64,000 nt of DNA from Arenibacter certesii DSM 19833. Lineage in GTDB: Bacteria > Bacteroidota > Bacteroidia > Flavobacteriales > Flavobacteriaceae. Below are positions 1-64,000 of the stretch, in pieces. Location of the stretch: NCBI RefSeq assembly GCF_000429545.1, contig NZ_KE386914.1, forward strand, positions 220,977 through 284,976. Direction: 5' to 3'. Both the position numbers and the translations under genes were made by a program. Position 1 is the first letter of the stretch. The number at the start of each line of letters is the position of its first letter. The notes beneath the pieces are model-generated. The model was given only the letters and a program-made list of their open reading frames with translations, was not told the DNA's origin and made no database searches.

Positions 1-1976
1 TCTGGGAAAAACACATCTACAATTTTGTTGTATATCTTAAAATTAAAGGTGAGACGTTGGTTTTTTGATATTTTGTACGGCTTGTAATTGGTATAGATAC
101 TCCCTAGGGAATTTTGCAACAACCGCCCCATTTCTTTCACCTTAAAATTCCCTTTTAAATAACCCGTAATAATGTCCGGGGAATTTATATCGATTACCCT
201 AGTGGTATCGTTTTCAAAAGTGGAGGATATTTTAAAGTCGTCAAAATAATAGGTATCATTTACATTTTGAAAAATGGTTTTACTGAAGTTGATATCCCCA
301 GCAATATTGTCCAGTGAACTGCCGGTTATATCCATAACAATATCTCCCTTAAAAATGGAAACACTATCTTTTATAAAATTCAACTTCTTAAGATCGGCAT
401 AATCTACGGAAGCTATAAAATTGAAATTATTCCTATTTTCTTCAAAATCTGCCAACCCCTTAAACGAAAATTTTACATGCTCATCATTACTCAAGAGTGA
501 ACCATCAAACAGCTGTTCTTTTAATACCCCAGATACTTTTAGGTTCTGATAGTTGTACCCATTAAATTCTAAGGAATACACTTCCCCTATCACTTCGGTA
601 TTCAGATTTTCCTTTACAAACCCCTTGCCTTCCACATTAAAATCGAGATTGGTTATCCCTACTTTTTCGCTCTCTATCAACTCTCCAAGATCAAAATCTA
701 TCAAAGCAACGAACCCCTTATAGGAAGCGTTGTCTATATGATCTATATCCGTTAGCTCTAGATCCACATAACTATTCCCTATCAAGGTGTTGATATTGGA
801 CCTAGTCTTTATGGAAGATTCGGTAATATTTGCATCCCCACGAATGGTGAATTGCCCCAGTCTCTCTATTGACGAAGGAAGCACATCCCCTAAAATATTG
901 GGCAACAACGCCCGAATTTCATAATAACTAGAGGTTACATTCCTCATCTCGGCATTGAGGGAAAACTTACCTTCGGGATTAAAAAGATTCTTGAAGTTAA
1001 AGTCGCCCCTAATCCCAGTATCATCCATATTCAAAAACATCCTGGTAATATCTAGGTCATTCAAGACCCCATCTATCTTAGAGGAAAAGAGGACAATCTT
1101 ATCACTCCCAAACTGGTCGTACAGGAGATTTATTTCATTTAGGGCCACGGTAGACTCTACAAATTCGGCATCTACATTCACCTTGTTCATAAAATCGGCC
1201 AGATCTTCACGCTCATAATTAAATACTACATTTCCCGATAACTGGGACTGCGGGGTTTTTATAGCTAGCGAATCAAAGCGCATTTGCTCCTTGGTATATT
1301 TAAATTGAGTGTTCATTTTATCAACGATCACCCCTCTTCCACTCCTAAAGGACATGGCTTTGATATTGGAAACCACATCTGGCCCTGTGATACTGAAATT
1401 ACCTGCAGAAATATTAAGGTCATTAAAATGCAACATTTCCTCCGTCTCCTTGTTCTCATCTATCATTTTGAACAGACTATTGGAAATTTCTACGTTGGAA
1501 GAAGAAAGGAAGAAAGGGGGCGACTCCGGATCCCTAGGTTTCTTATCATCCAACTTATCAATAAAAACCTCTAGGTTAGTACCGCTCTCGGCCTTATATG
1601 TTTTAAGTTTAAAGTTTAACCCTTCTACATAGATATCCCCAAACTCCAATTTTCCTTTCACAAGATTCCCAACGTTGAGAATAGAGGTCTTTAAATCTTT
1701 TATATAAAAAAGGGTGTCCTGCTTATAGTCCTCCACATAAACCCCCTTCAGGGACGTGTCCCAAGTAATTAAGGACAACCGCATGCGATCAATATTAATA
1801 TTGGTCCCGTACTGCTTATTTATTGCTGCAGCGGCATATCTAGCAAAACCTGTCTGTACAATGGGCAGGGTAAGCAGCAAACTTCCCATAATCCCCATAA
1901 GGAGGAATACCAAAAATACTCTGACCAGAAATTTTCTTAATTTTTTGATAGGGCTTAATGTTTTACCTTTGTACAT
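1..1976 (-). CDS. TamB-like translocation/assembly module protein, 3' part outside window
   Basis: Reading from the ATG at 1976 leftward, the frame stays open to the window edge, about 658 codons, so the C-terminal part is missing. The protein starts with a basic stretch and one hydrophobic membrane anchor (about residues 17-40). AsmA/TamB-type text follows, with many short beta-prone repeats about nested projections. Large TamB/DUF490-like proteins of this kind connect inner and outer membranes and help deliver lipids or outer-membrane proteins. In flavobacteria such a gene is often divergent from tsaD, as here, with only 28 bases between the start codons. The defining C-terminal DUF490 domain lies outside the window, so the family call rests on the N-terminal architecture and gene context. 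Confidence 0.75.
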   Translation of the reverse strand, partial: MYKGKTLSPIKKLRKFLVRVFLVFLLMGIMGSLLLTLPIVQTGFARYAAAAINKQYGTNINIDRMRLSLITWDTSLKGVYVEDYKQDTLFYIKDLKTSILNVGNLVKGKLEFGDIYVEGLNFKLKTYKAESGTNLEVFIDKLDDKKPRDPESPPFFLSSSNVEISNSLFKMIDENKETEEMLHFNDLNISAGNFSITGPDVVSNIKAMSFRSGRGVIVDKMNTQFKYTKEQMRFDSLAIKTPQSQLSGNVVFNYEREDLADFMNKVNVDAEFVESTVALNEINLLYDQFGSDKIVLFSSKIDGVLNDLDITRMFLNMDDTGIRGDFNFKNLFNPEGKFSLNAEMRNVTSSYYEIRALLPNILGDVLPSSIERLGQFTIRGDANITESSIKTRSNINTLIGNSYVDLELTDIDHIDNASYKGFVALIDFDLGELIESEKVGITNLDFNVEGKGFVKENLNTEVIGEVYSLEFNGYNYQNLKVSGVLKEQLFDGSLLSNDEHVKFSFKGLADFEENRNNFNFIASVDYADLKKLNFIKDSVSIFKGDIVMDITGSSLDNIAGDINFSKTIFQNVNDTYYFDDFKISSTFENDTTRVIDINSPDIITGYLKGNFKVKEMGRLLQNSLGSIYTNYKPYKISKNQRLTFNFKIYNKIVDVFFP

Positions 1977-2004
1977 TCAATTTTTATTCCAAATTCCAAA
2001 CTAA

Positions 2005-3027
2005 GTGGAAAATAAAGCTATATATATTCTCGCCATAGAATCTTCCTGTGATGACACCTCGGCGTCTGTGATGTGCAACAATAGAACCCTAAGCAATGTT
2101 GTGGCCACACAAAAAATCCATGAGGAGTACGGAGGGGTAGTCCCCGAACTCGCTTCAAGGGCGCACCAACAAAATATTGTTCCCGTAGTACACCAAGCCT
2201 TAGCTCTGGCAAATATCGATAAAAAACAGTTATCTGCCATAGCTTTTACCCGCGGACCAGGACTAATGGGATCTTTATTAGTAGGGACCTCTTTTGCCAA
2301 GTCGCTTTCCCTCGGATTAAACATCCCTTTAATTGAGGTAAACCACATGCAAGCCCATATTTTATCGCACTTTATTGAAGAAGAAAATTATAAGATTCCT
2401 ACCTTCCCATTTATTGCTATGACCATTAGCGGTGGACATACCCAGATTGTTTTGGTGAAAAATTATTTTGAAATGGAAGTTTTGGGGGAATCCTTAGACG
2501 ATGCCGTTGGGGAAGCTTATGATAAAAGCGCAAAAATATTAGGTCTTCCCTATCCTGGGGGACCTTTAGTGGACAAATATGCACAATTGGGCAATCCTAA
2601 GGCATTCCCCTTCCCGAAGCCTAAAGTAGATGGACTTAATTTTAGCTTTAGCGGATTAAAGACCAGCATTCTCTATTTTATACAACGGGAAACCAAAAAC
2701 AACCCTAACTTCATAACAGAGAATAGGAATGACATTTGCGCTTCCATTCAGCATACCATTGTAAATATTTTGATGGATAAATTAAAGAAAGCAGTAAAGC
2801 AAACGGGCATAAAACAAATTGCAATAGGGGGTGGAGTCTCAGCCAATTCGGGGGTTAGAAAGGCCCTAGCAGATGCAGAAAACAAATGGGGGTGGACAAC
2901 ATACGTTCCCAAATTTGAATATTGCACAGATAACGCTGCGATGATAGGAATTGTAGGATACTTAAAATACAAGGAACACGATTTTTCAGATCAGGATATT
3001 ACTGCCCAAGCCCGGTATATTCTTTAG
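2005..3027 (+). CDS. tsaD: tRNA N6-adenosine threonylcarbamoyltransferase
   Basis: TsaD transfers the threonylcarbamoyl group from TC-AMP to A37 of ANN-decoding tRNAs, acting with TsaB and TsaE in the cytoplasm. The 340-residue length is normal for the family. Visible signatures are ESSCDDTS near residue 12, RGPGLMGSL near 83, the metal-binding histidines H114 and H118 in NHMQAH, SGGHTQ at 142-147, GGGVSANS near 276 and the C-terminal CTDNAAM with D309. The start is a GTG; no ATG lies between it and the first conserved motif. The gene is divergent from the TamB-like gene, whose ATG lies 28 bases away, so both promoters must overlap. Confidence 0.97.
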   Translation: MENKAIYILAIESSCDDTSASVMCNNRTLSNVVATQKIHEEYGGVVPELASRAHQQNIVPVVHQALALANIDKKQLSAIAFTRGPGLMGSLLVGTSFAKSLSLGLNIPLIEVNHMQAHILSHFIEEENYKIPTFPFIAMTISGGHTQIVLVKNYFEMEVLGESLDDAVGEAYDKSAKILGLPYPGGPLVDKYAQLGNPKAFPFPKPKVDGLNFSFSGLKTSILYFIQRETKNNPNFITENRNDICASIQHTIVNILMDKLKKAVKQTGIKQIAIGGGVSANSGVRKALADAENKWGWTTYVPKFEYCTDNAAMIGIVGYLKYKEHDFSDQDITAQARYIL

Positions 3028-3081
3028 ACAATTTACTACTAAAATAGAGCCGACAACAATTACAAAATCCCATATCACTAG

Positions 3082-3789
3082 ATGCAACTTTTTTACCATC
3101 CAGATTTAGACGATACCACTATCGACTTTTCCTTCCCTCCAGAGGAGAGTAGACATATTTCCAAAGTATTGCGAAAAAAACCAGGCGATATATTACATAT
3201 TACCAATGGTAAGGGGATTATATTTGAGGCGGAGATCAGCAGTGCAAACCATAAAAAATGCGAAGCAAAAATAAGCTCAAAAACTACCTCTCCCGAAAAG
3301 CCTTATAGGCTGCACATGGCAGTAGCTCCCACAAAATTGAATGATAGGTATGAATGGTTTTTGGAAAAGGCCACTGAAATTGGAGTCCATGAAATTACTC
3401 CGGTTATATGTGATCATTCTGAACGCAAAGTCATAAAAAAGGAACGGATGGAAAAGGTATTGCAATCCGCCATGAAACAATCACTTCAAACCCACCTTCC
3501 TAGGTTAAACGATGCTATCCCCCTGAACGAATTCCTAGAGAAGACCCACAGCGGAGAGCTCTTTATAGCGCATTGTGAAGTAGATCAAGTGAAGAAGGAG
3601 TTATACCATACCCTATCCCCTAAAGAGGCTACAACGATCTTAATTGGCCCTGAGGGCGATTTTTCACCATCAGAAATAGATTTAGCACTACGTAAAGGGT
3701 TTAATCCAATAGCTTTGGGGGAAACGAGATTGCGGACCGAAACAGCTGCTGTAGTCGCCTGCACTACGGTTGCAATGATAAACCTATAG
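3082..3789 (+). CDS. rsmE: 16S rRNA (uracil(1498)-N(3))-methyltransferase
   Basis: RsmE methylates N3 of U1498 of 16S rRNA in the 30S subunit using S-adenosylmethionine. It is a SPOUT-fold enzyme with a C-terminal trefoil knot. The 235-residue product has the N-terminal PUA-like RNA-binding part, including SRHISKVLR near residue 23. It also has both knot motifs: IGPEGDFSPSE at 188-198 and LGETRLRTETAA at 212-223. The gene lies 54 bases after tsaD on the same strand and is probably cotranscribed with it. Confidence 0.96.
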   Translation: MQLFYHPDLDDTTIDFSFPPEESRHISKVLRKKPGDILHITNGKGIIFEAEISSANHKKCEAKISSKTTSPEKPYRLHMAVAPTKLNDRYEWFLEKATEIGVHEITPVICDHSERKVIKKERMEKVLQSAMKQSLQTHLPRLNDAIPLNEFLEKTHSGELFIAHCEVDQVKKELYHTLSPKEATTILIGPEGDFSPSEIDLALRKGFNPIALGETRLRTETAAVVACTTVAMINL

Positions 3790-3948
3790 CTTTGACCGTC
3801 CAAAAATAAATTACCACTAGAAAAGGCATCATGGGCAATTTGGCCTCTTTCTCCGAATATTTAATTTTGTTTTTAACCAGTTTACGCAGGACAGAAAATA
3901 TCTAGATTAATATTGCTAAATTTGAGAGGATAAAATTCTGGGACCCAA

Positions 3949-4602
3949 ATGAAACACCGAAGTACTTTTGTTTATCTCGTTTTACTTTTTCTATTCACTT
4001 CTCCCACAAACGGCCAAGAAATTGCCGTTTTAAAATATGGGGGCGGTGGAGATTGGTATGCTAACCCTACCTCACTACCCAACCTAATCGGTTTCTGCAA
4101 TCAAAATATAAACACAAAATTAAATCCCAAGCCGGCAACAGTTGAAACTGGCAGCTCCACTATATTTCAATATCCCTTTCTACATATGACCGGACATGGG
4201 AATGTGTACTTTTCAGATGAAGATGCTAAAAACCTAAATAATTATCTTCTTGGAGGCGGATTCCTCCATATAGATGATAATTATGGGATGGAGCCCTACC
4301 TCAGGAAAGAACTGATAAAAGTATTCCACAACAAAGAATTAATTGAACTAGGTGCAGATCATCCTATCTTTAACCAACAGTATCAATTCCCGAGGGGACT
4401 TCCCAAAATACACGAACACGATGGGAAACCACCACAAGCCTTTGGCATCTTCCATGAAAATAGACTGGTACTCCTTTTTACCTATGAAAGCGACCTAGGA
4501 AATGGCTGGGAAGACCAAGAAGTGCACAACGACCCGCAAGAGGTAAGGCTTAAAGCACTAGAAATGGGTGCAAACATAATTTCTTATGTTTTTAAAAACT
4601 AA
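3949..4602 (+). CDS. DUF4159 domain-containing exported protein
   Basis: A 217-residue protein with a Sec signal peptide (about residues 1-22) followed by one DUF4159 domain. Recognisable family text includes LKYGGGGDWYANP near residue 27, MTGHGN near 79, the LGGGFLHIDDNYG segment near 101 and DHPIFNQ near 143. The fold is thought to resemble class I glutamine amidotransferases without their catalytic cysteine; the function is unknown. Flavobacteria commonly carry it near rsmE and tsaD. A TAAATTTG at 3917-3924 fits a Bacteroidota -7 element, although no good -33 TTG sits at the right distance. Confidence 0.88.
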   Translation: MKHRSTFVYLVLLFLFTSPTNGQEIAVLKYGGGGDWYANPTSLPNLIGFCNQNINTKLNPKPATVETGSSTIFQYPFLHMTGHGNVYFSDEDAKNLNNYLLGGGFLHIDDNYGMEPYLRKELIKVFHNKELIELGADHPIFNQQYQFPRGLPKIHEHDGKPPQAFGIFHENRLVLLFTYESDLGNGWEDQEVHNDPQEVRLKALEMGANIISYVFKN

Positions 4603-4759
4603 CCTATGAATTGAGCATGACCGTAAACGGGTCGCAGGTAACAATATATTTGCGAACTGGACTGCCGCCAGGCAAAGTTTACCTATCTGTACTGGAGTTT
4701 ACCTGCTGATAGGCAGGCGCAGTTAAAGTAAGATCATTAAAAACATTAACTATGTACAC
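4603..4759. repeat. Intergenic repeat-like spacer with shared 24-base core
   Basis: This 157-base spacer carries a 24-base segment at 4612-4635 (TGAGCATGACCG followed by a GGTCGC end). It matches 34978-35001 at 21 of 24 positions. After it come CTGCCGCCAGGCA-type and TGCTGATAGGCAGGC-type strings, which also recur around 56.9-57.9 kb. No coding potential was seen. It looks like a dispersed non-coding element with small inverted repeats. Confidence 0.5.
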
Positions 4760-5860
4760 ATGAAATCAAAAACAATAGCCAATGGTATCCTGAGGGCAGT
4801 TGGCGTTATTACCGCAATAGTCCTTTTAGCCTATTTTTTATATCAAATACAATCTGTAATCGCATATATCCTTATTGCGGCAGTTGTGGCCCTAATAGGT
4901 AGGCCCGTTGTATTTTTCTTGAAAAGAAGATTAAAGTTTCCAAACATCCTAGCGGTTACGGTTACACTGCTGTTGATCATAGGCATATTTGCTGCTATAG
5001 TAGCCCTTTTTATTCCTGTAATCACCCAACAGGGAAAAAATCTGGCTTTATTGGATTTTGATGAATTGCTCAATAGCCTCAACTCTGTTTATAATGATGC
5101 AATACACTATTTTGGAGGTCAAGGTGGCGGCAATGAAGAAGTGATCAAGAAAACCGATATCGGAAGAAATATTAAGGAAGAATTACAAACTGGACTTATA
5201 CCCAATTTTTTAAATGCTTTTATGACCTTATTCAGTGATATTAGCATTGGACTCTTTTCTGTATTATTTATCTCCTTCTTTTTTCTTAAGGACAGCAATC
5301 TTTTACAAAACGGCTTACTGATTCTAGTACCCCAAAGCAAAGAAGAGAAGCTTGTTAATTCCATGGAGAAAATTAAGAATCTCTTGTCGCGTTATTTCGT
5401 GGGACTCCTCGTTCAGATATTTATTCTCTTCTCTATTTACAGTATTTTACTCTTGCTAATTGGCTTAGAAAATGCCATAATAATCGCCTTCTTTTGTGCG
5501 ATATTCAACATCATTCCATACTTGGGTCCAATCATTGGTGGAGGACTTATGATAGCGCTGACAATAACCAGTAATATGGATGCTAATTTCGTCAATGAAA
5601 TCCTCCCAAAAACAGGCTATGTTTTAATAGGTTTAACGATAGGACAGTTGGTAGATAATTTCTTCTCTCAACCTATTATTTTTTCCAACAGCGTGAAGTC
5701 GCACCCCCTAGAAATTTTCTTGGTAATCATCATCGCAGGATTGCTTTTCGGGATTACAGGAATGATCATTGCCGTACCCGGATACACCGCAATAAAGGTT
5801 ATTTTAAAGGAATTTTTGTCCGAAAATAAAATTGTAAAATTCATGACTAAAGACTTATAG
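4760..5860 (+). CDS. AI-2E family transporter (PerM/YdiK-like permease)
   Basis: A 366-residue polytopic inner-membrane protein with the typical layout of the family. There are three N-terminal membrane helices (about residues 8-85), a large soluble insertion (about 95-150) and four to five C-terminal helices. Family-typical segments are IFNIIPYLGPIIGG near 247 and the DNFFSQPIIFSNSVKSHPL stretch near 301. Members have been linked to autoinducer-2 export, Na+/H+ exchange or unknown substrates; the sequence does not say which. The length is normal. It lies seven bases upstream of the methyltransferase gene. Confidence 0.9.
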   Translation: MKSKTIANGILRAVGVITAIVLLAYFLYQIQSVIAYILIAAVVALIGRPVVFFLKRRLKFPNILAVTVTLLLIIGIFAAIVALFIPVITQQGKNLALLDFDELLNSLNSVYNDAIHYFGGQGGGNEEVIKKTDIGRNIKEELQTGLIPNFLNAFMTLFSDISIGLFSVLFISFFFLKDSNLLQNGLLILVPQSKEEKLVNSMEKIKNLLSRYFVGLLVQIFILFSIYSILLLLIGLENAIIIAFFCAIFNIIPYLGPIIGGGLMIALTITSNMDANFVNEILPKTGYVLIGLTIGQLVDNFFSQPIIFSNSVKSHPLEIFLVIIIAGLLFGITGMIIAVPGYTAIKVILKEFLSENKIVKFMTKDL

Positions 5861-5867
5861 CAAAGCT

Positions 5868-7046
5868 TTGAATAAAGATATATTAAATACTGGTACACAA
5901 GATTTTATAAATAATAATTTAACAACTGACACGATGTCAGTTCTGCTAAAAGACCACGGTTTTGAAGGGGTAACCTCCAAAGAGATCGTTCAGCAGATAG
6001 AAGCGAAAAATAAGTGCAAGGAAAAGCTACCCACATGGTTTAAAACCCCACTTATCTATTACCCAGAAAAGCTGCATATAGAGCAGACCTCCTCCGAGGC
6101 TACCGCACAATATAAGGCCGAAATCAGTAGCGGAAAATCGCTCTTAGACGTCACTGGCGGACTAGGCGTAGACAGCTATTATTTTAGCCTTAGAATCGAC
6201 CGAGTTATACACAGTGAAATTAATCCAAAACTAGCCGAAATTGCCGCTTATAATTTTAAAGTTTTAGGCAGGGATAACATCAAAACATTGACTACGGATG
6301 GGCTGGAATTTTTAAAGAATTCGGACTCCCATTTCGACTGGATTTATGTGGATCCTTCTAGGCGCAATAATGTCAAGGGAAAAGTATTTATGCTAGCGGA
6401 TTGCCTACCCAATGTTCCTGAAAATTTGGACTTGCTTTTTGCTAGCGCAAAAAATATCATGATTAAAACTGCACCGCTTCTAGATATTTCAGCGGGTATT
6501 TTGGAGTTGAGATCTGTAAAGGAAATTCATGTTGTCGCCCTTAAAAATGAGGTGAAGGAATTGCTTTGGATCCTAGAAAGAGGGTGCCAGGGCGAGATAG
6601 AAATTAAAACCGTGAACCTTACCTCCACAGAAAGGGAGACGTTCAACTTTAAATTAAACAACGAAGCCATAGCATCTCCTGGTTATTCGGATCCTCAGAG
6701 TTATCTGTATGAGCCAAATTCCGCTATTCTAAAATCTGGAGCCTTTAAAACTATAGCCGAAAGCTTTGGAGTAAATAAACTGCACGAACATTCGCACCTA
6801 TATACGAATAACCAGCTTTTGGATTTCCCAGGGAGACGGTTTACCATTGAAGGAGTCTTCCCCTACCATAAGAAAGCCATTAGTAGTCTAGATATAAGTA
6901 AAGCGAATATTACCACTCGGAATTTCCCCGTCTCGGTAAGCGATATTAGAAAGAAGTTTAAAATTAAGGATGGAGGAACAACCTATTTGTTCTTCACAAC
7001 GGATATGCATGGAAACAAAATAGTGCTAAACTGCGCAAAAGTGTAA
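5868..7046 (+). CDS. THUMP-like domain class I SAM-dependent methyltransferase
   Basis: A 392-residue protein common in Bacteroidota. A short helical N-terminal part precedes a Rossmann-type methyltransferase domain with the SAM-binding glycine loop DVTGGLGVDSY near residue 94. An acidic HSEINPKLAEIAAYN strand end and VDPSRRN near 162 follow. The C-terminal part matches the THUMP-like domain seen in RNA methyltransferases. The substrate is unknown; an RNA target is an inference. I chose the TTG at 5868 because the residues after it (ILNTGTQDFINNNL) look like the family N-terminus; the first ATG lies 66 bases further. It converges on the dipeptidase gene with a 16-base gap. Confidence 0.82.
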   Translation: MNKDILNTGTQDFINNNLTTDTMSVLLKDHGFEGVTSKEIVQQIEAKNKCKEKLPTWFKTPLIYYPEKLHIEQTSSEATAQYKAEISSGKSLLDVTGGLGVDSYYFSLRIDRVIHSEINPKLAEIAAYNFKVLGRDNIKTLTTDGLEFLKNSDSHFDWIYVDPSRRNNVKGKVFMLADCLPNVPENLDLLFASAKNIMIKTAPLLDISAGILELRSVKEIHVVALKNEVKELLWILERGCQGEIEIKTVNLTSTERETFNFKLNNEAIASPGYSDPQSYLYEPNSAILKSGAFKTIAESFGVNKLHEHSHLYTNNQLLDFPGRRFTIEGVFPYHKKAISSLDISKANITTRNFPVSVSDIRKKFKIKDGGTTYLFFTTDMHGNKIVLNCAKV

Positions 7047-7062
7047 TTGGATAGCCATTTCG

Positions 7063-7809
7063 CTATGGACAGTCCCACTTAAAGTTGGCCACTTTATCAT
7101 TGGATCCGGCCGATAGGTTATAGTGCCACCATTCCGTTCTAATGGACCAAAATCCATATTTTTCCATGGTTTCCTTTAGCAAAAGTCGGTTTTCCAATAT
7201 GTGTTGGGGCAAATCCAGATTATCATGGTATGCTCTTTTACCAAAGAAATCAAAATCGGTTCCCATATCCAATTCCTCACCCTCCAAAGTAACTAGGGTA
7301 ATATCTACCGCTCCGCCTTTATTGTGAATGGAGCCTTTAACCGGATTGGCAACATATTGGGGATTGGGAACAATAGCCCACATTTTATACTGCACGGAAT
7401 TGGGACGGTAGCAATCAAAGAACTTTATTTTAAAACCCTTGCTCACAAACTCCTTATTAGCCGCTAACAAGGCCTTTGCCGTTTTCACCCGAGTGTAACA
7501 TTCTGCACAATCATACACCTGTTCCTTTAAAAAATTATTATCGGTCGCATACCTCATATCATATACAAAGTCATCGCTATAGTCCGCCAAACGCACAAAG
7601 GTGGTGTCTGCAAGCCCTTCCAAAGATTTTAAGGGAACTTTCTCTACCCTACTTACCTGTACCTCCTCTATAGATAACGTATCCTGTGGGCTCAATACTT
7701 CAGGGGATTCCGCATTTTCTTTCCCACTCTTTTTCGGTTCGCCACAACCTATCATAAACAGCATCATAATCACTCCTAGGCACTTAAAATAAAATCTAGC
7801 ACTTTTCAT
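7063..7809 (-). CDS. VanX-like D-alanyl-D-alanine dipeptidase, M15 family lipoprotein
   Basis: A zinc dipeptidase of peptidase family M15D, which splits D-Ala-D-Ala or related cell-wall dipeptides. The 248-residue product has a lipoprotein signal ending at C22 (LFMIGCGEPK), so it is probably membrane-anchored in the periplasm. Zinc ligands and catalytic residues are visible: H162 and D169 in GSIHNKGGAVDI, E226 and H229 in RTEWWHY, and the substrate-positioning arginine in DCYRP near 135. No vanH or vanA homologue is nearby. A role in peptidoglycan dipeptide salvage is therefore likelier than glycopeptide resistance. Confidence 0.9.
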   Translation of the reverse strand: MKSARFYFKCLGVIMMLFMIGCGEPKKSGKENAESPEVLSPQDTLSIEEVQVSRVEKVPLKSLEGLADTTFVRLADYSDDFVYDMRYATDNNFLKEQVYDCAECYTRVKTAKALLAANKEFVSKGFKIKFFDCYRPNSVQYKMWAIVPNPQYVANPVKGSIHNKGGAVDITLVTLEGEELDMGTDFDFFGKRAYHDNLDLPQHILENRLLLKETMEKYGFWSIRTEWWHYNLSAGSNDKVANFKWDCP

Positions 7810-8042
7810 CCTAACTGATTGGTTATTTTATTCAACTGTTAAAAATAAAAGATTCTTTTTAGAGAGCAAGTCTTAAGCTTCATTTGTTGAACAACTACCC
7901 TTTTTACAACAGTACTAAAAGGTGCCTACTCAATTGTTTATCAATAAAAAACCTTATCATTAATAGCGAATCTATAATGTATAATTACCTAAATAAGTAA
8001 CAGCCCAAATAGATAATGGCTGTTTTAATTGATACGTTTATT

Positions 8043-8486
8043 CTAACTTAAGTTTGCGTTGGGCGCATTAGATCTAAAGGCAAAACGATTTTCATTATCC
8101 ACCACGTTCTCTATGAAATAAAAGAAAGCAGCTCCTAAAGAGTACATTAAAACATCTAAAATATCAGCCGTGTATCGATCATTGATCTCTGGAAGGTATA
8201 CTTCAAAGTACAAGGAATAAAATAGTGTAAGTGAGATAATTGAGGATAGTGTTAAGTTTAAATTATCGTCCGATTTAAGCCATCTAACTACATACCTACA
8301 CATATAGAGAACTATAGGCATGCATAAAAGATCGTTCATATAATAAGCCGTCCAAGAAGGCAGCATTCCGCCATCACCCCACCTTTGAATAGCATATATT
8401 GCTCCTCCAAGAATAGAGAAAACAGGGAAATATATCTTTTTTACCCTAACCAATCCGTTGCTCATTTTATTCATCTGCCGTCTCAT
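8043..8486 (-). CDS. Small polytopic membrane protein of unknown function
   Basis: A 147-residue protein with about four hydrophobic segments and a conserved-looking MNDLLCMPIVLYMCRY stretch near residue 50. It resembles short flavobacterial proteins that databases sometimes label as magnesium citrate secondary transporter-like. I regard that label as weak because the length is far below that of a transporter. It lies 13 bases downstream of the zinc-ribbon membrane protein on the same strand, so the two are probably cotranscribed. The first residues (MRRQMNKMSN) offer several alternative starts. Confidence 0.6.
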   Translation of the reverse strand: MRRQMNKMSNGLVRVKKIYFPVFSILGGAIYAIQRWGDGGMLPSWTAYYMNDLLCMPIVLYMCRYVVRWLKSDDNLNLTLSSIISLTLFYSLYFEVYLPEINDRYTADILDVLMYSLGAAFFYFIENVVDNENRFAFRSNAPNANLS

Positions 8487-8499
8487 AAAAGCAATAGGC

Positions 8500-8877
8500 C
8501 TATGCCACTATATAACTGAATAGAAAGGCGATAAAAGCGCCAATTGACATAACCACTACCCAAATGGAGTAAAACAGCATAGCTGGAATTTTAACGAGTA
8601 AGTTGGGGTGTTTCAAGGCCTTTTCAAAAAACACGGTTACCGGGTTGGGTTTTTCTGCAGCTTTTTCTTCTTGTTTCTTAGTATCACTAGCTTCTCTCGC
8701 CAGTTTCCTCTTGATATGAATATTTATCAATTCACCACAATTACTACAGTAATCGCTATTAACGTTTACAGTACCACAATTAGAGCATTTTCTGTAGGCC
8801 ACCTTCCCCATTTCCATTTTATTCAAAAGATTCATTTTTATACATGCCTGGAAACCCTTTATCTTATTTAAGCTCAA
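8500..8877 (-). CDS. Zinc-ribbon small membrane protein
   Basis: A 125-residue protein with a four-cysteine zinc ribbon (CSNCGTVN then CSNCGELI, about residues 32-52). A basic and acidic linker follows, then one long hydrophobic segment at the C-terminus (about 95-124). The function is unknown; the layout suggests a membrane-anchored zinc-binding module. The first 20 residues look unlike the rest, and ATG codons at residues 15, 21 and 23 are equally plausible starts, so the true protein may be about 103-111 residues. It sits just upstream of the 147-residue membrane protein. Confidence 0.55.
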   Translation of the reverse strand: MSLNKIKGFQACIKMNLLNKMEMGKVAYRKCSNCGTVNVNSDYCSNCGELINIHIKRKLAREASDTKKQEEKAAEKPNPVTVFFEKALKHPNLLVKIPAMLFYSIWVVVMSIGAFIAFLFSYIVA

Positions 8878-8924
8878 CTATTAAAAGTCCCAATCCACAA
8901 AGGTCGTTAGAAAAAGGCATATAA

Positions 8925-9222
8925 CAAATTTTGAAGAATACATTAGAGCTACACGACTACAGCACTGTCTCTGCGCAAGGGCTTTCAAATGATGTGGTTT
9001 TTAAAATCTACTAATTCGATTGCTTTGATTTTTACAGCTTCTACCACCTAATACAATTGATCGGTGCACAAAGCTTAAGTAGCACATATAAGCTCAGAGA
9101 ACTTGGACTAAAGTCAGATGTACCTCTGTCATCTAACCCTATGATTAATAAGGCAGCAGTACAGTATATTTTTTTGAAGAGGAATACTTTTTATGAAGTG
9201 AGGATGTTAAACACGTTCTCTT
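8925..9222 (+). other. Possible decayed coding remnant
   Basis: Within a 940-base spacer, one plus-strand frame reads for about 95 codons with a single internal stop. It begins with text like LELHDYSTVSAQGLSNDVV, which resembles the repeated opening of two-component-regulator propeller domains. No start codon or family match supports it. I list it only as a possible relic. Confidence 0.2.
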
Positions 9223-9445
9223 ACTAACTGAAGGGGGAATAACCGCACTTATCGTGAGCAAATGACAGCTTAGTTTCTTATTGGGCAGGTCAAAATTAAA
9301 TTCTATACTTCCAACACCACACTAAATTCCAATGGCATACCTATTAAATTAAAACTTCATTATGAAGCGCGCAAATTATTTAATATCAACATTTTAAAAT
9401 TTAATTATCGAAGCAGTGTTTTGACTAAAGTCCTATCTACATAAT

Positions 9446-9765
9446 GCTCTTAATCCCCGTGATAAATCACGGGGCTATTCAATCTCCCAACTCTTGAGCT
9501 GGACTCCTTTAAATTGCCACAGGGCTATTCCCGTGTTGAAAATCAATTTGAAAAGAAGGCGTTTAGCCCAACTTTTAAGGTCCTATTTTTAAGGTAAAAA
9601 TAAAACTATCTACCTCTCTTAATCCCCGTGATAAATCACGGGGCTATTCAATCTCCCCTAACCCATCTTCATCTTCAACTCTTGATTTGAACTCCTTTAA
9701 CTTGCCACAGGTCTTTATCCCATGTTTAGAACCAATTTGGGAAGAAAGGCTGTAGCCGAGTCATA
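9446..9765. repeat. Two tandem copies of a REP-like hairpin repeat
   Basis: Two copies, 169 bases apart, share a TTAATCCCCGTGATAAATC-type head with an 8-bp stem. The first stem is CCCCGTGA at 9455-9462 with TCACGGGG at 9467-9474; the second is at 9624-9631 and 9636-9643. After the hairpin both copies continue with related sequence (CTATTCAATCTCCC, then ACTCCTTTAA, then TTGCCACAGG). The arrangement resembles repetitive extragenic palindromes of Bacteroidota. No transposase gene is in the window. Confidence 0.75.
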
Positions 9766-9772
9766 TAACAAA

Positions 9773-9803
9773 AAACCCCGAAGCATACGCATCGGGGTTT
9801 TTA
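9773..9803 (-). terminator. Intrinsic terminator after the GMC operon
   Basis: CCCCGA at 9776-9781 pairs with TCGGGG at 9791-9796 around a 9-base loop with further GC pairing. It is flanked by an A-run on one side and a T-run on the other. It lies 17 bases past the stop of the Tat-exported subunit gene and could act in both directions. Confidence 0.8.
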
Positions 9804-9819
9804 AAGACAACTCTTATCA

Positions 9820-10539
9820 TTAGGTCAATAAATTGCCGTTTTCGTCCCATTCGGCAATAACATTACGCTTACTCTGATCTACACATTTAGCAATCCATTC
9901 CGGGTCATACGACATTCCGTGCTGCTCCAAAACATCTTCTGGAACTCCGTCCCAAACATTGGGAGAATTTCCCTTGTACCCTAAATCGGCAATACCCACT
10001 TTAGAAGTATAATAACCGGTTAAAGTAAGTCCACGGAACATATGGAAAAACTGAATTTCCAAAGGTTGTTTACTTAATGAAACCTCAGGATCATGATAGC
10101 AAATAGTATCACAAATTTGTTTCTGCTGCTCTAGCGTAGCCGATTTAAAATCGACCCCAAACTCTGTATTGCTCTTATGGTCCAACCACATTAATCCCCC
10201 TAACAAAGTCATTTGCATAGTAGGGAGGTCCTTTCCGATAAACTCGATAAACTGGGGCACTTCCGCCTCAATAGGTCCACCATGCGGCTCTTTTGGGGGA
10301 AGAATCACCGTGCTCAGCACCGCAATGGTTTCCATTTCGTGTTCGTTAAATAGCTCTTCCTCATGTAGTTTTGCATCTCGCTCCGCTTCTTCTGGTGTTC
10401 TACCATAAAAACCTTCAGCGCCTTTAATGATTTCTTCCTCAGCAGGTGCCTTTGTTTCCGGGGTACATCCGTGAAATGCCAAACCAGCGGCACCAACCCC
10501 CAAAATCATTGTCTGTATACTTTTTCTCCTGTCCATCAT
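9820..10539 (-). CDS. Gluconate 2-dehydrogenase subunit 3 family protein (Tat/lipoprotein signal)
   Basis: The small partner subunit of membrane-associated GMC sugar or sugar-acid dehydrogenases. Subunit 3 is thought to carry the complex through the Tat pathway. The 239-residue product begins MMDRRKSIQTMILG, a twin-arginine-like signal, and runs into a lipobox-like AFHGC near residue 25. This suggests export of the folded complex and anchoring. The family domain follows (ETIAVLSTVILPP near 70, HMFRGLTLTGYYTS near 170). It starts three bases after the GMC oxidoreductase stop, so the two are translationally linked partners. Confidence 0.9.
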   Translation of the reverse strand: MMDRRKSIQTMILGVGAAGLAFHGCTPETKAPAEEEIIKGAEGFYGRTPEEAERDAKLHEEELFNEHEMETIAVLSTVILPPKEPHGGPIEAEVPQFIEFIGKDLPTMQMTLLGGLMWLDHKSNTEFGVDFKSATLEQQKQICDTICYHDPEVSLSKQPLEIQFFHMFRGLTLTGYYTSKVGIADLGYKGNSPNVWDGVPEDVLEQHGMSYDPEWIAKCVDQSKRNVIAEWDENGNLLT

Positions 10540-10542
10540 CTT

Positions 10543-12264
10543 CTAGATATTTTGCTGTTTCAACTGTTCAATAATGTAATCCGAAGCCCTCCAGGACAAA
10601 GCCATAATGGTCCAAGTACAGTTCTTATCCGCTTGGGAAACAAAAGGCCCTGCATCCACAATAAATACGTTGTCTACATCGTGCAACTGGTTAAACTTAT
10701 TGGTTACCGAAGTTTTTGGATCGTTCCCCATTCTTGTGGTTCCCACCTCATGAATAATTCTTCCAGGAGCTTCCAATCCGTAATCGTTTTCTTTTCCTGG
10801 TTTGCTACCTAAAGGTTCTCCACCCATATTGTGAATCAACTCTTCAAAAGTATCCTGCATATGTTTAGCCTGATTTATCTCAAAATCGGACCATTTATAA
10901 TTGAATTTCAATACTGGGATACCGTACTTATCTACAGTTGTTGGGTCAATTTCACAGTAGTTATCCTTTCGTGCAATACCTTCTCCTCTACCTCCGAAAC
11001 CTATAACAGATCCGTAGTATTTTTTCACATCATCCCGAAGTCCATCCCCATATCCTCCTACTTTTAAACCAAAAAACTTATTAAAATCATTGGGGTTGTA
11101 TGCAAATCCGTAGTTTGGCATTCCCATTCCTCCCCATACTTCAATATGGTATCCTCTAGGGAAATCTAGCTTGGAATTATCGCCCCACCATGGAGAATAT
11201 ACGTGCATACCTCCCACTCCATCTTCATTATAGGATGTTTTTCTGTTCATAAGACCTGGAATGAATCCTGCCCTACTAGCTCCCGTAGAATCGTGTAGAT
11301 ATTTCCCAATAAGATCACTACTATTACCCAATCCGTTAGGATGCTGCTTACTCTTAGAATTCAATAGAATTCTTGCAGAGCTACATGCAGAAGCGGCTAG
11401 GATTACTATCTTCCCTCTTAATTTATATTCTTTTCGGTCGTCCTTACTAATATAGGACACTCCAGTAGCTCTTCCTTCCTCGTTGGTAGTAACCTCTCGT
11501 ACAACCGAGTTTACATATATCCTTATCTTTCCTCCACTTTTTTGTGCGGGAAAAATCAAACAACTACCAGATGAGAAATCCGCATATACGGAACAGGAGC
11601 GTGCACATTGTCCGCAATAGAAACAGACGCCCCTATCGTTATTTAATTTTTTTGTAAGCATGGACAGTCGACCCGGAATAACGGGGATGCCCGATTTTTT
11701 TGCACCTTCAATATAAAAAAGCTCATGTAATCTTGGTTTTGGAGGAGGCAAGAAAAATCCATCAGGATCATCTTCCAACCCTTCATTGGTTCCAAAGACA
11801 CCAATAAGCTTATCTACCTTATCGTAATAAGGTTTTACGTCATCATAACCAATAGGCCAATCCTCTCCATGCCCATCCCTAGTTTTTCCTTTAAAATCTT
11901 TTGGTCCAAATCTCAGGGAGATACGCCCCCAGTGATTTGTTCGCCCACCTAACATGTGGGATCTAAACCAATCGAATTTTGTTCCTGGCTCTCTTGTATA
12001 AGGTTCACCTTCAATTTCCCATCCGCCATAGGCCATGTCAAACTCTCCAAAGGCACGGGTAGTTCCCGCACCTCTTCGGGGCGATTCATAAGGCCATTTT
12101 AATTGGGTCATCTGTTCCGGGTTCTTGGGGTCAAAAAAAGGTCCGGCCTCCACAACGGCTACATTTAGCCCCGCATCGGCCAATTGCTTAGTTGCCATAC
12201 CACCGCCCGCACCCGAACCGACAATAATCACGTCGTATACTTCTGAGGATTCTTTGATTTGCAT
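10543..12264 (-). CDS. GMC family flavin oxidoreductase
   Basis: A 573-residue FAD-dependent glucose-methanol-choline oxidoreductase. The ADP-binding loop VGSGAGGG is at residues 15-22, GGRTNHWG near 107 is the second FAD signature, and the C-terminal domain has the HEVGTTRMG active-site region. Residues 214-224 hold C-x2-C-x2-C-x3-C (CFYCGQCARSC), spacing compatible with an iron-sulfur cluster, although this is unproven. It probably oxidises a sugar or sugar acid in the periplasm and passes electrons to the respiratory chain, with the downstream subunit 3 as partner. The gene has no signal of its own, fitting piggyback Tat export. Confidence 0.93.
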   Translation of the reverse strand: MQIKESSEVYDVIIVGSGAGGGMATKQLADAGLNVAVVEAGPFFDPKNPEQMTQLKWPYESPRRGAGTTRAFGEFDMAYGGWEIEGEPYTREPGTKFDWFRSHMLGGRTNHWGRISLRFGPKDFKGKTRDGHGEDWPIGYDDVKPYYDKVDKLIGVFGTNEGLEDDPDGFFLPPPKPRLHELFYIEGAKKSGIPVIPGRLSMLTKKLNNDRGVCFYCGQCARSCSVYADFSSGSCLIFPAQKSGGKIRIYVNSVVREVTTNEEGRATGVSYISKDDRKEYKLRGKIVILAASACSSARILLNSKSKQHPNGLGNSSDLIGKYLHDSTGASRAGFIPGLMNRKTSYNEDGVGGMHVYSPWWGDNSKLDFPRGYHIEVWGGMGMPNYGFAYNPNDFNKFFGLKVGGYGDGLRDDVKKYYGSVIGFGGRGEGIARKDNYCEIDPTTVDKYGIPVLKFNYKWSDFEINQAKHMQDTFEELIHNMGGEPLGSKPGKENDYGLEAPGRIIHEVGTTRMGNDPKTSVTNKFNQLHDVDNVFIVDAGPFVSQADKNCTWTIMALSWRASDYIIEQLKQQNI

Positions 12265-12373
12265 AATAAAAATTTATATTGGTGTTCAATATAGGTTTAA
12301 AATAATACTAAAATAAATATTTTTATACGAATAACCACTCATCATACCCCAATTGACACAAAACCACCAGTAA

Positions 12374-12391
12374 ATGATAAAATTTTATCAT
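12374..12391. promoter_or_regulatory. Perfect 18-bp palindrome upstream of the GMC gene
   Basis: ATGATAAAATTTTATCAT is a perfect dyad about 110 bases upstream of the GMC oxidoreductase start, within the 355-base spacer 12265-12619. It is a candidate operator; the outer TGATA and TATCA halves resemble CRP/FNR-type sites. The rest of the spacer is AT-rich, and I see only this site and the SusD terminator in it. Confidence 0.4.
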
Positions 12392-12535
12392 AACTTAAAT
12401 TTGTAGATAATTGTTATATCCTGTTACGGAAACAACCAAAATCTACTTTTATAATCAATATAAGATACCACTATATAGCGCTGATCGCATTTTCTTTAAA
12501 AAATATTCATTTGTAAATATATACTAATAAATAAC

Positions 12536-12575
12536 AAAACTCCTCTTACGTTTTAAGGTAAAAGGAGCTTTGTCC
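12536..12575 (-). terminator. Intrinsic terminator after susD
   Basis: On the minus strand CTCCTTTTAC and GTAAGAGGAG form a 10-bp stem (12558-12567 with 12540-12549, one G-U pair) around an 8-base loop. TTTTGTTATTT follows. It lies about 50 bases past the SusD stop. Confidence 0.75.
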
Positions 12576-12619
12576 TGACCACTGTTCTCTAATCTCTTTG
12601 CAGGTTAAAGAAAAATTGA

Positions 12620-14197
12620 CTAATACCCGTTGTTATCTGTTCCTAAACTTGGGTTTCGTTGAATTTCCTGCTCAGGAAGCGGTAACAGCATATGTTTTTC
12701 TTCAATTACCTTTCCTTGTGATGTAACATGTCCAACTGCATTTACAAAACTAACTACCCCTGGGCTACTCGTTACAGGGAATTTTCTGGTACGAACAATA
12801 TCAAACCAATTTTGAAATTCAAATACCAATTCTCTGTGTCGTTCTACCCACACCTCTTCTACAAACTCATTAACATCTAGTCCAGACAGAGACTGATTTA
12901 TCGTTGTGATATCCGTATTCCAATAGGCTCTTCCACGAACTTGAGAAAGATAATTCACTGCATCTGCGTTTACTCCTGATGACTTTGTAATAGCCTCTGC
13001 AGCAATTAATAATACATCAGCATAACTTAACATAGCCTGATCTTTCCCAGACAGGGCGGTATCAAACATGGCCTCGTCATCATGCCAAATATAAGGTGAA
13101 GGAGGAAAGGTTTTATTAGTTCCTTCCAAGGTAGTATGAAAATACTGCTTTTCCTGTGCTCTTAAGTCATTCACAGGATCATATAGATCTAGAAAACTGC
13201 TAGATGGCTGATAGGCACCGTTGGCGATATCATATAATACGTCTTGGGAAAACCCTGTTGGATAAGAATATCTTGGAAAAGTAGAAGGTGCAATCGCAGC
13301 ATCAAACTCCTTAATATAAATATGCTCTTCTGCAGACGCATCTGCCTTTCTTATTTTGTTATACGCTGAATTCCCAAAATCCAATTCGCCTGGATTCAAT
13401 TCGTCATGCTGCACAAGACTATAGGTACCATAAACTCCATTGATAATATCTTGGGCCAATCCAGCGGCGTCCCCATAACGATCCGCATTAAGAGGTGCAC
13501 CACTCATAGTGAGATATACCTCGGACAATAATGCCGCCACTGCTCCTGCTGTGATTCGTTTTCCGTTATTTACCATCGTAGCCGTGGATAACCCACCGTT
13601 TTCCAAAGCATCTTTTAGATCTGACTCAATCAAAGCATAAACCTCAGCGACTGAACTTCTTTCCAAATAAAGGTTATCTAAAGAATTATAAGGTTCAGTC
13701 GTTAGGGGAATAGGTCCAAAAAATCTCACTAGATAATAATAGGCATAAGCTCTAAAAAACTTAGCCTCACCAATTAATTGGCTACGCTCTTCATCTGAAA
13801 GACCTGGTGTTTCAGGAATGTGTTTTATAGCATTATTGGCCCTGGAAATTCCAAGGTACAACTCTCTCCATCTTCCCTGTAAATAATCCCCAATATTATC
13901 ACCATTAAGTGTTAGTTGTTGGGTATTGCTAACATGCAATTCCTGACCGGCATATTCATTAGAAAAGAAACCCGACATGTATGCACCTAACATTACTGGC
14001 ATTCCACTGTAGACACCACCGTCTGTCATGTTTGGGGCACCTGTTCTATAAAGTGAATTAACCGCACTATACGCTTGGTCTGGTTCACTAAAAAATTGAT
14101 CGGAAGCTAATTCACTCAACGGCTCCTCATCTAAAAAATCGGAACAAGCACTTAAACTTGCTACTATTAGAAGTAATAAAATATATTTGATTTTCAT
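12620..14197 (-). CDS. SusD/RagB family nutrient-binding outer-membrane lipoprotein
   Basis: A cell-surface glycan- or oligomer-binding lipoprotein that caps a SusC transporter. From the chosen ATG it is 525 residues with the lipobox SLSACSDFLDEEP (cysteine at residue 18). The family N-terminus follows (LSELASDQFF) with TPR-like helices (AKFFRAYAYYYLVRFFGPIPL) and the usual C-terminus near WVERHRELVFEFQNWFDIVRT. An ATG nine bases upstream (14206) is possible, but a lysine-rich start directly before the hydrophobic stretch fits better. It is encoded 24 bases downstream of susC. No glycoside hydrolase gene is adjacent, so the substrate is not evident. Confidence 0.95.
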   Translation of the reverse strand: MKIKYILLLLIVASLSACSDFLDEEPLSELASDQFFSEPDQAYSAVNSLYRTGAPNMTDGGVYSGMPVMLGAYMSGFFSNEYAGQELHVSNTQQLTLNGDNIGDYLQGRWRELYLGISRANNAIKHIPETPGLSDEERSQLIGEAKFFRAYAYYYLVRFFGPIPLTTEPYNSLDNLYLERSSVAEVYALIESDLKDALENGGLSTATMVNNGKRITAGAVAALLSEVYLTMSGAPLNADRYGDAAGLAQDIINGVYGTYSLVQHDELNPGELDFGNSAYNKIRKADASAEEHIYIKEFDAAIAPSTFPRYSYPTGFSQDVLYDIANGAYQPSSSFLDLYDPVNDLRAQEKQYFHTTLEGTNKTFPPSPYIWHDDEAMFDTALSGKDQAMLSYADVLLIAAEAITKSSGVNADAVNYLSQVRGRAYWNTDITTINQSLSGLDVNEFVEEVWVERHRELVFEFQNWFDIVRTRKFPVTSSPGVVSFVNAVGHVTSQGKVIEEKHMLLPLPEQEIQRNPSLGTDNNGY

Positions 14198-14221
14198 GAT
14201 ATACATTCTTTATATTTAGAA

Positions 14222-17200
14222 TTAAAACTTAAGACTACAACCCAAAGTAAAAGTTCTTGGTTTAGGGTATTGGAAGAAAAAGATATTCTGGCCCCACTGG
14301 TCACCACCCCAAGAAGTTGCCTCTGGATCATAACCTTGAAAATCTTTAGAATGGATTACAAAAGCATTTTCCAAACTTGCATATACTCTTAAGTTGTTCA
14401 ACCCCATACTTTCCAAAGCAGCCTCATTAAAACTATATCCTAATGAAAAAAGATTACCTCTTATATAGGATCCATTAGCAATCCAGTGGCTATCTACCTG
14501 GCTATTTTGCCCAGCATAAGATTGGTTTCTAATCTCTTGAACCATGGTGTTTTGGTTTTGCTCCGTCCAACCATCATATAAAATAGTGGCCAAGCCGTTG
14601 GCAATTCCAGACCTGTCTTCTGTAGAGTGGTAGAACTGCTGCATTATATCTACCCCTCCCACAAATTGTATGTCCGCTGTAAAGTCAAAATTCTTATAGT
14701 TAAAAGTATTAGAGAAACTACCTGTAAAATCTGGTAATCCCTTACCTAAAATTTTCTTTTCTTCAGAACGTTTTGCTTCTCCTGGTAAGGCACCAACTAA
14801 TGCGGCCTCTTGTGCCTCATCAGTTCCCCAAGTTCCTAGGCGCTCGTACCCCCAGAATGAACTTAAGGATTCTCCAACCCTTAAAATGGTCTGACTTCCA
14901 GAAACCCAGTTTGGACCGGGTAAAATATCCTCGTCATTTTCCCCCAAGCTTTTAATGGTGTTTTTGTTGTAATTTATATTAAAAGAAGTTTGCCAATTAA
15001 AATCTGGATTAGCTATGTTCTGTGTTACTAACATGGCTTCTATCCCTTCGTTAGATACCGCACCAATATTATCCCTTACGGAAACAAACCCAGTTGCGTA
15101 TGGCACTGGCCTATCTAATAATAAATCTGTAGTTTCCTTATAATAATAATCAAACTCAAATCTTAACCTATTATTAAAGGCTCCAAAATCTAACCCTATA
15201 TCCAATTGACTTGTTTTTTCCCACTCCAAATCAGGATTGGATAATCTGTTTACAGAACTTGCTGCTACTCTAGTTCCGTTGAGCAAAATGGTTCCGGTAG
15301 AAACGGTTGCCAAAGAACTATAAGCGGGAATTTCAGTATTACCTGTTATACCATAGCTAGCTCTTAACTTAAGTCGGTTAATTATTGCACTATCGGCTAA
15401 AAAATCTTCTTCAGACATCATCCATCCTAATCCTGCAGAAGGGAAGAAACCGTACTTGTTATTTGTTCCAAATCTAGAAGATCCATCTACCCTACCGGTT
15501 AGGGTAACCATATATTTGTCCTTAAGCGTATAACCCGCTCGCAAGAAATAGGAATTCAATGCCCATTTATTATAATTGGAAACCGGAGCGCTTGGGTTAC
15601 TAGCCGCACCGATATTATTATATTTAAAGAAATCATCACTAAATCCACTAGCTTGAATATCTGAAGACTCAAACATATTCTCCTGCCAGCTTAATCCCAG
15701 CATACCATTAAATCTGTGATCGTCTATTTCTTTCTGATAGGTTAAATAGTTTTCTTGCTGCCAGTAGGTGCTCTTAGAATTATAGACTCTTGCGAATCCA
15801 TTGGGAGCCGAAATATTTACCAAATCACGTGGAGAATATTCCTGTTTATTATTGATGCGTTTATCAAAACCAAATTGGGTTCTAAACTCTAATCCCGGAA
15901 GAATCGTAAATTTAGCGAAAGCATTCCCAAATATCTGGTTCCTTTCCCATAGTCTTTCCTGGGTTTCTAACACGTGTACCGGATTAGCCATTGCTTCTAG
16001 GTTATAGGCATCCTCAATATCAAAACTACCACTATAGGTACCATCAGGAAACTTTACAGGAAATATCGGGGGCATTTCTATCATGGTACGTCTTGGTACC
16101 TGGCCTCCGCCTCCTTCTTCAAATTCCCTTTCTTTAACATTATTTACCAAAAGATTGACACCAAAAGATAGCCAATCCTTAGGATTAATATCATAAGCTA
16201 TCTTTCCACTTATTCTATCTACGTCATTATTCAACATTATTCCTTCCATATGGGAATAATTTAAAAAGGCACCTATTGATGATTTATCATCACCACTTTG
16301 AATACTTAATTGATGGTTATTAGAGATGGCAGTCCTGGTGGCTTCATCCTGCCAATCGGTATCATATAAAGGCTTTCCACTAGAATCAAACAATCTTGGG
16401 TCATTAGTTGTAAATACGGGCACCGGACCGTCTGGTCTGTATTTAGGAGTATTTTCCATACCAATTCTAACTACATCCAACCACTCTTCAGCATTCAAAA
16501 GATCCATTTTATTTTGCATCTGTCCAACACTAATAAATCCGTCGTACCCAATTGTCATTCTTCCACTCTGGGTACCCCTTTTAGTGGTAATTAATACCAC
16601 GCCGTTAGCTCCACGAGCTCCATAAATAGCAGCAGAGGAAGCATCTTTCAATACTTCCATACGCTCAATATCGTTCGGATTTAAGTATTTTATGTCTTCC
16701 ATAGCTACTCCATCTACTACATATAAGGGGTTTGAAGATGAATTAATAGTACCTACTCCCCTAATGACGATTTTAGGCTCTCCGGATGGGGATCCAGAAT
16801 TTAGAAACACATTAACTCCAGCTACTTTACCTTGTAGACCTTGAAGCGAGTTGTTTACAGGAGCTTTTAAAAGATCCTCGTTACTCAACACCCCTACAGC
16901 ACCTGTTAGATCAGATTTTCTTTGCGTTCCATAACCCACAACAACAACCTCATCCAAGCTAGCAGCCTCAGCCTGCATTACTACTTCAATATTGCTTTGG
17001 TTACCCACCAAAACCTCATAATTGGCAAAGCCTATGGATGAAAAAACCAATATATCGTCTGAATTTGCATTTATGTCAAACACGCCATCAAAGTCGGTCG
17101 CAACACCTTTCGTAGTCCCTTTTATAACGACACTAACTCCCGGTATTGGAGTTCCATCAGTGTCCTTAACGGTTCCAGAAACTTCATTTTGAACAGGTAC

Positions 17201-17590
17201 ATAATCTATAGGTTCCGCACTTATGTGCTTTTTAGGCATAAGACGAATTTGTCTATTATTATAGATGTTGTAAGAAATTTGAGAATTTTTAAACAATTCA
17301 TTAAGTACTACATCTATAGTTTTATTTTTTACTTGGATCGATACTTTTTCATCCAATGATATATTTTTATCACGATATAGGAATCTAAATTCAGTATCTG
17401 ATTCTATTTTATTCAAAACTTCTTCCAAACTAACATTTTCGAGCTTTAAAGATATTTTGGTGTTTTCGGCATAACTATTTGCCTGCATTTTAAAAAGTGA
17501 AAACAAGAGCAGTACTACCATAAGTTTTGCTCTTAGGTTATTTTTAATAGGATGGGTCAATAACATCCCATTAGGATTATTCTTTTCCAT
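14222..17590 (-). CDS. SusC/RagA TonB-linked outer-membrane protein with STN domain
   Basis: A 1122-residue TonB-dependent importer. Domains in order: signal peptide (about 1-42), an STN secretin/TonB short N-terminal domain (about 50-115), a carboxypeptidase-regulatory-like beta-sandwich (about 135-215), a plug starting at VVVGYGTQRKSDLTG near 216, and a beta-barrel to the C-terminal phenylalanine. The STN domain is the part that signals to a FecR anti-sigma factor, and a fecR and ECF sigma gene lie just upstream. I therefore infer transport-coupled self-activation. It pairs with the SusD protein for uptake of an oligomeric nutrient. Confidence 0.96.
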   Translation of the reverse strand: MEKNNPNGMLLTHPIKNNLRAKLMVVLLLFSLFKMQANSYAENTKISLKLENVSLEEVLNKIESDTEFRFLYRDKNISLDEKVSIQVKNKTIDVVLNELFKNSQISYNIYNNRQIRLMPKKHISAEPIDYVPVQNEVSGTVKDTDGTPIPGVSVVIKGTTKGVATDFDGVFDINANSDDILVFSSIGFANYEVLVGNQSNIEVVMQAEAASLDEVVVVGYGTQRKSDLTGAVGVLSNEDLLKAPVNNSLQGLQGKVAGVNVFLNSGSPSGEPKIVIRGVGTINSSSNPLYVVDGVAMEDIKYLNPNDIERMEVLKDASSAAIYGARGANGVVLITTKRGTQSGRMTIGYDGFISVGQMQNKMDLLNAEEWLDVVRIGMENTPKYRPDGPVPVFTTNDPRLFDSSGKPLYDTDWQDEATRTAISNNHQLSIQSGDDKSSIGAFLNYSHMEGIMLNNDVDRISGKIAYDINPKDWLSFGVNLLVNNVKEREFEEGGGGQVPRRTMIEMPPIFPVKFPDGTYSGSFDIEDAYNLEAMANPVHVLETQERLWERNQIFGNAFAKFTILPGLEFRTQFGFDKRINNKQEYSPRDLVNISAPNGFARVYNSKSTYWQQENYLTYQKEIDDHRFNGMLGLSWQENMFESSDIQASGFSDDFFKYNNIGAASNPSAPVSNYNKWALNSYFLRAGYTLKDKYMVTLTGRVDGSSRFGTNNKYGFFPSAGLGWMMSEEDFLADSAIINRLKLRASYGITGNTEIPAYSSLATVSTGTILLNGTRVAASSVNRLSNPDLEWEKTSQLDIGLDFGAFNNRLRFEFDYYYKETTDLLLDRPVPYATGFVSVRDNIGAVSNEGIEAMLVTQNIANPDFNWQTSFNINYNKNTIKSLGENDEDILPGPNWVSGSQTILRVGESLSSFWGYERLGTWGTDEAQEAALVGALPGEAKRSEEKKILGKGLPDFTGSFSNTFNYKNFDFTADIQFVGGVDIMQQFYHSTEDRSGIANGLATILYDGWTEQNQNTMVQEIRNQSYAGQNSQVDSHWIANGSYIRGNLFSLGYSFNEAALESMGLNNLRVYASLENAFVIHSKDFQGYDPEATSWGGDQWGQNIFFFQYPKPRTFTLGCSLKF

Positions 17591-17722
17591 AATTTTAATT
17601 GGTTATTTAATAATTTTAATGAACGGTCACTTTTTTAAAAAATGGGAAAGATTGTGTAGCCCCCATTTTTGTTATACTAAATGATTTAAATAATTTACTG
17701 TCACAACATAATTTGAGCGATT

Positions 17723-18880
17723 TTAGGGGTTTATAATTATTTTTTTATTACTCACGGAATAGCTAAATGGCCGTTCCAATTTGAAATAATCCATCACGTT
17801 GGTAATACTTTCAATATCTACATTAAAAGATGCCGTAAAGATTTCTTTGTCTAAAAATTTATCATTATTAATGATCTCCACACTGTAACTCCTCTCCAAT
17901 TTTTTTATAATATTTTCAAAGGACATACTCTTAAATATCAATTCCTCATCCATCCAACTAGTATAAAGATTAACATCCACTTCATTAATATCGAAGCTTC
18001 CAGCTTCACGGCTCCAAGATGCCATATGCCCAGGTGTTAATATAGCACCATTCTTAGGGTCATTTGTATTATAAAACTGAACCGAGCCTTCGGTTAATAC
18101 AGTAGATATATCGGGGTCTCCTGGATACGAAGAAATATTGAACCTAGTGCCTAATACCTTAATTACCATTTCATTGGATATAACAGAAAAAACTTGTGTA
18201 GAATCTTTGGCTACACTAAAAAAGGCTTCACCTTTTAAAAACACCTCACGCGGATGGCCTTTAATAAAACCAACAGGATACCTCAAGGAGCTACCCGAAT
18301 TAAGGATTACCTGCGTCCCATCTGACAAATAGACTCTATATTTTTTACCATTGGGAACATAGAGTTCGTTGTACATAAGACGAGTTACCCGAGCATCGTC
18401 CTTATATTTTAAGACCCCTTTTTGTTGATTTACAAAAGCTACCCCTTTAGAGTTCTTAAGTTCGGTACTATTTGCAGGATCTATCTCTATAAAACTTCCA
18501 TCATCCAAACGTAGCGCAATTGCATCCATTGGCAACTTATCTTCCGAAATATACGCTGGAGCAGGCTGCTGATAAAAAAAATACGAAAGGCCCAAAATCC
18601 CTATAAAAACTGCAGCTATCCTTAGTATAAAACTAAACTGATAGTTGCTTTTATAAGCACCCGTAATTTTTCTCAACTCCTGTTTCTTGCTCCTATCAAA
18701 CTCCTTTCGCAGCTTTCTACGTCTGATACCTAATTTTTTGTCCGTAAGGTTTTTAAGAATATAGGCTTCATCTTCCTCATCAAAATGGGATTTTAAATCC
18801 ATAACATCTTGACTATCCCCTCTTAAAATGGACAATGCCAACCTTTTGGATAACGAAATTATTCTTTTTAAACTAGCCAT
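17723..18880 (-). CDS. FecR family anti-sigma factor
   Basis: A 385-residue inner-membrane regulator. It has a cytoplasmic N-terminal helical part, one membrane helix (about 84-104), a periplasmic FecR domain (LYVPNGKKYRVYLSDGTQVIL near 175) and a C-terminal DUF4974 domain (SFENIIKKLERSYSVEI near 325). It binds the ECF sigma factor and receives the signal from the STN domain of SusC. It sits between the sigma gene and susC, the usual order in Bacteroidota, with about 100 and 130 bases of spacing. Confidence 0.95.
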   Translation of the reverse strand: MASLKRIISLSKRLALSILRGDSQDVMDLKSHFDEEDEAYILKNLTDKKLGIRRRKLRKEFDRSKKQELRKITGAYKSNYQFSFILRIAAVFIGILGLSYFFYQQPAPAYISEDKLPMDAIALRLDDGSFIEIDPANSTELKNSKGVAFVNQQKGVLKYKDDARVTRLMYNELYVPNGKKYRVYLSDGTQVILNSGSSLRYPVGFIKGHPREVFLKGEAFFSVAKDSTQVFSVISNEMVIKVLGTRFNISSYPGDPDISTVLTEGSVQFYNTNDPKNGAILTPGHMASWSREAGSFDINEVDVNLYTSWMDEELIFKSMSFENIIKKLERSYSVEIINNDKFLDKEIFTASFNVDIESITNVMDYFKLERPFSYSVSNKKIIINP

Positions 18881-18976
18881 CTATTAATGGAATACAAAAT
18901 GAAAATTATTATTCCTTTTCATTCTAAGACGATATAAAAATTGGTGTGGGTGAAAAAAATGATAAAATTTATTATT

Positions 18977-19525
18977 TCATAAGCTAAACAACAGCAAAAT
19001 TTGAAATATATCATTTTTTAGTAATAATTTTAATTTACGATATGCAACCTTTTTCTGTGATTTTATAGTATTCACCGAGACTTGAAGACGTTCGGCTATT
19101 TGATCATTGGTTAAACCTCGCATTCCCAATTTAATCACCTTTTTATATTTTTTAGGAATTGAGTCTAAAGCTTTATCAACTTTTTCAGAAGTTTCTACCA
19201 ACAGCACCTCCCTAATAAAAAAAGATTCACCTTCCAAATGCATCATATCCAGACCTATACGTTGTGATTTCGTTCTAGAATAACTGCTTTTTAGAAAGTC
19301 CAAACACTTATTTCTAACCGCAGTGTATAAATACGATTTTGTGGCCGCTTTATCTTTGATCATTATTTTTTTCTGCCAAATATTTACAAATACATCTTGA
19401 ACCACATCTCTGGAATCCTCTGTATTTTTCAAATATCTATGTGCAAATAAACAAAGCGGTGTATAAAGCGCTTCAAACAATTGCTTGTATTCCTTCGGCG
19501 TTAATGCAATATTTTCCTTAGACAA
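18977..19525 (-). CDS. ECF-type RNA polymerase sigma factor
   Basis: A 182-residue sigma-70 family ECF factor. Region 2 is seen at YLKNTEDSRDVVQDVFVNIW (about 32-51). Region 4 is seen at IPKKYKKVIKLGMRGLTNDQ and the following helix-turn-helix (about 122-165). The start appears to be TTG at 19525; an in-frame stop lies seven codons upstream, and no ATG occurs before region 2. A rare start may keep its level low. It probably directs transcription of the downstream susC-susD pair under control of the FecR protein. Confidence 0.93.
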   Translation of the reverse strand: MSKENIALTPKEYKQLFEALYTPLCLFAHRYLKNTEDSRDVVQDVFVNIWQKKIMIKDKAATKSYLYTAVRNKCLDFLKSSYSRTKSQRIGLDMMHLEGESFFIREVLLVETSEKVDKALDSIPKKYKKVIKLGMRGLTNDQIAERLQVSVNTIKSQKKVAYRKLKLLLKNDIFQILLLFSL

Positions 19526-19584
19526 ATTTGAGGGTAATAAAATTCAATTAGAACTTGAGTTGAAAAATGTCGAACAAGAACTTA

Positions 19585-21678
19585 TTAAAAATTCTTCATT
19601 TGCTCCATCGCCTCTTCTACTGTGGCTACGGGAAGTTTACAAGTATGATCCTGACACACATAAATATAAGTCCCGTCATCTGCATAGCGCTCTTTAAAAA
19701 GTGGCAAATCGCTAGATTTTGCACTCCCCACAATTAAAGTGTTAGGTATATTATAACGATGCAAACCTGCCAATAAACTATTGGCATCATCACCTACAAC
19801 AGCAATCTCAAAAAATGGGTAAACCGACTTCAGCAATAAGGAATTCCATTTAGCATAATTATAGGCATTGGTTTCAATAACCGGAACCATGGCTGACAGC
19901 ATCTCTTTGGCCTTATTGGTAGCTTCTTTATTGTATTCAATATGACCTAAGAGCAGGAGATTTTCTGCCATAATAGAATTAGGAGAAGGCAACACCCCAT
20001 CATCGGTCATAACTATTTTTGAAATAAGTTCCTCATCAGCATTATAGGTGAACATACCTGAAGGCGCATCCTTAAATTTTTCTTGGGCAATTTCCATCAA
20101 TTTATGGGCAAATTCCAGATACTCATCAGACATGGTGCTACTATATAGTTTTAGCGATGCATTGGCTAAAAAAGCATAATCCTCCAAAAACCCGTGATCT
20201 GTCTTGCTTCCTTTTTTATAGGAATGGACCAGATGATCCCCTTTTAACCCATTTTTCTTAAGAAAGGCAAACACCGCTTCAGCTTTTTTTAAATAGGCAA
20301 CTTCCCCAAAAGCATTATAGGCATCTACAAGTCCATTTATCAAAAGTGCATTCCAAGATATTATAATCTTATCATCTATCTGCGGCCGCGTTCTTTTATT
20401 TCTAACCTTTAGTAGTTTTTCTTTCCACCCCTCCCGATGCTGATCCAATTCGCTTTGGGACATACCGTATTTCTGTGAAAAGGCGTCATCGTGCAAAGTG
20501 CGGGAAAGCACATAATTGTCCTTTTCCCAAATGTGGGAAGGTTTTATACCGAAATATTCCGAAAACATAGTGAAGTCTGCACCCAAAGCAGATTTTAATT
20601 CCCCCTCTGTCCACACATAAAATTTCCCTTCCTCTCCTTCGCTATCCGCATCAATTGCCGCATAATACCCTCCCTCCGGATTTTTCATTTCCCGATCTAA
20701 AAAAGCGATGGTTTCTTCAACAATATTTTTAAACAACGGGGCTTTAAACACCTTATATCCTTTAGAATACAGACTCAGTAGTTGTGCATTATCATAAAGC
20801 ATTTTTTCAAAATGGGGGACTTTCCATTTAGAATCGGTGCTATACCTATAAAATCCTCCAGCCAACTGATCGTACACTCCGCCCATAGCAATCTTATCCA
20901 GAGTAGTTTCTACATAATCTCTACTTTCTGTATCTTCCGCTAGCAGGGCATAATCTAGAAGAAAATCTAAATTTACCGGTATCATAAACTTCTGCTCTCC
21001 TTTATTTCCACCCCATTTTAGATCCCAGTTGGACTTCCACTTCTCCACACTTGATTTTAATACCTCCTGAGTCAATACCCCTACATCTTTAGTTGGCGAT
21101 ATTAGGTTAATATTCTGAATCTCCTTAGCTACCATATCAGCATATTCATTGGCCTTTTCTGGTTTATCCTTATATAGTGTACTTATATCTGCAAGCACTT
21201 TGCTCCACTGCGCTTTGGTATGATAGGTTCCACCATATATTGGCTTGCCATTGGGAAGGGTTATCACATTTAACGGCCATCCCCCATTCCCTTTTAGCAG
21301 TTGTAAGGCGGTCATATAAATATGGTCTACATCTGGACGCTCTTCCCTATCTACTTTTATATTGATAAAATTCTCATTCATTAATTTTGCTACCTCCTCA
21401 TCTGCAAAGGTTTCCTCTTCCATTACATGGCACCAGTGGCAAGAAGAATAACCCACACTGACCAATACTAATTTATTTTCCTTTTTGGCCTGTTCTAAGG
21501 CTGCGGGACTCCAAGGTTTCCAATTCACTGGATTATGGGCGTGTTGCAAGAGATAAGGACTGGTCTCGTTAATAAGTTCGTTGGTGTATTTATGGTCTTT
21601 AGCCTGACTATTACCATTGGAACAGGAAAGGAAAATTAAGGCCATAGCGAATAGTATAGTGTTTATTGATAATTGCAT
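19585..21678 (-). CDS. DUF255 thioredoxin-domain protein (YyaL/SSP411 family), lipoprotein
   Basis: A 697-residue protein with an N-terminal thioredoxin-like DUF255 domain and a C-terminal six-hairpin (alpha/alpha) glycosidase-like domain. The DUF255 part includes [17 protein letters not shown] and the redox motif [14 protein letters not shown]. The family function is poorly known. The frame stays open 61 codons upstream to 21861. I place the start at 21678 because the following residues form a lipoprotein signal ([20 protein letters not shown]), while the upstream stretch looks non-coding and partly faces the neighbouring esterase gene. Confidence 0.88.
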
Positions 21679-21790
21679 AATTTGCTTGGTTGTTATCATA
21701 GGTATTGCTAGTAAAGATGCTAAAAACATCCAACAAGGCAACAAAATACAAGATTTTAAACAATGTTTAGGTCTGGCCAACACTTTTAAC

Positions 21791-22510
21791 TTAATCCGAT
21801 TTTTCCTGTTCCATAAACCAATGGTATAATGTTTCGTTTTCATAGGCTTTATCCCACGCATTGTGACCTACCCCCTTATATATGGTAAACTGCACCCTAT
21901 ACCCCATCTCCTTAAGCTTGGCGACCATATTTACCGATTCTGAAATGGGGATAGAATCGTCCTGATCTCCATGAAAGACCCAAATAGGCATCTTTTTATT
22001 GATCCAAGAGGCATAGGGTAAAGGTGCCATACCGCAAACAACGGCTAGGGCTGCAAATGTATTTGGATATTGAACGGCCATTTCCCATGCAGCACCTCCA
22101 CCCCTACTTAATCCTGTAAGATATATTCTATTGGGATCTACCTTATTCTCTTCGATTATCGTTTCTAACAATTGATGCACAGCTCTGGTATTCCACCACA
22201 TTTTTTCATTCGGATTTTGGGGCGCTAAAATCAAAAAAGGAAACTTCTTCCCTCGGGACAACAGTTTTGGTGGCCCATTCCGTTTTACTGCATCCAGACT
22301 ACCCCCAGCTTCGCCCCCTCCGTGCAAAAAAAGGAGCAGCGGAAACTTTTCATCTTCATTGCTCTGATAATTCTCGGGGTAATAGAGATAGTATTTTAAG
22401 GTTTCCGTAGTAATAACCTCCATTTTAGAATCTATTAATTCTGGAGAGGACTGCGAGGCGCAACCCATCAAAACAAAAAAGCTACAGAAAAACAATATTT
22501 TAAATCTCAT
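21791..22510 (-). CDS. Lipoprotein alpha/beta-hydrolase (esterase, CE1/PHB-depolymerase-like)
   Basis: From the chosen ATG, a 239-residue lipoprotein (lipobox VLMGCASQ). The alpha/beta-hydrolase fold shows the oxyanion segment [12 protein letters not shown], the nucleophile elbow GLSRGG (serine near residue 135), an acidic loop [10 protein letters not shown] and the catalytic histidine in GVGHNAW near 216. It resembles carbohydrate or feruloyl esterases that work on the cell surface, which suits the nearby sugar-acid genes; the substrate is not evident. An ATG 24 bases upstream is less likely because it breaks the signal-peptide layout. Confidence 0.85.
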
Positions 22511-22752
22511 AAATTGCAGTTTAAATAATTCCATATTAGGATAGCACCTATCAGTTGTTTACTAGTTCTTCCAATAAAGTGATAAATTGACGATTTTTAA
22601 TTCGAAAATTTTAATATAAAACACCATTTTAACATTCAATAATTTGATAAAACAAAAATTGCTCACAACGTTATAAAATAGAAAAAACACTATTTCTTCA
22701 ATTTTACGTTTTACATTAGTATTTTTATCCTAAATAGCTACACTTTATATTA

Positions 22753-23775
22753 ATGAAGAAAATTGTCACCTTTGGAGAAATACTCCTAAGATTATCTACA
22801 GAACGACATTTGCGGTTTTCACAGGCAACCAATTTTAATGCCACTTATGGTGGGGGCGAATTTAATGTTGCCGTTTCCTTGGCCAATTTTGGTATGGAAA
22901 CCGAATTTGTTACCAGACTGCCTCGGAACGATATTGGGGATTGCGCATTACAGGAAATAAGGAAATATAAAGTAGGAACAGATCACATTAAATTTGGAGG
23001 TGACCGATTAGGCATTTATTTTCTAGAAACTGGGGCAGGAGTCAGGGGAAGCAAGGTGGTTTATGACAGGGAAAATAGTGCTATTGCGACCATAGAATTA
23101 GGCAGTATAGATTGGAAAACCGTTTTTGCCGATGCAAAATGGTTCCATTGGAGTGGGGTTACTCCCGCCTTATCCAGTAATGCCGCCGCGGTCTGCCTAG
23201 AAGCAGTAAAAGCAGCTCATGAACTAGGACTTACCATCTCCTCAGATTTAAATTACCGATCCAAACTATGGAAGTATGGTAAGGAACCGAAAGATATTAT
23301 GCCCCCACTCTTGCAGTACAGCCATATACTACTAGGGGATCTAGACACTGCTTTTTTTATGACCGGGCAAGAAAAAAAAGATCCCAATTATCAAGACACG
23401 GTATCCTTGCCCAAAATTTACGACCAGCTGTTTAACAGCTTTCCCAATTTAAAATTTGCTGCCACTACCCTAAGATATTCTATTAGCGCCTCCCATCAAA
23501 AAATTGGAGGTATCCTATATGATGGTACATCAATATACAATGCCGAGACCAGAGAAGTTACGCCTGTAATAGACCGTGTAGGTAGCGGCGATGCGTTTAT
23601 GGGCGGATTAATTTACAGCTTGATAAAAAATCCGCAAGAAAAGCAAGAGGCTATTGATTTTGCTACTGCAGCATGTTGCCTAAAACATACCATTTCGGGC
23701 GATTATAATTTGGCTACCATAGAAGAAATAACCCAATTGGCTGCCGGGAATACGTCCGGAAAAGTAAGTCGATAA
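22753..23775 (+). CDS. kdgK: 2-dehydro-3-deoxygluconokinase, PfkB family
   Basis: Phosphorylates 2-keto-3-deoxygluconate to KDPG with ATP. This 340-residue PfkB-fold kinase has GEILLRLST at the N-terminus, a substrate-binding GGGEFNVAVSLANFG near 35-50 and the PfkB signature DRVGSGDAFMGG near 275, with the catalytic aspartate in GSGDAF. It lies 16 bases upstream of the KDPG aldolase gene. Together with mannonate dehydratase nearby it forms the lower part of hexuronate catabolism. An AT-rich 218-base leader precedes it, with no clear operator. Confidence 0.93.
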   Translation: MKKIVTFGEILLRLSTERHLRFSQATNFNATYGGGEFNVAVSLANFGMETEFVTRLPRNDIGDCALQEIRKYKVGTDHIKFGGDRLGIYFLETGAGVRGSKVVYDRENSAIATIELGSIDWKTVFADAKWFHWSGVTPALSSNAAAVCLEAVKAAHELGLTISSDLNYRSKLWKYGKEPKDIMPPLLQYSHILLGDLDTAFFMTGQEKKDPNYQDTVSLPKIYDQLFNSFPNLKFAATTLRYSISASHQKIGGILYDGTSIYNAETREVTPVIDRVGSGDAFMGGLIYSLIKNPQEKQEAIDFATAACCLKHTISGDYNLATIEEITQLAAGNTSGKVSR

Positions 23776-23791
23776 TATAAAACACACCAGC

Positions 23792-24463
23792 ATGTCACAA
23801 TTTTCAAGAATAGAAATTGCATCCTTAATGAAGGAAACGGGACTTGTTCCCTTGTTTTACCATCCTGATATTGCCATAGGAAAGAAGGTTTTAAAAGCCT
23901 GTTATGATGGGGGCGCTAGGTTAATTGAGTTTACGGCTAGGGGTAGTTTCGCCCATGAGGTTTTTTCGGAACTCAATAAATATATCATCCAAGAACTCCC
24001 GGGAATGGCAATGGGAGTTGGCTCTGTAACCGATGCCGCTGCCGCTTCCCTCTATATGCAAATGGGAGCCAATTTTATTGTTACCCCTTCTTTAAGAGAA
24101 GATATCGCCATAGTTTGCAATCGTAGAAAAGTCCTATGGAGCCCAGGTTGTGGGTCCGTTACAGAAATCAATAAAGCGGAAGAAATGGGCTGTGAAATCA
24201 TAAAATTGTTCCCAGGCGCCAATTTTGGGCCTAATTTTATAAAGGCTATTAAAGGCCCCCAACCTTGGACCAGCGTAATGCCTACAGGTGGTGTTACCTT
24301 GGAAGAATCTAATTTAAAAGCCTGGTTCAACGCCGGAGCCACCTGCGTAGGTATGGGCTCAAATTTAATTAGCAAGTCGGTTTTGGAAAATAAGGATTAT
24401 AAGGGATTGGAAAATACTGTGAGAGAAACACTAGCTCTTATAAAGAAAGTACAGGGTTCTTAG
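23792..24463 (+). CDS. kdgA: KDPG / 4-hydroxy-2-oxoglutarate aldolase
   Basis: Splits 2-keto-3-deoxy-6-phosphogluconate into pyruvate and glyceraldehyde-3-phosphate. The 223-residue class I aldolase has GLVPLFYHPD near the start, the glutamate in LIEFTARG near residue 45, the Schiff-base lysine in EIIKLFPG near 134, and MPTGGVTLEE near 160. It follows kdgK after 16 bases, so the two form an operon. It converges on uxuA with a shared hairpin between them. Confidence 0.94.
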   Translation: MSQFSRIEIASLMKETGLVPLFYHPDIAIGKKVLKACYDGGARLIEFTARGSFAHEVFSELNKYIIQELPGMAMGVGSVTDAAAASLYMQMGANFIVTPSLREDIAIVCNRRKVLWSPGCGSVTEINKAEEMGCEIIKLFPGANFGPNFIKAIKGPQPWTSVMPTGGVTLEESNLKAWFNAGATCVGMGSNLISKSVLENKDYKGLENTVRETLALIKKVQGS

Positions 24464-24490
24464 CGTACAAAAAATTAGTTCATACGCTAA
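24460..24490. terminator. Bidirectional terminator between kdgA and uxuA
   Basis: TTAGCGTA at 24460-24467 pairs with TACGCTAA at 24483-24490 around an A/T-rich loop, in the 39-base gap between two convergent stops. The stem begins in the kdgA stop region. Confidence 0.6.
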
Positions 24491-24502
24491 AAACCCTATA
24501 GC

Positions 24503-25696
24503 TTAAGAGGGGAGCGACTTCCTGATCCCTAATTCTAGGCCACGGAGTTCTGCCAACCCTCTTAATCTACCGATGGCCGAATATCCTGGATTGTTTTTTT
24601 TCCTAAGGTCATCTAACATCTTATGCCCGTGATCTGGACGCAAGGGCATTCTTAAATCCTTCCTGCCCAAATCTTTGCGTTTCTTCTGCTCTATTACTAA
24701 GGCTTTTAGCACCCCGTACATATCTACATCTCCAGCCAAATGATCGGCCTCATGAAAATTACCATCTTTATCCCGTTCCGTACTCCTTAAATGCATAAAG
24801 TGTATCCTATGCCCTAACCTCTCTACCATTCCTACTAGGTCGTTGTCTTCCCTAACCCCAAAAGACCCCGTACAAAAGGTGAGTCCATTACTAGGACTGT
24901 CCACCGCTTTAAAGAGCTCCAATATATCCTGTTCGGTACTTACCACCCTTGGCAATCCCAAAATAGGATATGGCGGATCATCTGGATGGATACACAGCCG
25001 TACACCACTTTCTTCTGCAACAGGAACTATCTGCCGTAGAAAGTCGATCAAGTGCTGTTTTAATTCCTTAGGACCAATATGATTATAAGTAGCAAGGATC
25101 TCATTAAATTCTTTTAAGGTATACCCCTCTTCTGCTCCGGGGAGACCGGCGATAATATTATTGATCAGTCGTTTTTTATCCTTTTCGGAAATTCCCTCTA
25201 GATAAGCTTTGGCAGCCTCTTGTTCTGTTAAAGAATATTCTTTTTCTGCATTTGGGCGTTTTAACAAGAAGAGTTCGAAGGCTGCAAAAGCCTTTTTCTC
25301 AAACCGCAGTGCCGTAGAGCCATCCTCTAGCCCATAATCCAAATCGGTTCTTGTCCAATCTAAAACGGGCATAAAATTATAGCAGATCGTGTCTATTTCG
25401 CAGCGCGCCAAATTACGGATAGTAGTCTTGTAGTTTTCCACATGCTTTATATGATCGCCCCTTTGCGTCTTAATATCTTCGTGTACGGGTACACTTTCTA
25501 CCACAGACCAAGTTAATCCAGCTTCCTCAATCGTATCTTTCCGAGCCTGTATTTCTTCCATTGGCCATACAGCCCCATTAGGGATGTGGTGCAGCGCAGT
25601 TACTATCCCGGTAGCTCCAGCTTGTTTAATATCCGCTAAGGAAACTGGGTCATTAGGGCCATACCATCTCCATGTCTTTTCCAATGTTAATTCCAT
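24503..25696 (-). CDS. uxuA: Mannonate dehydratase
   Basis: Dehydrates D-mannonate to 2-keto-3-deoxygluconate, which kdgK and kdgA then degrade. The 397-residue length fits the UxuA family. Visible features are the N-terminal [35 protein letters not shown] near 124, a metal-site LCIHPDDPP near 235, FCTGSFG near 275 and HFMHLRST near 295. Uronate isomerase (uxaC) and fructuronate reductase (uxuB) are not in this window. The upstream region holds a TATAC/GTATA dyad. Confidence 0.95.
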
Positions 25697-25735
25697 AATT
25701 CAATTGCAATAGAACAGCGTTCACACGCCTTGGTT

Positions 25736-25750
25736 TATACTATTTGTATA
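25736..25750. promoter_or_regulatory. Candidate operator dyad upstream of uxuA
   Basis: TATAC-TATTT-GTATA is a 5/5 inverted repeat 40 bases upstream of the uxuA start, in the 308-base divergent spacer between uxuA and nagB. The placement fits a repressor site, but the dyad is short. Nothing else in the spacer stands out. Confidence 0.3.
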
Positions 25751-26004
25751 CCTAGTGCCAAACTAAGCCAATAATGGCTACAAGATACAGATTTGGCGGA
25801 CTTTCACAAAGGGAGTTTTTAAAGAAGCTTTTACAATTTATTTGCATGGATAAATGCAAAATAAGTTAGAAGTATAACCACGAAGAGAGAAATCCTTATT
25901 TCTGCCGTGTTTCAAGCAAAAACAGGCTATAAAATTTAACCATTTCAATTGTTTGCAGTACTTTTATAGATTAAACCAATAATGAACTAAAAATCGAGTT
26001 ATAG

Positions 26005-27933
26005 ATGATTAAGAGTGGAATCGATAAGGCAACCAGTTTTGAAAAACGGTTTGAAAAAGTAAACACGGTAATTTTTGAATCTTCAGAAGTTGCCTCTAAG
26101 GCAGTAGCTGCAGAAATTGCAGCACTGATTAGAAAAAAGCAAGAAGCCAACGAAATGTGTGTACTTGGACTTGCTACAGGTTCATCGCCGAAAAGATTAT
26201 ATGCGGAATTAGTTCGCTTACACAAAGAAGAAGATCTAAGTTTTAAGAATGTAATTACTTTTAACCTAGACGAATACTATCCAATGGAACCAGACGCCAT
26301 ACAAAGTTATGTGCGTTTTATGAAGAAGCTTCTGTTTGATCAAATCGATATTGACCCAGAGAATTGTCATATTCCTGACGGTACACTTGCAAAAGAGGAT
26401 ATAGCCGATTACTGTAAGGCATTTGAGGCCAAAATTGATGCTTTAGGTGGAATAGATTTCCAAATTTTAGGCATTGGTGGGAACGGACATATTGGATTTA
26501 ACGAATCTGGATCTTTACCCAACTCCAAAACGAGATTAGTTACATTAGACCATATCACCAGAGTTGCGGCAAGTCAGGATTTCCAAGGTTTATACAACAC
26601 TCCAAAGACTGCTATCACTATTGGAATTAAGCAAATTATGCGGGCCAAAAAGGTGGTTCTATTTGCTTGGGGTGAAGGAAAATCTAACATTATTAATAAA
26701 GCGGTAGAAGGGCCAATTACTGAGCAGGTTCCCGCCTCTTACCTACAAGATCACCCTAATAGCGTTTTTGTGGTAGACAAAGGTGCGTCTTCCCTACTTA
26801 CCAGAGTAAATTCTCCTTGGGTTGTAGAGAAAGTAAATTGGGATGCTCAGTTGATCAAAAAGGCTGTGGTGGGGCTAGCTTCAAAACTAGAGAAACCAGT
26901 TCTTATGCTAACAGAAGCAGATTATATTGAGAATGGTATGAGTGACCTATTAACAGAAGTAGGTGATGCTTACGATATCAATATCCGTATATTTAATAAA
27001 TTACAGCACACTATTACTGGTTGGCCAGGAGGTAAACCAAATGCAGATGATACCAATAGACCAGAACGTGCCAATCCTCCTAAAAAACGTGTACTTATTT
27101 TCAGTCCGCATCCAGATGATGATATCATTAGTATGGGTGGTACTTTTATGCGATTACAAGATCAAGGGCATGAGGTGCATGTAGCCTATCAAACCTCTGG
27201 GAATATTGCCGTAGCTGATGACGAGGCATTACGATTTTCAAATTTTGTGGTAGATTATAATCGCTCATTTGGCTTAGACAATGAAAAGTCTCTTGAAATT
27301 TACAAAAAAGCCACTAAATTTATACAGGACAAAAAGACAAGTGAAATAGATATTCCAGAAGTGAGGAGTATAAAAGGTATGATCCGAAGAAGTGAAGCTA
27401 AAGCTACTAGTTACTATGTAGGTCTTACTGATGAGCAGATCCACTTTAACAACCTTCCTTTCTACGAAACGGGTACCATAGAAAAAAATCCATGGGGAGA
27501 AGAGGACGTTAAAATCACTATGGACTTAATCGATAAGATTAAACCTCATCAAATCTATGCTGCAGGAGATTTAGCAGATCCGCACGGGACACACAAGGTT
27601 TGTTTAGACATTATTTTTGAATCTTTAAAGCGATTAAAATCTGAACCATATATGGACGATTGTTGGGTATGGTTGTATAGGGGAGCTTGGCAGGAATGGG
27701 ATATTGAAGATATAGAAATGGCCGTTCCTATGAGTCCTAGTCAGGTTTTGGCGAAACGATATGGTATCTTTAAGCACCAATCCCAAAAGGATGGTGTAGT
27801 ATTCCAAGGTTCGGATTCCAGGGAATTCTGGCAACGAGCAGAAGACAGAAACAGAGAAACTGCCATGAAGTATGATGAGTTAGGATTGGCGCATTATGCT
27901 GCAATGGAAGCGTTTGTACGCTATAAGTTTTAA
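26005..27933 (+). CDS. nagB: Glucosamine-6-phosphate deaminase fused to PIG-L deacetylase-like domain
   Basis: A 642-residue two-domain protein. The N-terminal part (about 1-270) is NagB, which converts glucosamine-6-phosphate to fructose-6-phosphate and ammonia. It shows GLATGSSPKRLY near 53, NLDEYYPM near 88 and GIGGNGHIGFNESG near 152. The C-terminal part (about 360-640) is a PIG-L/LmbE-type zinc deacetylase with FSPHPDDD near 366 and a late DPHGTH motif near 529. Linking both domains in one chain suggests coupled deacetylation and deamination of amino sugars, though the PIG-L substrate is unproven. A strong terminator follows. Confidence 0.93.
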   Translation: MIKSGIDKATSFEKRFEKVNTVIFESSEVASKAVAAEIAALIRKKQEANEMCVLGLATGSSPKRLYAELVRLHKEEDLSFKNVITFNLDEYYPMEPDAIQSYVRFMKKLLFDQIDIDPENCHIPDGTLAKEDIADYCKAFEAKIDALGGIDFQILGIGGNGHIGFNESGSLPNSKTRLVTLDHITRVAASQDFQGLYNTPKTAITIGIKQIMRAKKVVLFAWGEGKSNIINKAVEGPITEQVPASYLQDHPNSVFVVDKGASSLLTRVNSPWVVEKVNWDAQLIKKAVVGLASKLEKPVLMLTEADYIENGMSDLLTEVGDAYDINIRIFNKLQHTITGWPGGKPNADDTNRPERANPPKKRVLIFSPHPDDDIISMGGTFMRLQDQGHEVHVAYQTSGNIAVADDEALRFSNFVVDYNRSFGLDNEKSLEIYKKATKFIQDKKTSEIDIPEVRSIKGMIRRSEAKATSYYVGLTDEQIHFNNLPFYETGTIEKNPWGEEDVKITMDLIDKIKPHQIYAAGDLADPHGTHKVCLDIIFESLKRLKSEPYMDDCWVWLYRGAWQEWDIEDIEMAVPMSPSQVLAKRYGIFKHQSQKDGVVFQGSDSREFWQRAEDRNRETAMKYDELGLAHYAAMEAFVRYKF

Positions 27934-27954
27934 GGAAACCTTATATAAAAATAA

Positions 27955-27990
27955 AAAAGTGGCTGTCCCGAAAAGGCAGCCACTTTTGTT
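27955..27990 (+). terminator. Strong intrinsic terminator after nagB
   Basis: AAAAGTGGCTG at 27955-27965 and CAGCCACTTTT at 27977-27987 form a perfect 11-bp stem with an 11-base loop, followed by GTTTTATT. It lies 21 bases past the nagB stop. The remaining spacer to 28200 holds nothing I can name. Confidence 0.9.
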
Positions 27991-28202
27991 TTATTGAATT
28001 GGTGTTTTTCACTCATTTACAGAGAAGTGAATGCAGGCCGTTCCATTCAGTCGTGGTCCATCTGCCTATTCCATATCTCATGGACTTGGCAGGTGATTGA
28101 CAAAATTAATTCTAACAACTTTTTCTAAAGCACTATAGATACCCCTATCTTGCCACCCTAACAATAACGAATATGACAGAAAATATGCAAACGTAAATTA
28201 AA

Positions 28203-28243
28203 TAGGATAAATTTGTCCGAAATAAGAATATGAGTTATATTTG
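28203..28243 (+). promoter_or_regulatory. Promoter and overlapping operator of the rrf2 gene
   Basis: TAGGATAAATTTGTCCGA at 28203-28220 is a dyad around TTTGTCC. Its TTG (28213-28215) is followed after 20 bases by TATATTTG (28236-28243), a match to the Bacteroidota TTG-N19-21-TAnnTTTG promoter. The start codon is 22 bases further. The same 18-mer recurs at 14 of 18 positions, inverted, upstream of the nos operon. Overlap with the -33 element predicts autorepression by the Rrf2 protein. Confidence 0.65.
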
Positions 28244-28265
28244 TACCAATCAATCTAAGTGATCT

Positions 28266-28700
28266 ATGTTTTCTAAAGCTTGTGAATACGGTATAAAAGC
28301 AACTATATTTATTGCGCAAAAGTCCCTACATAAGACGCGTGTTAGTCTTAAGGAAATTGCTGCAGAAATAAACTCTCCCGAAGCATTTACAGCGAAAATA
28401 TTACAATCCCTAGCTAGAAACGGTTTGGTAGATTCTCACAAAGGTCCTACTGGAGGTTTTGAAATGAACAGAGCAAAGATGGACACCATAAAATTATACG
28501 ATATCGTAAATGCGATAGACGGTGATAATATTTTTGTTGGTTGTGGACTAGGCTTAAAACATTGTGACGCCAATAAGCCCTGTCCAGTTCACGATAAATT
28601 TGTTGGGATAAGAGAAAATCTTACCCAGATGCTAAAGAATACGACCATGTATGAGTTGGCATCGGGATTAGATATTGGACTGACTCAGTTAAAACGATAA
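28266..28700 (+). CDS. Rrf2 family transcriptional regulator (NsrR/IscR-like, three cysteines)
   Basis: A 144-residue winged-helix regulator. The N-terminal helix-turn-helix is seen around VSLKEIAAEINSPEAFTAKI (about 27-46), followed by the wing in GPTGGFEMNR. C93, C100 and C106 (C-x6-C-x5-C) are placed like the Fe-S ligands of IscR and NsrR. An iron-sulfur sensor of NO or oxygen state is therefore likely. It heads the cytochrome oxidase and NO-protection genes. A matching dyad lies in its own promoter and in the nos promoter. Confidence 0.92.
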   Translation: MFSKACEYGIKATIFIAQKSLHKTRVSLKEIAAEINSPEAFTAKILQSLARNGLVDSHKGPTGGFEMNRAKMDTIKLYDIVNAIDGDNIFVGCGLGLKHCDANKPCPVHDKFVGIRENLTQMLKNTTMYELASGLDIGLTQLKR

Positions 28701-28772
28701 TTTTTTAATAGTTTAATTCACTACAGGTTCATAATAAAATAATAAAAGATAAAAAGGTATTAAAATCGCAAT

Positions 28773-30578
28773 ATGAATAACAAACGCTCACTTATAACAT
28801 TGCTTACGCTACTTTTGCCAATGTTAATATTGCCACAAAACACCAATATCAGTACTGATAATTGGATAACGAGTCCGGGAATTATAGGAACAGTAGTGCT
28901 TATCCTTATCGTATTCCTAGTCGCTATTATCATTCTCTTGGCAAAATTAAATACCTATGCAGATACCTATAAAAGGAAGCAGCTAAATAAGAAGGGCCTA
29001 GAATTCACTGAAGAGATGATAGGAATGCGGGAAGAAGAAATAGATCGCATTCTAGAAGGCCGTAAAAAAGCCCTTAATTTTAAATTATCGGGAGACGAAT
29101 TAGGGAGTCAGGAAACGGTAAAGGACCGCAAAGGGCTGGTAAACATGGTAACACATGAGCCAGAAAATCCTATGTTTGATGAGAAAAAAAACACTCCCAT
29201 TGCGCTAGAAACTCCAGAACCATTAAAGAAAATTGTACTTTATTACCTAGGAACCGCAGTTTTTTGGCTCGTATTTGGAACACTTGTAGGGCAATATGTT
29301 GGCATGAAATTCGTATGGCCCGAAATGGACAGTCAACCGTGGCTCTCCTTTGGTCGTCTTCGCCCAGTACATACCAATGCTGTTTTTTGGGGGTGGGCAT
29401 CATTAGCGATGATTGGCTTGGGTTATTTTGTGATTGCCCGTACCTCCAATACCGTGATCCACAATTATAAAAGTGCTTGGTATTCTTTAATCCTGATAAA
29501 CCTCGCCGTGCTCTTGGGCACACTCTTCTTAATGGGAGGTATTAATAACGGAGGTGGGGAATATAGAGAATACATATGGCCTGTGATGTTACTTTTTGCA
29601 ATTGCCATCATTATAACTTTTTGGAATTTCTACAAAACGGTTGCAAGTAGAAAAATTAAAGATATCTACGTATCCAACTGGTATATTCTAGCTGCATTAA
29701 TATGGACCACGGTATTAGCAATTATTGGGTATCTGCCCAATTTCCAGGACGGGCTGGGAGAAACCGTAATTCAAGGTTACTATATGCACCAGGGAGTTGG
29801 TATGTGGTTTATGACATTTACCCTTGGTTTAATATACTATTACCTTCCATCTTCACTTAATAAGCCTATTTATTCTTACTCTCTGGGCGTATTGGCCTTT
29901 TGGACACAAATGTTGTTCTATACTATGATTGGGACACACCATTTTGTGTTTAGCCCTCTTCCCTGGTGGTTGCAGACTACCGCTATAGTGTTTAGTGCCG
30001 GGATGTTTATTCCTGTTGTTGCTGGTACTACCAACTTTTTAATGACCATGAAAGGAAGTTGGAACCATATTTCCAAAAGTTACGTACTACCTTTCTTTCT
30101 AGTAGGCGTTATTTTTTACTTTGTAGGTTCTACACAAGGAAGTTTACAGGCTTTCCGGTTTACCAACTATGTATGGCATTTTACAGATTTTAACGTGGCT
30201 CACTCCCATATGACCATGTACGGAATTATCACTTTTATCCTCTGGGCCTGTTTTTACACTATTTTACCCAAATTAACGGGAAAAGAACCACCTCAAGTTT
30301 TTGTAGGCGCCCATTTCTGGTTAGCATTTATAGGGCTATTCGCTTATATGATGTCCTTAATGGCAGGAGGCACCTTAAAAGGGTTAAGCTGGATTGATGG
30401 CAATGCTTTTTTAGAGTCTGTTATTTTAATGAAACCATACTGGGTATGGCGTGCTATTGGTGGTTCGCTAATGTTTGTCTCGCATCTGGTTTTTGCCTAT
30501 AACTTTTATTACATGGTAAACAATAAGAAACCTATTGAAAATTTAGATGCTCCAGTATTAGAGCGTGTGAATAACTAA
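28773..30578 (+). CDS. cbb3-type heme-copper oxidase subunit I (CcoN-like) with N-terminal extension
   Basis: The catalytic subunit of a C-family heme-copper oxidase, 601 residues. About 150 N-terminal residues add a membrane helix (35-57) and a charged linker ahead of the core. Ligands visible: H200 in RLRPVHTNAVFWGW (low-spin heme), H339 and H389/H390 (copper B), H477 and H479 in AHSHMTMYG (high-spin and low-spin heme). The tyrosine pair in PIYSYSLG (367/369) matches the cbb3 active site. The glutamate of cNOR (H-x3-EG) is absent here (HQGVG), so oxygen rather than NO reduction is the likelier reaction. The partner is the downstream CcoO-like gene. Confidence 0.88.
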   Translation: MNNKRSLITLLTLLLPMLILPQNTNISTDNWITSPGIIGTVVLILIVFLVAIIILLAKLNTYADTYKRKQLNKKGLEFTEEMIGMREEEIDRILEGRKKALNFKLSGDELGSQETVKDRKGLVNMVTHEPENPMFDEKKNTPIALETPEPLKKIVLYYLGTAVFWLVFGTLVGQYVGMKFVWPEMDSQPWLSFGRLRPVHTNAVFWGWASLAMIGLGYFVIARTSNTVIHNYKSAWYSLILINLAVLLGTLFLMGGINNGGGEYREYIWPVMLLFAIAIIITFWNFYKTVASRKIKDIYVSNWYILAALIWTTVLAIIGYLPNFQDGLGETVIQGYYMHQGVGMWFMTFTLGLIYYYLPSSLNKPIYSYSLGVLAFWTQMLFYTMIGTHHFVFSPLPWWLQTTAIVFSAGMFIPVVAGTTNFLMTMKGSWNHISKSYVLPFFLVGVIFYFVGSTQGSLQAFRFTNYVWHFTDFNVAHSHMTMYGIITFILWACFYTILPKLTGKEPPQVFVGAHFWLAFIGLFAYMMSLMAGGTLKGLSWIDGNAFLESVILMKPYWVWRAIGGSLMFVSHLVFAYNFYYMVNNKKPIENLDAPVLERVNN

Positions 30579-30591
30579 AAACAAGAACGAC

Positions 30592-31614
30592 ATGTTTGAT
30601 TTTCATAAAAACCATAAAATACTTGTCCTTGCTGCTTTTTTAGGGTTTGTAACCTTAAGCTTTATAGTTGCAGTGTTTCCTGCCTATCAGATGCAAGATG
30701 TTGAGCCCCTTCCAGGGCAGGTTCAATTGACGGAAAATGAAAGAAAAGGGCTTAATCTTTATATTAAAGAAGGATGTGTGGCCTGCCATACCCAACAGGT
30801 TCGGAATATAGAAATGGATAATACCTGGGGAGATCGCCCCTCTATCCCCTCCGACTATATTTTTAGTAAGGAACGAATGGATATATGGCGACAATCACCT
30901 TCCCTTTTAGGAAGTGAAAGAACGGGTCCCGACCTTACGGATATAGGCAGAAGGCAACCTAGTGAAGCTTGGCACCTACTCCATTTATATAATCCGAGGA
31001 CTGTGGTAGGAGCGTCTATAATGCCCTCCTATCCTTGGTTATTTAAAGAAGTAGAAAGTGGTTCGGTAAAAGAGAATAATGTGGTAGTAAATCTACCTGA
31101 AGGCTATGCCACATCATCTGGGAGAACGCTAATTGCCAAAGAAGAAGCCTTACAACTGGTAGCCTACTTACAATCCTTAAAGCAAGTAAAGTTACCAGAC
31201 GGGCAAGTTGAAGAATTTATACCAGCCTTAAAACAAATACAGACAGAAGGAAATAAAGTGAATCAAGGAAGTGCCAGTGCTTCCGGTATTAATGGAGCAC
31301 AACTTTATAAACAAGCCTGTGCTGTTTGCCACCAAGATAACGGAAAAGGAGTTGCTGGGGCTTTCCCTCCCTTGGCAGGAAGTCCGATTGTAAACGATGT
31401 AGACCCTGAGCTTATGATCCGGATTATTTTACAAGGTTATGATGCGCGTAGTGAATATGCTTCTATGCAGCCCTTCGCAGATCAATTATCCGATGCTGAA
31501 ATAGCAGCTATTGCAAATCACGAACGTACAAGTTGGGGGAATAATGCACCAGAGATTACGGAAGAAGAGGTAAGGAAACTACGTGAATTTGTGGAGAATC
31601 AACCAAGCAACTAA
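30592..31614 (+). CDS. CcoO-like cytochrome c subunit fused to a second cytochrome c domain
   Basis: A 340-residue membrane-anchored diheme protein. After one N-terminal helix (about 10-31) comes a CcoO-like domain with CVACH at 62-66 and a likely axial methionine in SIMPSYPWL near 144. A linker and a second class I cytochrome c domain with CAVCH at 243-247 (about 232-340) follow. It starts 13 bases after the CcoN-like gene. No separate ccoP is present, so the second domain may replace the electron-entry role of CcoP; this is inference. Confidence 0.88.
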   Translation: MFDFHKNHKILVLAAFLGFVTLSFIVAVFPAYQMQDVEPLPGQVQLTENERKGLNLYIKEGCVACHTQQVRNIEMDNTWGDRPSIPSDYIFSKERMDIWRQSPSLLGSERTGPDLTDIGRRQPSEAWHLLHLYNPRTVVGASIMPSYPWLFKEVESGSVKENNVVVNLPEGYATSSGRTLIAKEEALQLVAYLQSLKQVKLPDGQVEEFIPALKQIQTEGNKVNQGSASASGINGAQLYKQACAVCHQDNGKGVAGAFPPLAGSPIVNDVDPELMIRIILQGYDARSEYASMQPFADQLSDAEIAAIANHERTSWGNNAPEITEEEVRKLREFVENQPSN

Positions 31615-31669
31615 AATTGATAAAAAAATATGGATATAAATGAAAGTGATGGAAAACTAGTTACCCCCG

Positions 31670-31873
31670 TTTAAATACACCTTTTATTAAGCAAGCAGTT
31701 AGCAATAAACTTGGTAAAAAAGTCCATTGCCCAAAATTTAGACCAGTCTAGAAAAACGGAAAACAATTGAGATTGGATTATACAACCATTATTGAACAAC
31801 TAATCGCTTCGGCACAAATTATTGCTATAGCATTTCAAACCATTGCCGCAGCAAATAAAGCTAGAGAAAAATG
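31670..31873 (+). pseudogene. Decayed tandem copy of the 122-residue protein's C-terminal half
   Basis: Read across a frameshift, the sequence gives QLAINLVKKSIAQ, then DYTTIIEQLIASAQIIAIAF. This matches QLAITLARKSIAE and DYATDTQQLIASAQIIAIEF in the following gene. The last stop overlaps the next start as ATGA at 31871-31874, exactly as the intact copy overlaps its own downstream neighbour at 32236. This is a tandem duplication in which the upstream copy has lost its frame and its 5' part. Confidence 0.75.
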
Positions 31874-32239
31874 AAAAAATATTTAATCATCGTCATTCTG
31901 TTTTTTGCCTATCAACCACAGATGCTGGCATGCGACCAATGTAAAGAAATCCACTCCAATAATGTGGAGAATATAACAAATGATGAAAAACTTTCAGAAA
32001 GTATGGAACCACAGCAAAACTATTTACCAAGTTTAATAACAGCAACCCCATTTGAGGGTAGGCAATTGGCTATTACTCTGGCAAGAAAATCAATTGCAGA
32101 GATACAAACCGATCCTGAAACACGGAAAAAATTAAGATCGGATTATGCGACGGATACACAGCAACTAATCGCTTCGGCACAAATTATCGCAATTGAATTC
32201 CAAACGATTGCCGCAGCAAATAATTATTGGAGAAAATGA
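31871..32239 (+). CDS. Small exported protein with CDxCKE N-terminus and helical C-terminus
   Basis: A 122-residue protein with a signal peptide ending near LACDQCKE. The N-terminus is a paralogue of the next gene's (MKKYLIIVILFFAYQPQMLA against MKKYIVLAILFIGYHPLLLA). The C-terminal half is amphipathic helix rich in isoleucine and alanine. Its function is unknown. The cysteine pair C-x2-C just after the signal could bind metal or heme. The gene looks chimeric, formed when a two-gene unit duplicated: the N-part resembles the downstream protein, and the C-part resembles the upstream relic. Confidence 0.65.
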   Translation: MKKYLIIVILFFAYQPQMLACDQCKEIHSNNVENITNDEKLSESMEPQQNYLPSLITATPFEGRQLAITLARKSIAEIQTDPETRKKLRSDYATDTQQLIASAQIIAIEFQTIAAANNYWRK

Positions 32240-32520
32240 AAAAATATATCGTTCTGGCAATATTATTCATTGGCTATCACCCCCTATTGTTGGCCTGTGA
32301 CCTATGCAAAGAGAAACAGCCCAAAGGTTTGGAAAACATAACCCATGGTCAAGGACCTACTGGTAATGTAGATTATATAATTACTTGGTCCGCTGTTATT
32401 TTGGTGGCAATAACACTTTTCTACAGCCTAAAATTTTTATTGCGGCCAAAAGAGAGCAATCCAGATCATATAAAAAATATTGTTTGGGATCAAAATTTTA
32501 AGGAAAATGGAGGACAATAG
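32236..32520 (+). CDS. Small membrane protein with CDLCKE motif
   Basis: From the ATG at 32236, a 94-residue protein. It has a signal or anchor segment (about 3-22), ACDLCKEKQ at the mature N-terminus and a second hydrophobic helix (about 48-65) with a short hydrophilic tail. The start overlaps the previous stop as ATGA; a TTG nine bases upstream is less likely because the ATG start matches the paralogue exactly. It lies in the oxidase gene run, so an assembly or accessory role (compare small Cco proteins) is plausible but unproven. Confidence 0.65.
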   Translation: MKKYIVLAILFIGYHPLLLACDLCKEKQPKGLENITHGQGPTGNVDYIITWSAVILVAITLFYSLKFLLRPKESNPDHIKNIVWDQNFKENGGQ

Positions 32521-32929
32521 AATTATAAAAGTATATCTAGATGATGAAAAGCAGCCATTTGCAGCTTTTTCACCGCCTGTAAAATTTGTATTGGACACCA
32601 CCAAGATTCCAGATGGTAAACATACTTTAAAAATCGTTGCAAGATCATCTAGCAATGTAGAAGGAATAAGGGTTATTCCATTTGAGGTACGTAATGGGCC
32701 GGCAATATCAGTAGTAGGTCTTAGTGAAAATGAGGTGGTGGACACCCAAATTCCAATTACTATTAACGCCTATGGCAGTGAGACCAAGGATTCGTTTGTA
32801 ATTAGAGGGTCGGAAACCCCAAAAGCAATTCCGTCATGGGTATGGGCGCTAATTATTGCTTTTGTGGGCTTTGCCTTGTTCTATATAATAATGTACTGGA
32901 ATCCTGATCTTTATACGTCTTTTTTCTAA
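32507..32929 (+). CDS. Ig-like domain protein with C-terminal membrane anchor
   Basis: From the ATG at 32507, a 140-residue protein. A beta-rich N-terminal domain (LDTTKIPDGKHTLKIVA near 38) reads like an immunoglobulin-like or cytochrome-associated sandwich. One hydrophobic helix near the C-terminus (about 110-132) would anchor it. It overlaps the preceding gene by 14 bases and the following hemoglobin gene by one base (TAATG). I do not recognise a named family. Its place between oxidase and hemoglobin genes suggests a respiratory accessory role. Confidence 0.65.
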   Translation: MEDNRIIKVYLDDEKQPFAAFSPPVKFVLDTTKIPDGKHTLKIVARSSSNVEGIRVIPFEVRNGPAISVVGLSENEVVDTQIPITINAYGSETKDSFVIRGSETPKAIPSWVWALIIAFVGFALFYIIMYWNPDLYTSFF

Positions 32930-33318
32930 TGAAACAACACCTGCGACATAGAACCGACATTCATCGTTTAGTAGAGACCTTTTATTCTAAAATAAAGGAG
33001 GACCCCATGCTAGCGCCTATTTTTAATGAGGTAATCAAGGAAGACTGGGAAGTTCATATAAAGAAAATGTACTCATTTTGGGGAACGGTACTTTTAAATA
33101 AACGTACCTATTATGGTAATCCATTTATGCCCCATGCCGACCTTCCAGTTGAAAAAATACATTTTGATCGATGGCTATTACTATTCAATGAAACCCGTAA
33201 TGAAAATTTTGAAGGGGAAAAAGCAGAGGAAGCAAAATGGAGAGCTCAAAAAATGGCTGAAATGTTCCACCACAAAATCCGCTTATATCGAACAACAAAG
33301 AATAGACCGCTGATATGA
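32929..33318 (+). CDS. Group III truncated hemoglobin
   Basis: A 129-residue 2-on-2 globin. Recognisable parts are the N-terminal helix DIHRLVETFYSKIKEDPMLAPIFN, the NPFMPHADLP turn and the proximal-histidine segment KIHFDRWLLLFNET near residue 73. Truncated hemoglobins bind oxygen and NO and can detoxify NO; group III members are little studied. The start overlaps the previous stop by one base. A second group III globin lies at 37720-38115. Confidence 0.92.
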   Translation: MKQHLRHRTDIHRLVETFYSKIKEDPMLAPIFNEVIKEDWEVHIKKMYSFWGTVLLNKRTYYGNPFMPHADLPVEKIHFDRWLLLFNETRNENFEGEKAEEAKWRAQKMAEMFHHKIRLYRTTKNRPLI

Positions 33319-33758
33319 AAGGGTTAATAAAATCGGCCATTATTCCTTCTTCCGTTTTTATATGGATAGGATTTGTAGGTGCTATAAGCTTTATGGAGGC
33401 GTGGATTAAATTCCAAGTTACCGAACTCTCCCTCCCAGTGGGGCTGAAAGTTGGCAAATTAGTCTTTCATGCGCTGAATAAGGTGGAATGGACTTTGGCA
33501 ATAATCATACTTATTCAATTGTTTAGGACAACTGGAAAAATTATTAAATGGAGTAACCTGTACTTACTCATAGCCATATTCATTTTGGTGCTACAAACCA
33601 TAGTGTTATTACCAATTTTAGACATTAGGGCCAATGCCATAATCGAGAATCAAACTTTACCAGAATCACATGCTCATATTTATTATGTAGCAACGGAAAT
33701 AGTAAAAGTAATAACACTTTTTTTATATGGTTTTAATTATCATAAAAGTAACTCATGA
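33315..33758 (+). CDS. Four-helix membrane protein of unknown function
   Basis: A 147-residue inner-membrane protein with about four hydrophobic helices. It begins with SSVFIWIGFVGAISFMEAWIKF and carries HIYYVATEIVKVITLFLYGF near the C-terminus. Several conserved-looking histidines (for example in FHALNK and ESHAHIYY) might bind heme or metal, but I do not recognise the family. It overlaps the hemoglobin gene and the tryptophan dioxygenase gene by four bases each (ATGA), so it is certainly part of the operon. Confidence 0.7.
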   Translation: MKGLIKSAIIPSSVFIWIGFVGAISFMEAWIKFQVTELSLPVGLKVGKLVFHALNKVEWTLAIIILIQLFRTTGKIIKWSNLYLLIAIFILVLQTIVLLPILDIRANAIIENQTLPESHAHIYYVATEIVKVITLFLYGFNYHKSNS

Positions 33759-34687
33759 ACAATACTCTCGATAAAATAGAAGATAAATATAATAGGTTAG
33801 GCGAAAATCCCGAAACTTACCTTAAGGGACTATTACATGCCAAACCCATAACGTATTGGGACTATATTGAGGTAGATACCTTACTATCTCTACAGAAACC
33901 AAGAACTAATTTTAAAGATGAGTCCATTTTTATAATGTACCACCAAGTAACGGAGCTCTTTTTAAAAATGATGCTGCATGAGTTGGAGCAAATTGTTGAC
34001 GAGAAGGAGATTACTAGTCAGTTCCTACTTGTAAAACTAGATCGATTAATAAAATATACCTCCCTATTAATCAACTCCTTCGATATAATGAGGACAGGAA
34101 TGGACTATGATGACTACAACACTTTCCGATCTACCCTTACCCCTGCAAGCGGATTTCAATGTGCCCAATTTAGGTTGATAGAGTTACATTGTACCTCCCT
34201 AAAAAACTTAGTGAGTAATACCTATAAAGACCAACTTTCCCCTGATCCCGGAATTAAAGAGTGTTTCGATACGATTTATTGGAAAGATGCAGGCATTAAC
34301 CACAAAACAGGAAAAAAGACCTTGACATTACAACTCTTCGAGGAGAAATACCACAAGAAATTTTTGAATACTGCTGAGGAATTATCAGGTAATACTCTAG
34401 AAGATAAATTAAAGCAACTTCCCACCATCACAGATGCCCTACGGGAAAAGTTGCGCAAATTTGATCGACTTTATAATATTGAATGGCCCCTAGTCCATTT
34501 AAACACCGCTGAACATTATTTGAACGGTAAAGGGGAAAACAAGAAAGCCACTGGTGGTTCTGAATGGAAAAAATACCTACACCCAAAATATCAGCAACGT
34601 AAATTTTTTCCCTCTATGTGGACAAAAGAAGAACTCGCAGAATGGGGAACTAACATTAAAAGCGAACACTATGGAAGTATGGACTAA
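33755..34687 (+). CDS. kynA: Tryptophan 2,3-dioxygenase
   Basis: A heme enzyme that oxidises L-tryptophan to N-formylkynurenine. The 310-residue product has PITYWDYIEVDTLLSLQ near 28, MYHQVTELFLKMMLHEL near 55 with the distal histidine, TPASGFQCAQFR near 128, and the C-terminal heme-ligand region LVHLNTAEHYL followed by ATGGSEWKKYL. Length and motifs look like an ordinary flavobacterial enzyme. Its place inside a chain of overlapping NO/oxygen genes is unusual; no other kynurenine-pathway gene is near. Confidence 0.93.
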   Translation: MNNTLDKIEDKYNRLGENPETYLKGLLHAKPITYWDYIEVDTLLSLQKPRTNFKDESIFIMYHQVTELFLKMMLHELEQIVDEKEITSQFLLVKLDRLIKYTSLLINSFDIMRTGMDYDDYNTFRSTLTPASGFQCAQFRLIELHCTSLKNLVSNTYKDQLSPDPGIKECFDTIYWKDAGINHKTGKKTLTLQLFEEKYHKKFLNTAEELSGNTLEDKLKQLPTITDALREKLRKFDRLYNIEWPLVHLNTAEHYLNGKGENKKATGGSEWKKYLHPKYQQRKFFPSMWTKEELAEWGTNIKSEHYGSMD

Positions 34688-34970
34688 ACCAGAGCTTACC
34701 CATAAAACGGTAGGTAAATCTATAAAAGTAGTGCAAATAACTGCTTTGGCAGGAATGGATATGCCGCTTCACCACAATACCAAAGAAACGGTAATAGTAG
34801 TACATGAAGGAGAAGCTATTTTAAAGACCCAGCACAAAGAATTGGTTTTAAAAAAAGGGGCTACACTGTTAGTACCTGCATATATAGATCATTGCCTAAG
34901 GGTAATACACGATTTTAAGGCTGTTGCCATAATGCAAATAAATTCTGAAAAAAACTTTAATTATATATAA
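34671..34970 (+). CDS. Small cupin-domain protein
   Basis: From the ATG at 34671, a 99-residue single cupin. The metal-binding-type motif is MPLHHNTKETVIVVHEGEA (two histidines and a glutamate) near residue 30, with a second strand segment LLVPAYIDHCLRV near 65. It overlaps the tryptophan dioxygenase gene by 17 bases. Small cupins of this kind bind a metal or small ligand and often act as dioxygenases or sensors. The overlap points to a link with the dioxygenase, but the activity is unknown. Confidence 0.8.
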   Translation: MEVWTKPELTHKTVGKSIKVVQITALAGMDMPLHHNTKETVIVVHEGEAILKTQHKELVLKKGATLLVPAYIDHCLRVIHDFKAVAIMQINSEKNFNYI

Positions 34971-34977
34971 GATGAAA

Positions 34978-35100
34978 TGAGCATGACCGCAACCCGGTCG
35001 CCAGCCCGAAAGATTCATTCTGGCGGGCAAACACTAATGAATCTATGCGAATCGCACCCGCCGAAACGACATATTCGGGCAGGTATGACCGTTAATCAAC
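34978..35100. repeat. Intergenic repeat related to 4612-4759
   Basis: The segment 34978-35001 matches 4612-4635 at 21 of 24 positions. GC-rich inverted repeats follow (GCCAG..CTGGC and GCCCG..CGGGC types), unlike the AT-rich neighbours. It separates the overlapping gene chain from the Ric gene. No coding potential was seen. Confidence 0.5.
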
Positions 35101-35115
35101 AATACACATTTACAT

Positions 35116-35841
35116 ATGAAAAATTTAATGACTAAAAATATCGGACAAATCGTAGCGGATAATTATAGAACTGCACAAATTTTTAAAAATCATAAAATAG
35201 ATTTTTGTTGTAAAGGAAATAGAACAATTATAGAAGTTGCCGAGAAAAATAAGCTTGACGCGAATTCTCTTTTAAGAGAAATTGAAACGGTACAGCAACA
35301 AACGAATGGCGACAATATAGATGTTATGACCTGGCCTTTAGACCTACTTGCCGATTATATTGAAAAGAAGCACCACAGATACGTAGAAGCACAGATACCG
35401 GTACTAAATCAGTATTTAGCCAAACTTTGTAGGGTACATGGGGAACGTCATCCAGAATTATTGGAAATCACCCAGCATTTTAATAAATGCGCTGGGGAAT
35501 TGGCCATGCACATGAAAAAAGAGGAGCTGATGGTCTTCCCTGCTGTTAGGAAAATGGTGAAAGCCAAACATACTGGAACTAAATTGGAGCCCTCTAAATT
35601 AGGTAGCATCAAGAATCCTATTCAAATGATGATGCAAGAACATGAGAACGAAGGGGACCGATTTAGACTGATAGACGAATTAAGTAATAACTATACACCA
35701 CCTACGGATGCTTGTAATACTTATAGGGTCACTTTTTCACTGCTCCAAGAATTTGAAGAAGACCTACACAGACATATCCATTTAGAGAACAACATCCTTT
35801 TTCCAAAAGCGGAAATCTTGGAGAAGGAACTCAATGATTAA
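35116..35841 (+). CDS. Iron-sulfur cluster repair di-iron protein (Ric/ScdA/YtfE)
   Basis: A 241-residue repair protein for Fe-S clusters damaged by NO or oxidants. The N-terminal ScdA_N domain has NYRTAQIFKNHKIDFCCKGN (about 15-35). The hemerythrin-like di-iron domain follows, with histidines in KKHHRYVE, HGERHPE, MHMKKEE, QEHENEGD and HRHIHLENN. In other bacteria NsrR-type regulators control this gene, which suits the Rrf2 gene upstream. The neighbours are further non-heme iron and NO-related genes. Confidence 0.95.
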   Translation: MKNLMTKNIGQIVADNYRTAQIFKNHKIDFCCKGNRTIIEVAEKNKLDANSLLREIETVQQQTNGDNIDVMTWPLDLLADYIEKKHHRYVEAQIPVLNQYLAKLCRVHGERHPELLEITQHFNKCAGELAMHMKKEELMVFPAVRKMVKAKHTGTKLEPSKLGSIKNPIQMMMQEHENEGDRFRLIDELSNNYTPPTDACNTYRVTFSLLQEFEEDLHRHIHLENNILFPKAEILEKELND

Positions 35842-35957
35842 GTCCGTTGTTGACCTAAAGTATTGTATGCTGTTATTTGGCACGGTTTAGAACTAAGAAT
35901 TTACGCCGTGCCTTAACGGCGGATTACTATACATGGAAACTAACAATAACAACAGAA

Positions 35958-36305
35958 ATGGTAAACATTGGAATAAAACGAATTTATGATGCTCCAGAGG
36001 AGAGGGATGGATATCGAATTCTGGTAGATCGGATCTGGCCACGGGGAGTTAGCAAGGAAGATGCTGAGTTAGATGAGTGGGCAAAAGAAATTGCGCCATC
36101 AGATAAGCTCAGAAAATGGTTTGATCATGACCCTGATAAGTTTATGGAATTTGATAAAAGATATCGACTTGAACTCCAAGAAAAAGAAGAAAAACTGAAT
36201 GAGCTTAGGGAAAAAGCCAAAGAAAATATGCTAACCCTTCTTTATGGAGCAAAGGATACAGAACATAATCAGGCCATTGTGTTAAAAAAGATTTTGGAAA
36301 ATTAA
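35958..36305 (+). CDS. DUF488 family protein
   Basis: From the ATG at 35958, 115 residues with the family text IKRIYDAPEERDGYRILVDR near the start, WPRGVSKEDAELDEWAKEIAPS, the LRKWFDHDPDKF segment near 53 and LLYGAKDTEHN near the end. The family is widespread; its biochemical role is unclear. A TTG 81 bases upstream keeps the frame open, but the residues it would add do not fit the family. A hairpin (GGCACGG at 35879-35885 with CCGTGCC at 35906-35912) lies in the leader. Confidence 0.87.
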   Translation: MVNIGIKRIYDAPEERDGYRILVDRIWPRGVSKEDAELDEWAKEIAPSDKLRKWFDHDPDKFMEFDKRYRLELQEKEEKLNELREKAKENMLTLLYGAKDTEHNQAIVLKKILEN

Positions 36306-36377
36306 ATTCAATGAATACCTAAACAACAGGGCTTTTAAAAATTAAAAGATGCTCTGTTAATTCTTAAACAACAATAA

Positions 36378-36842
36378 ATGGAACAGAAAAAGCCGATCAA
36401 AAGACATAAGGCGATGCAGCCTTTAAGTAGAGAGCACCATCAAGGATTGTTGTTGTCTTGGAAAATAAGAACAGGTATCTCAAAAGGAGTTTCTGCGGAA
36501 CGGATAAAAACCTATTTAAACTGGTTTTATGCCACTCATTTGGTGCCCCATTTTAGAACAGAGGAAAAGTTAATCTTCCCCATCTTAGGTAATGATCATG
36601 AGCTGGTAAAAAGAGCTATTGCCCAACACAGAAGATTGGAGCGACTTTTTAATACTTCCACTGATTTAGATAGGACCATTAGTTTAATCGAAGAAGAACT
36701 TGAAGCCCATATAAGATTTGAGGAAAGAATCCTTTTCAACAAAATTCAAACAGTAGCAAACGAACAACAATTCGAGACAATAGCTAAACTTCATCCGGAA
36801 TCCAAGTTTACGGAGAACAGCAATGATGTATTCTGGGAATAG
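36378..36842 (+). CDS. Hemerythrin domain-containing protein
   Basis: A 154-residue cytoplasmic four-helix protein with hemerythrin-type iron ligands: SREHHQGLL near 19, HLVPHFRTEEKLIFP near 57, AQHRRLERL near 81 and EAHIRFEERILF near 112. Such proteins bind oxygen or NO at a di-iron site or buffer iron. It follows the Ric and DUF488 genes on the same strand and precedes a small membrane protein after 12 bases. Confidence 0.9.
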   Translation: MEQKKPIKRHKAMQPLSREHHQGLLLSWKIRTGISKGVSAERIKTYLNWFYATHLVPHFRTEEKLIFPILGNDHELVKRAIAQHRRLERLFNTSTDLDRTISLIEEELEAHIRFEERILFNKIQTVANEQQFETIAKLHPESKFTENSNDVFWE

Positions 36843-36854
36843 AAAACAATAAAT

Positions 36855-37148
36855 ATGAATCTCATGAAAATTTACAACGAATTACTAACGGAATTTAAAA
36901 GAGGCCAAACCGGGTATTCTACCATTGCTATTATTGGTCAAAGTTGTATTGGGTCAGTTGCAGTCATGCTGGCCCTAAAAAATGAAATGCCCATTGCACT
37001 TAGATTTTTCTTGGTTTTAATGGTCACTATTTTATGTATGGCATATAACGCAGCGGTATTGGCCCATTTAAAAGCTAAAATCACATTTAATCTATTAATA
37101 GTTAGTGTAGTCTTTAGTGTGATTACTATTGCAGCAAACATCCTTTAG
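36855..37148 (+). CDS. Small membrane protein of unknown function
   Basis: A 97-residue protein with three hydrophobic helices (about 20-40, 45-68 and 73-96). The start may be the ATG at 36855 or the second ATG at residue 4. I do not recognise the family. It is close behind the hemerythrin gene and before the ferredoxin gene, so it is probably part of this NO-related group. Confidence 0.65.
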   Translation: MNLMKIYNELLTEFKRGQTGYSTIAIIGQSCIGSVAVMLALKNEMPIALRFFLVLMVTILCMAYNAAVLAHLKAKITFNLLIVSVVFSVITIAANIL

Positions 37149-37200
37149 GGTATTTTTAACCCTTACTAAATGGCGGCCTAATAACTAACCAAGATTTTAG

Positions 37201-37524
37201 ATGTACACTTTAACCTATTTTGATGAGTTTGGGGACCGCTGCACGGCTAGTTTTAGCACCAATGAGTATCATAGCCTTATGGAACTCCTTTTTGATAAAT
37301 ATCTAGAGGAATGGGGCGAATGTAAAGGCAGGGCGTGGTGCGGAACCTGTCACATCAAAATTATGGAGGGATCTATTGGTCAGGAAATGGAGGAAGAAGA
37401 AAAGCATACGCTTTCCAAGATTGATGGAGCTACCAATGAGAGTCGTTTAGCCTGCCAAATTCCCGTAAATGCAGCATTGAACAATCTCGTTTTTAAAATC
37501 GTTTCTGAAAACCAGTATGACTAA
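37201..37524 (+). CDS. 2Fe-2S ferredoxin-like protein
   Basis: A 107-residue plant/adrenodoxin-type ferredoxin. The cluster ligands are in GECKGRAWCGTCHIKI (C-x5-C-x2-C, about 41-49) and the last cysteine in RLACQIPV near 85. It can pass electrons to oxygenases or to redox partners such as truncated hemoglobins. Its place between hemerythrin and hemoglobin genes suggests a reductase role in NO or oxygen chemistry, which is inference. Confidence 0.87.
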   Translation: MYTLTYFDEFGDRCTASFSTNEYHSLMELLFDKYLEEWGECKGRAWCGTCHIKIMEGSIGQEMEEEEKHTLSKIDGATNESRLACQIPVNAALNNLVFKIVSENQYD

Positions 37525-37719
37525 CAGCTCAAATTATAGATATTAATATGCGAAACCTTTTATTTCCCGACGTGAAGTACACCCATTATCTTTGTGACAC
37601 GCATAATTAACTACCTTAGGGTAAAACTATGAGGCATAGGTTGGAAACCACCGATAAGATTATAACTTAAGCGTCAAAGATTTTAAAACTCACCTTGTGA
37701 GTAAGCAATAATTAAGTAC

Positions 37720-38115
37720 ATGATAATAAAAACAGAAATAAAAGAGCGAGAAGACGTTAATCTTCTTGTGACTAGCTTCTATGCTAAAATCAGAAAGCAT
37801 GAGGTTCTAGGCCCTATTTTTAATGGTATAATTACGGACTGGGACAGCCACCTGGAGTTATTGACCGATTTTTGGGAAAGTCACCTTCTACTTAAACGAA
37901 AATATATGGGCAACCCCATTGTAGCACATCAGAAAGTAGATGAGAAAATGGATCATACCATTACGCAAGAACATTTTGGACTATGGTTAAATGAGTGGTT
38001 TGCCACTATAGATGAACTTTTTGAAGGAGAAGTGGCTTGGATAGCCAAGAATAAAGCACGAAAAATGTCGACCATGCTTTTCTTACATATTTTTCAACAT
38101 AGGAGTCGCGCATAA
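37720..38115 (+). CDS. Group III truncated hemoglobin (second copy)
   Basis: A 131-residue globin similar to the one at 32929-33318 (VTSFYAKIRKHEVLGPIFN, then TDFWESHLLLKRKYMGNP, then QEHFGLWLNEWFATIDELF with the proximal histidine). The two are clearly diverged paralogues. A 195-base spacer upstream holds the short inverted repeat CTCAC-CTT-GTGAG at 37689-37701, 18 bases before the start, which might be regulatory. The gene converges on the nos operon with a 52-base gap. Confidence 0.92.
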   Translation: MIIKTEIKEREDVNLLVTSFYAKIRKHEVLGPIFNGIITDWDSHLELLTDFWESHLLLKRKYMGNPIVAHQKVDEKMDHTITQEHFGLWLNEWFATIDELFEGEVAWIAKNKARKMSTMLFLHIFQHRSRA

Positions 38116-38167
38116 GGGCCCTGTCCCTATTATCATTAAATGCCTTTCCTCAAATAAAATATCAGCG

Positions 38168-39391
38168 CTAGTTATCAATACGCTTTACCTTAGTATTGGA
38201 CTGCCACAAGATTAGTATAATGGCTATGGGAATCAATACACTTCCTATAGCCAAGTACTTTAAATAACCATCTACCAATGGCCATCTCAACCATGCTGCC
38301 ATCCCCTTATAAAATATGAGTACTTCTGTAAAGACAAATCCCATCAAATAAATAGCATAGGATACCCTAGTAAGCTTAATCATTCTAAAATATTCCAAAA
38401 CAAAGAACAAGCCTAAGCTAATTACGCCCAAAAATGTCCAATGCAAATACCCAACAGTAAAGTCAAGAATGGTAGCCGCCAAATTTGCAAAATAGGGAAA
38501 GGTACTTAGCAACTGCAACATCATTTTAGCACATAAAAGAACGGCAACCAATATTAGCATACCATATTGCATTTTGGTCAAAACCGACGTTAATCCACTT
38601 CGATTTTCATAGCAAAACCGCACTAGAACTACCAAAGCAATCAATTGTAAGATGGCCCCCGCTCCTCCCAAAAGATAAAGCAATAGGTTGGGCCCCGTCC
38701 AAAGCGCAGATAGGAACACGCTCAGTATAATTCCTAGAGCGGCATTCCAGAAAAATATTTTGAAGGTTTTTGAAGACATTTTAAACCCATGTGCTTCTAA
38801 AATATGAATAAACAACCCAATAAGGGCTAAAATCATCCATCCATTATATTGAAAGTGCAAGTAAAAATAAATGGCCAGTCGGTACCAGATAGATTCAGGC
38901 CCCAATAGCGTCATAATTGGTCCCAAAGCCCATGGTCCAACACTTGAACCTACCATAAACCATAATGACACTGCAATACAGCGATAGGCATTGGTATCTT
39001 TTACTGATTTGGGAACGTGCTTTAAAAAGAACCCGGTAAACCAATAGGATGCTATTAAAAATAAAGTTGAAAAAATAATAGAAAATAAGGCATACCCTTG
39101 AAAAGGAAAGGTAAACAACATGCCTATTAAACAAAATTGGGTAAACCAAAATATTCTTTTATACTTCCCATTCAGTTCCTGTTTCCGTAGGAACACGTAG
39201 TATAAAAGTGAGGTAAGTGCACTATATACCCATCCCAACAGCGCAATATGAGAATGCGTATGAACTATAAATCGATAATTCATTTGTATGGGCATTGGTG
39301 CTACCACAAAGGCTCGCAAAAGGACACCTAACAAAGCGGCTAACAAAAAATAGCCCAAGGAAGAATTAATATGTGATTTAACTGAATTCAA
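38168..39391 (-). CDS. Heme-copper-oxidase-like membrane protein lacking the active site
   Basis: A 407-residue protein with about twelve membrane helices, last gene of the nos operon. It reads like a reduced heme-copper oxidase subunit I. FIVHTHSHIALLGW (H46 in register with the low-spin heme ligand), YLHFQYNGW (H179) and GYLHWTFLG (H317, low-spin heme ligand position) are present. The histidine that would hold the high-spin heme is Y315, and the copper-B HH pair is absent. I predict a single low-spin heme b and an electron-transfer or sensing role. NnrS-like proteins are an alternative reading. Confidence 0.7.
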   Translation of the reverse strand: MNSVKSHINSSLGYFLLAALLGVLLRAFVVAPMPIQMNYRFIVHTHSHIALLGWVYSALTSLLYYVFLRKQELNGKYKRIFWFTQFCLIGMLFTFPFQGYALFSIIFSTLFLIASYWFTGFFLKHVPKSVKDTNAYRCIAVSLWFMVGSSVGPWALGPIMTLLGPESIWYRLAIYFYLHFQYNGWMILALIGLFIHILEAHGFKMSSKTFKIFFWNAALGIILSVFLSALWTGPNLLLYLLGGAGAILQLIALVVLVRFCYENRSGLTSVLTKMQYGMLILVAVLLCAKMMLQLLSTFPYFANLAATILDFTVGYLHWTFLGVISLGLFFVLEYFRMIKLTRVSYAIYLMGFVFTEVLIFYKGMAAWLRWPLVDGYLKYLAIGSVLIPIAIILILWQSNTKVKRIDN

Positions 39392-39472
39392 TTATAAGGT
39401 GGTAAAGCGCTAAAGTACTAATTATAGTGGTCTACGATAAAAAATTCCCGCAGGGGCTGCGAAGTTTAGTTA

Positions 39473-40255
39473 TTAAAAATCCTTTCTTTTCGATTTGTAT
39501 CCCAATCTCCAAACCGGGATTATGGTCCATAGAGTAAGCATCACTATAGAAATCATTAGGCCAAGATTAGTTCCAAAAAATTGTTTGAAAATTGCTCCTG
39601 TATATCCCAATAGGGCAGAAATATCCAATTTTAATAGGATAAGGGTCCTAGAGAGATCTATAGGATTAAACATGGTGGCAATCAAAGAGAAATTATCCAA
39701 AGGGTATTTTTCAAAAACAATCAAGGACATTAAAAACAGTCCGTCATAGATAACTGCTAGAAACAGCCAAACCAATACAGCGTAGCCAAATCCCTTAATT
39801 TTATTTTCGTTAGAAAGGGCTATGTTAAAGGCCAATGCCGTAAAAATCATAGTTAAAAACGCTCCCGTAATTAGCAATAGGGAAAAATCCCAAATGGCGT
39901 TACTTTCAAAAAGTCCATATAGTGCAAAGGGAATTCCAAGTCCCAATACCAAACTCATAGTTAATGAACCAGCAACCCCAAGGTATTGTCCAAAAAATAT
40001 GGACGATCGTTTAATGGGTTGAGCCAATAGCAGTTCGGTAAATTCTTTGGAATTATAGAAGTACATCACACCAAAAATGGTCCCTATCAGCGGTACCAGT
40101 ACAATTATGACATTCATTAACGTTATTACAGCCTTGGACAACTCATTGTTTAAAAACAATAATACAAAGCCCAACAGCAAGTAAAAAAGGAAATACACGT
40201 AGCTCCATCGGCTGCGCATTAGATCGTAAAAGCTATATTTTAATATTTTAATCAT
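39473..40255 (-). CDS. nosY: ABC transporter permease of the nos cluster
   Basis: A 260-residue ABC-2 type permease with six membrane helices, opening with MIKILKYSFYDLMRSRWSYV. The LLLAQPIKRSSIFFGQYLG loop near 75 is typical of NosY. With NosF and NosD it supports maturation of the CuZ centre of NosZ, probably by exporting or supplying a sulfur compound. It starts five bases after nosF, and the oxidase-like gene follows 81 bases later. Confidence 0.92.
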   Translation of the reverse strand: MIKILKYSFYDLMRSRWSYVYFLFYLLLGFVLLFLNNELSKAVITLMNVIIVLVPLIGTIFGVMYFYNSKEFTELLLAQPIKRSSIFFGQYLGVAGSLTMSLVLGLGIPFALYGLFESNAIWDFSLLLITGAFLTMIFTALAFNIALSNENKIKGFGYAVLVWLFLAVIYDGLFLMSLIVFEKYPLDNFSLIATMFNPIDLSRTLILLKLDISALLGYTGAIFKQFFGTNLGLMISIVMLTLWTIIPVWRLGYKSKRKDF

Positions 40256-40260
40256 GATTT

Positions 40261-40959
40261 TTAGGGAGTAGATATGGCCGCAATGGCATGTTCAAAATTA
40301 GTTTGATTGGTTTTAATCTTTAAGGCACTTATACTTCCTTTAAAATATATTTTTCCTTCCAAAAGATAGACCACCTCATCGGAAACCTCTTCTACAAACT
40401 GCATAATATGTGAGGTTATTAAAAAAGTCTTTCCTTTTGCCTTTTCCTCAAAGATGAGTTCTTTTAATCTGATGAGCGCCAACGGATCTAACCCATTGGT
40501 AGGCTCATCCAGGATAATAAGTGGACAATCGAACATAAAGGTCAATACAATATTTACTTTCTGCTTGGTTCCACCAGACAGGTTGCTCAATTTTTTATCC
40601 AAAAAAGGCTCCAGGCCAAATCGGGCTATAAGTTGCTCTTCGTCACTAGGCATCTGCCGTATGTCCTTTATCATCTCAATCAACTCCTTTACCCTAAGGT
40701 TACCCGGAAAATTGGCTATTTGTGGTAAATAGTTGATCTGTTGTCGGTATTTCCACTGATTTTTAATACGGGTGTCCATAACAGATATAGTACCCTTATC
40801 CGGAATTACCATTCCTAAGACAGCTTTGATCAAGGTTGTTTTACCAGAACCATTGGGTCCTAAGACAGCAAATATATCACCTCCGTGAATACTAAGGTCC
40901 AATCCCGTTAATACCGGGATTTTTCCAAATTTTTTATATAGGTTTTCTACCAGTATCAT
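40261..40959 (-). CDS. nosF: ABC transporter ATP-binding protein of the nos cluster
   Basis: A 232-residue ATPase with Walker A GPNGSGKTTLIK near 34, the signature LSGGTKQKV near 127 and Walker B LIILDEPTNGLDP near 145. It pairs with NosY, the permease, in copper-centre maturation. The start overlaps the end of nosD by four bases (ATGA). Alternative ABC functions are possible, but the nos neighbourhood fixes the assignment. Confidence 0.93.
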   Translation of the reverse strand: MILVENLYKKFGKIPVLTGLDLSIHGGDIFAVLGPNGSGKTTLIKAVLGMVIPDKGTISVMDTRIKNQWKYRQQINYLPQIANFPGNLRVKELIEMIKDIRQMPSDEEQLIARFGLEPFLDKKLSNLSGGTKQKVNIVLTFMFDCPLIILDEPTNGLDPLALIRLKELIFEEKAKGKTFLITSHIMQFVEEVSDEVVYLLEGKIYFKGSISALKIKTNQTNFEHAIAAISTP

Positions 40960-42194
40960 TTGATTCTTTTCATTAATGGTTTTGCATCAACTAAATTATC
41001 CGGAGTAAAAACCGGAGAGACCTTTTCAGAAAAATCGATTATATCCATAAATAGACTTCGCAAAAGAATAATAGTTTCTGGAGTCCGGTTTACGATATAA
41101 GAAAATAGCTTAACAGGTCTATAGGGTATATCACCTATGCCATTCCTATCCAAATCATAACCAGTATAATCGCTCCAATAATTTTCCTCAAATACATTGT
41201 CGTTTAGATTACTGTTATAGGCAAGGTCAAATGAATTATACAGAAAATTATTTCTGGTGATCGTATTGGTATAACAAGCCCCTCGTACTTTTATGGCCCA
41301 TCCATTCCTTATAAAATCATTGTTTTTATAAACTATTCGGTTAGAGCCTTCAATACTGATCCCTACGGTATTCTCTTCAAACGTATTCCCAGAAATCTCG
41401 GCGTCATTAATCTCCTTTAACAAAAGGCCAAAAGAAGCTGTTCCCCAATTATTTTTAAAGGTATTCCCGTGCATGTTTATCCTTTTAGAAAACATCACTG
41501 CTACCCCTGCCCCATTACTCTCAAAAGTATTCCCCTCATAGATATCATCATTGGAAAACATAAAATGAAGCCCATAGCGCAGATTATTGGCGCTATAGTT
41601 ATTCTCGATGGTGATGAAATCCGAAAACTCTAGATAAATTCCATCCCTTACCTGCTGTACAGAATTATTGGCGACCATGATATGTTGCGAATGCCATAAT
41701 TGAATGCCATTCCCTGAGTTGTATTCATCTTTTGCATCTCCTACAATAGTATTATTCAGGACTTTCCCGTTTTTAGACCTTTCTAAGTAGATACCAAAGA
41801 ATAACTTTTCTAACTTCACATTCTGTATTAAAAAATCCTCACTTCTTATAACGCGTATGGCCGCATAGTCCGAGGTATAGCTAGTGCCCACATTTTTAAT
41901 ATGTAAGCCATCTATGGTAACGTTATTGGCTGCAATCTGAATAATCTCACCTTGCTCTTCCCCATCAATTATGGGATGGTCTTCTCCAATCAAGGTCAAC
42001 GGCTTATCTATCCTAATATTAAACTCTTTATAGGTTCCTTTTTTAATCAAAATAGTATCAAAATCCGCTGCCTGGGCTATTGCTTCTTTAATAGTCTTTA
42101 TTGAACATGTACTGCAGACCGTAATTGTAGAAGCCCACAGATTAGTGCCAAGCAAGAGCAAAATCACATATATTAAAACATGCTTCCTCTTCAT
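40956..42194 (-). CDS. nosD: Nitrous oxide reductase maturation protein NosD
   Basis: A 412-residue periplasmic protein with a signal peptide (cut near residue 22) and a right-handed beta-helix built of NosD/CASH repeats. Typical rungs read like NNVTIDGLHIKN and GNTFEENTVGISI. It helps assemble the copper-sulfur CuZ centre of NosZ with NosF and NosY. Length and repeat pattern are normal. It sits between nosL and nosF in the usual order. Confidence 0.94.
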   Translation of the reverse strand: MKRKHVLIYVILLLLGTNLWASTITVCSTCSIKTIKEAIAQAADFDTILIKKGTYKEFNIRIDKPLTLIGEDHPIIDGEEQGEIIQIAANNVTIDGLHIKNVGTSYTSDYAAIRVIRSEDFLIQNVKLEKLFFGIYLERSKNGKVLNNTIVGDAKDEYNSGNGIQLWHSQHIMVANNSVQQVRDGIYLEFSDFITIENNYSANNLRYGLHFMFSNDDIYEGNTFESNGAGVAVMFSKRINMHGNTFKNNWGTASFGLLLKEINDAEISGNTFEENTVGISIEGSNRIVYKNNDFIRNGWAIKVRGACYTNTITRNNFLYNSFDLAYNSNLNDNVFEENYWSDYTGYDLDRNGIGDIPYRPVKLFSYIVNRTPETIILLRSLFMDIIDFSEKVSPVFTPDNLVDAKPLMKRIK

Positions 42195-42299
42195 TATATA
42201 ATATTAAAGAATTTATAATTTCCCCCTGGGAAAATCCCATGTGGTATCGCTTTATGCACTTGCTGGTTGTTGTAATTGTTAATTATATACCTCATTAAT

Positions 42300-42731
42300 T
42301 CAGTTCTCAAATCTCAGTTTTAACTGTTCCCAATTTAATTGGTCGCCATCGTGAATCAGCAAAGCCTCCTCTATCCCTTCCTTGGTTCCGAAAGCTGTTA
42401 GGTATTCTCCCATGGGACTGGGTATCCCCTCACTAACCAGGTAAAATGCTTTGGTTGCATCGATTAATTTTCCAGGGTTAGAATAATCATTTGTTAAGAA
42501 TAGGGCTATTTCGCTAGAATCAATATCGTTTAGATGGTTCAACATACATTCCGTAGCATCAAAATTAAATCCCTTGCCCTTTTCCGTTACAATTTGAGCA
42601 GCATGTTGTCTATCTACTATCGTCATACTACAAAAGTGACACGCATCTGACCCGTAATCTATGGGTTGTGGTTTAATACTACAGGAAGTAAATACGAGTA
42701 ATAAAATAGCAGGGAGAAAATATTTTGTCAT
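42300..42731 (-). CDS. nosL: Copper chaperone lipoprotein NosL
   Basis: A 143-residue lipoprotein (lipobox FTSCSIK, cysteine at 17) of the NosL family, which delivers copper to apo-NosZ. The metal-binding text is DACHFCSMTIVD near 29-40 (C31, C34, M36), followed by FDATECMLNHL near 74. It lies between the 209-residue membrane protein and nosD, all on the same strand. Confidence 0.94.
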   Translation of the reverse strand: MTKYFLPAILLLVFTSCSIKPQPIDYGSDACHFCSMTIVDRQHAAQIVTEKGKGFNFDATECMLNHLNDIDSSEIALFLTNDYSNPGKLIDATKAFYLVSEGIPSPMGEYLTAFGTKEGIEEALLIHDGDQLNWEQLKLRFEN

Positions 42732-42763
42732 TCTTTATATCTTAAAATTAATTGGCTGTTCTT

Positions 42764-43393
42764 TTAATTGGTTTCACTATTCACTTTTATTTTATCACTT
42801 TTCCAACCGAAGTAGGAAGCAACCAAAGTAAGTAGCATTCCAACAAACAACAGATAGCCACCAACACCCGGTAATGAGGTAACATTAAAATTCAAAATTT
42901 TAGCATTCCCTAATAGGGGCGGTTTATAGGTCATAGGAGTACCATCTGGTTGGGTAAGCTTCATAATGGCTCGCGGATCTAAATCAGTTCCATAATCCGT
43001 CATCCATGCATTAAAATCATACATTCCTAAAAGCCCCAGAACAGACATCAGCACAAACCATCCAACAAACCATTTATAGGAAACCTTGCCAAACAACCCA
43101 AGAAGTCCAATGAGTAATCCAAGAAAAACCATTCCTCCAACTACCAAAGGAAAAGTGCTAAACTCCCACATTTCATCTGGTTTAGGTAAGGTCTTCATCC
43201 CAATATAGTGATTTAACCCATCTATGTTCTGAATATCAAATTCCTGAACTCCCCTAATACCGTTAATATGGATATTCATTCCCAAAGGCTCCGGATATTG
43301 TGGTGCTCCTAGCATAATATTCCAAAGTGGAAATACAAAGAGTCCCAATAACAACAGTGAGCCAATAATCATTAATACACTTGCTTTTTTCAT
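42764..43393 (-). CDS. Nos-cluster membrane protein of unknown function
   Basis: A 209-residue protein with four predicted helices: about 5-28, 84-105, 108-130 and 176-197. Two soluble, probably periplasmic parts carry conserved-looking text (INGIRGVQEFDIQNIDGLNH and the ATP-unlike IMKLTQPDGTPMTYKPPLLG). I do not recognise a named family. It lies between nosZ and nosL with short spacing and so probably serves NosZ maturation or electron delivery. It has no heme or iron-sulfur motif. Confidence 0.75.
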   Translation of the reverse strand: MKKASVLMIIGSLLLLGLFVFPLWNIMLGAPQYPEPLGMNIHINGIRGVQEFDIQNIDGLNHYIGMKTLPKPDEMWEFSTFPLVVGGMVFLGLLIGLLGLFGKVSYKWFVGWFVLMSVLGLLGMYDFNAWMTDYGTDLDPRAIMKLTQPDGTPMTYKPPLLGNAKILNFNVTSLPGVGGYLLFVGMLLTLVASYFGWKSDKIKVNSETN

Positions 43394-43520
43394 CTCTTTT
43401 CTTGTTTTTCAATACTAAATTGAAAATGATATTGGTTGGCTATTCTAGATATTAATTTGTTAAAAAAGCGGGCAGTTCTTTAACATCGCCCGCTTCCCAT
43501 CTAAACCAAAATAAGTACGT

Positions 43521-45482
43521 TTAATCTTCTCCTAGGGACCAACTCAATTCCAAATCGGAATCTGCTGGTGAAACCCGTACATAACCTTGCATTTCTTGGT
43601 GAAGTGCAGAACAAAAATCTGTACAGTAGAATGGCCAGACACCTACTTTTTTAGGCTCCCATAATAGCGTCTTGGTCTGCCCTGGCACAATCAATAATTC
43701 CGCATTTGTAGCACCGATCATAGCAAAGCCGTGAGGGACATCAAAATCTTGTTCTTGATTGGTTATATGGAAATACACCTTATCTCCCACTTTTATACCT
43801 TCAATATTGTCTGGTGTAAAGTGGCTACGGATAGTGGACATATAGATATGTACATCTTTTCCGTCTCTTTCTATCTTGGTATCGTTTGCTGTTAAAGCAG
43901 CATAGGGATGTTTATTCTCAGAAAGTTTAAATATCTTTTTAGAATTAGCTATCAATTTCTCTGCTGGTATCCCTGCAGCATAATGTGGTTCCCCATGTGT
44001 TGGAAAATCATATAGCAACTCCATTTTATCGCCAGAAATATCATACAACTGAGCAGAGTGTTCCATTTCTGGACCTACTGGAAGATACCTATCTTTAGTA
44101 ATCTTGTTCATAGAGATATAATATTTTCCAAATGGTTTTTGGGAATTTCCTCCGGGAATCATTCCATGTCCTACAGAATAATAAGAAGGCTGTCTGTCCA
44201 CAACTTCCCAAGTTCCCAATTTCCATTTTACCACTTCAGAAGAGATAAAGAAAGTAGTATAGGCGTTTCCTTTTCCATCAAATTCGGTATGTAACGGTCC
44301 AAGACCTGGCTGGGAAACTACTCCCGCAAGAACATCTTCAAACTTTAAAATAGGAATTCCATAAGCTTCTCCATCAAATTTTTCTTTCTCAATGGCTTCC
44401 AACATTCTAGTAAAGGAATGTACTGTTAAATCTGAGGACAGCTTTCCGTTCCCTACTATATATTCCCCAGATGGATCTACATCACAACCATGTGGAGATT
44501 TAGGCGTAGGCAAGAAATAAACAGCGCCAGGAACTTTTGTTGGATCTACCGTAAGGACTTCTTTCTTCATGGTAGAAGTAGCAGTATGGGTATGATCATC
44601 ATAAACGTTATGCGCATACTCGGCCGGCATTATAGTTCCTCCTCCGTTATTTACATACTCTTCTATTTTCTTCCAGTTTACAGCAGCAATAAAATCCTTA
44701 TCATTTTGAGAAGAATTTACCTCCATTAGGGTATTTGCCTCCTCAGTATTATAGGTGGTAAAGAAAAACCATCCATGAGATTTCCCTCTTCCTGGATGCG
44801 ACAGGTCATAATTGAAGCCAGGCATCATCAATTGGAATTTGATGTCCATACGACCCGTTTCAGGGGCCACACTAATAAAAGACAAGGCACCTTTAAAATT
44901 CCCTTTATAATCTTTAATAGGCATATCTCGCTGAGGAACAGGAACAGCAAACCTAGTACCAGCTACTACATACTCTGTATTTTCTGTAATGAAAGAGGAA
45001 CTGTGGTTACCAGCACTATTGGGCACCTCAATAATCTCTGCCGTCTCAAAAGTAGTCAGGTCGATCCTAGCGATTCTAGGGGTGTTATTCCCATTGATAA
45101 AAATCCACCTTCCGTCTAACTCCCCATTCGTCTGAGAAATATCGGGGTGGTGAGCATCATCCCAAGGCACAAATCCGAAAGAGGTATTTAGCATGGGTTT
45201 GGTTTCCTCGGAATAGCCATAGCCATTTGTAGGAAACTGGGAAAAAACAGGAATCTCTTTAAACATCCTTCCAGAAGGCAATCCGTATACGGTAAGGTTA
45301 CCGGTATATCCTCCGGAGAAGAAGGCATAGAATTCGTCATACTCACCAGGAGCAACATATACCCGCTCTGCAGCTCCTGAACTCAAGGCACCGCCAGAAG
45401 ATGATTTCCCTTGGTTTCCGCAACTGGTCACTAGAGCAAAAATACCCAGCAATCCGAAATATAAATTAGTATATTTTTTCAT
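43521..45482 (-). CDS. nosZ: Nitrous oxide reductase, Sec-type (clade II) lipoprotein
   Basis: Reduces N2O to N2 in the periplasm. The 653-residue product has a Sec/lipoprotein signal (LVTSCGNQ, cysteine at 21) in place of the twin-arginine signal of clade I. Its beta-propeller holds the CuZ histidines (DDAHHPDIS near 108-116 among others), and a C-terminal cupredoxin domain holds the CuA ligands C620, C624, H628 and M631 in FYCTDFCSALHQEMQGY. Length is normal for Bacteroidota. It lies between the fasciclin gene and the 209-residue membrane protein. Confidence 0.97.
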   Translation of the reverse strand: MKKYTNLYFGLLGIFALVTSCGNQGKSSSGGALSSGAAERVYVAPGEYDEFYAFFSGGYTGNLTVYGLPSGRMFKEIPVFSQFPTNGYGYSEETKPMLNTSFGFVPWDDAHHPDISQTNGELDGRWIFINGNNTPRIARIDLTTFETAEIIEVPNSAGNHSSSFITENTEYVVAGTRFAVPVPQRDMPIKDYKGNFKGALSFISVAPETGRMDIKFQLMMPGFNYDLSHPGRGKSHGWFFFTTYNTEEANTLMEVNSSQNDKDFIAAVNWKKIEEYVNNGGGTIMPAEYAHNVYDDHTHTATSTMKKEVLTVDPTKVPGAVYFLPTPKSPHGCDVDPSGEYIVGNGKLSSDLTVHSFTRMLEAIEKEKFDGEAYGIPILKFEDVLAGVVSQPGLGPLHTEFDGKGNAYTTFFISSEVVKWKLGTWEVVDRQPSYYSVGHGMIPGGNSQKPFGKYYISMNKITKDRYLPVGPEMEHSAQLYDISGDKMELLYDFPTHGEPHYAAGIPAEKLIANSKKIFKLSENKHPYAALTANDTKIERDGKDVHIYMSTIRSHFTPDNIEGIKVGDKVYFHITNQEQDFDVPHGFAMIGATNAELLIVPGQTKTLLWEPKKVGVWPFYCTDFCSALHQEMQGYVRVSPADSDLELSWSLGED

Positions 45483-45512
45483 TTCAAAAATTTAATTGAT
45501 TATTCTTTATTA

Positions 45513-46094
45513 CTATTCTGTAGGGGGTAATATTACCTTATCTACCACATGTACTATTCCGTTGCCGGCAGGAATGCTGGCTATAATTTTTGCGCCACCA
45601 ACATACACATCGTCGCCTATGACCTCTACGGCAACATTCTGATTGTTTGCCTGCCCTAGTTTTTTAAACTTCTTCAACAAATCCACATTATAATTTCCAG
45701 GAGTTACATGGAACTTCAGAATATTGGCCAAGGCTTCCTTGTTTTCCGGTTTCAGCAAATCTTCTACAGTTCCTTCTGGCAGGGCATCAAAAGCTTCATT
45801 AGTTGGCGCAAATACCATAAGTGGCCCGGCATTTACCAACACGTTTTCCAAACCTGCCTCCTGCACAGCCGCTATCAAAATGGTATGATCCGGTGATCCT
45901 TTGGCAATGTTCAGTACATTGGGAGTAGAACTATCATCCTCTATAAAGGCTTGACCTTGATTGGCATCGATTTCTTTCTCCGTCGTATTAGAAGTATCCA
46001 TCAGTGTAGCCTTGTCCCCATTTTTACAACCAGATACTAAACCCAGAATAAGAAATGAAACTGCCCATAACTTTAAGTGGATGATTGGCTTCAT
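45513..46094 (-). CDS. Fasciclin-domain lipoprotein
   Basis: A 193-residue lipoprotein (lipobox GLVSGCKN near 23) with one fasciclin (FAS1) domain. HTILIAAVQEAGLENVLVN, VFAPTNEAFDALPEGTVEDL and the C-terminal NGIVHVVDKVILPP are all present. FAS1 domains mediate adhesion or protein contact. In flavobacterial nos operons a fasciclin protein between cytochrome c and nosZ suggests a docking role near the reductase, but this is unproven. Confidence 0.9.
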   Translation of the reverse strand: MKPIIHLKLWAVSFLILGLVSGCKNGDKATLMDTSNTTEKEIDANQGQAFIEDDSSTPNVLNIAKGSPDHTILIAAVQEAGLENVLVNAGPLMVFAPTNEAFDALPEGTVEDLLKPENKEALANILKFHVTPGNYNVDLLKKFKKLGQANNQNVAVEVIGDDVYVGGAKIIASIPAGNGIVHVVDKVILPPTE

Positions 46095-46108
46095 ATTAAA
46101 TCGTTTTA

Positions 46109-46612
46109 TTATAAAGTTCTAAAATATTCCACGACAGCCCTTGCCTGTTCTTCGGTAAGCCCTTGATTGGCCATTGGTGATCCGTTAAACTCCATTAAAA
46201 GTGCTTTAGCTAAAGGATCTTCCTTTACCATCCCTTCTGGATTTAAGATCATATTCATTACCCATTCCGGAGTACGTCTTTCCATAACGCCATCTGGAGC
46301 TGGGCCTATAAATTTTTTCCCTACCCTATGGCAGGCCAAACACATCTGATCATATACTTCTTTTCCTTTCGCTGCCATCGCCTGGTCTATGTCTGCTCCC
46401 AAAGTGACTGAGGTAATTGGTCCTACCCCTTTATTAGTAAGATCTACCATCTCGGAGGCCTTCACATCTGAAGCGGCTGGTGCGGCAGGTTTCTCTGTTT
46501 TAGCCTTTGCCCTATCTACACTAAATCCGTCTTTTTTCTTTTCTTCCTTTCCTCCACAACTCATAATTAAAGCTGAAAAAAGGATTGCTGCACTCTTAAA
46601 AATTATTTTCAT
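46109..46612 (-). CDS. Monoheme cytochrome c lipoprotein of the nos operon
   Basis: From the ATG at 46612, 167 residues with a lipobox (LIMSCGGK, cysteine at 19), a charged linker and one class I cytochrome c domain with CLACH near residue 92. A methionine-bearing segment MANQGLTEEQARAVVEYFR near the end supplies the axial ligand. It is the first gene of the nos operon and the likely electron donor to NosZ. A GTG 39 bases upstream would extend it, but the signal-peptide layout favours 46612. Confidence 0.92.
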   Translation of the reverse strand: MKIIFKSAAILFSALIMSCGGKEEKKKDGFSVDRAKAKTEKPAAPAASDVKASEMVDLTNKGVGPITSVTLGADIDQAMAAKGKEVYDQMCLACHRVGKKFIGPAPDGVMERRTPEWVMNMILNPEGMVKEDPLAKALLMEFNGSPMANQGLTEEQARAVVEYFRTL

Positions 46613-46726
46613 TGGTTTTTTATTTTTAATGGTTAATGGATAATTGTTCACTTAATTTGGTTTGCTAGTCCAATAATTCTTGATTGTTCTTTATTTATCT
46701 CAGTTGGGTTTAACTTTAATTTAAGA

Positions 46727-46791
46727 CAAAATTAGGTGGACACCACCGTATAAAACATGATAATAATCATATATCGGACAAAAAAGTCCTA
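46727..46791 (-). promoter_or_regulatory. nos operon promoter with FNR-like box and Rrf2-type dyad
   Basis: On the minus strand TAATTTTG (46734-46727) fits the Bacteroidota -7 element. Its -33 TTG is missing. ATGATTATTATCAT (46770-46757, TGA-N6-TCA, FNR-like) is centred 33 bases upstream, about where a class II activator site (-41) would sit. Beyond it TAGGACTTTTTTGTCCGA (46791-46774) matches the rrf2 promoter dyad at 14 of 18 positions. The 395-base spacer up to 47046 holds nothing else that I can name. Confidence 0.65.
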
Positions 46792-47046
46792 ATTAATTGC
46801 TTTCTGATGTGATTTTTGATCTATAATCTATTTTGGAAATCAAACCAGCTGATTTACAATTGGGTACGATTAAATGACCCCCTAATTAAATCTGCCAACC
46901 CATTAATTACTCCTTACAAGTTGGTCTTCTATAAGGATAACTAGGATAGGTTTTTTAAATCTTTTACATATCTTAGTCCAACTAGTGGAAAAGAAAAAAT
47001 CCCGTTGTAAAAGGAGAAAAGTTCCTCCACGATTAAACTGCATTAT

Positions 47047-47526
47047 ATGACCAACTATTTAATCAAGATTCAAGAAGACACCTTTAGCTTAACTGAAAAA
47101 GAATTAGACTCCTTGGATATTATCCCCACTGGTGACTCACAGTATCATGCCTTATCAGATTTAAAATCATATGATATAAGAGTTATCCAGTCCGACTTCC
47201 CTAACAAGGAGATTACATTGGAGGTAAATGGTAATCCCTATCATTTAAAATTAGAAGATCATTTAGATCAGATGGTGAACAAAATGGGAATGCTATCCAC
47301 CAAATCACACCAAATTAACCAAATAACAGCCCCTATGCCCGGACTTATCATAGACATTATGGCTTCTGTTGGTGAAGAAGTTTCCAAAGGCACTCCCCTA
47401 CTAGTTTTATCTGCTATGAAAATGGAAAATATAATAACCTCCCCAGGACAAGGAATTATTAAACAACTAGAGGTGAAAGTTAACGACGCCGTAGTAAAGG
47501 GACAGATTTTAATAGAAATGGAATAA
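47047..47526 (+). CDS. Biotin carboxyl carrier protein of an acyl-CoA carboxylase
   Basis: A 159-residue biotinyl carrier subunit. The C-terminal biotinyl domain has PMPGLIIDIMASVGEEVSKG and the biotin-lysine motif AMKMEN near residue 123. It moves the carboxyl group between biotin carboxylase and carboxyltransferase. The gene starts a row of three carboxylase genes with gaps of 11 and 38 bases. A propionyl- or methylcrotonyl-type enzyme is likelier than a fatty-acid-synthesis ACC because of the downstream carboxyltransferase. Confidence 0.92.
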   Translation: MTNYLIKIQEDTFSLTEKELDSLDIIPTGDSQYHALSDLKSYDIRVIQSDFPNKEITLEVNGNPYHLKLEDHLDQMVNKMGMLSTKSHQINQITAPMPGLIIDIMASVGEEVSKGTPLLVLSAMKMENIITSPGQGIIKQLEVKVNDAVVKGQILIEME

Positions 47527-47537
47527 GCTAGACCTAA

Positions 47538-49022
47538 ATGAACATGAAAAAAATACTGGTAGCCAATAGAGGAGAAATTGCATTGCGTATTATGCAAACT
47601 GTCCAAAATATGGGTATAAAAACCGTTGCAGTCTATTCGGATGCCGATAGGAATTCTCCCCATGTGAAATTTGCAGATGAAGCGGTATTTATTGGCAATG
47701 CCCCCTCTTCCGAATCCTATCTAAATATGGAAAAGTTGCTCAAGGCGGCCCAAGACACTAATTCCGACGCAGTACATCCTGGGTATGGATTTTTGAGTGA
47801 GAATGCCGATTTTGCACAACTGCTGAACGATAATAAGATCACCTTTATTGGTCCCAAACCCCATGCGATACGCGTTATGGGCGACAAATTAGCCGCAAAG
47901 GAAACGGTGAAAGCATATAATATCCCCATGGTCCCGGGCATCGATAAAGCCATCACAGATTTGGTTCTAGCGAAGTCCATTGCCAACGAAGTTGGCTACC
48001 CAATTTTAATTAAAGCCGCGGCCGGCGGAGGCGGGAAAGGAATGCGAGTGGTACAAGAAGCCACCGAATTAGAGGAACAAATGCAACGCGCTATTAGCGA
48101 GGCCAAAGCCGCTTTTGGCAACGGAGCCGTATTTTTAGAAAAATATATTGACTCCCCAAAACATATAGAGATACAGGTATTGGCCGATAATCACGGAAAT
48201 GCCATCCACCTTTTTGAAAGAGAATGTAGTATACAAAGGAGACATCAGAAGGTAATTGAAGAAGCTCCCTCAGCTGTACTTTCTCCTGAAACAAGAGCTG
48301 CTATGGGTAAAGCTGCTGTTATGGTAGCCCAAGCTTGCGACTACGTTGGCGCCGGAACCGTAGAATTTCTATTAGATGCAGACCATAACTTCTATTTCTT
48401 AGAGATGAATACGCGACTACAAGTAGAGCACCCAGTCACCGAATTAATAACAGGGGTAGACCTTGTAGAACAACAGATAAAAATCGCTAGGAATGAGGTT
48501 TTAGAAATAAAGCAAGAAGATCTATCTATAACAGGACATGCGGTAGAACTAAGAGTATATGCAGAGGATCCCTTCGACGATTTTCTACCTAGTATCGGTA
48601 CACTAGAAACCTACCAACGTCCTCATGGACCTGGAATACGGTTAGATGATGGATTTGAGGAAGGTATGACCATTCCTATTTACTACGATCCCATGCTTTC
48701 TAAATTAATAGCATACGGCAAAAATAGACAAGAGGCCATACAACGTATGCTCCATGCCATTGCCAACTACAAAATTGAAGGTTTGGAAACCACCCTCCCC
48801 TTTGGAAAGTTTGTTTTTGAGCATGAAGCCTTTACTTCAGGAAATTTTGATACGCACTTTGTAAAGAAACATTTTAGCAAAGACGCACTCTTTAAGCTTT
48901 ATAAAAAGGAGCGAAAAATTGCAGCTCTAATAGGGCTTAAACTATATTTAGAACACCAGGAAATCCTAAAAGTTCCAGAAGATAAAAGTTCCAACTGGAC
49001 GTTAAAAAGAACCAACCGTTAA
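47538..49022 (+). CDS. Biotin carboxylase subunit of an acyl-CoA carboxylase
   Basis: A 494-residue ATP-dependent biotin carboxylase. MKKILVANRGEIALRI at the start, HPGYGFLSEN near 79, the ATP-grasp glycine loop AAGGGGKGMR near 162 and MNTRLQVEHPVTE near 287 are all family signatures. Start codons at 47538 and 47544 (second methionine) are both possible. It lies between the carrier and carboxyltransferase genes. Confidence 0.95.
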   Translation: MNMKKILVANRGEIALRIMQTVQNMGIKTVAVYSDADRNSPHVKFADEAVFIGNAPSSESYLNMEKLLKAAQDTNSDAVHPGYGFLSENADFAQLLNDNKITFIGPKPHAIRVMGDKLAAKETVKAYNIPMVPGIDKAITDLVLAKSIANEVGYPILIKAAAGGGGKGMRVVQEATELEEQMQRAISEAKAAFGNGAVFLEKYIDSPKHIEIQVLADNHGNAIHLFERECSIQRRHQKVIEEAPSAVLSPETRAAMGKAAVMVAQACDYVGAGTVEFLLDADHNFYFLEMNTRLQVEHPVTELITGVDLVEQQIKIARNEVLEIKQEDLSITGHAVELRVYAEDPFDDFLPSIGTLETYQRPHGPGIRLDDGFEEGMTIPIYYDPMLSKLIAYGKNRQEAIQRMLHAIANYKIEGLETTLPFGKFVFEHEAFTSGNFDTHFVKKHFSKDALFKLYKKERKIAALIGLKLYLEHQEILKVPEDKSSNWTLKRTNR

Positions 49023-49060
49023 TATTTAAGATTCACAAGGAATATAAAGTCTACTATTAA

Positions 49061-50602
49061 ATGAAGGAGAAAATAAAAAAAGTGGAGGAAAAAATTGCCC
49101 TTGCCAAATTGGGAGGCGGTAAAAAACGGATCGATACCCAACATGCCAAAGGAAAATTAACGGCTCGTGAGCGAATTCATTTTTTACTGGACCAAGGTTC
49201 CTTTGAGGAAATGGGTGCTTTGGTAACGCATAGAACCAAGGAATTTGGTATGGATAAACAAATTTATTACGGGGATGGCGTAGTTACCGGGTTTGGAACA
49301 ATCCACGGACGGGAAGTCTGTGTCTTCGCGCAGGATTTCACCGTTTTTGGAGGTTCCCTTTCCGAAACACATGCCGAAAAAATTTGTAAAATAATGGATA
49401 TGGCCATGAAAATAGGCGTCCCAATTATAGGACTCAATGATAGTGGTGGAGCAAGAATCCAGGAAGGCGTCCGCTCCTTGGGCGGATATGCCGATATTTT
49501 TCATAGAAATGTAAAGGCTTCAGGGGTAATCCCCCAAATATCCGCAATTATGGGACCCTGTGCTGGTGGGGCAGTCTACTCCCCAGCTATGACCGATTTT
49601 ACCCTAATGGTAGAGAATACCAGTTATATGTTTGTAACTGGCCCCAATGTGGTAAAGACCGTTACCAATGAAGAAGTTACCTCCGAAGAATTGGGAGGTG
49701 CAATCACCCATGCCACTAAATCCGGGGTTACCCATTTTACAGCTGGCAACGACTTGGAATGTATAGCCCAGATAAAACAATTGATTGGCTATTTGCCTCA
49801 AAACTGTGAGGATGCCCCAAAGGCACTCTCCTATTCCCTACAAACGGAAATTAGAGAGGGCTTAGAAACCATTCTTCCTGAAAATGTTAATCAGCCTTAT
49901 GATATGCGCCATATTATCCAAGAGATAATAGATGCAGATACCTTTTTTGAAGTACATAAGCTCTATGCCGAAAATATTGTAGTAGGATTTGCCCGAATGG
50001 CAGGTAAGAGTATCGGCATTGTAGCCAATCAGCCTATGAGCTTAGCGGGAGTACTAGACGTAGACAGCTCCAAAAAGGCGGCCAGGTTTACTCGTTTCTG
50101 TGACTGTTTCAATATTCCGCTATTAGTTTTGGTAGATGTTCCTGGATTTTTACCGGGTACGGATCAAGAATGGAACGGTATTATTACCAATGGTGCAAAA
50201 TTGCTCTACGCCTTAAGTGAGGCAACAGTTCCTAAAATTACGGTCATTACCAGAAAAGCGTATGGTGGGGCCTATGATGTAATGAATTCCAAACATATTG
50301 GGGCCGACTTAAACTATGCTTGGCCCAGTGCTGAAATTGCAGTAATGGGCGCCAAAGGAGCCAGTGAAATAATTTTTAGGAAAGAGATTATGGCCGCTGA
50401 GGATCCTGAAAAGAAACTTGTAGAAAAAGAACGGCAATACGCAGAAATGTTTGCGAATCCTTTTAGTGCTGCTGAAAGGGGCTTTATAGATGAGGTTATC
50501 CTACCCAAGGATACACGTAGAAAATTAATAAAGGGGTTCTCCATCTTAGAAAATAAGGTGGTAAACATGCCCAAGAAAAAACATGGAAACATACCTTTGT
50601 AG
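49061..50602 (+). CDS. Acyl-CoA carboxylase carboxyltransferase (beta) subunit
   Basis: A 513-residue carboxyltransferase of the propionyl-CoA/methylcrotonyl-CoA carboxylase type. It has the N- and C-terminal halves of the crotonase-like fold: [20 protein letters not shown] near 125 and [15 protein letters not shown] near 363, plus [14 protein letters not shown] near 402. Substrate cannot be read from sequence alone; the length fits PccB. Together with the two preceding genes it forms the whole enzyme. Confidence 0.93.
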
Positions 50603-50641
50603 AAGGATATTCCATAAACATTAAGACTTAGTTGCCAAAAT

Positions 50642-51502
50642 ATGAACAGTATAGAAGATTTAATAGACCTAATTAGCCTAGAGCGCGTAGATGATACTAC
50701 CTATGTCGGACAAAATTACCAGGCCCCTTGGGGTAGGGTTTTTGGAGGACAAGTATTAGGGCAGTCGCTCCATGCTGCCTATCAAACTGTACCAGATAAT
50801 AAGCTTGCCCATTCCATGCATGCCTATTTTATTTTGGGGGGCGACCTTAGTATTCCCATAACCTATGAGGTGGAAAACATTAGGGATGGAGGTAGTTTTG
50901 CTACCAGACGTGTGGTGGCAAAACAAGATGGGAAGGCTATTTTTAATATGGCCGCTTCCTTTCAAGTAAAAGAAGAGGGAGAAGACCATCAGATTTCCAT
51001 ACCCAATGTAATAACCCCAAAAAAACTCTTGAGCAGTTTAGATCAGCTAAAGGAGATGGAGCAAATAGACCCCTATACATATAAGTTTCTCCAACTTACA
51101 CACCCAACCACATTCGAATTTAAGCCAGTAGAACGATTGAGTGCACTACTTACTAAAAACGGTCCCCCTTTTAATCATATGTGGATGCGTACAGCAGCTC
51201 CTATAAGTGTAGGCTTACCTATGCAACAGCAACTGTTGGCCTATATGTCCGACTACAATATTCTTACCACCGCCTCCCTACCCCACCGGGAAAAATTGAG
51301 AGCGGATAAAACCTTTTACGCAAGTATAGACCATGCCATTTGGTTCCATCGCGATTTCAATATTTCCGATTGGCTATTATATACTATGGATAGTCCAAGT
51401 GCCAGTAATGCTAGAGGGTTCTCTAGAGGAAGTATTTTTGATAGAAAGGGAAAGCTAATTGCCTCTGTTACCCAAGAAGGGCTGATGCGAAAAATGAAAT
51501 AA
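50642..51502 (+). CDS. Acyl-CoA thioesterase II (TesB-like)
   Basis: A 286-residue double hot-dog thioesterase that releases CoA from acyl-CoA. YVGQNYQAPWGRVFGGQVLG near 20, RDGGSFATRRVVAKQDGK near 80 and the C-terminal DHAIWFHRDFNISDWLLY near 228 are typical. The TesB triad D/S/Q-type residues are in this last segment. It follows the carboxylase genes after 39 bases and is followed by a terminator. Confidence 0.93.
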   Translation: MNSIEDLIDLISLERVDDTTYVGQNYQAPWGRVFGGQVLGQSLHAAYQTVPDNKLAHSMHAYFILGGDLSIPITYEVENIRDGGSFATRRVVAKQDGKAIFNMAASFQVKEEGEDHQISIPNVITPKKLLSSLDQLKEMEQIDPYTYKFLQLTHPTTFEFKPVERLSALLTKNGPPFNHMWMRTAAPISVGLPMQQQLLAYMSDYNILTTASLPHREKLRADKTFYASIDHAIWFHRDFNISDWLLYTMDSPSASNARGFSRGSIFDRKGKLIASVTQEGLMRKMK

Positions 51503-51607
51503 ACTACCTCGGGGCAAGCCCACAAGGCATTAAAAGAAAAAAAACGTATTGATTTCGAGGCAAGCCTTGGAGCATTTAAATCTCGATTATCGAGTAATAT
51601 ATAATAG

Positions 51608-51645
51608 ACTGCTCTGGACCTTTTAAATAGTCTAGAGCAGTTTAT
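51608..51645 (+). terminator. Intrinsic terminator after the thioesterase gene
   Basis: ACTGCTCTGGAC at 51608-51619 and GTCTAGAGCAGT at 51630-51641 form a 12-bp stem (one G-U) with a 10-base loop, followed by TTATA. It lies about 105 bases past the stop in a 378-base spacer. Confidence 0.65.
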
Positions 51646-51817
51646 ATAACTCCTCTTCCGTATTACCTGCCTACAATTTTTTTGCTCACTCTATAGCTGA
51701 TACTTCACCTCTTATTTCTAAACTATCCTACTTCCCTTAAATCCAATCCCTTTAGGATAAGCCTATGAAACATTTAATTCTCATTTAGAGATTAAAGTAT
51801 TTTGTGGATAACATTAT

Positions 51818-51851
51818 ATGGATTATATCCATTAACATGGAAATAATCCAT
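51818..51851. promoter_or_regulatory. Twin palindromes upstream of dinB
   Basis: ATGGATTATATCCAT (51818-51832) and ATGGAAATAATCCAT (51837-51851) are two dyads, 19 bases centre to centre, 30 bases before the dinB start. A further GTGGATAAC lies upstream. They look like tandem operators for a DNA-damage repressor, but no regulator gene is adjacent. Confidence 0.55.
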
Positions 51852-51880
51852 AATTTAGCATACCTATTTTTTGATATGCT

Positions 51881-53095
51881 ATGAACAAAACAATACTCCA
51901 TTTAGATTTGGATACTTTTTATGTATCCGTAGAGCGACTCCAGGACAGTAGGCTTAACAATAGGCCTATATTGGTAGGCGGCACTAGTGATAGAGGTGTT
52001 GTAGCTGCTTGTAGTTACGAGACCCGAGGCTTTGGCGTACATTCCGGAATGCCTATGAAAATGGCTAAGGAACTCTGTCCCGAAGCAGTAATTATAAAGG
52101 GGAACGCAGGTAACTACAGTAAGCAATCGGATATTGTAACCGAGATTATCAAAGAACAGGTACCCTTATTCGAAAAATCGAGCATCGATGAGTTTTACGC
52201 CGACCTTACGGGAATGGACCGTTTTTTTGGCGCTTACCAATACTCCTCAGAACTCCGCCATAAGATCATTAAGGAAACGGGACTCCCTATTTCCTTTGGG
52301 TTGTCCGTAAACAAAGTGGTATCAAAAATAGCGACCGGTGAAGCCAAGCCAAATAATCAAAGAAAAATAGACTATGGCCATGAAAAACCGTTTTTAGCAC
52401 CTTTATCCATAAGAAAGATACCCATGGTGGGCGATAAGACTTACCAAACGCTGCGGAATTTGGGATTGCGCCAGATAAAGACCATCCAAGAGATGCCCAT
52501 GGATGTGATGCAACGGGTATTGGGAGCCAATGGTGAGGTAATATGGAAACGAGCCAATGGCATGGACAATACTCCGGTTATCCCCTATTCGGAACGAAAA
52601 TCCATCTCTACCGAACGTACTTTTGATAAAGACACCATTGATGTGATAAAACTCCGCGGTATTCTTATTGCCATGACGGAGAACTTGGCCTATCAACTCC
52701 GGAGAGGGGAAAAACTGACCGCTTGTATATCGGTAAAGATCCGTTACTCAGATTTCAACACCTACTCCAAGCAATTAAAGATTCCGTATACCAGCGCAGA
52801 CCATATTTTGATCCCCCAAATCCTAGGCCTGTTCAATACGCTCTATAACCGAAGACTATTAGTGCGATTAATCGGTATCCGTTTCAGCCACCTAGTACAA
52901 GGTAATTATCAGATCAATCTCTTTGATGATACCGAGGAGGCACTGAATCTCTATGCCGCTTTGGATAAGATAAGGGAGCGTTTTGGCGATAAGAGCGTTA
53001 TAAGGGCAGCAGGATTGGGCGCCAAGACCATCGGTAGAATGCAGAATCCCTTTAATGGGCAGCCACCAGTGGTATTGGCACATAGGAAGTTTTGA
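51881..53095 (+). CDS. dinB: DNA polymerase IV (Y family)
   Basis: A 404-residue error-prone translesion polymerase. Catalytic text: LDLDTFYVSVERLQD near 6, VVAACSYETRGFGVHSGMPM near 39, SSIDEFYADLTG near 100, then the little-finger domain from about 235 (RKSISTERTFDKDTID). The length is normal for flavobacterial DinB. The C-terminus (GLGAKTIGRMQNPFNG) is intact, but I see no canonical beta-clamp motif. Twin palindromes directly upstream suggest damage-induced control. Confidence 0.95.
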   Translation: MNKTILHLDLDTFYVSVERLQDSRLNNRPILVGGTSDRGVVAACSYETRGFGVHSGMPMKMAKELCPEAVIIKGNAGNYSKQSDIVTEIIKEQVPLFEKSSIDEFYADLTGMDRFFGAYQYSSELRHKIIKETGLPISFGLSVNKVVSKIATGEAKPNNQRKIDYGHEKPFLAPLSIRKIPMVGDKTYQTLRNLGLRQIKTIQEMPMDVMQRVLGANGEVIWKRANGMDNTPVIPYSERKSISTERTFDKDTIDVIKLRGILIAMTENLAYQLRRGEKLTACISVKIRYSDFNTYSKQLKIPYTSADHILIPQILGLFNTLYNRRLLVRLIGIRFSHLVQGNYQINLFDDTEEALNLYAALDKIRERFGDKSVIRAAGLGAKTIGRMQNPFNGQPPVVLAHRKF

Positions 53096-53600
53096 ATAGT
53101 ATTGAGTAGTGGTCAGTAAACAGTAATCGGTAATCAGTGGTCCGTGAACAGTTGGGACCATTTTAAGTGAAATTTAGTACTCCATAATCGGTCGACTCTA
53201 ATCGGGGAAGCAAAGCGAATAGTAAGAAGTGGGCAGTTCTATCAATAAACAATTAGTAATTAGCATTTTTTTAAGGTGGTTTTAAGTATTGAAATACTCG
53301 GTTTCCCTAGAAATACGCTACAAAGAAAAAAACAAAACCACCTCCCTTTTTTAAAGGGAGGTGGTTTGCCTGAAAGTGCAAAGCGGAGGGATCTTTTATA
53401 GTATTAAGTAGTAAGTAGTAAGTAGTGAGATGTTAGTATTGAGAGCAGTTCAGTGATTAGTAACCAGTTTCGGTCAACTCATAGCTACCTGAGAATTGAT
53501 TTTATGTCGGGCGTTCCCCTATCGGGTCGCTCTTTCCGCTGTATCTTTTTTGGTTATTACCCTGTAAGATGATTGTCTAGTTTTTCCGTAATTATCAACT
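53096..53600. repeat. Repeat-rich non-coding spacer with a perfect 15-bp hairpin
   Basis: The spacer starts with short CAGTAATCAGTG/GTGAACAGT-like strings that recur at 57.0-58.0 and 62.0-62.9 kb. AAACCACCTCCCTTT (53335-53349) and AAAGGGAGGTGGTTT (53353-53367) form a perfect 15-bp stem with a 3-base loop. A TAAGTAGTAAGTAGTAAGTA run is at about 53403. I see no gene. The strong hairpin may be a terminator or the end of a small mobile element. Confidence 0.55.
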
Positions 53601-53633
53601 AGACCTACAAGTTTTGAAAAACCTCGCAGGTCT
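53601..53633. repeat. 33-base imperfect palindrome (AGACCT...AGGTCT)
   Basis: AGACCTACAAG at one end and CCTCGCAGGTCT at the other enclose a central TTTTGAAAAA. This is a type of extragenic palindrome widespread in Bacteroidota. It is flanked by GCTCTTTCCGCTGTATC (about 53530) and GGATGCCGCTGC (about 53667), which look like imperfect inverted ends of a small non-autonomous element. Confidence 0.5.
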
Positions 53634-53705
53634 TGGTGTCATCTTCCATCACTAGCCAAAAAAGGATGCCGCTGCAATAGCTAACGCGGCGTTCAGTGGA
53701 CAAGA

Positions 53706-53830
53706 TTTCAATTAACAATAACCAATTAGCAATAAACAGTTGGGTAGACCCCTGATTAATTAGGGTATGAATAAGGAATCTACAAAACAGGTTTATTCAA
53801 AAGTAAAAAACCGAATATTTGGTTAAAGCC
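53706..53830. repeat. Dispersed intergenic repeat, copy A
   Basis: Starts CAATTAACAATAACCAATTA and continues through GGGTAG, AATTAGG, GAATCTACAAA to AAAAACCGAATATTTGG. A related copy lies at about 63075-63190, and shorter related ones at 62700-62798 and 62881-62979. All are non-coding and sit in gene-poor spacers. Confidence 0.55.
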
Positions 53831-54015
53831 ACCTATCCCCATCTAATTTTATCCAATGGGCTAAAGCGCCGTAGCTATTCAAAAGCTTCCCCTCTAGCCC
53901 AACTTTCAAATTAACTCATTTCCAAATCTCCAAATTAAAACCCATTGTTACATTATTACATTGATGAATTTTCACATTAGCACATTTCTAAATAACTTTG
54001 AGAAAAATCAAAAAC

Positions 54016-54606
54016 ATGGTAGCAGAGGAAAAATTTACAAATGCAATTGAGCAGTTTGATGCTGCCAATAAGGAAGATCCAAATACCGAAGAATGGCAGG
54101 GTAAAAGCTATCCTAAGGAACTGCTGTATGCCATTAGAATGACGGAGAAACTGAATGGCTTTGCTCCCAATGCTTCGGAAGCCCTACAATTAGCAACCCG
54201 TTGCCAACATATCCAAAGATGGAAGATTCCAAGGGACACCTACGAAGAAGGTAGAAAAGGCTATTTAAAATGGCGACAAGACCTCCAGAAATTTCATGTA
54301 GACAAAGCTTCCGAGATTTTAAAAGAGGTAGGTTACGAGCAGGAAGTAATAGACCAAATAGCCTTTCTATTACAGAAAAAACAATTGCATAAAAATGAGG
54401 AAACCCAAACGCTGGAAGATGTCATCTGTTTGGTATTTCTAGAATATTACTTTGAGGACTTTGCAGCGAAGCACCCAGAGGAAAAGCAATTGGACGTACT
54501 GCGAAAAACCTGGCGCAAAATGTCGACCAAAGGGCATGATGCCGCCTTGCAACTCCCCTTGTCCCATCAAGCGAAAAAAACAATAACCAACGCCATAAAA
54601 GGATAA
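54016..54606 (+). CDS. DUF4202 domain-containing protein
   Basis: From the ATG at 54016, 196 residues with the DUF4202 text EEWQGKSYPKELLYAIRMTE near 23, LATRCQHIQRWKIPRDTYEE near 57 and LEDVICLVFLEYYFEDFA near 136. The histidine and acidic residues suggest an HD-like metal site; its function is unknown. A TTG 18 bases upstream would extend it by six residues, without support. It stands alone between a repeat-rich spacer and the dehydrogenase gene. Confidence 0.87.
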   Translation: MVAEEKFTNAIEQFDAANKEDPNTEEWQGKSYPKELLYAIRMTEKLNGFAPNASEALQLATRCQHIQRWKIPRDTYEEGRKGYLKWRQDLQKFHVDKASEILKEVGYEQEVIDQIAFLLQKKQLHKNEETQTLEDVICLVFLEYYFEDFAAKHPEEKQLDVLRKTWRKMSTKGHDAALQLPLSHQAKKTITNAIKG

Positions 54607-54779
54607 TATCCAAGGATTGGAAACACCCCCAAAATCAGTGCGGTTTTTCGCAAAGATCAGGTGTTTCCAATATGTGTTATATTTGTAAATAGGCCTAGTA
54701 GTCGTGAGAAACACCCTTTTTTTGTAATTAATCTCCTTCTAGGCATATTTAATCTAATATCAATTATAATTTAATACAT

Positions 54780-55742
54780 ATGAAGATTGTTGTTTTGGAT
54801 GGATATACACTTAATCCAGGTGATTTAAGCTGGGAAGGATTGGAAGCTTTGGGATCTTTGACCGTTTACGATAGAACCCCTTATGATTCCGAAAAAATTG
54901 TGGAAGCCATTGGCGATGCCACCATCGTTTTCACCAACAAAACGCCACTACCAAAAGAGGTGCTGGATAAAGTGCCTGCCGTAAAATATATTGGTGTTTT
55001 GGCTACGGGATTCAATATAGTGGATATAGAAGCTGCAAAATCCTTGGGAATGATAGTCACCAATGTCCCCACCTACGGAACAGCCGGAGTGGCACAAATG
55101 ACTATGGCACTGTTGTTGGAAATGTGCCATCATGTGGGAGAACACAATCGCGCAGTAAAGGAGGGACAATGGGCTAATAGCAAGGATTTTTGCTTTTGGA
55201 ATTACCCATTAGTCGCTTTAGAAGGCAAAACCATGGGGATTATCGGATACGGTAGTATCGGCCGGGCCACCGCCAAATTAGCAGAAGCTTTTGGAATGAA
55301 GATCTTAACTGCCGGAAGTCGGAAAAGACCAGAATTTGAAACAGAGAATATCAAACAGATAGAAATGGACGAACTTCTGCGTGAATCCGACGTAATAAGC
55401 CTTCACTGTCCCTTAATGCCCGAAACCGAAGGCATGATAAATACTGCCAATATTTCCAAAATGAAGGATGGGGTAATGTTGATTAACACCTCTCGCGGAC
55501 CGTTAATTGTGGAAGAAGATCTAAAAACCGCCTTGGATAGTGGGAAAATAGCATTTGCTGCAGTGGATGTGGCCTCCCATGAGCCTATTAATGCCGACAG
55601 TCCGTTGCTGCAAGCAGAAAACTGTATTATCACCCCACATATTGCCTGGGCGCCTTTAGATTCTAGAATCAATCTTATGAATACTGCTGTGGAGAATTTG
55701 GAAGCATTTCTTAAAGACAGTCCTCAGAACGTAGTGAATTAA
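54780..55742 (+). CDS. D-2-hydroxyacid dehydrogenase (glycerate/hydroxypyruvate type)
   Basis: A 320-residue NAD(P)-dependent dehydrogenase. The nucleotide-binding loop is IIGYGSIGRATAK near 153. Catalytic arginine, glutamate and histidine lie in NTSRGPLIVEE near 237, ASHEPIN near 264 and ITPHIAWAPLD near 284. The family text DRTPYDSEKIVEAIGDATIV resembles glycerate dehydrogenase (HprA), so hydroxypyruvate or glyoxylate is a plausible substrate. A strong terminator follows. Confidence 0.92.
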   Translation: MKIVVLDGYTLNPGDLSWEGLEALGSLTVYDRTPYDSEKIVEAIGDATIVFTNKTPLPKEVLDKVPAVKYIGVLATGFNIVDIEAAKSLGMIVTNVPTYGTAGVAQMTMALLLEMCHHVGEHNRAVKEGQWANSKDFCFWNYPLVALEGKTMGIIGYGSIGRATAKLAEAFGMKILTAGSRKRPEFETENIKQIEMDELLRESDVISLHCPLMPETEGMINTANISKMKDGVMLINTSRGPLIVEEDLKTALDSGKIAFAAVDVASHEPINADSPLLQAENCIITPHIAWAPLDSRINLMNTAVENLEAFLKDSPQNVVN

Positions 55743-55769
55743 ATTTTCACTCAATTATAATAAAAACGA

Positions 55770-55806
55770 AAACACCTTCTCTTGATTCCAAGGGAGGGTG
55801 TTTTTT
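55770..55806 (+). terminator. Intrinsic terminator after the dehydrogenase gene
   Basis: ACACCTTCTCTTG and CAAGGGAGGGTGT (ends at 55801) form a 13-bp stem with G-U pairs and a 4-base loop, followed by a run of T. It lies about 28 bases after the stop. Confidence 0.85.
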
Positions 55807-55941
55807 ATTATGGAGGGGTAGATAAATACCCCGAAACTTACCTCGCTAGTTTATGGTTAGAGTTGGAAAACGTATTCCGCAATGCTCCATGAGATTGTCC
55901 CACTTACCCTACCCTCGACTACGCTCAGGGTACAGTTTATT

Positions 55942-56835
55942 TTATTCAAAATCCGGCCAATATTCCTTTATTTTTTTCCTTACAAAAGTTACGCTACGTT
56001 CTAATTGGTCCATGCCATCTACACCATCCTCAATACTAATCCAACCATTGAATCCCACTCTTTTCAATTCCTTAAAAATAGCATCGTAATCGTTTAGTCC
56101 CTTTCCTATTTCACCGTGACTCAATCTTTTGGCATAGCCAGTAGCGCCGCCTTCTTCCTTTCGCAAATCTTCTATAGTCCCCTCTTTAAGATACCGATCA
56201 CTGGCATGTATGGTGACCACTCGGTCCGAAACCCTATATAGTAGTTCCAACGGATCCTCGCCAGCCAGAAAAGTATTACTAGGGTCGTAATTCACTCCAA
56301 AATTAGGATGGTCTATACGGGATACCAGCTCGCAAAAAACATCCATTTGCTGGGCAAACTCGGGATACTCCCAAAAATCGTCCTTGTAATGGTTCTCTAG
56401 AATCAGGGTTATTCCTAACTTTTGTGCATGTGGTAAACATTGTTTTATACAGTCGGCCGCAAAAGTCACGCCTTCTTCCATGGTTAATTCGGGTCTACGT
56501 TGCCCAGACAACACCCGGCAATAAGAACCCCCTAAGGCATGGGTCATTTCTATCCAATGAATCTGTTTCTTGATTTCCGCTTCCCTAAAGTCCGCATCTG
56601 GATGGGTGAAATCTGGGGAGCAGCACAGCATGGGAATTACTTTTCCATGGCTTTCTACCTGTTCTCTAAAAACAGGCCAATTAGATTGATCTTTCATTTC
56701 CAAGAACCCGGCATACCATTCCAGTCCGTCAATATCCAACTTAACGGACAGATCTATCCACTCGGAAACCTTCATGGTTCCATCTTTACAAAGTTCTTGC
56801 ATAAATGCTTTGGGGAATACGGCTAATTTTGGCAA
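55942..56835 (-). CDS. Sugar phosphate isomerase/epimerase family protein (TIM barrel)
   Basis: A 297-residue AP-endonuclease-2-fold barrel. Typical strand ends are visible: DIDGLEWYAG near 32, LGITLILENHYKDDF near 144 with a metal-binding glutamate, NFGVNYDPSNTFLAGEDP near 178 and GWISIEDGVDG near 269. Such proteins isomerise or dehydrate sugars and inositols. The neighbours (dehydrogenases, HPS-like enzyme) point to a sugar or polyol pathway. It is separated from those genes by a 1.3-kb repeat block. Confidence 0.87.
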   Translation of the reverse strand: MPKLAVFPKAFMQELCKDGTMKVSEWIDLSVKLDIDGLEWYAGFLEMKDQSNWPVFREQVESHGKVIPMLCCSPDFTHPDADFREAEIKKQIHWIEMTHALGGSYCRVLSGQRRPELTMEEGVTFAADCIKQCLPHAQKLGITLILENHYKDDFWEYPEFAQQMDVFCELVSRIDHPNFGVNYDPSNTFLAGEDPLELLYRVSDRVVTIHASDRYLKEGTIEDLRKEEGGATGYAKRLSHGEIGKGLNDYDAIFKELKRVGFNGWISIEDGVDGMDQLERSVTFVRKKIKEYWPDFE

Positions 56836-56960
56836 AATAATATGGTTTTAAAAGGTTCATTAATTGCTTAAAAATAAGGTCTCGACTGCGCCTACCTCCG
56901 GTAAGTAAACCTACCTCCGGCAGGCAGGCTCTACTGGACATTCCTCCGCAAAACTCAGTC
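56836..56960. repeat. Short spacer with TACCTCCGG(C/T)A(A/G)G elements
   Basis: CTACCTCCGGTAAGTAAAC and CTACCTCCGGCAGGCAGG form a tandem pair at about 56893-56930, directly before the 321-base tandem repeat. These strings are part of the same repeat family and recur inside each unit (CCTACCTCCGGCAGGTAAA). No gene seen. Confidence 0.5.
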
Positions 56961-58015
56961 ACCGTCAGGTGACTTCAGCTGCCGTCAGGCAATCTAAATT
57001 CTCATTATCTAACTCCGATCGAGTAAGCATCTCTATAATCAATAATAACATCAATTGGTAATTGGTTATTGTTAATAATTCACTGAAAAATCTGATCACT
57101 GATTACCGTTTACTGCACACTGAACACATTGTTTATGGCTCACTGAAAAAACTGATTACTGCCCACCGTTCACTGCTTACTGAACCTTTCTCAATACTAA
57201 TTTTCATTGCCAACCCCCAATTGTGACTTCGGCTCCGCCTACCTCCGGCAGGTAAACTCAGTCACTATCGGAAAAATCGCCACCGTCAGGTGACTTCAGC
57301 TGCCGTCAGGCAATCTAAATTCTCATTATCTAACTCCGATCGAGTAAGCATCTCTATAATCAATAATAACATCAATTGGTAATTGGTTATTGTTAATAAT
57401 TCACTGAAAAATCTGATCACTGATTACCGTTTACTGCACACTGAACACATTGTTTATGGCTCACTGAAAAAACTGATTACTGCCCACCGTTCACTGCTTA
57501 CTGAACCTTTCTCAATACTAATTTTCATTGCCAACCCCCAATTGTGACTTCGGCTCCGCCTACCTCCGGCAGGTAAACTCAGTCACTAGCGGAAAAATCG
57601 CCACCGTCAGGTGACTTCAGCTGCCGTCAGGCAGGCTAATTTCCCATTATCTAACTCCGCCCGAGTAAGCATCTCCACATCCATTGGTAATTGTTTATTG
57701 TTCACTGAAAAAACTGATTACTGCCCACCGTTCACTGCTTACTGAACCTTTCTCAATACTAATTTTCATTGCCAACCCCCAATTGTGACTTCGGCTCCGC
57801 CTACCTCCGGCAGGTAAACTCAGTCACTAGCGGAAAAATCGCCACCGTCAGGTGACTTCAGCTGCCGTCAGGCAATCTAAATTCCCATTATCAAACGACG
57901 ACCGAGTAAGCATCTCTATAATCAATAATAACATCAATTGGTAATTGGTTATTGTTAATAATTCACTGAAAAATCTGATCACTGATTACCGTTTACTGCA
58001 CACTGAACACATCTC
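56961..58015. repeat. 321-base tandem repeat, two full units, one shortened, one partial
   Basis: The anchor ACCGTCAGGTGACTTCAGC occurs at 56961, 57282, 57603 and 57844. A second anchor, CTTTCTCAATACTAATTTTC, occurs at 57186, 57507 and 57748. Units are 321, 321 and 241 bases, with a last partial copy. The units are nearly identical over hundreds of bases, so the expansion is recent. They contain short CACTGAAAAA/ACTGATTACTG-like sub-repeats and no open frame of note. From 58015 to 58108 comes low-complexity CTCAATACTCACTACTCAT sequence. Confidence 0.95.
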
Positions 58016-58108
58016 AATTCTCACTACTCATATCTCAATACTAATTCTCAATACTCACTACTCATATCTCAATACTACTTAATACTTTGTACTAAATACT
58101 TAATACTA

Positions 58109-58900
58109 TTAATGCGACCCCTCCCAACTCTTGGGCAAATTCCGCCCTATCACCGGGAACTGTTCCAAATCCATTACTTGCGAACTTACCGGGCCACATT
58201 CGTCTGAAAGCCAATAAAGGCATGCAGTAGCAATTTCTTCGGGAGTGAAGATTCGTCCTGCAGGGGCAAAAATATCGGGGATATCCTTATACCAGTCGGA
58301 CTTCATCCCTTGTTCTTTTTTATTTAAAATCTCTTTTTCAGTAAGCACCCAGCCAGGGTTAATCTGATTAACCCGTACTCCATAATCTCTGAACAGGCTA
58401 TCACCCAAATTTCTGGTCATGGTCATCAACGCCCCTTTAGAAATACTATAAGCCAACAAATTGGGTTCCCCTCCCCAAGCATTAATAGAACCAATATTAA
58501 GCACACACCCCCGCACTTCGGATAAATGGGGCAAAGCAGCCTGAATTATCGCCAAAGGAGCAATCGAATTCACTGCCAGCATTCGCTCCATAAGGGGAAT
58601 ATCTGTGGTATTTATATTGGACGAACCAATAAATGCCGCATTATTAACCACTGCATCTAGTTTGCCATAAGTATTCAGCGCTTCTGCTACCAGTTTCTGC
58701 GGAGCCTGGGGATTGGTAATATCTATGGTGAAAGTGCTGGCGTTTTCTGCTCCTAACTCCTCCACAAGGGTCTTTCCCCGATCCTCCTCCAATCCGTTCA
58801 CCATCACCTTAGCCCCTTCTGCAACACAGCGGCGGGCTATAGCGCGACCAATGCCTGTGTAGCCACCCGTTATTAGTATAATTTTTTCTTTTAATCTCAT
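58109..58900 (-). CDS. SDR family oxidoreductase
   Basis: A 263-residue classical short-chain dehydrogenase. GGYTGIGRAIARR near 12 binds the cofactor, NNAAFIGSSNIN near 86 is the second signature, and the catalytic tyrosine and lysine lie in LAYSISKGAL near 150, preceded by serine in NIGSINAW. It directly follows the MDR gene with no base between that stop and this start (TAGATG), so translation is coupled. It probably oxidises or reduces a sugar or polyol. Confidence 0.93.
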   Translation of the reverse strand: MRLKEKIILITGGYTGIGRAIARRCVAEGAKVMVNGLEEDRGKTLVEELGAENASTFTIDITNPQAPQKLVAEALNTYGKLDAVVNNAAFIGSSNINTTDIPLMERMLAVNSIAPLAIIQAALPHLSEVRGCVLNIGSINAWGGEPNLLAYSISKGALMTMTRNLGDSLFRDYGVRVNQINPGWVLTEKEILNKKEQGMKSDWYKDIPDIFAPAGRIFTPEEIATACLYWLSDECGPVSSQVMDLEQFPVIGRNLPKSWEGSH

Positions 58901-59926
58901 CTAATCAGGTCTTAAAACACTTTTAACTACGCTACCATTATGCATTTGTTCAAATGCCTCCCTCCACTCGGTTAGTTTCCATACCCCACCAATAATAGGT
59001 TTTACATCCAATTGGCCCGAAGCCAATAGCGAAAGTACTTTTTCCCAAATAGGCCAATTATGGCTAAAGCTTCCCTGCAGCGTCACATTTTTTTGCACCA
59101 AGGGATCCAAAGAAAAGTTTAAGGGCTGTGGCCCCCATCCTACTTTGGTAATATGTCCATTAGGTCTAACTAATTGTAAAGCAATCTTAAGGGTGGCACT
59201 CGCCCCAGCAGCGTCTATTATACAATCGGCTCCCAAACCGTCTTTTTTAAGGGCCCATGCCGACGCGTCCCCAATAATGCCTTCACAACCATATTGTTTG
59301 GCAATCTCCAATCTTCCTCGATCGGATTCCAGTCCTATAATTGCTACTTCGGCACCACATAAGCGGGCCATGGCAGCACAAAGGATACCGATAGTCCCTG
59401 GCCCTAAAACCACTACCCGATCTCCGGGTTTTATGGGCGAATTCACTACTACGGCATTATAGGCCACGGAGCAGGGCTCAGTAAGACAGGCTTGTTCAAA
59501 AGGAAGGTTGTCGGGCACCTTATGAAGACAACGAGCAGGTACCTTTACAAAGCGCGTCATGGCCCCATTTACCCCATAACCAAATCCTTTTCTGGTGGGA
59601 TCTAGGTTATAAAGCCCCTGTTTGCACATGGGATTATTGCTATTTATCACCGCTGCGGTCTCGCTCACTACCCTGTCTCCCTCCTTCCAATCTTTTACCC
59701 TACTGCCTAGTGCTACAATATGGCCCCCAAATTCGTGCCCCAACACTACGGGATAATTCACGGGCCAACTATGGTCGGCAGTCCATTGGTGCAAGTCGCT
59801 GCCACAGACCCCTACGTTGGCTACTTCCAACAGCACATCTTCTTCCCCAATTTCTGGCTTGGCGACTTCCCTAATTTCTACACTTCCCTTTTCTGGGGCA
59901 TAGTTTACAACTCCGATCGACTTCAT
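58901..59926 (-). CDS. Zinc-binding alcohol/polyol dehydrogenase (MDR family)
   Basis: A 341-residue medium-chain dehydrogenase. The catalytic zinc-binding cysteine and histidine lie in NVGVCGSDLHQW near 34 and LGHEFGGHIVALG near 62, and the NAD-binding loop VLGPGTIGILCAAM near 174. It resembles sorbitol/threonine-type dehydrogenases. The usual structural-zinc four-cysteine lobe is reduced (one CKQG near 99). It lies between the HPS-like gene (30 bases upstream) and the SDR gene. Confidence 0.92.
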   Translation of the reverse strand: MKSIGVVNYAPEKGSVEIREVAKPEIGEEDVLLEVANVGVCGSDLHQWTADHSWPVNYPVVLGHEFGGHIVALGSRVKDWKEGDRVVSETAAVINSNNPMCKQGLYNLDPTRKGFGYGVNGAMTRFVKVPARCLHKVPDNLPFEQACLTEPCSVAYNAVVVNSPIKPGDRVVVLGPGTIGILCAAMARLCGAEVAIIGLESDRGRLEIAKQYGCEGIIGDASAWALKKDGLGADCIIDAAGASATLKIALQLVRPNGHITKVGWGPQPLNFSLDPLVQKNVTLQGSFSHNWPIWEKVLSLLASGQLDVKPIIGGVWKLTEWREAFEQMHNGSVVKSVLRPD

Positions 59927-59956
59927 AATGGTATTTGTATCAAATCTGATTACTAG

Positions 59957-60655
59957 TTATTTTGAGACCTTCCCATAGGCATGGATTTTCTCACATATTA
60001 ATCGCAAGGAAGTTTCCAGATCTCCATCGGCTGTTTTAAAAGAATCGGCATCAATGGTCAGCGGAGCTCCTAAAACTACCATAGGCGCACCGAATTCCGG
60101 GCAGCGTATGGCCTGCTCTAAACTGAGTCCGCCTACCGCTTGCACCGGAACGTTTACTGCATTTACCACTTCTCTTAATTGATCTAATGGGCTGGGCATT
60201 TTTAATCCTTGTGCGGCAATGCCTCGGCGTTCATCATACCCTATATGGTGAATAACATAATCGCATCCCAATTCTTCCAGCAGTTTTGCTCCTTCTACCA
60301 TATCTGGACATCCAAGATTGTCCCCCATTACTTTTACGCCATAATCTTTGCCCGCCTGTACTACAACCTTGATGGTCTCTATATGTGCCCTAGCCATTAC
60401 TACAACGTGTGTAGCGCCAGCTTTGGCCATCATTTCTGCTTCTAAATAGCCTCCGTCCATGGTTTTTAGATCGGCCACAATCGGAATACCCGGAAAGGCT
60501 TCCCTTAGCTTCCTTACCCCGTGCAGGCCTTCTGCCAAAATAAGCGGTGTCCCCGCTTCCAGCCAATCTACTCCGGCTCGTAAGGCCATAGCGGCAGTTT
60601 CTAAAGCTTCATCAATATTGGTAAGGTCAAGGGAAATTTGTACAATAGGTTTCAT
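59957..60655 (-). CDS. HUMPS-family enzyme (hexulose-6-phosphate synthase / keto-gulonate-6-P decarboxylase-like)
   Basis: A 232-residue orotidine-5'-phosphate decarboxylase-suprafamily barrel. The diagnostic D-x-K-x-x-D metal site is at 62-67 (ADLKTMDGG). THVVVMARAHIETI near 83 and HHIGYDERRG near 137 follow. Members either condense formaldehyde with ribulose-5-phosphate (HPS) or decarboxylate 3-keto-L-gulonate-6-phosphate (UlaD). No hexulose-phosphate isomerase is adjacent, so the second type or another sugar acid is as likely. It heads the operon with the MDR and SDR genes. Confidence 0.87.
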   Translation of the reverse strand: MKPIVQISLDLTNIDEALETAAMALRAGVDWLEAGTPLILAEGLHGVRKLREAFPGIPIVADLKTMDGGYLEAEMMAKAGATHVVVMARAHIETIKVVVQAGKDYGVKVMGDNLGCPDMVEGAKLLEELGCDYVIHHIGYDERRGIAAQGLKMPSPLDQLREVVNAVNVPVQAVGGLSLEQAIRCPEFGAPMVVLGAPLTIDADSFKTADGDLETSLRLICEKIHAYGKVSK

Positions 60656-60859
60656 GTTGGTGGTATAATTAGTTACAATAGAATGTCTGGATTAATAGTT
60701 CCTCTTAAAAATGTTATAAGAAATACAGGAACCATCTCAGTCATAAAGGTAATTAATCATCCTATACATATTTGATCAATTAGTTAGTCAATCTTACCCT
60801 TTTTAGGTCGTTTTCTTTATGAAAATGGTGAATTCTGAGATTTTTAGCCATTATTTTTA

Positions 60860-61999
60860 TTATTTAACCTCCCCATAAACAGGAGTTACAAACTTCCCGT
60901 TCAGAAAGGGTAACGGGTCTAGCTGACTTTGCAGAATCAATCCTTTTGAGATAGAAGTCAATAAATGATAAGCGGCCTGTACCATGGGTACTGCGGTGGT
61001 GGTCTGAATTGCTTTTAGGGTATGTTTCCCTACTTTTTGCGGGTAGATTTTCTTGGCTATTTCCTTTCTTCTAAGAATTCCCTTGGCATCCTTCCCTTCT
61101 ACGGCGGCATAGAGTACAATTTGATCGTCCTTTATATGGGGAATTGCAGCACCCATTATCCGTTGCAAGGTGGCTATTGTATCATCATCCTTTTCCATAC
61201 CCTTAATGTGTTGGTCTATCCACGCATAATGGCCGGGATGTCTCAAGGTTTTATAATCTAAATTCCCTACTTTTCCTTCCAACGCATGGGGCAGATCGGC
61301 AGCACCGCCGGAAGTAAGGTCTTCCTCATAGGCAATTCCGTCTATAATAATAGTGGCCCTTTCCGAGAGGGACGGACGCTGTTTTATTTTATAGTTCCGC
61401 AATGTTTCGGCTTCTTTAATATACTCTGTAGCCACGCCAACCGGACTCCAGGTAAAACCATAATAATGAGGCGCTACGGCATGGTGCGTTAAAGCCCCTA
61501 CCTTAAACTCCAAGGAATCTACCTTTTCCACCTTGTTGTCCTTACAAAACTCCAAAAACAGATGATGCGCCAATAAATCGATATATCCTGGTGCCAAACC
61601 AGATTGAAGTATAAATCCCGTTTCCGCATCCTTGGCGAGTGCCATAATCTCCTTAGTTTCGGCCACGTACTCCGTTAGGTTAACGTAGTGCATGCCATAC
61701 GCTGTGGCATAGCCTGCCATTCTAGGGGCCAAACTCCCCGGAAGACAGTCTAGCAGAATATCGCCCTCTCTGAAGACCGACTCCATTTCACTGGTAGTAT
61801 CATTTTCTGAAAGCAGAAATGCCTTCACCTCGCAGGGTTTGGTGACCCCATCTTTAATCCATTGAGCCACCTGTTGGGCTTTGTCCAAGGTTCGGTTTCC
61901 AATAAACAGCTGTGGAGCATCCTCTCCCCACTCCGCTATAATAAGCCCCACCGCACTAGCAATCCCACCAGCGCCGGCAATTACGATTTTATGTCCCAT
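60860..61999 (-). CDS. Saccharopine dehydrogenase-like protein
   Basis: A 379-residue protein with an N-terminal Rossmann domain (KIVIAGAGGIASAVGL) and the catalytic-domain text LTEYVAETKEIMALAKDAETG near 112 and LQSGLAPGYIDLLAHHLFLE near 131. It belongs to the saccharopine dehydrogenase NADP-binding family, whose bacterial members act in lysine or polyamine (carboxynorspermidine) metabolism or have unknown roles. It lies 204 bases upstream of the HPS-like gene on the same strand. No lysine-pathway gene is near. Confidence 0.87.
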   Translation of the reverse strand: MGHKIVIAGAGGIASAVGLIIAEWGEDAPQLFIGNRTLDKAQQVAQWIKDGVTKPCEVKAFLLSENDTTSEMESVFREGDILLDCLPGSLAPRMAGYATAYGMHYVNLTEYVAETKEIMALAKDAETGFILQSGLAPGYIDLLAHHLFLEFCKDNKVEKVDSLEFKVGALTHHAVAPHYYGFTWSPVGVATEYIKEAETLRNYKIKQRPSLSERATIIIDGIAYEEDLTSGGAADLPHALEGKVGNLDYKTLRHPGHYAWIDQHIKGMEKDDDTIATLQRIMGAAIPHIKDDQIVLYAAVEGKDAKGILRRKEIAKKIYPQKVGKHTLKAIQTTTAVPMVQAAYHLLTSISKGLILQSQLDPLPFLNGKFVTPVYGEVK

Positions 62000-63325
62000 A
62001 GTAGTTGATATTTAGTATAGAAAGATACCAAATTTATTGAAGGTAGATGTGGGTAATGAAATATGAGTATTGAGATTGGGTCAGTGATCAGTAACCGGTG
62101 AACAGTTAAATCAGTAGTGAGTCCAATCCACGGGCCGGCCAGAGAACACGAATATTAGCTAACATAAGTTTGGGTGATTTTATTGTGGTATACTGTTTAA
62201 GAGGCGAAGCAAAACTTCCTTATCCGCAGAATAATGGACCAAAGCTTCGAGAGCAGGAGCGGAGGAACGTAGCGACGCGGAGTTTGGCCCATGGTTTTTC
62301 GACCTCGTTGTCGAAAAAATTCATCGGAGATGGCGCCTTTTTCTTTGTTTCGTTTCTTTTGGGCGAGCAAAAGAAACCGACGAAGGAGGTTCATGAATAC
62401 CTTTAAAAAGGAAATAGAAAGCAATGAACTAAATGAAAGCAAGTAGGTTAGAGAAATTGATAAAAAGCACTTATGATTCAATTACAAAACTAACAACATA
62501 ATGCATACCCAATATATGCTTAGATATTACCCTAAAAAACTGAAATATGAAATAATAAACACTTCAAAACCAATTCTTTATAGGTTTTATTACATGATAG
62601 ATTGGGTCAGTAGTCTGTTCAATTAACAATAACCAATTAGCAATAACCAGTGTTCAGGAATTAGTAAACAGACGTCTGTCAAGCTCTATAAACAATAACC
62701 AATTAGCAATAAACAATTGGGTAGGCCCTTTATAAATCAAGGGATGAGTAAAACCTACAAAGCGCTTAGTCAGTTCGAATGAACGATAGTGAAGAGAACT
62801 ACGGGAACAGTGGTCAGTAATCGGTGAACAGTAAAATCAGTAGTGAGTAGTGATCAGTAAAAAGTAATCAGTAGTCTGTTCAATTAGCAATAAACAATTG
62901 GGTAGGCCATTTATGAATCAAGGGATGAGTAAAACCTACAAAGCGCTTAGTCAGTTCGAATGAACGATAGTGAAGAGAAATCGCACAAGTAGCTAACTCC
63001 ATTACCCTAGCATATGTGATTTCTCAATCGTTGCGAAGAGCAACTCATTTCGAAATGACATTTACATCTAACCTTAACCAATTAGCAATAAACAAAATGT
63101 AAGCCCCTTATTAATTAGGAGAGGATTAAAGAATCTACAAAGCGGGTTTAGTCAAAAAATAAAAGCCAACTATTTGCCTAATACCACCAATCCTCCGCTA
63201 GCGCGAGCATTTTGTTCGTGCCAGCATGAGGAGGCAGATATACTTTAAGTGGGATACGAACGTAAGGCTTGCCCGACAGCAAAGGCGGGCATGCACCAGC
63301 TAGGGAATCAAATTCTGGTCCGTCT
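62000..63325. repeat. Repeat-rich non-coding spacer
   Basis: No supported gene over 1.3 kb. From 62040 come ATCAGTAACCGGTGAACAGT-type strings. At 62295-62318 there is a 9-bp hairpin (TTTTTCGAC / GTCGAAAAA), near GCGCCTTTTTCTTTGTTTCG. The segment CAATTAGCAATAAACAATTG through GAATGAACGATAGTGAAGAG occurs at 62700-62798 and 62881-62979 (181 bases apart). A diverged copy resembling 53706-53830 lies at about 63075-63190. Between 62980 and 63070 comes the string GTGATTTCTCAATCGTTGCG. Confidence 0.7.
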
Positions 63326-64000
63326 TTAACCCTGTCCCCATTGATAGGTAACACCCAATCCAAACCAACGTGTGGGCATAGGTACGGCACCCGCTTCTTT
63401 GTAAGTGGCATTGAATAGGTTGGTTATCTCGGTGTATAAAAGGAAGTTTTGAACTTTGTAATTTAGGCGAACATCGGCAACGTTATAGGCATTGGCAAGT
63501 TCGCGCTGTAACCACCTGTTTTTAATATGAAATGAAAAGTCGTTGATACGATAATGAACACCTGCCACTAACTGATGTTTCAAAGACTCTAATATATATT
63601 TCGATTGAATTTCCGTTGAAGTCTCCATGGAAGGGCGCAAATAATTATAGCTCACCTGATATCCAAAAGATTGCTTCCCAGCCAATTCAAAGTCCTGCTG
63701 TACTCTTCCGTAAACGCCCTGCATGGTATTTTTCCCCAAATTAATTGGAGAATAAGGTGTTGAGGCATCTTCTCTTACCCAATCGATAAATTCAGAAATT
63801 TGGCGATAAAAATAACCGGTTTTCAACTGCAGGTTTCCATTTTGGTACTGAATATTCCCCTCATAGTTCCATGCGTTTTCAGGTTGAAGCAAGGCATTTC
63901 CAATATTCCCAGGTCGCTGATCAAGGTATAAGTCCGTGAACGAAGGGATGCGTTGCCCAGAACCCATACTCGCAGCTATTTTCCAGTGGTGATTGATAAG
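63326..64000 (-). CDS. TonB-dependent receptor, BtuB-like, C-terminal part only
   Basis: The frame is open from the window edge to the stop at 63326; 225 codons are visible and the N-terminus lies outside. The text LINHHWKIAASMGSGQRIPS, then FTDLYLDQRPGNIGNALLQP, is the conserved strand before the last barrel strands of TonB-dependent receptors of the BtuB type. The chain ends in aromatic-rich strands (NLFNATYKEAGAVPMPTRWF, GLGVTYQWGQG). BtuB-like receptors import cobalamin, but plug and ligand loops are not visible, so the substrate is open. Confidence 0.85.
   Translation of the reverse strand, partial: LINHHWKIAASMGSGQRIPSFTDLYLDQRPGNIGNALLQPENAWNYEGNIQYQNGNLQLKTGYFYRQISEFIDWVREDASTPYSPINLGKNTMQGVYGRVQQDFELAGKQSFGYQVSYNYLRPSMETSTEIQSKYILESLKHQLVAGVHYRINDFSFHIKNRWLQRELANAYNVADVRLNYKVQNFLLYTEITNLFNATYKEAGAVPMPTRWFGLGVTYQWGQG

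Follow-up and report, generated by a model that had tools for sequence, protein, structure and literature searches.

The gene that follows nosY in Arenibacter certesii DSM 19833 raises the question of what an oxidase-like membrane protein without an oxidase active site does at the end of a nos gene cluster. To our knowledge, the electron route to NosZ in Bacteroidota is not settled. Bacteria with clade II nos have been discussed as N2O sinks (extracts of PMC7477175 and PMC9697520), and the extracts of PMC9697520 describe clade II nos clusters that lack nosR and flavobacterial nos clusters in which the genes are named only as far as nosY. The initial annotation of the gene, here called the pseudo-oxidase gene, was made from a 64,000-nucleotide stretch of the genome (the window). 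It proposed that the product is either an electron carrier for NosZ in place of NosR or NosGH or a sensor related to NnrS. We analyzed the gene in the window and the family to which it belongs in 395 genomes of the phylum.

Genomic context of the pseudo-oxidase gene

The initial annotation did not state a strand. The plus strand of the interval contains 33 stops; the gene is read from the minus strand. It is present as a single copy in its genome, and the closest named relative found belongs to Arenibacter latericius (94%). As first described, it is the last gene after the nos genes, in the order nosZ, a NosB-like gene, nosL, nosD, nosF, nosY, and pseudo-oxidase gene (Table 1). The NosB-like protein has no Pfam or NCBIfam match, and the second of the two NosB stretches given in the extracts of PMC9697520 (YGHN) was not seen in its translation. 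Cotranscription of the pseudo-oxidase gene with the nos genes in this species is uncertain, because the 81-base gap behind nosY holds a terminator-like hairpin. Such hairpins are no more frequent in the region than expected by chance (8 sites versus 6.7 in shuffles); a similar one is visible in A. latericius (L087).

Within four genes on either side, the window encodes Fer2, hemerythrin, and two products without a Pfam match, together with nosY, nosF, nosD, and nosL; no cytochrome c or azurin gene was seen over that distance. Arenibacter arenosicollis (L039) retains RIC and the globin-like gene together with the family gene, and no nos gene was found in the 17 kb examined. At 28266 to 31614 on its plus strand, the window also carries an Rrf2 regulator gene together with genes for a divergent CcoN-like subunit (oxidase or NO reductase) and for a CcoO-like protein fused to a cytochrome c. 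The CcoN-like subunit has a long N-terminal extension and scores 251 bits against TIGR00780 (cutoff, 583). It may be the NO reductase of this genome, since COX1 matches number three with this subunit included and NirK is matched above its cutoff. The Tyr that precedes the HH pair by six residues, however, gives it an oxidase-like look.

Table 1. Positions of genes, codons, and other features in the window, counted from its first nucleotide. Fractions refer to 122 distinct family sequences.
Feature	Position	Strand	Description or basis
Pseudo-oxidase gene	38168..39391	-	407 aa, TTG start, 12 transmembrane helices (predicted helices grouped by the authors)
nosY, ABC permease	39473..40255	-	Subthreshold ABC-2 match and operon position
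nosF, ABC ATPase	40261..40959	-	
nosD	40956..42194	-	TIGR04247, 459 bits (cutoff, 300)
nosL	42300..42731	-	PF05573
NosB-like membrane protein	42764..43393	-	Contains LNHYIGM, one of two NosB stretches in extracts of PMC9697520
nosZ, clade II (Sec type)	43521..45482	-	TIGR04246, 935 bits (cutoff, 625)
RIC (ScdA_N and hemerythrin)	35116..35841	+	PF04405 and PF01814; strand opposite to that of the pseudo-oxidase gene
Globin-like gene	37720..38115		Labeled by similarity or position; no Pfam match at 0.001
Terminator-like hairpin	39447..39463	-	Between nosY and the pseudo-oxidase gene
H46 codon	39254..39256	-	Helix II, low-spin heme ligand position; 122/122 and HCO alignment
H317 codon	38441..38443	-	Helix X, low-spin heme ligand position; 122/122 and HCO alignment
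Y315 codon	38447..38449	-	Replaces high-spin heme ligand; Y 95, F 24, W 2, L 1
H179 codon	38855..38857	-	Helix VI, first CuB/FeB ligand register; 106/122
N183 codon	38843..38845	-	N 105, E 14; H-x3-N-G motif
H48 codon	39248..39250	-	Helix II, invariant; 122/122
H44 codon	39260..39262	-	Helix II; 119/122
R26 codon	39314..39316	-	End of helix I; 121/122
Y100 codon	39092..39094	-	Start of helix IV; 122/122

Fold and relation to heme-copper oxidases

The AlphaFold2 model of the pseudo-oxidase, for which 48 of 81 family sequences served as input, has a pLDDT of 92.6 and a pTM of 0.92, and its predicted fold is that of a 12-helix heme-copper oxidase (HCO) subunit I. All 16 PDB chains found by Foldseek at an E value of ≤0.001 are HCO or NO reductase chains, the best match being cbb3 CcoN (E = 4.5e-8). 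VIA-align superposed the model on cbb3 (3mk7) with a Z score of 34.4 (402 residues aligned; rmsd, 3.4) and on cNOR (4xyd) with a Z score of 34.1 (394 residues; rmsd, 3.2), at 12 to 15% identity in these structural alignments. The resemblance to HCO subunit I noted at the outset is thus found again in the predicted structure, by comparison with both CcoN and NorB-type chains.

This kinship is visible only by fold and by profile-profile comparison, not by sequence search. A phmmer search of PDB sequences with the pseudo-oxidase returned five weak unrelated matches, and an hmmsearch of the PDB with family alignment A1 returned none. No Pfam or NCBIfam model reached its cutoff for the pseudo-oxidase or for the 15 relatives in that alignment, and Pfam COX1 had no match to the window protein. 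Subthreshold Pfam matches within the family (DUF2871 in 7 of 16 sequences and COX1 in 1 of 16) were not used as proof. The window protein had no match in PHROGs at an E value of ≤0.01, and no relative of its gene was confirmed in viral contigs.

Against a mixed profile of 22 cbb3 and NO reductase sequences, the family gave a probability of 95.1% (E = 3.4e-8; score, 68.0; 383 columns), compared with scores of 20.8 for reversed columns and 29.0 to 36.9 for ten block-shuffles (probability up to 26.8%). Control profiles of NosY, NosB, and DsbD reached 0.1 to 0.3%, and a four-sequence NnrS profile was within 0.1 to 0.4%. Matches to single HCO families were weak, at 1.4 to 31.8% (CcoN, 7.9%; cNorB, 31.8%; qNOR, 4.2%; HCO of the window, 1.4%), and the cNorB and qNOR alignments joined the N-terminal part to the helix X region, out of register. 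Helix VII is out of register between the mixed-HCO and CcoN-only alignments; therefore, we make no residue-level claim for that helix.

Loss of the active site and retention of low-spin heme ligands

In the alignment to the mixed profile, H46 and H317 fall on the low-spin heme ligand columns, H179 falls on the first CuB/FeB ligand column, and Y315 falls on the high-spin ligand, which agrees with every assignment made in the initial annotation. The codons of H44, H46, H48, H179, Y315, and H317 were confirmed at the positions given in Table 1. Conservation was assessed in 122 distinct sequences, including that of the window, which were left from 182 family matches after near-duplicates had been dropped by shared 4-mers; they were gathered with the family profile, which carries some built-in bias toward conserved residues. 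Both low-spin ligand positions are invariant in this set, as are G99 and H48, the last of which had escaped notice earlier. Neither of the two outcomes that the initial annotation had named as refuting it, a fold unrelated to HCOs or a lack of conservation of H46 and H317, was thus obtained.

By comparison, position 315 is aromatic in 121 of the 122 sequences, and an HH pair occurs anywhere in residues 200 to 262 in only 3, so that the pair is indeed gone, as had been stated. H179 is replaced in 16 sequences, 13 of which have a His one turn earlier, at position 175, and 14 of which have Glu at position 183. Helices VII and VIII make up much of the catalytic pocket in oxidases. Neither helix has a residue conserved at 90% among the 122 sequences; the same is true of helices III, XI, and XII. 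These comparisons show computationally that the catalytic heme-metal center was lost and that the low-spin heme ligands were kept. H46 and H317 would hold one low-spin heme b. Oxidase or NO reductase activity was rejected on the basis of the missing ligands (position 315 and the HH pair), and with no second cofactor, the oxidase reaction could not be completed.

The pseudo-oxidase shares with CcoN and NorB/qNOR the 12-helix fold, the helix order, the low-spin ligand positions in helices II and X, and one ligand position in helix VI, but it differs from them in lacking the high-spin heme ligand and the HH pair. From the His triad that binds CuB or FeB in HCO subunit I (one His in helix VI and the HH pair in helix VII), it retains only the His in helix VI. 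NO reductases have a glutamate in helix VI four residues after the FeB His, a position where Asn predominates in the family (N183 in Table 1). The resulting H-x3-N-G motif is present in 102 of the 122 sequences and H-x3-E-G in none, whereas the latter is present in the two NO reductases compared; the likeness of the two motifs hints at a possible NO-reductase-like ancestor. Residues conserved at 90% include R26, H44, H46, H48, Y100, K289, Q293, and H317, which in the model are predicted to lie toward the periplasmic ends of helices I, II, IV, IX, and X, with the sidedness taken from HCO topology. The retained heme would likewise be near the periplasmic face, as placed by the fold.

The fold and heme ligands are those known from the HCO superfamily. 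What is new is the loss of the active site in a protein conserved across the phylum, the context of NO genes, and the lack of a family model. The family also shows that an oxidase scaffold can persist in conserved form after its active site is gone, a case that profile annotation misses.

Distribution across the phylum

The family has a match in 72 of the 395 genomes; some of these matches are weak, and one of the weak ones (G178) is a doubtful fragment of 67 positions that contains a stop. nosZ is present in 127 genomes (counted over the cutoff; 234 at E ≤ 0.001), RIC (PF04405) in 149 (counted at E ≤ 0.001; 147 over the cutoff), and NnrS over the cutoff in 5. Family and nosZ occur together in 55 genomes, the family without nosZ in 17, nosZ without the family in 72, and neither in 251, for an odds ratio of 11.3, which, like the other co-occurrence statistics given here, ignores shared ancestry. 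Among the 55 genomes with both, the two genes are on the same contig in 42 and at most 10 kb apart in 32. A dedicated NosZ partner is ruled out by the 17 of 72 family genomes without nosZ and the 72 of 127 nosZ genomes without the family.

For RIC, the corresponding numbers are 65 with both, 7 with the family only, 84 with RIC only, and 239 with neither (odds ratio, 26.4); that is, RIC is found in 65 of the 72 genomes with the gene versus 84 of the 323 without it. Among genomes lacking nosZ, RIC is present in 15 of 17 with the family versus 38 of 251 without it, and among genomes with nosZ, the values are 50 of 55 versus 46 of 72. RIC and nosZ are themselves associated, with an odds ratio of 12.6. 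The family tracks the NO repair protein RIC more closely than it tracks nosZ.

Gene neighborhoods of relatives

Neighborhoods were compared for 117 family genes, which gave 80 nonredundant loci after close relatives had been dropped by shared 4-mers; the labels nosY, CcoP, qNOR-like, and globin-like are our own, from similarity or position. Same-strand neighbor pairs with nosY number 62 among the 117 genes, and the gap is less than 40 bases in 42 of them. Within seven genes, nos genes occur in 52 of the 80 loci and are absent from 28, RIC occurs in 42, and an Rrf2 regulator occurs in 37. An Rrf2 gene is the immediate neighbor of the family gene in 19 of the 80 loci, compared with 48 of 635 for the other genes in these loci, and RIC is within two genes in 27 of 80 versus 120 of 635. 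Both are thus enriched next to the family gene, and both enrichments almost vanish at a distance of four genes.

Of the 28 loci without nos genes, 13 have a RIC, Rrf2, NOR, or globin-like gene, cbb3 genes are present in 6, and the other 9 contain no gene of the kinds sought. A recurrent order in such loci is Rrf2, azurin, qNOR-like, RIC, and family gene; it was found in seven loci, all from one genus, and the gene families were tested in one of them (L144). Copper nitrite reductase (NirK) is encoded within 6 kb of the family gene in L144 and L048. A Tunicatimonas plasmid carries Rrf2, ric, the family gene (annotated as "hypothetical protein"), cytochrome c, and nosZ in this order. The family is thus linked computationally to genes of NO metabolism and denitrification.

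Two genomes, both from the same genus, have the family gene continuing in frame and without a stop into a cytochrome c (G134 in L164, 600 aa; G250 in L190, 594 codons open). The fused domain is a lipoprotein-like cytochrome c with CTACH, directly upstream of nosZ, and an internal start for the cytochrome c is possible. Genes for a cytochrome c domain or azurin are otherwise not enriched: 15 of the 80 loci have one at a distance of up to four genes, versus 166 of 635 other genes (25 of 80 versus 224 of 642 with a looser motif count), and several of these 15 belong to other enzymes (NorC-like, NirK-like, and probably CcoP). Cytochrome c neighbors were therefore rejected as general evidence for electron transfer on the background count. 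Because these neighbors are not above background, the fusion is the only direct pointer to electron transfer.

Electron transfer or NO protection

We consider it probable that the pseudo-oxidase, which is encoded in NO and N2O gene clusters of marine bacteria, functions in electron transport or in NO buffering and not as an oxidase. We tentatively read it as a membrane cytochrome b with one low-spin heme b that belongs to the NO and denitrification gene set as an accessory electron-transfer protein. Menaquinol would deliver an electron close to the heme on the periplasmic side, and the heme b held by H46 and H317 would pass it to a periplasmic one-electron carrier, either cytochrome c or azurin, which could then serve NosZ, NirK, or NO reductase, depending on the genome. 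This reading is consistent with the fold, the ligands, the Tunicatimonas locus, the pairs with nosY, and the presence of azurin, NO reductase, NirK, RIC, and Rrf2 genes in contexts without nosZ, and the fusion favors electron exchange with a periplasmic carrier. Against it stand the lack of cytochrome c or azurin enrichment, the restriction of the fusion to one genus, the 72 nosZ genomes without the gene, and the tie to RIC and Rrf2, with which NO protection agrees no less well. We identified no quinol site, and helix XII, as noted above, has no residue conserved at 90%. According to extracts of PMC13087809, qNOR uses His and Arg/Asp near heme b, the Arg/Asp being near helix XII.

The proposal that the protein carries electrons to NosZ in place of NosR or NosGH therefore holds only in part: the location behind the nos genes and the cytochrome c fusion upstream of nosZ agree with it, and the family members in genomes without nosZ, together with the nosZ genomes without a member, do not. 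Like NosR and NosGH, the pseudo-oxidase may deliver electrons toward NosZ, but it is a single cytochrome-like protein with no flavin or iron-sulfur match in Pfam or NCBIfam. It is, like NosB, a membrane protein of clade II nos clusters, but NosB is a separate gene of the same operon, and the profile comparison of the two gave 0.1%.

The link to RIC and Rrf2 fits either electron supply to denitrification or NO protection. Hardly less plausible than electron transfer is that the family represents the Bacteroidota counterpart of NnrS, a membrane heme protein for NO protection or NO sensing that would be induced with RIC under an Rrf2-type regulator and would lessen NO harm without being a reductase. 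The close association with RIC in genomes and loci, including genomes without nosZ, points in this direction, as do the positions of Rrf2 beside the gene and the scarcity of NnrS in the phylum (5 genomes versus 72 for the family), but the link to RIC is unspecific, since RIC tracks nosZ too. Both proteins are membrane proteins of about 400 aa in NO and denitrification neighborhoods: nirK adjoins nnrS in L198 and L206, norR and hmp are near it in L204, and in an IMG/VR contig (L207:58-4164), an NnrS gene lies directly behind Rrf2, with ScdA_N (RIC-type) and phage capsid genes close by. In this contig, NO-response genes thus lie next to phage genes, and NnrS has the Rrf2 and RIC-type companions seen with the family. 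An H-x-H and a later invariant His are also similarly placed, H46-x-H48-x4-G53 falling on NnrS H67-x-H69-x4-G74 and H317 on H312, in an alignment that is not significant.

Indeed, the two differ in having no significant sequence relation. In hhalign against NnrS alignment A3 (ten canonical sequences), the family reached 0.26% with a score of 17.5, compared with 16.7 to 20.8 for shuffles, and PF05940 (NnrS) matched neither the window protein nor its 15 relatives. The single-sequence NnrS model had a pLDDT of 52, too poor for a fold comparison. The relation to NnrS is thus a lead, and the suggestion of an NnrS-related sensor is matched by the context (RIC, Rrf2, NOR, and NirK) and not by the profiles. 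NO does not bind readily to a bis-His heme, and an NnrS-like role leaves the cytochrome c fusion without explanation. We keep electron transfer narrowly ahead because a one-heme oxidase scaffold with a cytochrome c offers obvious chemistry and NO protection by a six-coordinate heme as yet offers none. It is doubtful, but conceivable, that there is a class of HCOs without an active site, derived from NO-reductase-like ancestors and handling NO with one low-spin heme, in which the Bacteroidota family and NnrS would be two branches and the H-x-H of helix II and the His of helix X would be the shared core.

A role in the biogenesis of NosZ, NO reductase, or cbb3 oxidase, or in handling heme or copper for these enzymes, seems improbable to us. 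The gene adjoins nosY in many loci, cbb3 genes are near in 6 of the 28 loci without nos genes, and a COX15/CtaA, radical-SAM, SCO1, or CopD gene is near single members; however, the CtaA, SCO, and CopD neighbors were each tested in one locus, the family is found without nos and has no match in 72 of the 127 nosZ genomes, and the conserved bis-His heme site would exceed what a handling factor needs. Very improbable is a reductase with an unusual center in which H179 and its neighbors replace the usual metal site, since the conservation of H179 and the resemblance of H-x3-N-G to the NO reductase motif are outweighed by the aromatic residue at the high-spin ligand position, the rarity of the HH pair, and the variability of helices VII and VIII.

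Relation to published descriptions and minor observations

No description of the family was found in the titles, abstract openings, and extracts examined, the last from PMC1274295, PMC9697520, PMC7477175, PMC7618691, PMC8175989, PMC6264515, PMC9268430, and PMC13087809. The extracts of PMC6264515 report nos scaffolds with Rrf2, dnrN, nnrS, and a "transmembrane protein" whose identity with the family cannot be told from the description. A conserved but unannotated one-heme relative of oxidases in the NO and N2O gene clusters of Bacteroidota, the family offers a concrete candidate, whether for the supply of electrons or for protection against NO.

Several other genes were observed near family members. 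Two mini proteins in L174 (9500-9949, 149 aa; 10038-10445, 135 aa) match no more of COX1 than its first quarter to third, one below the cutoff (E = 1.9e-5) and the other above it (1.4e-9). A COX15/CtaA heme A synthase homologue lies between the family gene and nosY in L166 (8750-9808). We also found a 600-aa protein without a Pfam match (L104:6047-7852 and L054:6046-7869), whose gene is no more than seven genes away from the family gene in 14 of the 80 loci and adjacent to it in 9.
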